Source of the DNA: a virus | Virus record (IMG/VR): IMGVR_UViG_3300027801_000125 | Coordinates: 1-27,909 of that record | DNA: 27,909 nucleotides | Direction: 5' to 3' (one strand) | Part shown: in pieces, positions 1 through 27,909 of the stretch | Position numbering within the stretch: position 1 is the first letter of the stretch | Layout of the letters: each line of letters begins with the position of its first letter | Position numbers and translations under genes: made by a program | Notes under the pieces: model-generated | What the model was told of the DNA's origin: nothing | The model's database searches: none | What the model saw: the letters and a program-made list of their open reading frames with translations, nothing else

Positions 1-87
1 AAAGTAATACTTGCAATCTTTATTATCATTTGGATTATATTAATAATTGAAGCTATATTTTTCACTAAATACGAAGACGAACTATGA
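1..87 (+). CDS. C-terminal end of a small membrane protein (5' truncated by the window)
   Basis: The window opens inside a reading frame that stays open from base 1 to a TGA at 85-87, giving 28 residues. It begins KVILAIFIIIWIILII and ends EAIFFTKYEDEL. The first 20 or so residues are almost entirely Ile, Leu, Phe and Val, so this is one transmembrane helix followed by a short acidic tail. The start lies outside the window. The stop overlaps the ATG of the next gene in an ATGA, which suggests translational coupling. No function can be assigned. A small phage membrane protein is the simplest reading. Confidence 0.5.
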   Translation, partial: KVILAIFIIIWIILIIEAIFFTKYEDEL

Positions 88-377
88 AAATAAAAAACCA
101 AGTTAAATACTGGCTGGAAAAATATGCTAGTCTAAGAGATTGCGATAATAGGCTTTGCTCTAATTTTTGGGCTGAAGAGTTGAGCAATTTAAACCTTCCA
201 CATCAAGATTTTTTAACCGCTTACGCCAATAATAAGCTATCTTCAGCAACTACAATAAGAAGAGCTAGGGCAAAGCTTCAAGAAGAGTGTCCTGAACTTA
301 GGGGCGAAAAATATCAATTTAGACAAACGGCTTTAGTTAAAAAGTTTCAATCAGACTTAGGCTATGAAGTCAATTAG
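84..377 (+). CDS. Hypothetical phage protein, possible DNA-binding
   Basis: This 97-residue protein is basic and without membrane segments. Its C-terminal half carries RRARAKLQEECPELRG (about residues 59-74), which I associate with small phage proteins of unknown function found near recombination genes. The Arg/Lys-rich stretch after SSATTI could be the recognition part of a helix-turn-helix, but no standard domain is clear. The ATG at 84 overlaps the stop of the preceding gene, and the 3' end overlaps the NinG-like gene by 14 bases, so it is part of a coupled operon. A role beside NinG in DNA processing is inference from position only. Confidence 0.7.
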   Translation: MKIKNQVKYWLEKYASLRDCDNRLCSNFWAEELSNLNLPHQDFLTAYANNKLSSATTIRRARAKLQEECPELRGEKYQFRQTALVKKFQSDLGYEVN

Positions 378-768
378 TAAATTAGTTAAGGAGCTTGATA
401 AATGGTTTAGCTTATTCATAAGACTTAGGAATGTAGATGCTTTCGGAAATGTAACTTGTTTCACTTGCGGAAAGTATGCCAGCTATAAAAGTGGTATGCA
501 GTGCGGACACTTTCAGAGCCGAAGGCACTACTCAACTCGCTGGGATGAGCGAAACTGTGAAGTCCAATGTATCGGATGTAATATGTTTAATCAAGGTGAG
601 CAGCACAAATTCGCTAAAAATTTGAACGCTAAATACGGGGAAGGTTGTGCTGATGAACTGGAACAAAAAGCCCGCACCACCGTAAAGCTAATGCGGTCAG
701 ATTATGAAGTCAATATCAGTTATTATAAGAACCTTGTTCATAAGTTTATAAAGGAACGTAAATTATAA
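364..768 (+). CDS. ninG: NinG/Rap-like recombination protein with zinc-finger/HNH-type motifs
   Basis: The 134-residue product matches the pattern of lambda NinG (Rap), a structure-specific nuclease that assists phage recombination. Visible ligand pairs are C32-x2-C35, C47-G-H49-F, H55 and C65-x3-C69-x2-C72-N, with the segment RWDERNCEVQCIGCN typical of the family. The tail is lysine- and arginine-rich, fitting DNA binding. At 134 residues it is shorter than lambda NinG, which I recall as roughly 200, but the Cys/His core is complete. It overlaps the preceding gene by 14 bases. The family assignment is from motif recognition. That it resolves recombination intermediates here is inference from the family. 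Confidence 0.85.
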   Translation: MKSISKLVKELDKWFSLFIRLRNVDAFGNVTCFTCGKYASYKSGMQCGHFQSRRHYSTRWDERNCEVQCIGCNMFNQGEQHKFAKNLNAKYGEGCADELEQKARTTVKLMRSDYEVNISYYKNLVHKFIKERKL

Positions 769-776
769 TTATTATT

Positions 777-792
777 TTTCTATTTTTGACGT
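777..792 (+). promoter_or_regulatory. Looser copy of the TTTCTATT leader element
   Basis: TTTCTATT at 777-784 lies 8 nt before the ATG at 793. The three gapless copies at 2321, 7891 and 20738 have the same octamer 7 nt before their ATG. This copy also reads TATTTTTG at 781-788, which matches the Bacteroidota -7 box TAnnTTTG, but no clear TTTG box lies about 19 nt upstream. A promoter is possible and unproven. Confidence 0.3.
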
Positions 793-1152
793 ATGCGAAA
801 TATCATATACGCCAACCGTGAACACGAGGTATTAATTTCAACCTACATTCAACTGGCTTGTGACTTTGCAAAAGAAGTTTCCACCAAATCAAAATACAAT
901 GACTATCTTGATGTTGCAGACTTAATTTTTGAGTATCACAACAACTACGGGAACTCAATTGACAGACAAAATTGGTGTGACTGGATAATGATTATTCCAA
1001 TAAATATGACCGTTATGACTAACGGTTTTTTTGCTGGTATTTCAAAACGAAATACGCAAGCCAATATAAACTCATATAAATTAGTTCTTGACAATATGCT
1101 TGAAGATGTAGTCAAAAAAGTAACTGAAATGAAAATACCAATTGATGACTGA
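793..1152 (+). CDS. Hypothetical phage protein
   Basis: A 119-residue protein with mixed charge, aromatic-rich and without a convincing signal peptide. The segment WCDWIMIIPINMTVMTNGFF (residues 56-75) is hydrophobic, but it contains Asp and Pro and is more likely a buried core than a membrane helix. I do not recognise a domain. It starts after a 24-nt gap following the NinG-like gene and overlaps the next gene by 8 bases when that gene is started at its ATG (1145). The context of phage regulatory and recombination genes does not define a role. Confidence 0.7.
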   Translation: MRNIIYANREHEVLISTYIQLACDFAKEVSTKSKYNDYLDVADLIFEYHNNYGNSIDRQNWCDWIMIIPINMTVMTNGFFAGISKRNTQANINSYKLVLDNMLEDVVKKVTEMKIPIDD

Positions 1153-1720
1153 AGTTTATTTGAAAATATCTGAACTTTCAAAATGGTATAAAAAGATATG
1201 TTTTGGCCTAACAAAAGACGAAGAAGCCATAAACGATGCTGTTCAGGAATTAATGCTATATTTTTTAAGTATGAACCCTGACACGTTGCTGAACATATAT
1301 ATAAAGGACGGAGAGCTAGGCTTGAAGAAATATGGTGCGGTAGTATTAAAAAGGAGTTTAACGTCCGTACGAAGCAATTTCTACTATAAATACCGAAAGT
1401 ATTATAAGAACCTAGTTGGCCAAACATTAAGCACCAGTTCAAGCTCATATGACAAAGTTCAAAATGATTTTCATAAAAGCATTTACAACCTTCCACAAGA
1501 GGAACTGGAAGAGGATAATTCAACTTGGGAAAAGTTAGAAAAAATTGACGTGATACTCGATACTCTACACTGGTACGATAAAAGGTTATTTGAATTATAT
1601 TATACGGAAAAAACCACCCTTGACAGTTTAGCTAAACAAACTGGTATAAGTAGAAACAGTATTTTCACAACCCTTCAGAAAGTAAGATATATAATTAAAG
1701 ACAAAATAAAAGATGAGTAA
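1145..1720 (+). CDS. Sigma-70-like helix-turn-helix protein
   Basis: I start this 191-residue protein at the ATG at 1145; a TTG lies one codon upstream at 1142. The N-terminal part is helical with YLKISELSKWYKKICF and an acidic EEAINDAVQEL segment resembling sigma region 2. The C-terminal part (about residues 134-185) resembles sigma region 4: a helix with YDKRLFELYY, then TTLDSLAKQTGISRNSIF as the helix-turn-helix, then a basic tail. Proteins of this kind in phages can be sigma factors redirecting host polymerase to late genes, or DNA-binding packaging factors. A Ser-rich linker near residues 97-102 separates the halves. It could read the repeated leader elements described at 2321, 7891 and 20738, but that link is inference. 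Confidence 0.65.
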   Translation: MTEVYLKISELSKWYKKICFGLTKDEEAINDAVQELMLYFLSMNPDTLLNIYIKDGELGLKKYGAVVLKRSLTSVRSNFYYKYRKYYKNLVGQTLSTSSSSYDKVQNDFHKSIYNLPQEELEEDNSTWEKLEKIDVILDTLHWYDKRLFELYYTEKTTLDSLAKQTGISRNSIFTTLQKVRYIIKDKIKDE

Positions 1721-2129
1721 TTTTTTTGCTCCTGATGAAGTGTATAAAAAACGTATTGCTATATGCAAGAGTTGTGATCACTACTTCAAACCAACGGGGA
1801 ACTGTAAGATGTGCGGATGTTTTATGAAACTAAAAGCGAGAATTTCAATGATGGATTGTCCTAAACAATACTGGACTTGTTTTGAGTTCGGAAATACAAA
1901 GCAAGATGCTAAACAAGTAATCCCAAAAGAACTTATAAATGAAGTAATAGAATTATATCCTCAATTTAAAACTGGTAGAGCTTCAAACCAAGAAGTAAAA
2001 AGGAGAATGATTACTTTATATAACGTTATTTTTAGCGGACATTTCAATGTTAAAACAAGTTGCTCCGGTTGTTTACAAACGGTATGGTCAGCTCTTGGAA
2101 AAATATATAACGAAAACCAACCTAAATGA
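1713..2129 (+). CDS. Zinc-ribbon protein
   Basis: This 138-residue protein has an N-terminal zinc ribbon: C18-x2-C21, C31-x2-C34-x-C36, then C49-P, with W54 after it. The spacing and the phrase CKMCGCFMKLKAR recall a zinc-ribbon family common in Bacteroidota phages and possibly related to DUF6171. The C-terminal half is separate, helical, and ends with a further Cys pair in TSCSGCLQTVW. It overlaps the sigma-like gene by 8 bases and the next gene by 4, so it belongs to the same operon. Binding to nucleic acid or to RNA polymerase is plausible for a zinc ribbon in this position, but nothing in the sequence decides it. Confidence 0.7.
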   Translation: MSNFFAPDEVYKKRIAICKSCDHYFKPTGNCKMCGCFMKLKARISMMDCPKQYWTCFEFGNTKQDAKQVIPKELINEVIELYPQFKTGRASNQEVKRRMITLYNVIFSGHFNVKTSCSGCLQTVWSALGKIYNENQPK

Positions 2130-2326
2130 GATATAAAAACTTAAAGCAAACTTTAAGAAATCAAATAAAAAATTCAGTTCAAGTTTTATGGACTTGGAAA
2201 AAAGGTGAAGATGAAGAGTTTACAATGATATATAAAGCGTATGGAGATACCCTCCCGATATATACGCCCGCCCAACTACTTGACTTATTAACAGAAGAGG
2301 ATAAAGAGCTAGCGAAAAACAAATAA
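2126..2326 (+). CDS. Hypothetical small protein
   Basis: A 66-residue soluble protein, basic at the N-terminus (RYKNLKQTLRNQIKNS) and acidic toward the end (LLTEEDKELAKNK). The ATG overlaps the preceding stop in an ATGA. Its last codons overlap the start of the 30-nt leader element that precedes the ParB-like gene. I recognise no domain. It closes the first block of genes before the ParB/PAPS-reductase cassette. Confidence 0.65.
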   Translation: MRYKNLKQTLRNQIKNSVQVLWTWKKGEDEEFTMIYKAYGDTLPIYTPAQLLDLLTEEDKELAKNK

Positions 2327-2347
2327 CCAATTTTTCTATTAAAGATT
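2321..2347 (+). promoter_or_regulatory. Repeated leader element, copy A (upstream of the first ParB-like gene)
   Basis: The 30 nt ending in the ATG at 2348-2350 align without gaps to the 30 nt ending in the ATGs at 7918 and 20765. Shared bases include AAC-C/T-CAA, then TTTCTATTA, then TTATG. TATTA sits at -11 to -7 relative to the A of the ATG. The sequence shows the conservation and the fixed distance. A promoter giving a leaderless mRNA, or a ribosome-loading element, is inference. Confidence 0.55.
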
Positions 2348-2929
2348 ATGATTACAAAGTTACCATTAAGCAAAATAACACCCAACAATGACAATCCTAG
2401 AATAATAAAGGATAATAAATTCAATAAACTGGTTGCAAGTATTAAGGAGTTTCCTGAAATGCTGGATTATAGACCATTAATACTTGATGATAACCACGTT
2501 ATTCTTGGCGGAAATATGAGATACAAGGCTTGTATTGAAGCTGGTCTAACTGAAATACCTTGCCAACTGGTATTCGGCTGGACTGATGAGCAAAAGAAAC
2601 AATTTATAATAAAAGACAACGTAAGTTTCGGTGACTGGGAATGGGATATACTGGCTAATGAGTGGGATAGTGTGGAGCTAGGCACTTGGGGAATGGACGT
2701 ATGGAAAAATGCTGACGATAATTTCTTTAATTTAGATCAAGCGGCTGAAGAGGATAAACCAGCACCAAAGTCAAGTGATAATGATTACAGTTCTTTTGAA
2801 CTAATTATGCTGCACGAAAACAAACTGAAATTTATTGAGGTGCTGGCTGCAATTAAAGAAGAAAATAGCGTTGACAAATTAGAGGACGCGATAATGATAT
2901 TAATTAACAAATACCAAGAAAAAAAATGA
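2348..2929 (+). CDS. ParB/sulfiredoxin-like N-terminal domain protein (first copy)
   Basis: This 193-residue protein has a ParB/Srx-like fold signature in residues 1-110: KITPNNDNPR near residues 9-18, then VILGGNMRYKACIEAG (51-66) with the GGxxR nucleotide-binding box at 54-58. The rest is acidic and lacks the helix-turn-helix and dimer domains of partition ParB, so a plasmid-partition role is unlikely. Members of this superfamily include CTP-binding ParB, ATP-using sulfiredoxin and free-serine kinase, and IbrB partners PAPS-reductase-like IbrA. It is the first gene of a five-gene coupled cassette, overlapping the cupin gene by 4 bases. It begins directly after the repeated leader element, consistent with a new transcription or translation unit. 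Confidence 0.8.
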   Translation: MITKLPLSKITPNNDNPRIIKDNKFNKLVASIKEFPEMLDYRPLILDDNHVILGGNMRYKACIEAGLTEIPCQLVFGWTDEQKKQFIIKDNVSFGDWEWDILANEWDSVELGTWGMDVWKNADDNFFNLDQAAEEDKPAPKSSDNDYSSFELIMLHENKLKFIEVLAAIKEENSVDKLEDAIMILINKYQEKK

Positions 2930-3756
2930 TACCAAAAAACATCAAGTATGAAGAAAATAACGCTTTTATTTCTTTTGACAGTAAAAATTCTGGCCTAGTC
3001 TTTGACGATAGCAGCCACGCAAAATATCCTATAAGATATTATAATGTTATAAACGGAGAAGGGGCTGAAATAAAAAAGGATCATAGTTATTACGGGTTTT
3101 GCTATGAAGGGTTTACAAACTTTCGTAATGAAACTGATCCACCTTTTAATCTAATGAGTGGTCAGGCTTTTTCAATGCAAGGACCTTTTGAATTAACACC
3201 TTCAACTTCAAAAATTATGTTAATTGAAGTGCTGCATACAAAAGGAATATATCCTGAAACTAATTACAAAGCTATGACGGTTGTATGCGGTGGACTTGAA
3301 AAGGAAGGGCGGTTGAAATATATTGACGGATGTACTGATAGTTTATTAATACCTCCAGTTAAAATGGGTGACCCTTGCTTCAATCACTTATCGTTTCCTA
3401 AAAACATTGACCAAACCCAGCACACCCACCCGAGTCATAGAATCGGAATAGTAGCAAAAGGACAAGGCCGTTGTATTACGCCCTTCGGGATATTGCCACT
3501 GGTTAAAGGAATGATATTTGTGATAAAAGAATGGGATAAAAAAACATACAACAAAGGGCTTGACGGTAAAGATTATCCAAATGGTCAGCACTCATTTGAA
3601 ACAACTGATGAAGGTATGGATGTAGTAGCCTTTCACCCTGATAGTGATTTTGGAGCAACTGATATTAACCACCCTATGATAAACCGAACGCTAGTTAAAA
3701 ATGAAAAAGGAGAACTTGTTTCAGCGTCAGAAATTGAAAGCATAAGAACTAAATAA
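2926..3756 (+). CDS. Cupin-domain protein, probably two cupin halves
   Basis: The 276-residue product has a clear C-terminal cupin. Motif 1 is QHTHPSHRIGIVAKGQG with candidate metal ligands H166, H168 and H171, and motif 2 is PNGQH (218-222) with H222. Residues about 35-120 look like a second, degenerate beta-barrel lacking the His cluster, so the protein may be a bicupin. Cupins include dioxygenases, isomerases and sugar or amino-acid binding proteins, so the substrate cannot be told. It lies between a ParB-like gene (4-base overlap) and a PAPS-reductase-like gene (TAATG, one shared base). That position makes an enzymatic role in the same pathway likely. Cysteine dioxygenase-like chemistry is conceivable given the sulfur-linked neighbours, but this is speculative. 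Confidence 0.78.
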   Translation: MIPKNIKYEENNAFISFDSKNSGLVFDDSSHAKYPIRYYNVINGEGAEIKKDHSYYGFCYEGFTNFRNETDPPFNLMSGQAFSMQGPFELTPSTSKIMLIEVLHTKGIYPETNYKAMTVVCGGLEKEGRLKYIDGCTDSLLIPPVKMGDPCFNHLSFPKNIDQTQHTHPSHRIGIVAKGQGRCITPFGILPLVKGMIFVIKEWDKKTYNKGLDGKDYPNGQHSFETTDEGMDVVAFHPDSDFGATDINHPMINRTLVKNEKGELVSASEIESIRTK

Positions 3757-4472
3757 TGCTTAAGGATAAAATAGATGAAGCTACCAATATACTTCTAAAG
3801 GTTGCTCACCGTGATACTATGAGAAACCCTATGCTTTTATGGTCGGGCGGAAAGGATAGTATTGTAACCGCTCACTTAGTTCAAAAAGTCTTAGGTATAA
3901 CTAAGGGCTTTTGTGAAAGTTCATTGATTACGACCGCACTTGATGAAGAGGTGAGGGGGATTTCAAAAGCTATGGGCTTAAATATAGTTTACGAAAACAA
4001 TATATCAAAAGAGAAATTCGCGAGGAACTGGTTTAACCAAGTGCCGCCTAAAAAATGGAAACCGTCAGACTGTGATAAAATAAGACACTGGGATAGCATA
4101 CCAAAGTTCGCTAAGAAAAATAATATCTCAATGATGTTATTTGGTAGAAGGCTTGAAGAAAACACTATCCCGAAACCTTATTATTTCACAAAAAAATACG
4201 GAAAGGCTCTGCAAGTTCACCCTATATATAATTGGACGAGAGCGGAAGTATTTGAGTACAAAGCACAAGAAGGTTTAACGTTCCCGAAGTGTTATTCAGA
4301 CGGCTCTAAACACTTATTTAATATAGTATCTATGATGCAATTTGAATACAAAGCTTCAAATGATATTAATAAATGTTTTGACATACTGGCAAAGGATCAC
4401 TTTGAATACTTAGTTGAAGGGGCAAAAGTTGATGAACGTGCTGCAAAATATCTTGAACAAAATGGCTACTAG
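3756..4472 (+). CDS. PAPS-reductase-like / ATP-pyrophosphatase family protein (short copy)
   Basis: This 238-residue protein carries the PP-loop SGGKDS at residues 30-35, the pyrophosphatase signature of the adenylyl-transfer family that includes CysH, DndC and IbrA. Further family motifs are FGRRLEEN, with its paired Arg, and HPIYNWTRAEVFEY. A KPSDCDKIRH segment sits where the family usually places a substrate-contacting loop. I see no ECGLH motif at the C-terminus, the catalytic site of true PAPS or APS reductases. The start shares one base with the cupin stop and the 3' end overlaps the next paralogue by 11 bases. It probably activates a substrate through adenylation. Sulfate reduction is not supported. 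Confidence 0.8.
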   Translation: MLKDKIDEATNILLKVAHRDTMRNPMLLWSGGKDSIVTAHLVQKVLGITKGFCESSLITTALDEEVRGISKAMGLNIVYENNISKEKFARNWFNQVPPKKWKPSDCDKIRHWDSIPKFAKKNNISMMLFGRRLEENTIPKPYYFTKKYGKALQVHPIYNWTRAEVFEYKAQEGLTFPKCYSDGSKHLFNIVSMMQFEYKASNDINKCFDILAKDHFEYLVEGAKVDERAAKYLEQNGY

Positions 4473-5664
4473 AAAAAAACAATATAACGAAACTAATGTT
4501 TATGATGAAAGTCTTAAAAGGATTGAACACCTTTTTACTTCTTTTGATAATATAGTGGTAAACTTTTCAGCGGGGAAGGATAGTACGGCCGTATTAAACT
4601 TAGCTCTTGAAGTAGCTCTGAAGCTAAATAAACCCCTCTCAGTCAACTTTTTTGATGAAGAGGTAATACACCCGCCCACGATTGAATATGCTGAAAGAGT
4701 AAGAGCATTAAATAAAGGCGTTCAATTTAACTGGTATTGCTTAGAATTTAAACATAGAAACGCTTGTTCAAATGAAGAGCCGTTTTGGTATTGCTGGGAT
4801 AAATCTAAGAAAGATAAATGGGTGCGGCCACTACCAAAAAACGTGATCACTAAACACCCCAAGTTCAAAAAGGAAATGAGTTTCCAAGAGTTTAGCACCT
4901 TGCTACCGAATAAGTCTGACGGCTCAACTTGTATTATGACTGGCGTAAGAACTCAGGAAAGTTTCAGAAGAATGAAAGCGATGTCAGTTAAAAAGAATGA
5001 TAACTACATAGCACGGGAAGGTCATATAGCTCACGCTCACCCGATTTATGATTGGTCAAGTGAGGACGTATGGCTAGCGGTTGTCAAATTTGGCTGGGAT
5101 TATAACAAAACGTATGACGTTATGAATAAGACCAAAATGTATAATAAGTTTCTTCAGCAAAGGGTATGTCCACCTTTCGGAGAAGAGCCGTTACGAGGCT
5201 TGTGGTTGTACTCTGAATGCTTTCCTGAAATGTGGCACAAAATGTTAGATAGAGTTCAAGGGGTTTCAACTGCGTGGCGTTATGCAAATAGTGAACTTTA
5301 TGGAGTAGGTAAAAAAGTGAAGCCTGAAGAAATTGAAAGCTATAAAAAATGGGCTGAAGTAATCCTTGAAAGTTATGACCAAGTTGCGGTTAATACAGTC
5401 AAGACAAATCTTAATACAATCATAAGAAGGCACTATGCGAAAACAAATGATGAGATACCCGATGAAGCTAACCACCCACTAACGGGAACATCTTGGGCTT
5501 TTATATGTAAGTTAGCTATCAAGGGAGATTTCAAAGGACGTACGGGACCAACGCTTGAAGGTAACGCAATTACAGAGCAAAAAAAATTAGGAATACATAC
5601 GTTTGATGAAGCAATAATTAAGTTTGGAAAGCCTGAATATATTAACCGTAAATTTAACAAATAA
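4462..5664 (+). CDS. IbrA-like PAPS-reductase family protein (long copy)
   Basis: I start this 400-residue protein at the ATG at 4462, overlapping the previous stop by 11 bases. An in-frame TTG lies 16 codons further up at 4414. The PP-loop is SAGKDS (residues 36-41). DEEVIHPPT, ITGVRTQES-like MTGVRTQESFRRM, and HPIYDWSSEDVWLAV follow in the expected order. A C-terminal extension with DYNKTYDVMNK and GLWLYSECFPEMW resembles IbrA with its DUF3440 region. No ECGLH motif is present. In E. coli, IbrA with IbrB regulates eib genes, and related pairs occur on phages. Here the IbrB-like gene follows immediately. Function in this phage could be regulatory or nucleic-acid modifying. Confidence 0.82.
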   Translation: MATRKKQYNETNVYDESLKRIEHLFTSFDNIVVNFSAGKDSTAVLNLALEVALKLNKPLSVNFFDEEVIHPPTIEYAERVRALNKGVQFNWYCLEFKHRNACSNEEPFWYCWDKSKKDKWVRPLPKNVITKHPKFKKEMSFQEFSTLLPNKSDGSTCIMTGVRTQESFRRMKAMSVKKNDNYIAREGHIAHAHPIYDWSSEDVWLAVVKFGWDYNKTYDVMNKTKMYNKFLQQRVCPPFGEEPLRGLWLYSECFPEMWHKMLDRVQGVSTAWRYANSELYGVGKKVKPEEIESYKKWAEVILESYDQVAVNTVKTNLNTIIRRHYAKTNDEIPDEANHPLTGTSWAFICKLAIKGDFKGRTGPTLEGNAITEQKKLGIHTFDEAIIKFGKPEYINRKFNK

Positions 5665-6162
5665 ATGAAACAACCACTTGACAAAATTGAATGGATTGAT
5701 AGGAAGAAATTAACGCCTAACAATTATAATCCTAACAAAGTAGCACCCCGTGAATTAAAGCTATTGAAAACCTCAATACTTGAAGATGGTTGGACGCAGC
5801 CAATTGTCATTAATCCTGACCATACAATCGTTGACGGGTTTCATCGTTGGACGGTTTCAGGAGATAAAGATATATTTGAATTAACTAAAGGTAAAGTTCC
5901 AGTTGTTATGGTTTATCCAAAAGATAAAAGTCAGCAACAAATGGCCACCATAAGACACAACCGAGCAAGAGGAACTCACGGCGTTTTAGAAATGAGTAAG
6001 ATTATTACTGATATGAAAGAACAAGGTATAAGCGGAGAGGATATGATGAAGCGTTTAGGTATGGAACGGGAAGAGGTTGTTCGGCTACTGTTTAGGGCTG
6101 GCATTCCTAAAAGTGAAGTGTTCAAAGAAAAGGAGTTTAGTAAATCTTGGACTCCTGAATAA
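5665..6162 (+). CDS. IbrB-like ParB/sulfiredoxin domain protein (second copy)
   Basis: A 165-residue single-domain ParB/Srx-like protein. Visible motifs are KKLTPNNYNPN (14-24), PIVINPDHTIVDGFHRW (46-62) with the DGFHR box, and IRHNRARGTHG, which I associate with IbrB-type proteins. A C-terminal helical part (MSKIITDMKEQGISGEDMMKR) resembles the helix-turn-helix of ParB, so DNA binding is possible. The ATG follows the IbrA-like stop without a gap, and its own stop shares a base with the TerS start. It is only weakly similar to the ParB-like protein at 2348, which shares fold motifs but not the HNRARG segment, so the two are not a recent duplication. Confidence 0.82.
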   Translation: MKQPLDKIEWIDRKKLTPNNYNPNKVAPRELKLLKTSILEDGWTQPIVINPDHTIVDGFHRWTVSGDKDIFELTKGKVPVVMVYPKDKSQQQMATIRHNRARGTHGVLEMSKIITDMKEQGISGEDMMKRLGMEREEVVRLLFRAGIPKSEVFKEKEFSKSWTPE

Positions 6163-6512
6163 TGAACAAAACTGAACACAATAAAAAAGGTATGCTTGAC
6201 GCTCTTGAAAAGTCGCTCGGTATTGTTACCACCGCTTGCAAGAATGTAGGCATAGGAAGAACGATATACTATGAATGGTTGAAGTCTGATGAAGCATTTG
6301 CTCAAGCGGTTAAAGAGGTTTCAAATATAGCTCTTGACTTTGCTGAAAGCCAACTGCATAAGCAAATAGGTGACGGGAACACTTCAGCTACTATTTTTTA
6401 TCTAAAGACAAAAGGTAAAAAGCGGGGTTACGTTGAGCGGTCAGAACTTGACTTACAAAGCGGTGACGAGCCTATCAAAATAAACGTAAACATCAAGGGA
6501 GTTGAACATTGA
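6162..6512 (+). CDS. terS: Terminase small subunit
   Basis: This 116-residue protein has an N-terminal helix-turn-helix (LGIVTTACKNVGIGRTIYYEWL, in parts at residues 19-40), followed by DEAFAQAVKEV and ATIFYLKTKGKKRGYVER. This is the usual order in phBC6A51-type small terminases. It would recognise phage DNA and load the large subunit for packaging. Its position directly before TerL supports the call. The ATG shares one base with the IbrB-like stop (TAATG), and the 3' end overlaps TerL by 11 bases. The coupling ties packaging-gene expression to the cassette upstream. Confidence 0.88.
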   Translation: MNKTEHNKKGMLDALEKSLGIVTTACKNVGIGRTIYYEWLKSDEAFAQAVKEVSNIALDFAESQLHKQIGDGNTSATIFYLKTKGKKRGYVERSELDLQSGDEPIKINVNIKGVEH

Positions 6513-7812
6513 AACTAGCTTTACTTATACGCAAGAGCAAGCAATAGAATATCTATTTGACGACAAAACAACTGAAGTCTTATTTGGTGGTGCTGCGGGT
6601 GGTGGAAAAAGTTGGGTTGGATGTAGCTGGTTAGTTTTATGTTGCTTGAAATATCCTAAAACTAGATACTTGATGGGGCGTTCAAAATTACACTCACTCA
6701 AAACAACCACGCTAAACACCTTCCTTGAAGTTTGTCAAGTATGGGGCTTGATAGCGAATAAGCATTATACTTTAAATGGAGCGTCAAATATAATACGCTT
6801 TTATAACGGCTCTGAAGTTATGATGAAAGACTTATTTTTATATCCTTCAGATAGGAACTTTGACAATTTAGGATCACTTGAATTAACTGGGGCTTTCATT
6901 GATGAGTGCAATCAAATAACTGAAAAGGCTAAAAACATAGTGAGTTCAAGAATAAGATATAAGCTAGATGAGTATGGCCTTATCCCTAAAATGCTAATGA
7001 CTTGTAATCCAGCGAAAAACTGGGTTTACTCTCAATACTACCGCCCCGCCAAGGAAGGGAAACAAAAGCCTTTCAGACGCTTTATTCAAAGCCTAGTTGA
7101 CGATAACCAATATATTTCAAAGCACTATAAAACCCAACTTGAAACACTTGATGAACTTAGTAAGCAACGGCTCTTATTTGGCAACTGGGAATACGATGCA
7201 AGCAAAGACGATTTGATAAAATACGACGCTATCATTAACCTATTTGAGCAGCAAGGCGTGAAAGGTCAGAATTACATAAGTTGTGACGTGGCTCGTTTTG
7301 GTAGCGATAAAACAATCATAATAGTCTGGGAAGGGTTACATATTAAAAAGATAAGAAAGTTGCTTAAATCAGCTATAAATGACGTTGTAAGCGAAGTCAG
7401 GGAGCTTCAACAAGCCTACTCCGTTCCACTGCATAACATTATAATTGATGAAGATGGTGTCGGCGGAGGGGCGAAGGATTACTTACGCTGCAAAGGTTTC
7501 GTGAATAATAGCCGCCCACTTAAAAAAGAAAATTATCAGAACTTAAAAACTCAATGCTATTATAAGTTGGCTTCAACAATCAATAAAGGTCAAATAGGTA
7601 TCACTTGTCCTGACGTTGCTGATAAGCAAGCTATAATTGAAGAACTTGAACAAATAAAAACAAAGGACGCTGATAAGGATAATAAACTTCAAATGATACC
7701 AAAGGATCAAGTGAAAGACATAATTGGTAGATCACCCGATTATGCTGATGCTATGGCTATGAGAATGTATTATGAGATTGACCAAAACTTCGGAAAGTAT
7801 TATGTTCAATAA
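6502..7812 (+). CDS. terL: Terminase large subunit
   Basis: The 436-residue protein has the two-domain TerL layout. The ATPase half has Walker A GGAAGGGKS (29-37) and Walker B GAFIDE ending at D134-E135. The nuclease half has CDVARFGSDKT with D262, IIIDEDGVGGGAKD, and a final acidic motif in DYADAMAMRM, giving the metal-binding Asp residues of an RNase H-like nuclease. The length is normal. The start is a TTG at 6502, because no ATG precedes Walker A and the first internal ATG would delete it. The TTG overlaps the TerS stop by 11 bases, so coupled re-initiation is likely. The gene is followed by a hairpin and then by tail genes rather than by a portal. Confidence 0.95.
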   Translation: MNIETSFTYTQEQAIEYLFDDKTTEVLFGGAAGGGKSWVGCSWLVLCCLKYPKTRYLMGRSKLHSLKTTTLNTFLEVCQVWGLIANKHYTLNGASNIIRFYNGSEVMMKDLFLYPSDRNFDNLGSLELTGAFIDECNQITEKAKNIVSSRIRYKLDEYGLIPKMLMTCNPAKNWVYSQYYRPAKEGKQKPFRRFIQSLVDDNQYISKHYKTQLETLDELSKQRLLFGNWEYDASKDDLIKYDAIINLFEQQGVKGQNYISCDVARFGSDKTIIIVWEGLHIKKIRKLLKSAINDVVSEVRELQQAYSVPLHNIIIDEDGVGGGAKDYLRCKGFVNNSRPLKKENYQNLKTQCYYKLASTINKGQIGITCPDVADKQAIIEELEQIKTKDADKDNKLQMIPKDQVKDIIGRSPDYADAMAMRMYYEIDQNFGKYYVQ

Positions 7813-7814
7813 AA

Positions 7815-7852
7815 AAAACAAGGGGCGGAAGCAACCCCTATCCCCTCGTTTT
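7815..7852 (+). terminator. Hairpin after terL, possible terminator with two competing folds
   Basis: AAAACAAGGGG (7815-7825) can pair with CCCCTCGTTTT (7842-7852) in an 11-position stem with one A/C mismatch and a 16-nt loop. The same GGGG can instead pair with the nearer CCCC at 7835-7838 in a short stem AGGGG/CCCCT. Only four T close the long stem, so termination may be partial. Confidence 0.45.
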
Positions 7853-7890
7853 GAACTACAAAAACTTCAGCAAATATAGACCAATAAACT

Positions 7891-7917
7891 AAATAACCAA
7901 AATTTCTATTACATATT
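7891..7917 (+). promoter_or_regulatory. Repeated leader element, copy B (upstream of the tail module)
   Basis: This copy shares AAATAACCAA exactly with copy A at 2321, then TTTCTATTA at the same distance from the ATG (7918). It lies in the 105-nt gap between terL and the tail genes, just after the hairpin, which is where a new transcript would be expected. Promoter function is inferred. Confidence 0.55.
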
Positions 7918-8559
7918 ATGAAACTGAAGATAAATAAGGGCGACAAATCATTAACCTATGACTTGATAAATAGCTGGTCAGATGTTACTCTTGAAAAGTG
8001 GGCTAAACTGGTTGCGGTAAAAACGTCAACCAAATCAGACGAAGCCATTGAAACAATGGGCGTTCTCGCTAACATACCGAAACAAGTTATGCGGGAACTA
8101 TCATTAAGTGATGTTTCAATGATACTTAATAAGGTTGCTAAAATGCAGCAATCAAGTAAAGCTGAGTTCGTAAGACGTATTGAGCTTGATGGTAAACAGT
8201 ACGGCTTTCACCCTAACTTGGAAGATATAACACTCGGTGAATATGCGGATATTGAAACTCTAATAAAAGACGGCCTTGAAGGTAACTTGCATTTGCTTAT
8301 GGCAATACTTTATCGCCCCGTCATTGAAGTTGAAAATGATAAATATACCATTGAGCCGTATGATGGCAATATAACGCTTAGAGCGGAAAGAATGAAGTTG
8401 ATGACGGCTACTGAAGTAGAAAATTCAATGGTTTTTTTTTGGACTTTAGGAAACAAATTGTTGAGGACTTTGCCATTGTATTTGATGGAGTTAGCACAGA
8501 AAACAATCCGCTCGACATTGCGTCAGGGTTTCAAGAAAAGTGGGGTTGGTTTGGCGTGA
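7918..8559 (+). CDS. Tail assembly chaperone, short form (G-like)
   Basis: A 213-residue protein with regions typical of G-type tail chaperones in Bacteroidota phages: LINSWSDVTLEKWAKL near the start, GFHPNLEDITLGEYADIETL in the middle, and ENSMVFFWTLGNKLLRTLP near residues 168-186. Such proteins bind the tape measure and guide tail-tube assembly. A run of nine T (8432-8440) in codons 172-174 is a classic slippery site. After it the -1 frame is open to 8702 and gives a long GT form, described as the next entry. The 39 zero-frame codons after the run give a basic Leu-rich helix, so both frames look usable. Family recognition is moderate; no homology search was possible. Confidence 0.65.
   Translation: MKLKINKGDKSLTYDLINSWSDVTLEKWAKLVAVKTSTKSDEAIETMGVLANIPKQVMRELSLSDVSMILNKVAKMQQSSKAEFVRRIELDGKQYGFHPNLEDITLGEYADIETLIKDGLEGNLHLLMAILYRPVIEVENDKYTIEPYDGNITLRAERMKLMTATEVENSMVFFWTLGNKLLRTLPLYLMELAQKTIRSTLRQGFKKSGVGLA
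8433..8439 (+). other. Probable -1 ribosomal frameshift slippery site
   Basis: The heptamer TTTTTTT fits X-XXY-YYZ in the zero frame (codons TTT at 8434-8436 and 8437-8439) within a run of nine T. A shift here joins 174 residues of the short form to 87 residues of the -1 frame. A sequencing indel at the homopolymer would look the same and must be excluded. Confidence 0.55.
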
Positions 8560-8702
8560 TGTATAGGTTAACGGGCGGCGATATAATTAAATTAACTGCG
8601 GTCACGAAGCTTAGTTTGAAAGAGTGCTTAACGTGGCTTTGTTATGAAAGTGATTTGCAAGAAACTCAAAATACAACCACTAATTTAGAAACTGAATTAT
8701 GA
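8439..8702 (+). CDS. Tail assembly chaperone, frameshifted T domain (GT form)
   Basis: This -1 frame continues from the slippery run to a TAA at 8702. If reached by frameshifting from 7918 it gives a 261-residue GT fusion. The region LDFRKQIVEDFAIVFDG, then FQEKWGWFGVMYRLTGGD, then LSLKECLTWLCYESD looks like a real T domain. The KWGW motif in particular lies before any ATG. The only ATG in this frame is at 8559, sharing a base pair with the short-form stop (TGATG), and would give a 47-residue protein without KWGW. A TTG at 8439 is another possible start. I prefer the frameshift reading because T domains in tailed phages are normally expressed this way, but coupled re-initiation at 8559 cannot be ruled out. 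Confidence 0.6.
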   Translation: MDFRKQIVEDFAIVFDGVSTENNPLDIASGFQEKWGWFGVMYRLTGGDIIKLTAVTKLSLKECLTWLCYESDLQETQNTTTNLETEL

Positions 8703-9238
8703 TAAACAACAAGACATACAATAACGTCATCAATACTCTGAAGAATATAGGTGACACTCATATGCAAATAACAACGGTTTCAACTGGAGATATTTATGAC
8801 ATTGATTTGTCTAAAAATACTCTATTTCCTTTGATGCATATTAATCCGATAAACGTGGATAAAGGCCAAAGCTCTTTGACATATAACTTTCAGATATTCA
8901 TAATGGACTTAGTTAGCCAAGACGCTAGCTGGACTCAAACCAACTTCCAGTCAGCAGCGTTTTTAAACAATGAACAAGAGGTATTAAGTGCCAACCTTCA
9001 AATTTGCGTTGATATAGTTGCTATGCTTACCAACTCAGTAGCTCAATCAGAACAAGGGGTTGATGACATTAATTATCCCGTCTATTTTGATGAAGCTACG
9101 GCTGGTAGTTTTGAGCCGTTCACCGAACGCTTTGACAACCTTTTAACTGGCTGGGTTTTTACTGTATCAATTGAAGTTATAAATGACTTTCAGAGTTGCA
9201 ATATACCAGTAATACCAGACTTAGGAAAAGGAGAATAA
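8699..9238 (+). CDS. Putative tail completion/terminator protein
   Basis: A 179-residue soluble protein starting in an ATGA overlap with the chaperone frame. The N-terminal half has NKTYNNVINTLKNIG and the central part has LFPLMHINPINVDKGQ and SLTYNFQIFIMDLV. The C-terminal part, LLTGWVFTVSIEVINDFQSC, ends in a Pro-rich tail. The mix of an N-terminal helix and beta strands suggests a tail-terminator or neck-type fold, but I recognise no named domain. Its position between the chaperone and other tail genes makes a tail structural role likely. The 3' end GGAAAAGGAG creates a rare Shine-Dalgarno-like sequence before the next micro-ORF. Confidence 0.6.
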   Translation: MINNKTYNNVINTLKNIGDTHMQITTVSTGDIYDIDLSKNTLFPLMHINPINVDKGQSSLTYNFQIFIMDLVSQDASWTQTNFQSAAFLNNEQEVLSANLQICVDIVAMLTNSVAQSEQGVDDINYPVYFDEATAGSFEPFTERFDNLLTGWVFTVSIEVINDFQSCNIPVIPDLGKGE

Positions 9239-9239
9239 T

Positions 9240-9308
9240 ATGTTTAAATTTAGAATAGGAAAATGGATCATACAATTATTACCGCCAAAAATTACTTATA
9301 AGCTATGA
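9240..9308 (+). CDS. 22-residue micro-ORF, coupled to the next gene
   Basis: The ORF MFKFRIGKWIIQLLPPKITY plus two residues fills the 66-nt gap between two tail genes. It begins one base after the preceding stop and ends in an ATGA with the gene at 9305. An AAGGAG lies about 8 nt upstream of its ATG. The peptide is basic and hydrophobic, with a WIIQLLPP core. Short proteins ending in LLPP are, to my knowledge, seen at similar places in Bacteroidota phages. It may be a real micro-protein or a leader that couples translation. Confidence 0.45.
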   Translation: MFKFRIGKWIIQLLPPKITYKL

Positions 9309-9832
9309 ATAACGTTGATAAGTTTCTTAATAAATTTGGCAAATATGTAGTTCAGCAAGAGCGGAGTATTCTTAGCAAGAACAAGAAAAATGTAACTAAG
9401 GAATTATATGACAGTATTCAATACAAAGTAGTTAAAAGTGCAACTGGCGTTGATGTTCAATTTATGATGAGTTATTACGGCCAATTTGTAGATAAAGGAG
9501 TTTCAGGAGTAAAGGTAAAAAGGGGCTTCACTGACTATCAAGGTAAAACACTAACAAGCCCCTATCGGTTTAAAAAACAACCACCACCCGAACCTCTCAT
9601 TAAATGGATAAAAGCAAGAGGATTGAAAGGTCGTAATGAAGCAACTGGACGCTACATATCTCACAAGTCATTAGCGTTCCTCATAGGGCGTTCAATTAAG
9701 ACAAAAGGTATAGGAAGCTTAATGTTTTTTCAAAAGCCCTTAGGAGTTAAATTAAAGACTTTCGGAACTGACTTAAAAGTAGCTATAAACAAGGATATTC
9801 AAGATGTACTAACAAAAATTAAATTTGATTAA
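9305..9832 (+). CDS. Putative HK97 gp10-like tail completion protein
   Basis: The 175-residue protein has a helical N-terminus (VDKFLNKFGKYVVQQERSIL), then LYDSIQYKVVKSATGVDVQF and YYGQFVDKGVSGVK, and later PLIKWIKARGLKGRNEATGR, then SLAFLIGRSIKTKGI and FFQKPLG. This order resembles minor tail proteins of the HK97 gp10 type, which act at the head-tail joint or tail completion. It is basic, as is common for these. It follows the micro-ORF with a 4-base overlap and its stop immediately precedes the ATG of the next gene. The assignment is by pattern, and a different virion role is possible. Confidence 0.55.
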   Translation: MNNVDKFLNKFGKYVVQQERSILSKNKKNVTKELYDSIQYKVVKSATGVDVQFMMSYYGQFVDKGVSGVKVKRGFTDYQGKTLTSPYRFKKQPPPEPLIKWIKARGLKGRNEATGRYISHKSLAFLIGRSIKTKGIGSLMFFQKPLGVKLKTFGTDLKVAINKDIQDVLTKIKFD

Positions 9833-11314
9833 ATGGCGACAATAATAGAACAACAACCTTTTTATACTTGGCAAATGGCTGCGGATGATTTCTTATGCAC
9901 CGTTTCAAATGATGCGGTCGTGAGTGGTGTGCCTACTGGTTACTTTAATGTGAAATTTGTAGCTGAAGTTTTTATAGATAGTGAGCCAATTAATACTGGT
10001 ACTTCGGCTCAATTAATAGGATCATTCAAAGCAATACCGAACAACCTAGGAAGAGGGATATACAACTTTAAGTCAGTCATTGAAAACTATGTTAATGCTC
10101 AAAATGAAGGCTTTCCGGGAACTTCAGTGGCACTGGGAAACCTTCCACCAAGTACATATAAAACGGTTGGATATGATGTAGACCCTCACCCTATTCACGT
10201 CATAGATAAATTCGCGTTAAATGAGGATTGTATGCGGTACGTCAAGATACAATTCAAACTTGAAGGTGCTACTACTTTAGGTGCTCCAGTTGATATTATA
10301 CCATCAACTTCAGTTAACAGTATTCAATTCATAATAACTAATACTTACGTTCCGAGTGATGCTACTTACATTCAAGCTTCAACCACTAGATACTCTTGGT
10401 TGAAAACTGATTCATATTATATGAAATGGCCGCAAATTAGGACAGGACATTATTTGACGAACGTGCCAGTAGAAGTATTGGGAGATAAAATAAAACCAAC
10501 GCAAAAGGTTAATGTAAATGACTATCATACATTATCATTCTTGAATGCTCTTCCTTTTGGAACAACTAAATATACTTTTTTTACTTGGTATGATGAAGAC
10601 GGAGTTATGTTAAATTATCAAGGCTTGCTACTTGGCTTTTCCAACGGTGCGGTTTATCCTGAAACAACCTCAACCGATACTCAATATGTTACAGTGGGTT
10701 GCGGTCCCGGAAACCTAAAGCAAGCGAGTGCTCAATTTAAGACAGACCTTGACGCTGGACTTGTTTCATATTACACTGTTGAAAACCGTGATGGAGTTGC
10801 GGCCGCTGATATAATATCTCACGTTTATCGTTTTGATATTGAATGTTCGCCATTTAATAATTATGAGCCGATACGCTTATGCTGGTTGAACCAGTTGGGA
10901 GCTTGGGATTATTATAGTTTCAATCGCAAATCAACTACCTCATTAACGTCTAAGAAAACTGAATACAGTCAACTCGCTGGAACTTGGAATGGAGAATACT
11001 GGCAGCGTAAAGGTTGGAAGGGTGGGAAGAAAACTTTTAGATCTAACACCACTACAAAAATAAAAATGAATACTGCATACATTGATGAGAGGTTTAATGT
11101 CATATTTGAAGAGCTAATTAATAGTCCTGAGGTTTATGTATTGCAGCCATACGTTGAGCTTGATGTAATACCGTCAGCCCATAACAATAAATACGTTCAC
11201 CCAGCAAGATTAAAAACAAGTAGCTTCACGCGAAAAACAAAGGCTAATGATAATTTAATACAATACTCTTTTGAAGTTGAAATGAGTAAAATTCAAGGAG
11301 TACAAAACGCTTAA
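9833..11314 (+). CDS. Large tail structural protein
   Basis: A 493-residue protein rich in Thr, Tyr, Asn and aromatic residues, with no membrane segments or signal peptide, consistent with a beta-rich virion protein. A segment IYNFKSVIENYVNAQ (about 77-91) and a C-terminal block with QRKGWKGGKKTFRSNT, FEELINSPEVYVL and a final strand FEVEMSKIQGVQNA look like features I associate with Bacteroidota phage tail proteins. It starts directly after the preceding stop and ends 2 nt before the next large tail gene. A distal-tail or baseplate-like part is a reasonable guess. No enzymatic motif is visible. Confidence 0.6.
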   Translation: MATIIEQQPFYTWQMAADDFLCTVSNDAVVSGVPTGYFNVKFVAEVFIDSEPINTGTSAQLIGSFKAIPNNLGRGIYNFKSVIENYVNAQNEGFPGTSVALGNLPPSTYKTVGYDVDPHPIHVIDKFALNEDCMRYVKIQFKLEGATTLGAPVDIIPSTSVNSIQFIITNTYVPSDATYIQASTTRYSWLKTDSYYMKWPQIRTGHYLTNVPVEVLGDKIKPTQKVNVNDYHTLSFLNALPFGTTKYTFFTWYDEDGVMLNYQGLLLGFSNGAVYPETTSTDTQYVTVGCGPGNLKQASAQFKTDLDAGLVSYYTVENRDGVAAADIISHVYRFDIECSPFNNYEPIRLCWLNQLGAWDYYSFNRKSTTSLTSKKTEYSQLAGTWNGEYWQRKGWKGGKKTFRSNTTTKIKMNTAYIDERFNVIFEELINSPEVYVLQPYVELDVIPSAHNNKYVHPARLKTSSFTRKTKANDNLIQYSFEVEMSKIQGVQNA

Positions 11315-11316
11315 AT

Positions 11317-14226
11317 ATGAGTAAAACTTCAGTAGAACTTTTTATATATCCTCAATTTTACGATGCTACTTGGCAGCCTACGGCTCAAAACCCGACTGAG
11401 TATTGTCCTGACGGTACGGTATGGCTAACCGCCTTTCAAACTACCATACCAACTAGCTCAGCAACTCCCCTTCAAGATGCAATAAATGTTGCACCGCCTA
11501 CCGCTCCTGACCTTTGGTATGGCTTTGCTTCAGCTATCTTTAGCCCGTTCGGTTTAGGTGCTAATCCGTTTACGGCTGGAGTTGGGATTAATACTTATGC
11601 TCAATTTAGTGGTTGGCCAGCGGGATTGTCTAATAATGATGGAAATACTGGAGCTTATACTTGGATAACTGGTTTAAGTAGTGGCGTTAATTACGATATT
11701 GATATACGACAAATAGTTGGTGCTACGAGTGTGAGTAGTAAATTGACAGTTATGCTATTCAGTACAACGGGAGTACTGGCTCAATCTTGGGTGATAACTG
11801 GAACTGATATAACTTTTCCGATACTTCCTACTTCAACCTTTTTATCAGCAAGCACTGACTACATAGTTGGTTGGGAGTATGAAGGTGCTGACGATAGTAT
11901 AATAAAAATAAACATAGTTTCAATAACTGAAAAAGTTGAAGTGTGGTCAATTGACCAGCTACTAAGTAAAGGTCAAGTGATGCTTGATTTGTATAACTTT
12001 GAGGACGTGCCACTAACCTTAAGCGTTGACAACTTTACCAATGCAGCGGAGAAGGTTCAAAGCTATTCAAAAGCCTTTAAAATTCCAGGAACAAAAAGGA
12101 ATAATCAGATACTTAAAAATGAGTATGAAATAACCTCATCAATTGACACAACTACGGTTAACGCTTATGACTTTAATCCATTAAGAAAAACTCAAATATA
12201 CTTGCAGCAAGAAGGGTACATTATCTTTGAAGGCTTTATGAAGCTAATTAGCGTTGACGTAAAGGACGGTGAGCTTAGTTATAACATAAACCTTTATAGT
12301 GAAGTGATAGCTCTAAAGGACCACCTTAAAACAAAGAAATTTAATGACTTAGATTTTAGTGAGCTAGGACATAGTTATATGAAATCCTCAATTAAGTCTA
12401 GTTGGGGTATGAGTGGCTTGCTTTTGACCAATCCTTTAGGGCTTGATAGCTTTGCTGGTACGGTTGGAGCTACGAATACAACGGTTTTGAAGTACCCTTA
12501 TATTGACTGGGATCACCAAATGGTTATATCAAATGGAACTCTAGACCCTTCAGCTAACGTTGGTATGCCCGAAGGAGTTAATTTAGGATCGGCTTTTAGA
12601 CCAGTTATTAATTTGAAATATATACTGCAAAACATATTTCGTGATGCTGGTTTTACTTACACTTCAACCTTCATAGATAGTGCTGATTTTGGGAACTTGT
12701 TTATGGACTTTAATTGGGGAAATGCTAATACGCCAACCCTAAGTAGTCTGGGGGCGGTTACATCACATTTCTATGATATGGTTAGCACTGGCTCACAACC
12801 GCCAAATAATACAATACCGTGGACTCCCTCCTTTAACGTTACGGCCACTGTAACTCTAAAGCAGCACACGATAAATAATGCAAATACAGTTTCAGAAGTT
12901 CCAGTTGATTATAATGAAACAACTGGCGTTTATACTGCAACGAGTATGAATCAACAAGTATCGGTTGACTATGAATTTCAAATCAGAAACTTATCAAATA
13001 CTTTCGGAAATACTGGGGGTTGTGATGTAGGTTGGGTGGTAAACAAATTTTCGGGATCACCAGTAATACATAATCAAATGTTCAACTTTGTAGCCTATAT
13101 GAACCATACATCTTGGGTTGGTCAAGTGACGGTATGGTTAGACGCTGGAGATACCTTTGAGCCATTTGCCATACAGACTTGGTTTACTGGAAGTCAACCG
13201 ATGCAACAAGGTGGTTGGGTAAGTAATCTACCAGCCCCTCCTGATATACCAACTGGAAAGATTGAATGGACTATTGCAACCGCACCTATTGTTAGTCAAA
13301 GTCTATTGAGTACGCTAAGAGGTAAACTAGGTCAGTGGGATTTCATATCAGGATTGCTTCAGATGTTCAATTTGATTACGATGGTTAATCCTCAAAACCC
13401 TATGAATATCATAATTGAAACCTATGATAGTATCTTCAATAATATAACGGGGAGCGGGCTTGATTTAGCTTCAAGAGGTATTAATAAAGATTGGACAAAT
13501 AAGGTTGATGATCAAGAATGGAAATTTAAACCTTTAAGTAATATAAAAAAGAACACTATATTTCAGTATGTTGAAGATAAAAGTGACTACGTTTTTAAAA
13601 CATATAAGGATATGTTTCAGGGATATTTGTATGGTAGTTATGAGATAGACGCTTCAGATTATAATATACTTCAAGGCACGCAAAAAATTGAAGCGAAACC
13701 CTTTGCAGCTACTTTAATAAAAGCGTATGACAGTGCTTTTCCGTGGATGATTACGCCAGCAATATATCAAGTAAATGATGAAGGCGTGAGTAGTGCTTTT
13801 GATAACGCCCCGCGAATAATGTATGACAACGGAAGGAAAACTATTGGTCCAACTAATACCTTCTTTTTTCCAAGTCAAAATGGAGAGTTCGGTGAGAACT
13901 TTCAATACCTATATCAAATGAGTAATTTTGACGTATTGCCACCAACCGCCACTTCAAATGATCTTAATTATGGAACTTGTCAGATATTGAATGTAAACAA
14001 CCCAACTGTTAATACTCTTTTTAATCGCTTTTGGGCGAACTATTTCTCTCAATTATATAATCCTGATACTAGGTCTTTGACGCTAAAGATAAATTTAACA
14101 CCAGCCGATATAAACCAGTTCTCATTTTCAGATTTAGTTATGATTAAAAACCGTGCTTTCAGAGTTAATAAAATTGACTACAAGCCCGGAGATTTGGCTA
14201 AAGTTGAGCTAATACTTATTACTTAA
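11317..14226 (+). CDS. Large tail-tip/baseplate-hub-like structural protein
   Basis: At 969 residues this is the largest protein here. Residues 1-210 are Thr/Ser-rich and probably a beta-sandwich domain exposed on the virion. Residues about 220-312 carry VMLDLYNFEDVPLTLSVDNF, then SYSKAFKIPGTKRNNQIL, and FNPLRKTQIYLQQEGYIIF. I know these as a conserved core in Bacteroidota phage tail proteins, often placed at the start of the protein. A middle region (about 430-640) is again beta-rich. The C-terminal part ends with DINQFSFSDLVMIKNRAFRV and IDYKPGDLAKVELILIT. It follows another large tail protein and precedes a fiber-like gene, so a tail-tip position is likely. The extra N-terminal domain may be a receptor-binding insertion. 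Confidence 0.6.
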   Translation: MSKTSVELFIYPQFYDATWQPTAQNPTEYCPDGTVWLTAFQTTIPTSSATPLQDAINVAPPTAPDLWYGFASAIFSPFGLGANPFTAGVGINTYAQFSGWPAGLSNNDGNTGAYTWITGLSSGVNYDIDIRQIVGATSVSSKLTVMLFSTTGVLAQSWVITGTDITFPILPTSTFLSASTDYIVGWEYEGADDSIIKINIVSITEKVEVWSIDQLLSKGQVMLDLYNFEDVPLTLSVDNFTNAAEKVQSYSKAFKIPGTKRNNQILKNEYEITSSIDTTTVNAYDFNPLRKTQIYLQQEGYIIFEGFMKLISVDVKDGELSYNINLYSEVIALKDHLKTKKFNDLDFSELGHSYMKSSIKSSWGMSGLLLTNPLGLDSFAGTVGATNTTVLKYPYIDWDHQMVISNGTLDPSANVGMPEGVNLGSAFRPVINLKYILQNIFRDAGFTYTSTFIDSADFGNLFMDFNWGNANTPTLSSLGAVTSHFYDMVSTGSQPPNNTIPWTPSFNVTATVTLKQHTINNANTVSEVPVDYNETTGVYTATSMNQQVSVDYEFQIRNLSNTFGNTGGCDVGWVVNKFSGSPVIHNQMFNFVAYMNHTSWVGQVTVWLDAGDTFEPFAIQTWFTGSQPMQQGGWVSNLPAPPDIPTGKIEWTIATAPIVSQSLLSTLRGKLGQWDFISGLLQMFNLITMVNPQNPMNIIIETYDSIFNNITGSGLDLASRGINKDWTNKVDDQEWKFKPLSNIKKNTIFQYVEDKSDYVFKTYKDMFQGYLYGSYEIDASDYNILQGTQKIEAKPFAATLIKAYDSAFPWMITPAIYQVNDEGVSSAFDNAPRIMYDNGRKTIGPTNTFFFPSQNGEFGENFQYLYQMSNFDVLPPTATSNDLNYGTCQILNVNNPTVNTLFNRFWANYFSQLYNPDTRSLTLKINLTPADINQFSFSDLVMIKNRAFRVNKIDYKPGDLAKVELILIT

Positions 14227-14230
14227 AATT

Positions 14231-15406
14231 ATGAATTTCAAATCAGGACAACAAGGAAGGCCAAGAAGTATAAATGACGGGGGAAGCGTTGTATTTGAAA
14301 GATATAATGCGGCTGGCGTACTAACACCCTATCCACCAAATCAAGCTGAATGTGAAGCTTACGGATATGAATATAACGTTCAAATGGGTACTTGTTCAGC
14401 ATATAGAAACAACTCACAAATCATACCCACTTTTGATAATTTAAGTAGTAAAATATACGGAGCAAATAATACTCTTGAAACGGCCACTACCAATACTATC
14501 GTTATGGGCGAAAATAACCGTGTCAGAGGGCAATCACGGAATAATGTAATAGTAGGCAGCAACAACGTCATAAATAATGGCGTGAGCAACGCTTCAGCGT
14601 TTGGAACGGGTGCGGAGGTATCAGTTAATAATGGACTTGTAGTTGGTGGCAATAAAGGTTCTGATATAATAGGCAAAAGACAAACGATTGAATTAATGTA
14701 TGGAGTCAAAACAACTGACGGCTCAAATACAAATAGCAATTTAAACAATACTCCTGATAGTTATTTTCAAATACCAAGAAATTCAGCTTGCTTTTTTGAA
14801 GTTACTGCAATAGCCGTACGAACTGGAGGTATAAATGTAGTTGGAGCAATAGGTGATTTTGCTAGTTGGACTGAAATGGGAGTAGCTAGAAGCTTGTATG
14901 ATGTAGCTACTGGTCTTGATGTACTTTCAATTGGTAGGCAACGAAAAAATTACGCTGACAGTGGCTCAACTACTAACTGGTTAGCAACTGCAATACTACC
15001 AACTGAAGGCTTTACGATACGCTGCAAAGGTGAATTAGATTGTATAATTGATTGGTCAGTTTCAGTTAAATTGACACAAATAAAAATGGAAGATGAAACA
15101 CGTTGTCCTGAAGAAGAGTGTCCTGAAGGCTGGTTTTGGTATGAAGCTAATTGTAGGTGTCAACAGTGCGAAGAAATAATATGTGACGAATGTTATGAGT
15201 ATAATTTTGAAACTTGCGAATGTACTTTTATTGAAGGTTGTGTTCCAACCCCTTGTGAGGAAACTGAATGCTACGTTGGTTGGCACTGGGATTCAGAAAT
15301 ATGCAACTGCGTAAAAGATGAAGTTGACCCTTGCTTTGAACTACCTTGCGGTGATGGTTTTAGGTGGAATGAAGAGTTATGCAAATGCGAAGAAATTGAA
15401 GAATAA
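14231..15406 (+). CDS. Fiber-like protein with beta-repeat region and Cys-rich C-terminus
   Basis: The 391-residue protein has three parts. Residues about 75-145 contain short repeats around Asn-Asn pairs and Val-Met/Val-Gly steps (TIVMGENNRVRG, NVIVGSNNVINNG, GLVVGGN). These resemble trimeric beta-roll or head repeats of adhesins. Residues 150-285 form a globular domain. Residues 292-391 hold 18 cysteines in four units of the pattern C-x4-C-x2-G-x-x-W-x5-C-x-C, for example CPEGWFWYEANCRC, CYVGWHWDSEICNC and CGDGFRWNEELCKC. No signal peptide is present, as expected for a virion part. A receptor-binding tail fiber or spike is the best guess. The Cys units could bind metal or form disulfides once outside the cell. 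Confidence 0.6.
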   Translation: MNFKSGQQGRPRSINDGGSVVFERYNAAGVLTPYPPNQAECEAYGYEYNVQMGTCSAYRNNSQIIPTFDNLSSKIYGANNTLETATTNTIVMGENNRVRGQSRNNVIVGSNNVINNGVSNASAFGTGAEVSVNNGLVVGGNKGSDIIGKRQTIELMYGVKTTDGSNTNSNLNNTPDSYFQIPRNSACFFEVTAIAVRTGGINVVGAIGDFASWTEMGVARSLYDVATGLDVLSIGRQRKNYADSGSTTNWLATAILPTEGFTIRCKGELDCIIDWSVSVKLTQIKMEDETRCPEEECPEGWFWYEANCRCQQCEEIICDECYEYNFETCECTFIEGCVPTPCEETECYVGWHWDSEICNCVKDEVDPCFELPCGDGFRWNEELCKCEEIEE

Positions 15407-15422
15407 ATAAATACTAGAAATT

Positions 15423-17474
15423 ATGGCAGCAGATGAAGTAGTAATGAACGTCAAAAGTAACATTAAGCAAGTAACGGCGGACACTAAGGATCTAACGAAA
15501 GCTCTAAGTGATGCTGAAAAAGAATTTGCTGAAATCAATGAAGTTGTTAGTGTTCAAAATGATGTCATAAGAGGTTTAGAAACAAACCTTATGAACTTGA
15601 AGCAAACTGAGGATAAGATGGGGAAAGGTAGTTGGGAAGCTAGTTTGAATAAAATGCCTGAAAAAATAAAGGCAGCAACCCACGAACTAGATAGGGAAAA
15701 AGATAGTTTAAAAACGCTAGAGTCACAACAAAAAAAATCAGGAGCAGAGGTTAAAAAGTTTAATGAGAAACAAAAAGACTCAGCTTCAGCAGCCAAGGAA
15801 GGTATAGGCAATTTCAGTTTAATGGGCGTATCCTTAAACGGTCTGAAGGCTTCTTTTGCAAAAATAATACCAACCATTAAAGCGATGTTCGGCTCTATTA
15901 AAGCGGGTATTATGAGCACGGGAATAGGAGTGCTTCTAATCGCTTTTGGAGCTTTGATAACTTACTTTACAAATACGAAGGAAGGGGCTGATAAACTGAA
16001 GGTATTAATGGCGGGGCTGGGTGCGGTTATGAGCGTTCTGACTGACTTAGTTTCTTCATTTGGTAAAAAGATATTTGACGCCTTCAGTAACCCTAAACAA
16101 GCAATTGCAGATTTATGGGAAGCAATAAAAACCAATCTAATGAATAGAATTCAAGGAATAGCTGATACTTTCATTGGGTTGGGTGCGGTAATTAAATCGG
16201 CTTTATCTCTTGACTGGGATGGTGTTAAGGAAGGGGCGGCTGATTTAGGTACGGCTCTAATACAAGTTGGAACGGGTATGGACGAAATTCAGCAAAAGAA
16301 TTTTGCACAAGGTATTATTGATATTACTACTGAAATCAAGAATGAAACGGCAGCTATGATGGACTTGGAACGCCAGCAACAAGTACTAAGGGATGCTGAA
16401 AATGAGTTTCTAGTAACTAAAGCCAAAACAAACAGAGCAATTGCTGAAGCACGTTTACTTTCAGATGATGAAACTTTGTCAGCGGAAGATAGAATAGCAG
16501 CACTTAAAGAAGCTTTAGCTCTTGAAGCTCAATCGGCTGAAGCTGATTTGAAAATGGCTAAAACCCGTATGAACTTACAAGCCCAAGAAATGGCTTTGTC
16601 AGAAAATATGGCTGAAGATGAACGTAAATTAGCTGAGTTGAGGGCGGCCGTAATTGATACTGAAGCAGCTTCATTTAAAATGAAAAAAAAGGTACTAACT
16701 GAAGTATATGCTTTAGAGTTAGAAATTGAAGCTGATAGGGTTGCAAAACAAAAGGAGAAAGAAGCTGAAGAAAAGACGGCCGCTGACTTAAAACTTAAAG
16801 AAGCCGCTGACTTGAAATCGTTACAAGACGAAAACTTCTTAATGGAAATTGAAGATCTAAAAGAAAGGGCTTTAGCTAAGTTAGAAATAGAACACGAAGC
16901 GGCTCTTAAAGCGGTTGAAAACCACGCGAATTTCGCTGAGATGAAGGAAGCAATTGACCAAAAATATGCAAATGCAAAGAAGTCTCTTGACACTGAAGCG
17001 GTAAAATTTAGTGAAATGACTTCTAAAGAACAACTTGGTATTGCTTCAAATGCTCTTGGAAGTATGGCTACGATAATGGGTAAAGAGTCGAAAGCTGGGA
17101 AGGCTGCGGCCATAGGACAAGCAACCATACAAACCTATTTAAGTGCTCAAAAAGCGTTCACAAGTTTGGCGGGCATTCCAGTAGTTGGACCCGTGCTTGG
17201 TGGTATTGCTGCGGCTGGAGCGATTGTAAGTGGCTTCAAAAATATACAAGCTATAAAAAGCGGAGGGGGTGGAGGTAAACCAGCAGCAACGACTCCAGCA
17301 GCTTCGGGCGGCGGAGCTGAAGCGGTCGCACCAGCACAAGAAATGATGTCAGGAAAGTTTGAACTTGGAAATGTAGGGGGTGCTCCCGAGCCAATAAAAG
17401 CGTTTGTCGTAACTGACGATATGACCAATTCACAAGACCAATTAGCACAAATTAGGAATAGAGCAACTATTTAA
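15423..17474 (+). CDS. Tail tape measure protein
   Basis: A 683-residue helical protein. Residues 10-125 are coiled coil rich in Lys, Glu and Asp. Residues 161-182 form a hydrophobic segment (GIMSTGIGVLLIAFGALITY). Residues 300-560 are a long Ala/Glu/Lys coiled coil. Residues about 560-620 are Ala/Gly-rich with a second hydrophobic stretch (GIPVVGPVLGGIAAAGAIV), and a Gly/Pro/Ala linker ends the protein. This is the usual layout of a siphovirus tape measure, which sets tail length and enters the cell envelope at injection. At about 0.15 nm per residue the tail would be near 100 nm. Here the gene follows the tip and fiber genes rather than preceding them, which is unusual. Confidence 0.82.
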   Translation: MAADEVVMNVKSNIKQVTADTKDLTKALSDAEKEFAEINEVVSVQNDVIRGLETNLMNLKQTEDKMGKGSWEASLNKMPEKIKAATHELDREKDSLKTLESQQKKSGAEVKKFNEKQKDSASAAKEGIGNFSLMGVSLNGLKASFAKIIPTIKAMFGSIKAGIMSTGIGVLLIAFGALITYFTNTKEGADKLKVLMAGLGAVMSVLTDLVSSFGKKIFDAFSNPKQAIADLWEAIKTNLMNRIQGIADTFIGLGAVIKSALSLDWDGVKEGAADLGTALIQVGTGMDEIQQKNFAQGIIDITTEIKNETAAMMDLERQQQVLRDAENEFLVTKAKTNRAIAEARLLSDDETLSAEDRIAALKEALALEAQSAEADLKMAKTRMNLQAQEMALSENMAEDERKLAELRAAVIDTEAASFKMKKKVLTEVYALELEIEADRVAKQKEKEAEEKTAADLKLKEAADLKSLQDENFLMEIEDLKERALAKLEIEHEAALKAVENHANFAEMKEAIDQKYANAKKSLDTEAVKFSEMTSKEQLGIASNALGSMATIMGKESKAGKAAAIGQATIQTYLSAQKAFTSLAGIPVVGPVLGGIAAAGAIVSGFKNIQAIKSGGGGGKPAATTPAASGGGAEAVAPAQEMMSGKFELGNVGGAPEPIKAFVVTDDMTNSQDQLAQIRNRATI

Positions 17475-17556
17475 CTGAAGGCCATTTCAAGCCGTCTGAA
17501 GCAATTATGATTAATCTAAGGGCTGCTAGTATGTAAATTAGAAGAACGTTGAAACA

Positions 17557-17601
17557 CTAGGGTTGAGAAACTTTAAAAAAAATATATATTAAATTGAAAA
17601 T
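17557..17601 (+). repeat. Two-part intergenic repeat, copy 1, before the head module
   Basis: CTAGGGTTGAG (17557-17567) and ATTAAATTGAAAAT (17588-17601) recur exactly at 25438-25448 and 25453-25466. The spacer is 20 nt here and 4 nt there. Both copies lie in non-coding gaps just before new gene blocks. The rest of the 159-nt gap (17475-17633) is AT-rich and holds no hairpin or promoter that I can defend. Confidence 0.5.
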
Positions 17602-17633
17602 CAAATAAAAAAACAACTAATACTTTATAGAAT

Positions 17634-18341
17634 ATGCCTTGTAAAAAATGCGAAGATGGAAAATATAAGTGGGGGGATGATGGAGCTTGTCAATATAATA
17701 CGCTTGAAGATTGCGTGTCAGCCAACCCAACAAATTACAAAAAAACAACAAAAATAGTTGAATTATTAATTGATCACGAAAGCGAAGAACTGGCAATTGA
17801 TTGTATCAGTTTAGTTTCAGCACCAGCCATTGAACAAGACTTTGTCTTTTTTGGGAAGGAAAAAAATAATTTGACATTTGCTAAAATTGATGAAGATAAG
17901 CGGATGATTGTTAGTCCAGCATTAATCCCGAACAAGCAGATTTTTAGACACAACCCGAATACTGATACTGACTACTATGTTTACTTCAGTCCTGAAACAG
18001 TTCGTAAAGCTTCTGAGTTGTATCTGAAGCATAACAACCATCACAAAGCAACCTACCAACACCAAGAAAGAGTTAGTGGCGTACTAACCGTTGAGAGCTG
18101 GATTAAGGAAGGTGAACAAGATAAGTCAAAACTATACGGTTTTGATTTGGCGGACGGTACTTGGTTCGTAAAGATGAAGATTGAAAATGATGAATTATGG
18201 CAAAAAATAAAAGACGGGGAGTTGCGTGGGTTGAGTATTGAAGGATATTTTGTAGATAAAATGGAAACCTTAAGTCAAAAGCAACCAACCAATGAAGAGA
18301 TATTAAAAGCATTAAATGAAATAATCTTGAAAATCAAATAA
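17634..18341 (+). CDS. XkdF-like prohead protease
   Basis: The 235-residue protein opens with a Cys motif (C3-x2-C6, C19, C27) and KYKWGDDGACQY. From about residue 42 it matches XkdF-type putative serine proteases: CISLVSAPAIEQDFVFF, then YQHQERVSGVLTVESW with candidate catalytic H143, DLADGTWFVKMKI, and ELRGLSIEGYF with candidate nucleophile S201. Proteases of this kind cleave scaffold and capsid proteins during head maturation. It is followed by an acidic scaffold-like gene and the capsid gene, the expected order. The N-terminal Cys motif is not part of the protease core and may bind zinc. Confidence 0.8.
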   Translation: MPCKKCEDGKYKWGDDGACQYNTLEDCVSANPTNYKKTTKIVELLIDHESEELAIDCISLVSAPAIEQDFVFFGKEKNNLTFAKIDEDKRMIVSPALIPNKQIFRHNPNTDTDYYVYFSPETVRKASELYLKHNNHHKATYQHQERVSGVLTVESWIKEGEQDKSKLYGFDLADGTWFVKMKIENDELWQKIKDGELRGLSIEGYFVDKMETLSQKQPTNEEILKALNEIILKIK

Positions 18342-18381
18342 ATAATCAAATTAACCTTTATATACTAAACAACAAAAAAAA

Positions 18382-19077
18382 ATGGATCTAAAAAATCAAA
18401 TCTTACTTGCACTTGGCTTAGAGAAAACTAAGGCTCTCAAATTAGAGTGGCAAGCGAAAACTGAGGACGGCACGATTTTAGTATCAACGGCTGATGAGTT
18501 GGCTGAAGGTGTCGATATATCAGTTCTAACTGAGGACGGCACGACAATCCCTTTGCCAATCGGAACTTATAAAACTGAAGAAGGAGTTAGCTTTACAGTT
18601 GAAGAGGAGGGTATAGTTGCAAGCGTTGAAGAAACTGAAACTGAAGAGGCGGTTACTGAAGAGGAAACTTCTGATGAAGCACCAACTGAAGAAATGGCTG
18701 AAGATGATGGTGAAGAGGCTGATGTTCAGGACTGGGAAGGAATGGAAAAAAGAATACAAAATCTTGAAGATGCCGTTGCTACTTTAAAGAAGGAAATTGG
18801 CGGTGGAGAAGATGAAGCAAGTGAAGAAGTTGAAGCTACAAAAGAGGTTAGAGGAACAACTCCTAAGACAGTTAAAACAACTGAAGTAAAGGAGTTTTCA
18901 ATTGAAGAATTAAAGGCGGAAAATACAAGACTACAAGCAGCACTAGATAAGTCACCAGCTGACACTCCAATATCAAATCATAAATTTGGAAGCAAATCAG
19001 CGAAACCTAATATGACGAAAACTGACTATTCAAATATGTCATCTTCAGATAGGTTTCTATATGATATAAGAAATTAA
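18382..19077 (+). CDS. Acidic scaffold-like protein
   Basis: A 231-residue, strongly acidic protein between protease and capsid genes. Residues 1-80 may form a small beta domain (KLEWQAKTEDGTILV, TEDGTTIPLPIGTYKTEEG). Residues 82-115 are mostly Glu, Thr and Ala (a low-complexity linker). Residues 118-140 and 170-192 are coiled coils (MEKRIQNLEDAVATLKKEIG; FSIEELKAENTRLQAALDK). The end is basic and Ser-rich. This composition and place fit an assembly scaffold that is removed by the protease. The preceding 40 nt are A-rich and contain no Shine-Dalgarno site. No sequence motif proves the role. Confidence 0.68.
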   Translation: MDLKNQILLALGLEKTKALKLEWQAKTEDGTILVSTADELAEGVDISVLTEDGTTIPLPIGTYKTEEGVSFTVEEEGIVASVEETETEEAVTEEETSDEAPTEEMAEDDGEEADVQDWEGMEKRIQNLEDAVATLKKEIGGGEDEASEEVEATKEVRGTTPKTVKTTEVKEFSIEELKAENTRLQAALDKSPADTPISNHKFGSKSAKPNMTKTDYSNMSSSDRFLYDIRN

Positions 19078-19102
19078 AAATTAATAAATAAAAAAAAAGA
19101 AA

Positions 19103-20053
19103 ATGGGAAATTTAGTAAAATTAGCAGAATCAGAACAACCACAATACACTCCAGCGGGGTCTAGGGGAACTTTCTGCGGAACTGATGCTGGCTTTTATAT
19201 AAGCAAAGCGTTATGTCAAGCAATTTCACTTGATAACTTGACTATGATGGAAAACATCAAGTTTAAGCAAGTGGTACAAACCTTATCAGCTAGTGGTGTC
19301 ATTGGTGATAGTAACTGTGATTTCACAAGTGCTGGAACTTTAGATATGGGGGAAAGAATAATTGAGCCGAAAGACTTGCAGATCAACTTACAACTTTGTA
19401 AGTCAGTTCTTGAAAGTAACTGGGAAGCTCTTAAAATGAGAGCGGGTGCTTGGAATGATGACGTACCTAGTTTCAATGACTATGTTATTTCTTTAATGGC
19501 TAAAAATATAGCTGAAGCAATTGAAATGAATGTCTGGAATGGAGTAGGTGCTACGGCTGGTCAATTTGAAGGCTTTACAACGGCTGCGACTGGCTCTTTT
19601 GCTACTGACGCAACTATTAATACAGTAGCTAATGCGGGTACTCCATTTGATGAAACTAACATTATCGCGAACTTAGATAAATTAGTTGCTAATATACCTT
19701 CTTGTGTTTATGGAACTGAAGACTTGAAAATATATATGAATATGAAGTCTTACAGATTTTATATTGCAGCGATTTCAGCTCTTGGATATGTTAACGCTTA
19801 CAATATGAACGGTGACTATTTGCCATTATTTAATGGAGTAGCGATTGCACCAACTTACGGTATGGCTGACAATGAATTAGTAGCTGCTCAAAAATCAAAT
19901 CTATTTTTCGGAACTGACTTGGTTTCAGATACTACTGAAGTACGTCTACTTGATATGACTATGCTTGATGGTTCAAATAACATTCGTTTAATAGCTAAGT
20001 ATTCTGCGGGAGTTCAGCACGGTACGGGAGCTGATATTACTTGGTTGAAATAA
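19103..20053 (+). CDS. Major capsid protein
   Basis: The 316-residue product has the features of an HK97-fold capsid protein: a flexible N-terminus, then FKQVVQTLSASGVIGDSNCD, a long helix with DYVISLMAKNIAEAIEMNVWNG (in the spine-helix position), a Gly/Thr-rich loop, and a C-terminal domain with LFNGVAIAPTYGM, LFFGTDLVSDTTEVRLLDM and RLIAKYSAGVQ. It lies after protease and scaffold, and its length is typical. The leader before the ATG is nearly pure A/T, as for other strongly expressed genes here. It is the expected most abundant virion protein. Confidence 0.85.
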   Translation: MGNLVKLAESEQPQYTPAGSRGTFCGTDAGFYISKALCQAISLDNLTMMENIKFKQVVQTLSASGVIGDSNCDFTSAGTLDMGERIIEPKDLQINLQLCKSVLESNWEALKMRAGAWNDDVPSFNDYVISLMAKNIAEAIEMNVWNGVGATAGQFEGFTTAATGSFATDATINTVANAGTPFDETNIIANLDKLVANIPSCVYGTEDLKIYMNMKSYRFYIAAISALGYVNAYNMNGDYLPLFNGVAIAPTYGMADNELVAAQKSNLFFGTDLVSDTTEVRLLDMTMLDGSNNIRLIAKYSAGVQHGTGADITWLK

Positions 20054-20083
20054 AAATTATATTAACGAAAAAAATTAAACATT

Positions 20084-20677
20084 ATGGCTGGAGAATACGG
20101 ATGTTCCCTGATAACTAAGGGAAGAGGATTAGATTGTAATAGAAGTGCGGGTGGGGTGAAAGCGGTTTATTTCGCCGTTGGCGATACAACAACCGTCACT
20201 ACATCTTGGACTGGTGGTACGGCTGGAACGACTACTGATATAGCTATGGGTGGAACTAGCTTATATCGTTACGCCCTTCCTAAAGGTACTGCGAGTTGCA
20301 CTGATACTATTGTTGGCTCACAAGAAAATGGAACTATTTATTACACTCCTACAATCCAAATTTTATTAAATAAAATCACGGCACTTGATCAAAACGAAAT
20401 ACGTTTACTTGGTCAGACGCAAACTGTTATTTTCGTTGAAATGAATGCGGTTTATAACTCTAACCAACATAACGTGATAGTTTGTTTAGGTCCTGAAAAC
20501 TGGATGACACTCGACGCTGGAACGTCAGCTTCGGGTACTGCGTGGGGTGATAGAAATGGATATGATTTGACTTTTGGAGGAATGGAAAGTTTACCTATGT
20601 CAGTGGTTGCAGATTATACGGCAACACCATTTGACAACATTGATAGTGGAGCTTTAATACCTATCGTAAGTAGTTAA
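20084..20677 (+). CDS. Virion structural protein, likely major tail tube
   Basis: A 197-residue beta-rich protein that begins GEYGCSLITKGRGLDCNRSAGGV. I know the GRxLDC-GGVK-type start from proteins that follow the capsid gene in Bacteroidota phages. Thr, Gly and Ala are abundant (TTTVTTSWTGGTAGTTTDIA), and there is a central helix LLNKITALDQNEIRLL. The gene ends 22 nt before a strong terminator, which fits a highly expressed capsid-plus-tube transcript. Major tail tube protein is the best guess because no other candidate is present in the tail module. A capsid decoration protein is the main alternative. Confidence 0.6.
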   Translation: MAGEYGCSLITKGRGLDCNRSAGGVKAVYFAVGDTTTVTTSWTGGTAGTTTDIAMGGTSLYRYALPKGTASCTDTIVGSQENGTIYYTPTIQILLNKITALDQNEIRLLGQTQTVIFVEMNAVYNSNQHNVIVCLGPENWMTLDAGTSASGTAWGDRNGYDLTFGGMESLPMSVVADYTATPFDNIDSGALIPIVSS

Positions 20678-20698
20678 TAGGATAAATTGATTAAATTT

Positions 20699-20726
20699 AA
20701 AAAGGGGCTTTTCAGCCCCTTTTTTT
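20699..20726 (+). terminator. Strong intrinsic terminator
   Basis: An 11-bp perfect stem pairs 20699-20709 (AAAAAGGGGCT) with 20714-20724 (AGCCCCTTTTT) around a TTTC loop and ends in seven T. It would stop transcription after the capsid and probable tail-tube genes, and would also work on the opposite strand. Confidence 0.93.
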
Positions 20727-20737
20727 GTATTGCAAAT

Positions 20738-20764
20738 AAAAACTCAAATTTTCTATTATAGGTT
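20738..20764 (+). promoter_or_regulatory. Repeated leader element, copy C (upstream of the portal block)
   Basis: Located 12 nt after the terminator run and immediately before the ATG at 20765, this copy shares CAAA-TTTTCTATTA and the final GTTATG-type end with copies A and B. Transcription must restart after the strong terminator, so this is the best-supported promoter candidate among the three copies. Confidence 0.6.
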
Positions 20765-21265
20765 ATGATACAAAGTGTAGTTAAGACTAATTTTTTAGCA
20801 TATATCAATACGGCTGCAAATCAAATAATGGTTGACGCTAATACTCCGCCAACGGTTGACCCTCACGACGTATCAATATACTTAGCTAAGTTCACTAATG
20901 ATATGACTGGTGATATTGTTTATTGCTATCCAAGGCCTCAATGGGTTTCAGATAGATTTTCAACTTTTCAATTTATTTCAATGGGAACTCCCGATATGTA
21001 TAATGGTGAACTACTTATTGAATTAGCTGGTTACTGGAAATATGAATTTTGGGAAGTATTTTTTGAAGAAGATTATATGTTTCCTTCCATAACAACCGCA
21101 CCTTCTACTGAAACTGATGTATTACCAGTTGCTCCTGAAAATGGAGTAGTTAAGGGGTTGGTTGCAATCGGAAAAATGTATGTCGCTGAAGTGGTAGGTG
21201 CTGAAGAAGTACAATACACTGAATACAGTCAACAAGTCAATCAAAATTATATATATACTCAATAA
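20765..21265 (+). CDS. Conserved-looking structural protein of the portal block
   Basis: A 166-residue protein with SVVKTNFLAYINTAANQIMV at the start, a beta-rich middle (GELLIELAGYWKYEFWEVFF), and a C-terminal strand set (GVVKGLVAIGKMYVAEVVG, then NQNYIYTQ). The final VxxGKMxV...YIYTQ pattern is one I associate with small virion proteins near portals in Bacteroidota phages, but I cannot name a domain. It ends 3 nt before the portal ATG and is transcribed behind leader element C. A head or neck role is likely from context. Confidence 0.6.
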   Translation: MIQSVVKTNFLAYINTAANQIMVDANTPPTVDPHDVSIYLAKFTNDMTGDIVYCYPRPQWVSDRFSTFQFISMGTPDMYNGELLIELAGYWKYEFWEVFFEEDYMFPSITTAPSTETDVLPVAPENGVVKGLVAIGKMYVAEVVGAEEVQYTEYSQQVNQNYIYTQ

Positions 21266-21268
21266 AAA

Positions 21269-23137
21269 ATGAATAAAATACTTAATGTTAATTTTGGAGT
21301 TGATGTAGCACCTATCGTGAAAGAGGTTCAAGGGAAAAATTGGATTGAATACGGTACGGCTCAATGGAGAAACTTATATCCTCAATTTTTAATAGACTTA
21401 TACTACAATTCCAGTACCCACGGAGCTATCATAAACGCCACCGCTGAAATGATCGCTGGAGAGGACATTATAATAGATGACGAGGACGGTCACTTAGAGC
21501 TTGATAGTATAGTAAGGTTAAAAAAGTTTATTAAGTCCGCAAACGGCACTGAAACGCTTATGGAAGTGATTAAGAAGGTTTCTTTTGACTTCAAATTACA
21601 AGGAGCTTTTGCTTTGAATATAGTATGGAGTAAAGATAGGACTGAAATCGCTGAAATATATCACATTCCAGTTGAAAAAATAAGAGCTGCAAAGCCTAAT
21701 GAAATGGGAAGGGTTGAAGGGTATTATATCAGTTCAGATTGGAGTAATAGTCGTAAAAACCCACCTCACTATGTATCAGCCTTTAATCCGAATGATAGAA
21801 CAAACCCTAACCAAGTGTTATATTCCGGACTTTACTCACCAGCTATGTCAGTATATCATACTCCTGATTATATCGCTGGAAATAACTGGGCGTTGGTTGA
21901 TCAACGTGTCGCAGAATTTCATTTGAACAATATCAGCAACGGTTTTAGTGGTTCTTACTTCATAAGTTTCGCAAATGGAGTACCAACCCAAGAGGAAAGA
22001 CTTCAAATAGAAAGAAGTTTAGCAGATAAGTTCACTGGAGCTCATAATAGCGGTAAGTTTGTGCTTACTTTTTCAGATGACAAGACAAGAACACCTGAAA
22101 TAACACCTATTTCAATGTCTGACGCTGATAAACAGTACATAGCACTGCAAGAATTACTCGTTCAGAACATATTGACTGCTCACAGATGCACCTCACCAGT
22201 ATTAATGGGTATAAAGTCTGATACTGGCTTAGGAAATAACGCTGATGAACTGAACTCCGCCGCTAATTACTACTTAAATACAGTCATTAGACCATTTCAA
22301 GAGCATATTTTGAAGGTACTTGGGAAGATATTTGAGGTTAATCAAATGGATTTGCCACTTAGTTTCGTACAATTGAAGCCAATAACAGTCCGTTTCACTA
22401 ATCAGGACTTAATGGCGGTGATGACACAAGACGAAATACGGGAAGAACTAGGCTTACCACCACTTGATGAGCGTATTGACGTTGAGCTCACTGAAATGGC
22501 CGCTAAAACGGAGCTAGATAAATTTCACGATACGCTTGAAGATATGCCTGAAGACTGGGAAATGATACACGAAGAAGTGGTTGATGGTGAACATCGTGAT
22601 TTTGACTTTGAAGGGGCTTTAAATGATAGCTATGAAGATAAGGTTGAGCTCGTTGGAACTGGTAGAGCTAACCCTAACGCAAGAAGCAAGCAAGACGGCT
22701 TAAATAAGAAGAAAACCGCATTCTACAAAGTCAGATATGTATATACAAAAGATAATTTCTTGACCAATAAGTCTGGTAAAGCTAGACAGTTCTGCAAAAA
22801 GATGATGAAGGCGAAAAAAATATATAGAAAAGAAGATATTGTCAAAATGGGGCGTTTAGGAGTTAATCCAGGATTTGGTCCAAAGGGTGCGAAGAACTAC
22901 GATATATTTTTATATAAAGGCGGACCCCAATGTTTTCACTTTTGGCTCAGACAAGTATATAAAGCACCAAAAGACAATAATGACTATGTCTATTATCCTG
23001 ACAATATAGAAGATGAGAGAAATATAGGATATACAAAAGCCAAAAGTCAAGGGTTTACGGCCAAAAGAAACGATAAACTGGTTGCAATACCACCAAGAAA
23101 AATGAAGAATAACGGCTACTTAAAACCAAGAAAATAA
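21269..23137 (+). CDS. Portal protein with C-terminal extra domain
   Basis: This 622-residue protein has a portal-type core in residues 1-425: YYNSSTHGAIINATAEMIAGE, KVSFDFKLQGAFALNIVWS, IYHIPVEKIRA, then LLVQNILTAHRCTSPVLMGI and TVIRPFQEHILKVLGKIF. Residues about 395-470 are an acidic linker. Residues 480-565 form a separate domain with FCKKMMKAKKIYRKEDIV, VNPGFGPKGAKNYDIFLYKG and CFHFWLRQVY, containing C509, C555 and H557. I have seen this domain on Bacteroidota phage head proteins, often fused to XkdF-like proteases. Here it sits on the portal. The tail end is basic. The portal is the DNA gate, and the extra domain may protrude into the head. Confidence 0.8.
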   Translation: MNKILNVNFGVDVAPIVKEVQGKNWIEYGTAQWRNLYPQFLIDLYYNSSTHGAIINATAEMIAGEDIIIDDEDGHLELDSIVRLKKFIKSANGTETLMEVIKKVSFDFKLQGAFALNIVWSKDRTEIAEIYHIPVEKIRAAKPNEMGRVEGYYISSDWSNSRKNPPHYVSAFNPNDRTNPNQVLYSGLYSPAMSVYHTPDYIAGNNWALVDQRVAEFHLNNISNGFSGSYFISFANGVPTQEERLQIERSLADKFTGAHNSGKFVLTFSDDKTRTPEITPISMSDADKQYIALQELLVQNILTAHRCTSPVLMGIKSDTGLGNNADELNSAANYYLNTVIRPFQEHILKVLGKIFEVNQMDLPLSFVQLKPITVRFTNQDLMAVMTQDEIREELGLPPLDERIDVELTEMAAKTELDKFHDTLEDMPEDWEMIHEEVVDGEHRDFDFEGALNDSYEDKVELVGTGRANPNARSKQDGLNKKKTAFYKVRYVYTKDNFLTNKSGKARQFCKKMMKAKKIYRKEDIVKMGRLGVNPGFGPKGAKNYDIFLYKGGPQCFHFWLRQVYKAPKDNNDYVYYPDNIEDERNIGYTKAKSQGFTAKRNDKLVAIPPRKMKNNGYLKPRK

Positions 23138-23715
23138 TGGCAACCGGATATGTCCTTTTTATCAGCGAAGAGAAATTAAAAGATAGCACCGCTATATCTT
23201 TGAATGTAGATGTTCAAATCTTATTGCCTTTCGTAAAGCAAGCTCAAAAATTATATGTTGAAACTAAACTTGGCACTCAATTATGCGACAAATTGAAATC
23301 ACTAATTGTAGCGGGAACAGTTAATTTGCCGATCAACGCAAATTATAAAATCTTGCTTGATGATTTCATTGGAGAGATGCTACCAAATTTCGCATTATAC
23401 CACGCTATTCCATTCCTTAGATTTAAGGTCGAGAACGGAAACATATATTCCAAAACAAGTGAAACTGGAAATGCTATGAGTACTGAAGAAGCTCAAAGCC
23501 TACGTTCAGAAGTGGTTAATACTGGCGAATACTATATGCAGAGAATGATAGAATATGTATGCAACAACACTTCAGATTTTCCTGAATACTCTATGAATAC
23601 GGGTGCTGATGTAGACCCTGATACTAACTCATATTATGCGGGAATGAATTTAGAAACAAGTAGAAACCAAGGAAGAAGAATAACACTTCAGGATTTTTTA
23701 AGCCCATCTGATTAA
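23137..23715 (+). CDS. Head-tail connector protein (DUF6712-like)
   Basis: The 192-residue, mostly helical protein begins VLFISEEKLKDSTAISLNVD and continues LLPFVKQAQKLYVETKLGTQ, IGEMLPNFALYHAIPFLRF, and a long helix with VNTGEYYMQRMIEYVC. This pattern fits DUF6712-type connectors that attach below the portal. The TAATG junction with the portal gene supports co-assembly. The C-terminus (RITLQDFLSPSD) is short and polar. The family name is from memory of the pattern; a gp6-like adaptor role is inferred from position. Confidence 0.68.
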   Translation: MATGYVLFISEEKLKDSTAISLNVDVQILLPFVKQAQKLYVETKLGTQLCDKLKSLIVAGTVNLPINANYKILLDDFIGEMLPNFALYHAIPFLRFKVENGNIYSKTSETGNAMSTEEAQSLRSEVVNTGEYYMQRMIEYVCNNTSDFPEYSMNTGADVDPDTNSYYAGMNLETSRNQGRRITLQDFLSPSD

Positions 23716-23846
23716 TGAAAAAAAACTACAAGACAAAAGAAGTCAATAAGTTAAAGTTAATAAAGTACATAGCTTTATCAAATAAAAAATCAATTAAGGT
23801 CAATGAAACCAATGCAAGACAGTCTAAATGTAGCACTCGCAAATAG
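23715..23846 (+). CDS. 43-residue basic hypothetical protein
   Basis: An ATG at 23715 shares a base with the connector stop (TAATG). The product is 43 residues, with about a dozen Lys and no acidic clusters, starting MKKNYKTKEVNKLKLIKYIA. No membrane helix or motif is visible. Its 3' end overlaps the next small membrane protein by 44 nt in another frame. The coupled start favours a real gene, but the short length makes this uncertain. Confidence 0.4.
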   Translation: MKKNYKTKEVNKLKLIKYIALSNKKSIKVNETNARQSKCSTRK

Positions 23847-23961
23847 TTCCGCGATAGCTCTAAACCTAACCAATTGTAACGAATTATTAACCTTCGTTTC
23901 TTTAGCTTTAGCTATAATATATACTATCAGTAAGTTCGTAAAGAGCTATAAAAACGACTGA
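23803..23961 (+). CDS. 52-residue single-membrane-helix protein, holin-like candidate
   Basis: The ORF starts MKPMQDSLNVALANSSAIAL, continues through NLTNCNELLTFVSLALAIIY and ends TISKFVKSYKND. Residues about 27-46 form one transmembrane helix, followed by a short basic tail that would lie in the cytoplasm. An internal Met at residue 4 (23812) is an alternative start. It lies directly before the DUF5675 gene and a second small membrane protein, so a role in lysis as holin or helper is likely from context. Confidence 0.55.
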   Translation: MKPMQDSLNVALANSSAIALNLTNCNELLTFVSLALAIIYTISKFVKSYKND

Positions 23962-24030
23962 TTTGTCTCAAAAAGAATTTAACATAATAAATTACGAAAC
24001 GTTCGGCTCACCCTAGCGTTTCAATCTTAT

Positions 24031-24507
24031 ATGTTTTGCAATACTAACATACTACAAGAACTTAAAAATGCCTTCAGACGGCTTAAAAACGCTATGAGCA
24101 AGAATATCAATATCCTTATAATACGCGAAGTTTTTACCGATAAAAGTGTAATTGGAAGCCTATCAATTAACGGAGAAGTTTTTTGTGATACACTCGAATT
24201 ACCTTTTTTAGACAATCAAAAAAGTATCAGTTGCATACCAGCGGGAAGCTATGATGTCCGTTTACGGCTGGCTCGCGAAAGTGCTACAAGAGATTATTTG
24301 CATCTTTTAGTTCAAGATGTTCCTGACCGTTCTTACATATTATTTCATATCGGAAACTCCGCAAAGGACACAAGGGGTTGCGTACTGGTTGGAAGAGGTC
24401 GTGAACAAGACTTTGTTCAAAACTCAACTTTAGCTATGGATATTCTTATGCAAGAAATAATATATTTGGGCGGCAAAAACATAAAATTAATAATTAAAAA
24501 TAATTAA
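24031..24507 (+). CDS. DUF5675-like protein, lysis-module enzyme candidate
   Basis: From the ATG at 24031 this gives 158 residues. A second ATG at 24094 (residue 22) starts right at the first strand, and may be the true start. The domain follows the DUF5675 pattern: ILIIREVFTDKSVIGSLSIN, FCDTLELPFLDN, CIPAGSYDVRLRLA, then ILFHIGNSAKDTRGCVLVGR. H106 and C117 in H-x10-C with G-C-V recall the HG...GC motif of L,D-transpeptidases (YkuD), so a peptidoglycan-active enzyme is possible. The gene lies between two small membrane proteins, as a phage lysin would. The YkuD comparison is my inference and not an established assignment. Confidence 0.7.
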   Translation: MFCNTNILQELKNAFRRLKNAMSKNINILIIREVFTDKSVIGSLSINGEVFCDTLELPFLDNQKSISCIPAGSYDVRLRLARESATRDYLHLLVQDVPDRSYILFHIGNSAKDTRGCVLVGRGREQDFVQNSTLAMDILMQEIIYLGGKNIKLIIKNN

Positions 24508-24508
24508 A

Positions 24509-24703
24509 ATGAGAAAGTTTTTAGAAAAATACCTTATTGGTAAAATGTTGAAATCAAAGAAGTTCTGGTATGCTATCAGTTCAGTTGTTGTTCCAGCTAT
24601 TGTCGTGCTTTTAGGAGTTGATGAAGCAACCGCCACAAACCTATTTCAAGCCCTTCTAGTGTTAGTTGTAGGTCAAGGAATAGCTGACGTTGGAAAGAGA
24701 TAA
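24509..24703 (+). CDS. Small membrane protein, holin candidate
   Basis: A 64-residue protein with a basic N-terminus (MRKFLEKYLIGKMLKSKKF), a first hydrophobic segment at 19-37 (FWYAISSVVVPAIVVLLGV), a short polar turn with DEATAT, a second segment at 43-58 (NLFQALLVLVVGQGIA) and a basic end. Two helices with short charged ends is a class II holin layout. The start is one nt after the DUF5675 stop, and its 3' end overlaps the phosphoesterase frame. Together with the protein at 23803 there would be two holin-like candidates in one module, of which one may be an antiholin. Confidence 0.7.
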   Translation: MRKFLEKYLIGKMLKSKKFWYAISSVVVPAIVVLLGVDEATATNLFQALLVLVVGQGIADVGKR

Positions 24704-25418
24704 TAGATACCGTTTAAAGCCCCACGAAATTCTAGCCGTTGAAGAAATGCGGATCAAGGATAATCGGAATGTTTTGGTTATTGGTGATCTTCACGAGCCC
24801 TTCTGTTTAGATGAATACTTGAACTGGTGCATACTACAATATAAGACGTTCAAATGTACTGAGGTTGTCTTTATTGGAGATGTGATTGATAACCATTATT
24901 CAAGCTATCACGAAACTTCAGCTGACGGGATGGGTGGGGCTGATGAACTCGAATTATCAATTGATAGAATATCAAGATGGTTTGAAGCTTTCCCAGTTGC
25001 TACGGTTATAATCGGAAACCACGATAGGCTCATAATGAGAAAAGCTCAAACTTCTGCAATACCTAGCAAATGGATAAAACAATATAAGGAAGTTCTTGAA
25101 ACCCCAACTTGGAACTTTGTTGAAAGATATGAAAAAGATGGTGTCCAGTTCATTCACGGGGAAGGCGGTACTGCAAGAACTAAATGTCGTGCTGATATGA
25201 TGAACACCGTCCAAGGACATCTTCATACCCAGTGTTATGTAGAACATTATGTCGGCAAGAAGTTCAGAGTATTTGGCGTTCAGACTGGTTGCGGTATTGA
25301 TCACGACAGTTATGCTATGGCCTACGCTAAGTATGGTAAAAAGCCCGCTATCGCTTGTTCAGTTATACTCAACAACGGTAAAACCCCCATTAATCTATTA
25401 ATGCCACTCGGCAAATAG
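24690..25418 (+). CDS. Calcineurin-like metallophosphoesterase
   Basis: The 242-residue protein shows the full metal-binding series: GDLHEP with D33 and H35, GDVIDNH with D64, GNHDR with N110, H111 and D112, H156 in FIHGEGG, and GHLHT (176-180). It is therefore likely an active phosphoesterase. Substrates in this superfamily range from nucleotides to nucleic acids, and cannot be told. The longest form starts at a TTG (24690) that overlaps the holin stop by 14 nt. An ATG at 24747 would still keep all motifs. The segment LKPHEILAVEEMR favours the longer start slightly. The gene closes the late region before a promoter-bearing gap. Confidence 0.85.
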   Translation: MERDNRYRLKPHEILAVEEMRIKDNRNVLVIGDLHEPFCLDEYLNWCILQYKTFKCTEVVFIGDVIDNHYSSYHETSADGMGGADELELSIDRISRWFEAFPVATVIIGNHDRLIMRKAQTSAIPSKWIKQYKEVLETPTWNFVERYEKDGVQFIHGEGGTARTKCRADMMNTVQGHLHTQCYVEHYVGKKFRVFGVQTGCGIDHDSYAMAYAKYGKKPAIACSVILNNGKTPINLLMPLGK

Positions 25419-25437
25419 GTCAATTTTAGATAATTTT

Positions 25438-25466
25438 CTAGGGTTGAGTAAAATTAAATTGAAAAT
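25438..25466 (+). repeat. Two-part intergenic repeat, copy 2
   Basis: CTAGGGTTGAG (25438-25448) and ATTAAATTGAAAAT (25453-25466) repeat exactly the elements at 17557 and 17588. This copy ends 14 nt upstream of the -33 box of the promoter at 25480, so it may be an upstream binding site. Confidence 0.5.
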
Positions 25467-25479
25467 AAGTGTGAATAAG

Positions 25480-25510
25480 TTTGTGAGTAACTCTAAAAGG
25501 TATATCTTTA
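25480..25510 (+). promoter_or_regulatory. Bacteroidota-type promoter P1
   Basis: TTTG (25480-25483), a 19-nt spacer and TATCTTTA (25503-25510) match the TTTG/TAnnTTTG promoter consensus of the Bacteroidota except for the last base. Within the spacer lies the palindrome GAGT-A-ACTC (25485-25493), a possible operator. The promoter would start the small-gene block at 25549 with a leader of about 30 nt. Confidence 0.7.
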
Positions 25511-25548
25511 CCGAGTAGAATAACTACAAAAACAAAAACCAAAAAATT

Positions 25549-25941
25549 ATGTCAGTAATGTTAATAAGCAAAAACAAAATCAACTCAATTATGGAATTAG
25601 ATAATGGGTTAGCTATGAATGAAGATGAGAAACGTGCAATATGGTATGCCTATGTCGGGAATATCACTTGTTATAATTTACAGTATGAAGAAAATGTTGA
25701 AATAGATTTTGACTGGAAAAGCCAAGTTGATTTCATAATGGATAAACATATTGCTTTAAGTGAGTTGAAATCATTAAGGTATAACATATATACAAATGAT
25801 GGAAATTGTTTTGTTCAGCAAAAATGGATTGATTTAATGGAGGGCGTAATTAACCGCTTTGAAGATAAAAAAACTGAAGCGTTAAATGACAATCAAGTTT
25901 TATTAAGTCAAATGGCTATTAACTCAAAATTGAATTCATAA
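25549..25941 (+). CDS. Hypothetical protein, first gene of the downstream small-gene block
   Basis: A 130-residue acidic protein with a long polar helix (MELDNGLAMNEDEKRAIWYA), EENVEIDFDWKSQVDFIMDK, and a C-terminal helix with LNDNQVLLSQM. No membrane segment, Cys cluster or enzyme motif is visible, and I do not recognise it. It has its own promoter at 25480 and an A-rich leader, so it may be expressed soon after infection. Early phage proteins of this size often act on host functions, but nothing here shows that. Confidence 0.7.
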   Translation: MSVMLISKNKINSIMELDNGLAMNEDEKRAIWYAYVGNITCYNLQYEENVEIDFDWKSQVDFIMDKHIALSELKSLRYNIYTNDGNCFVQQKWIDLMEGVINRFEDKKTEALNDNQVLLSQMAINSKLNS

Positions 25942-26243
25942 TGAAAATAAAACTAGATACTTTTAAGTGGGTGCAAACGGGTGATTATAACGGGGTGAAA
26001 TACTCCCGTACCCGCACCCTTAAAGCGTGGCAACTGGAAAACTCTAAACAGTACAAGGGTATAATGCACGACACAAAAACCAATGAAATCAAAGAGATTG
26101 AGTTTTATGACTATTGGGATCTAATTGACTGGATAAGCTCATTTGACTTTAAATTTATTGGCCGCCAAATATGTAGATCAATACCTTCAAGCGATATTTC
26201 TATTTGGGCTACACTACAAGCGAAATACATAGACAACAACTAA
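25941..26243 (+). CDS. Hypothetical protein
   Basis: A 100-residue protein that starts with a TAATG overlap to the preceding gene. It is basic at the N-terminus (KIKLDTFKWVQTGDYNG, YSRTRTLKAWQ) and has FYDYWDLIDWI near residues 53-63. That D-x-W-D-x-x-x-W pattern is also found in the protein at 27604, which may be a distant relative. No known domain was recognised. Confidence 0.65.
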   Translation: MKIKLDTFKWVQTGDYNGVKYSRTRTLKAWQLENSKQYKGIMHDTKTNEIKEIEFYDYWDLIDWISSFDFKFIGRQICRSIPSSDISIWATLQAKYIDNN

Positions 26244-26256
26244 TTGTTAATAACTT

Positions 26257-26299
26257 TGTGAGTTAATTTGTGAATAACTCACAGAGTTTATTATCTTTG
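26257..26299 (+). promoter_or_regulatory. Bacteroidota-type promoter P2 with a palindromic operator candidate
   Basis: TTTG (26267-26270), a 21-nt spacer and an exact TAnnTTTG box, TATCTTTG (26292-26299), form a promoter. The 9-bp arms TGTGAGTTA (26257-26265) and TAACTCACA (26275-26283) are perfect inverted repeats on both sides of the -33 box, so a dimeric protein bound there would compete with the polymerase. The TTTGTGA(G/A)TAACTC wording is shared with P1 at 25480. Confidence 0.72.
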
Positions 26300-26329
26300 C
26301 TAAGAACATTAACCAATACAAAAACTAAA

Positions 26330-26602
26330 ATGTCAAAAATAGAAAAATTTACAAAAGCAATTGAAGGCGTTAAATTTACGCCAGCACAAAAAAAAGTAGT
26401 AGCTAAATTATTAAGCGGCTGGGAAATCAGAAACATAAATAGCCACCAAAATAGCGGGGGGGAAATGAAATGGAAAAGCCCGCATTCAGAATATCTTGAA
26501 TACGCTGGTAAAATATACAAAGCGTTTTTTAATGTTTTTTATCAAATAAAAAAACAAACTGGAGTTGAATTTTCTTCTAGTAATTTTTACGCTAATAATT
26601 AA
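26330..26602 (+). CDS. Hypothetical small protein behind promoter P2
   Basis: I start this 90-residue protein at the ATG at 26330, because the in-frame GTG upstream (26270) lies inside the promoter. It begins MSKIEKFTKAIEGVKFTPAQ, is rich in Lys and aromatic residues, and carries KKVVAKLLSGWEIRN and SPHSEYLEYAGKIYKAFF. The start FTPAQKKVVAKLLSGWEI could be a small DNA- or RNA-binding helical domain, but no family is clear. A leader of about 24-30 nt is predicted. Confidence 0.65.
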   Translation: MSKIEKFTKAIEGVKFTPAQKKVVAKLLSGWEIRNINSHQNSGGEMKWKSPHSEYLEYAGKIYKAFFNVFYQIKKQTGVEFSSSNFYANN

Positions 26603-26606
26603 AAAA

Positions 26607-26747
26607 ATGACTAAAAAAATTAAAGTAGAAGAAGGATCAAATGTAGCTAACATATTAAATGGAAAAACTAGAGGTTATCATAACTGGTATGTTAAACATA
26701 TAATGCAAAATTCTGATTTATATGTAATAATAAAAAAAATAAAATAA
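26607..26747 (+). CDS. Hypothetical 46-residue basic protein
   Basis: This ORF starts at the ATG at 26607, 4 nt after the preceding stop; an upstream TTG in the same frame would overlap that gene. The 46 residues start MTKKIKVEEGSNVANILNGK and end with a Lys-rich tail. No motif is seen. Its stop overlaps the next ATG (TAATG), supporting co-translation in the operon behind P2. Confidence 0.55.
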   Translation: MTKKIKVEEGSNVANILNGKTRGYHNWYVKHIMQNSDLYVIIKKIK

Positions 26748-26989
26748 TGACTAAAAAAACTACACTTAGAAAAAGAATACTTACAAGGTATATTGAATGT
26801 ATGGTCTTAAATGGAATTTGGATTGAAAACGTTTTAGGCGTTGCATTGAGGAAATTTAACTACAAAGTTTTAATCGATAGAATGGAAACTCACAACGAAG
26901 CTTCAGGCTGCTCTTATGTAATAGACGCTGAAGAAATAGCAGAACTTAGAAAAGATCTAAGTGTTATAAATAAACAAAAAGCAATATAA
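26747..26989 (+). CDS. Hypothetical 80-residue protein
   Basis: A protein with a very basic start (MTKKTTLRKRILTRYIECMV), then GIWIENVLGVALRKFNYKVL, and an acidic end with DAEEIAELRKDLSVI. It begins in a TAATG overlap. The first ten residues resemble those of the gene at 26607 only in being Lys-rich. No function is suggested. Confidence 0.6.
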   Translation: MTKKTTLRKRILTRYIECMVLNGIWIENVLGVALRKFNYKVLIDRMETHNEASGCSYVIDAEEIAELRKDLSVINKQKAI

Positions 26990-26991
26990 TT

Positions 26992-27243
26992 ATGAAAACT
27001 GAATTTAAAATGAAGGAAGCAACTAACCGCCCTGAAGCAATTACGTCAATCATTGATGTATTAACTAACCGCCCACTATGGACGAATAAATGCACCAGTG
27101 ACCTATTTGCGGTCGTTGATAATTTAGAAGTTGGTACGGCAGAAGTGCTACTAAAATCAATGAGATTTGAACAAGTAAAAAACTTGTTTATTGAATTGAA
27201 AAAGGAGTATTACAATAGTGTGGACTGGAGTACTAAATTTTAA
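26992..27243 (+). CDS. Hypothetical 83-residue protein
   Basis: The ATG at 26992 lies 2 nt after the preceding stop. The protein has TEFKMKEATNRPEAITSIID, TNKCTSDLFAVVDNLEVG and LLKSMRFEQVKNLFIELKKE, suggesting a small helical fold. I do not recognise it. It continues the same coupled small-gene operon. Confidence 0.62.
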   Translation: MKTEFKMKEATNRPEAITSIIDVLTNRPLWTNKCTSDLFAVVDNLEVGTAEVLLKSMRFEQVKNLFIELKKEYYNSVDWSTKF

Positions 27244-27247
27244 TAAT

Positions 27248-27604
27248 ATGAATAAATTAATATGCCAAGACTTTTACTTTCACAGTGATGGTCAATACAG
27301 AACGGTTTCAAAATGGAATAGCAAGCTACTTACTTTTGATAATGACTTAAAAACTGACGGAGCAAGGTTAAGAATTTTTGGAACTAAAAAACAAGTTGAT
27401 CAAGCACTTGATGAATATATTGAAGAAACGGGCTTAAACCTTGATGAATGTTTTGACTTTAAGGTTGAGCCAAAAGGTAGCTATTATTATGACTTAGGAA
27501 TTATCACTGACAAGCATAATAAGGACACCTCAGCACGTTTAAAGGTTTATACAACACTATACAAGCAAGAGGGGTCAGGAGTGCTTAAAATGAATATAAT
27601 ATAA
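27248..27604 (+). CDS. Hypothetical 118-residue protein
   Basis: I use the ATG at 27248; an upstream GTG at 27218 would overlap the preceding gene by 26 nt. The product begins MNKLICQDFYFHSDGQYRTV and has YIEETGLNLDECFDFKVEPK and TSARLKVYTTLYKQEG, an alternating pattern of beta strands and a helix. No domain is named. The stop shares a base with the next ATG. Confidence 0.62.
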   Translation: MNKLICQDFYFHSDGQYRTVSKWNSKLLTFDNDLKTDGARLRIFGTKKQVDQALDEYIEETGLNLDECFDFKVEPKGSYYYDLGIITDKHNKDTSARLKVYTTLYKQEGSGVLKMNII

Positions 27605-27891
27605 TGAGTGAGAAAATAAAAGAATTTGAAGACTGGTTGCAAGACGCAACCCACCAGCAACTTCAGGATAAGTTGATGGAAATGCCCGTACTGGAAACAC
27701 CAGCGGAAGAAATACATAAGGAGCTGCATAGCATTAACACTTTTCACGCTTATAAAAACGAAGTACATTTGCGGGGAAAAGATGAAGATGGAACTGACTT
27801 TTCACTTTGGATAGATGCTTGGGATTTTGTATCTTGGGTTGATATGCTGCATATAAAACAAACGCTAAAAAAACATATTACAAAATTATGA
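27604..27891 (+). CDS. Hypothetical 95-residue acidic protein
   Basis: The protein starts MSEKIKEFEDWLQDATHQQL and ends with a helix and strand containing FSLWIDAWDFVSWVDML. That D-x-W-D-x-x-x-W pattern resembles one in the protein at 25941 (DYWDLIDW). The N-terminus is an acidic helix. The start is in a TAATG overlap and the stop overlaps the last, incomplete gene. Acidic small phage proteins can mimic DNA, but no evidence supports that here. Confidence 0.62.
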   Translation: MSEKIKEFEDWLQDATHQQLQDKLMEMPVLETPAEEIHKELHSINTFHAYKNEVHLRGKDEDGTDFSLWIDAWDFVSWVDMLHIKQTLKKHITKL

Positions 27892-27909
27892 AAACAATTA
27901 TGATCAAGG
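27888..27909 (+). CDS. Start of a further gene (3' truncated by the window)
   Basis: An ATG at 27888 overlaps the preceding stop in an ATGA, and the frame stays open through MKTIMIK to the window end. Only seven full codons are visible, so it can be named only as the next member of the small-gene operon. Confidence 0.4.

Follow-up and report, generated by a model that had tools for sequence, protein, structure and literature searches.

What do the five genes packed against the terminase genes of this virus encode, and do they form a single system? The window analysed here (the whole 27,909-nucleotide stretch, positions 1 to 27,909 of IMG/VR record IMGVR_UViG_3300027801_000125) carries a run of open reading frames that the initial annotation had described as a near-mirror cassette of ParB, cupin, PAPS-reductase-like, PAPS-reductase-like and ParB genes. 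All five are indeed present on the plus strand at the positions it gave, and each junction overlaps or abuts. The first, pB1 (2348–2929), encodes a 193-aa ParB/Srx-fold protein with a GGNMR motif and a short C-terminal domain, recognised through Pfam, PHROGs and hhalign. It is followed by a 276-aa two-domain cupin (2926–3756), a 238-aa PP-loop ATP-pyrophosphatase of the PAPS-reductase/CysD type with an SGGKDS motif (PP1, 3756–4472), a 400-aa IbrA-like PP-loop protein with intact SxGKDS and GxRxxESxxR motifs and a helical DUF3440 C-terminus (PP2, 4462–5664), and a 165-aa IbrB-like ParB/Srx-fold protein with invariant DGxHR and TxRxNRAxGxH motifs (pB2, 5665–6162). The small (6162–6512; phrog_309, 1.9e-9) and large (6502–7812; phrog_2, 1.6e-30) terminase subunit genes, on the same strand, mark the position of the cassette, whose G+C content is uniform with the remainder of the contig. 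The family calls hold: ParB_N falls just under the Pfam cut-off for genes 1 and 5 (E ~4e-5 each), which also strongly match several ParB PHROGs (for pB2, phrog_2159 at about 3e-66); PP1 matches PAPS_reduct (1e-14); and PP2 matches PAPS_reduct, DUF3440 and phrog_2302 (3e-87).

We found that the conserved unit is the quartet pB1-cupin-PP2-pB2 and not the quintet. Among non-redundant viral contigs with enough sequence, the cupin lies upstream of PP2 in 28 of 28, pB1 is present in 27 of 28 and pB2 adjoins PP2 in all 48 of 48; two queries independent of the cupin returned it in 28/28 and 29/29 cases. Random subsets without co-occurrence, which would speak against a system, are thus not what these four genes display. 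The 60 non-redundant quartets recovered from uncultured-virus contigs argue that the arrangement is not due to chance; a rearranged form (L092) still has all four genes, and nearly all quartets with data sit directly 5′ of terminases of many unrelated types, as read from the ORFs of these relatives. PP1, in contrast, is optional, being found in 11 of the 60. Its slot is alternatively occupied by a PP-loop protein (PP1b) and a class II glutaminase (GAT), the latter keeping an N-terminal MCG(I/L) and an HNG motif in 10/10 proteins (not dereplicated), and other accessories include a dehydrogenase, a PD-(D/E)XK nuclease and a 164-aa protein without assigned function. A viral-contig scan with PP1 alone gave no matches, which indicates that the divergence of PP1 puts it beyond the reach of this method, and one with pB1 alone, which retrieved 80 contigs without the quartet, is uninformative on co-occurrence since ParBs of this kind occur commonly outside the quartet. 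What had been proposed as a five-enzyme pathway therefore stands as a conserved system, albeit one with a four-gene core and swappable accessories. It is read most economically as an enzyme pathway that deals with a small molecule or modifies bases. As had been noted, neither pair of homologues is a recent duplicate (pB1 and pB2 are 27% identical over 94 aa, PP1 and PP2 26% over 50 aa); with these low identities and the sparse occurrence of PP1, recent duplication was rejected as the origin of the near-mirror array.

The further suggestion that an IbrA/IbrB pair is joined to a second, diverged pair fails: PP1 is dispensable, whereas pB1 is nearly always present. It is closer to DNA-methyltransferase-associated ParB domains and to the ParB heading actinophage left-end modification operons than to IbrB (hhalign against the latter, 173 columns, E 3e-6, probability 88%), and it has the same architecture as gp1 of Mycobacterium B2 and B3 phages. 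The genuine pair consists of PP2 and the adjacent pB2, which are respectively about 30% and 38–44% identical to homologues in cultured phages; unlike the known pair of E. coli and phages, it is inseparable here from the upstream pB1 and cupin. The claim that no system of this composition had been described is true of the cupin-bearing set, which is absent from the literature searched, but the annotated genomes of cultured Mycobacterium B3 and Arthrobacter phages already include ParB-IbrA-IbrB-terminase arrays that lack a cupin. The loci of the B3 phages Nozo and Phlyer and of Arthrobacter phage Laroye share the order and place of the quartet, with homologous PP2 and pB2 (E 1e-29 to 1e-39) and a head ParB related to pB1 by profile, and differ in having, instead of a cupin, two small ORFs (Nozo) or an adjacent methyltransferase (Laroye, ParB-IbrA-IbrB-MTase-terS-terL).

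A comparison across Bclasvirinae, with TA17A, Newman and Nozo representing B2, B1 and B3, respectively, places this arrangement in an informative context. The region from the genome start to terL reads ParB-DpdA-QueC-QueD-QueE-FolE in B2, with a similar preQ0 gene set in the same slot of Knocker, and ParB-x-x-IbrA-IbrB in B3, and the slot is without cargo in B1; the gp1 ParBs of B2 and B3 are ~40% identical, and pB1 can be aligned with them along its length. DNA of the B2 phage Rosebush contains dPreQ0 at 28% of G (PMC6884629). A known DNA-modification operon thus occupies the equivalent slot, which forms the positional argument for the quartet as a modification module. The likeness to that 7-deazaguanine system extends to the related head ParB and to its QueC, another PP-loop protein; the cassette differs in lacking DpdA/TGT, QueD, QueE and FolE. 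Adjacency to the terminase can also reflect late-operon placement, which counts against DNA modification.

Gene 2 had no family match of its own, but the cupin call is correct since a diverged homologue (L026) matches Cupin_2 (8.5e-11) and the AlphaFold model (pLDDT 83) shows a bicupin fold that matches many cupin structures in the PDB. Its invariant residues are H166, H168 and H222, the presumed metal ligands, together with R172, E125, C136, D138 and N153. A fold search ranks the ureidoglycine aminohydrolase/DUF861 type first and also returns AerE, BacB and quercetinase; these do not fix a reaction, and a cupin profile run against the sequences of solved structures gave nothing significant. 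We also considered a thiol-dioxygenase-like, three-histidine cupin feeding a sulfiredoxin-like ParB. No homologue occurs in 50,697 named phage records. Loci in Lewinella, Microscilla, Planctomycetes and Verrucomicrobia encode members of the same family, with the presumed active-site residues identical in nearly all of 79 homologues; these loci differ in being chromosomal and mostly devoid of ParB partners. The bacterial cupins adjoin genes for AsnB-type or SGGIDS PP-loop proteins (33 such genes in 518 kb of nearby sequence, against 4 in 494 kb farther off), a partnership that speaks for the modification reading. On the other side, neighbourhoods with AsnB and NeuB-like sugar genes hint that the substrate is a small molecule and not necessarily DNA, which counts against DNA modification.

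Taking position and composition together, we judge the chances evenly balanced that the quartet is a phage DNA-modification module, acting on a base or, less likely, on the backbone. PP2, which keeps SxGKDS, D65/E67 and GxRxxESxxR, would use ATP to adenylate an atom of its target, most likely the carbonyl of a base or a carboxylate, either in DNA itself or in a precursor nucleotide; a nucleophile would then displace the AMP. The cupin, as a presumed metal enzyme, may make or finish the added small molecule, possibly assisted in some phages by a dehydrogenase or by glutamine-fed PP-loop amidation. The ParB/Srx folds of pB1 and pB2 probably bind or hydrolyse a nucleoside triphosphate, and the two proteins may recruit PP2 to DNA or select where it acts; the resulting modification would shield the genome from host nucleases at about the time of packaging.

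Known hypermodification pathways offer partial precedents. In the 5-carboxymethylcytosine system of CmoA, CmoX and CmoY, the phage AsnB-like PP-loop ligase CmoY, which forms AMP, acts on a DNA base, has relatives with a glutaminase domain and frequently neighbours ParB-domain genes (PMC12783734). By analogy, PP1b and GAT look like a split version of that PP-loop plus glutaminase arrangement. PP2, however, is of the PAPS-reductase and not the AsnB type, the alignment of its profile with an AsnB being confined to the 18 columns of the PP-loop. Across 22 quartet contigs of 27–71 kb, a CmoX-type C5-methyltransferase (PF00145) was found in 1, an N6/N4-methyltransferase in 2, and neither QueC over the cut-off nor the thymidylate-synthase family (PF00303) that supplies the hydroxymethylase of 5-hydroxymethyl-pyrimidine pathways in any. 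These counts led us to reject the need for a first step of the CmoX, Dpd or TS type. The near-absence of the usual first-step base modifiers counts against DNA modification in general; with no known enzyme to install a handle, PP2 would have to act directly on the base. More tentatively, and with the balance somewhat against it, we posit a new modification of DNA bases: an IbrA-type PP-loop enzyme would adenylate the base directly, in the manner of TilS and MnmA with tRNA, and attach a group produced by the cupin. IbrA/IbrB of cultured mycobacteriophages and E. coli would then carry out the same chemistry in a simpler form.

Among the alternatives, a role in regulation or host takeover fares best, though we regard it as unlikely. 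Here the IbrA/IbrB-like proteins would be transcription co-activators that, for example, covalently alter a tRNA or a partner of RNA polymerase, and the cupin would supply a ligand. To our knowledge, the only role known for IbrA/IbrB, from work in E. coli, is genetic co-activation of prophage genes, which counts against DNA modification. Their subsystem name, "coactivators of prophage gene expression" (PMC5874904), the DNA binding of ParB folds and the location of the cassette at the junction to late genes agree with such a role. A regulator would nevertheless need far less than four conserved enzymes whose ATP sites and presumed metal sites are intact, plus an optional glutaminase, dehydrogenase and second PP-loop protein, and Pfam and PHROG searches recognised no activation or DNA-binding domain other than ParB.

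It is likewise unlikely, in our estimate, that the cassette synthesises or breaks down a small nucleotide or metabolite employed in host immunity, despite the nucleotidase activity of ParB/Srx proteins in conflict systems (PMC10853773, PMC12839542), the free swapping of accessory genes, as in arms races, and the small-molecule loci that house the cupin's bacterial homologues. Anti-defence genes tend to cluster variably, so that the fixed order and terminase adjacency would be unusual, and the matching slot in Bclasvirinae points rather to DNA modification.

Readings that rest on sulfur fare worse. Dnd/Ssp-like phosphorothioation, with PP2 as the sulfur-inserting enzyme, is improbable: Dnd/Ssp does pair a PAPS-reductase-type PP-loop protein (DndC/SspD) with a ParB-superfamily partner (DndB), PP1 and PP2 belong to the same PP-loop branch, and PP2 has weak DndC matches (38 bits) and fold matches to the sulfurtransferases TtuA, NcsA and LarE, but none of its cysteines is invariant across the 60 quartets (best 90%), and no DndD, DndE, SspB, SspC or cysteine desulfurase is recognised among the five proteins. 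The sulfur-based chemistry raised by the initial annotation accordingly finds no support in PP2, for which sulfiredoxin-type or cysteine-based sulfur chemistry was rejected on the same lack of an invariant cysteine. Very improbable is sulfur assimilation, in which PP1 and PP2 would be true PAPS reductases raising host cysteine supply: routine annotation points that way, and such genes are labelled AMGs in phage studies (e.g., PMC10434257), yet both proteins, as read in their sequences, lack the catalytic ECG(L/I)H tail, PP2 is without an invariant cysteine, and the obligate ParB and cupin partners are left unexplained. ParB-type segregation or nuclease cargo, as a chance gathering of morons, can practically be dismissed, since the two ParB domains and the PHROG name "partition protein" stand against strict co-occurrence and order, kept as a full set even on rearrangement, that already contradict it, and neither ParA nor parS turned up within the cassette.

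The quartet thus gives a setting to IbrA/IbrB, pairs that occur widely in phages and E. coli and for which we found no established biochemical function in the literature searched: they are now placed in a fixed, enzyme-rich module and, by slot comparison, beside a proven DNA-modification operon. That comparison makes a direct test possible in cultured B3 mycobacteriophages, grown on M. smegmatis mc2 155. If true, DNA modification by the quartet would extend the chemistries of viral DNA by a further class and show PP-loop and cupin enzymes in a new role.

The window, a virus record of 27.9 kb, carries on the plus strand five overlapping or abutting ORFs (2348 to 6162) that run directly into terS (6162-6512), followed by terL (6502-7812), the genes for the terminase small and large subunits. 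Pfam and PHROGs identify the outer products, pB1 and pB2, as ParB-domain proteins and place two inner ones, PP1 and PP2, within the PAPS-reductase family of PP-loop proteins; in PHROGs, PP2 falls in phrog_2302 (IbrA family) and pB2 in phrog_2159 (IbrB family). Gene 2 has no family match in Pfam or PHROGs; its AlphaFold model (pLDDT 83; input of 17 homologues) is a two-barrel cupin with best PDB matches of the ureidoglycine-aminohydrolase/DUF861 type, and a diverged homologue on the viral contig L026 matches Cupin_2. The ORFs, family matches and cupin model thus bear out the five-gene ParB/cupin/PP-loop arrangement proposed in the initial annotation.

A cupin-seeded search recovered 25 viral contigs, in which pB1, PP2 and pB2 flank the cupin wherever the sequence extends far enough. 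As this set was selected by the cupin, we repeated the search from PP2 and from pB2. The PP2-seeded search (50 non-redundant contigs) found the cupin in 28/28 and pB1 in 27/28 contigs with at least 2.2 kb upstream, and pB2 in 48/48 with enough downstream sequence; seeded from pB2, with at least 3.6 kb upstream, it found PP2 in 29/29, the cupin in 29/29 and pB1 in 28/29. These counts are based on tblastn (E 1e-3) of virus records that are mostly fragments, and hold for the clade that the searches reach, namely PP2 relatives down to ~45% identity. Across the 60 non-redundant quartets (pB1-cupin-PP2-pB2) collected, pairwise distances correlate among the four proteins, most strongly for PP2 versus pB2 (r = 0.58). 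A distant relative substitutes for the cupin in L179, L183 and L185; in an Endozoicomonas contig (L092) the cupin has moved behind pB2 and is still kept, and a very diverged cupin possibly lies there too in the viral contig L219.

The terminase region directly follows pB2 in nearly all quartets with data (ORFs read by eye), the exception being L026, and these terminases are of many types without mutual BLAST matches. Since order and position stay constant while the module travels between phages with unrelated terminases, the quartet is selected as a unit. The window's closest relative has a SET-domain protein (L002:3521-3892; Pfam SET 8.5e-10) inserted between pB2 and terS.

The PP2 motifs SxGKDS (the PP-loop), D65/E67 and GxRxxESxxR are kept in essentially all members, distant cultured-phage homologues included, and PP2 has no invariant cysteine. 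Likewise, pB2 retains DGxHR and TxRxNRAxGxH, and the phage cupins retain H166, H168, H222, R172, E125, C136, D138 and N153; nearly all of the 79 bacterial homologues share these eight residues. Judged by this conservation, the cassette enzymes look active; from family membership, we infer that PP2 adenylates its substrate and that H166, H168 and H222 serve as metal ligands in the cupin.

The accessory genes are enzymes of nucleic-acid or small-molecule chemistry. PP1 is present in 11/60 quartets; in another group (L011, L118, L120, L140 and others) its slot is occupied by PP1b, a PP-loop protein distinct from PP1, and downstream of PP1b lies a class II glutamine amidotransferase (GAT) with an N-terminal MCG(I/L) and an HNG motif in 10/10 proteins read (some loci overlap). 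Between PP2 and pB2, 12/60 quartets encode a 160-171-aa protein (e.g., L012:8978-9472, L021:5935-6450, L022:3477-3959) with the motif VYAKSY..PH.YTTRDRV and no significant Pfam or PHROG family, and 7/60 a PD-(D/E)XK nuclease (Pfam PDDEXK_1 at cut-off). A short-chain dehydrogenase, outside our scoring, separates pB1 from the cupin in L179, L183 and L185. None of the scored families (PP1, PP1b, GAT, the 160-171-aa protein, scored as 164-aa, and the nuclease) occurs in 26/60 quartets.

Outside phages, we located the cupin at 80 bacterial loci (Bacteroidota, Maricaulis, Planctomycetes, Verrucomicrobia, cyanobacteria and others), most of which lack ParB partners. Genes near it there include those for AsnB-type proteins (L068: Asn_synthase 3e-68) and for a small SGGIDS PP-loop protein; PP-loop ORFs number 33 in 518 kb of sequence lying no more than 4 kb from the cupin, against 4 in 494 kb lying farther off. 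The phage PP1b and GAT repeat this association, so an ATP-using ligase is the cupin's probable partner. A trio of cupin, zinc-ribbon membrane-like protein (weak Toprim match) and AsnB homolog, for which we found no name, recurs chromosomally at 19 loci in Bacteroidota, Planctomycetes, Verrucomicrobia and Acidobacteria (L068:7872-11378, L062, L063, L066 and others). The SGGIDS protein (350-370 aa) adjoins the cupin in L029, L033, L036, L046, L049, L081, L091 and L094; with no Pfam match in the two members searched (L029, L091), it is possibly an undescribed family. A full quartet (L027:7376-11500) with a terminase-small-subunit-like ORF behind it lies in a 1.39-Mb contig of a Chitinophagaceae MAG (JANINS010000004.1); it apparently belongs to a prophage and suggests that viruses of that group have Bacteroidota as hosts. 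A 'Crocinitomicaceae MAG' contig (L040) matches the 71-kb L026 across the cassette and has the same neighbors, so that it is probably viral sequence placed in a bacterial bin.

For the cassette as a whole, we infer a function in DNA modification, to which we give about an even chance. PP2 would adenylate a target on DNA or on a nucleotide precursor, and a nucleophile would then displace AMP; the cupin would supply or finish the added group, assisted in some phages by the dehydrogenase or by PP1b- and GAT-dependent amidation, and pB1 and pB2 would use nucleoside triphosphates in guiding PP2 to DNA. TilS and MnmA activate tRNA bases directly, and we favor a comparable direct activation of the base: a handle made by a C5- or N6/N4-methyltransferase, a thymidylate-synthase homolog or QueC is unlikely, since these enzymes are almost absent from 22 quartet contigs, mostly fragments. 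We consider phosphorothioation and sulfate assimilation less probable, given that PP2 has no invariant cysteine. Identity with the Dnd/Ssp, Dpd/Que or Cmo systems was rejected: defining parts of each, sought among the five cassette proteins or in the 22 quartet contigs, are missing or, for the C5-methyltransferase, nearly so. By sequence, PP2-pB2 belong to the IbrA/IbrB families, and the cupin-less core is already known from annotations of cultured phages; our search of the open literature found no paper describing ParB, cupin and PAPS-reductase-like genes together.

Public annotations of cultured phages place this core in a slot that holds DNA-modification genes in related phages. The Mycobacterium B3 phage Nozo (ParB-x-x-PAPS reductase-ParB-terL) and the Arthrobacter phage Laroye (ParB-PAPS reductase-ParB-methyltransferase-terS-terL) both lack the cupin; PP2 and pB2 are homologous to their counterparts in such phages (E 1e-29 to 1e-39), and a match of pB1 to the head-ParB profile (173 aligned columns, E 3e-6, probability 88%) gives moderate support to its relationship with their head ParBs. 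In TA17A (B2, of the same subfamily as Nozo), the slot, which extends from the genome start to terL, holds ParB-DpdA-QueC-QueD-QueE-FolE; Knocker has a set similar to these preQ0 genes, and in Newman (B1) the slot is empty. In DNA of the B2 phage Rosebush, dPreQ0 accounts for 28% of G (PMC6884629). Thus, the IbrA/IbrB pair takes the same place, behind related ParB genes, as an operon proven to modify DNA. The phage PP-loop ligase CmoY, whose substrate is a carboxymethylated DNA base, serves as another precedent; it often neighbors ParB-domain genes, with a glutaminase domain in one CmoY cluster (PMC12783734). In the first 6 kb of Bclasvirinae and Gordonia genomes (L358, L353, L359, L360, L361), the slot from the genome start to terL is a ParB-headed swap site whose cargo is preQ0 genes, IbrA/IbrB, or unknown proteins together with either adenylate kinase or an oxidoreductase, and the uncharacterized gene sets at this site are further candidates for DNA modification.
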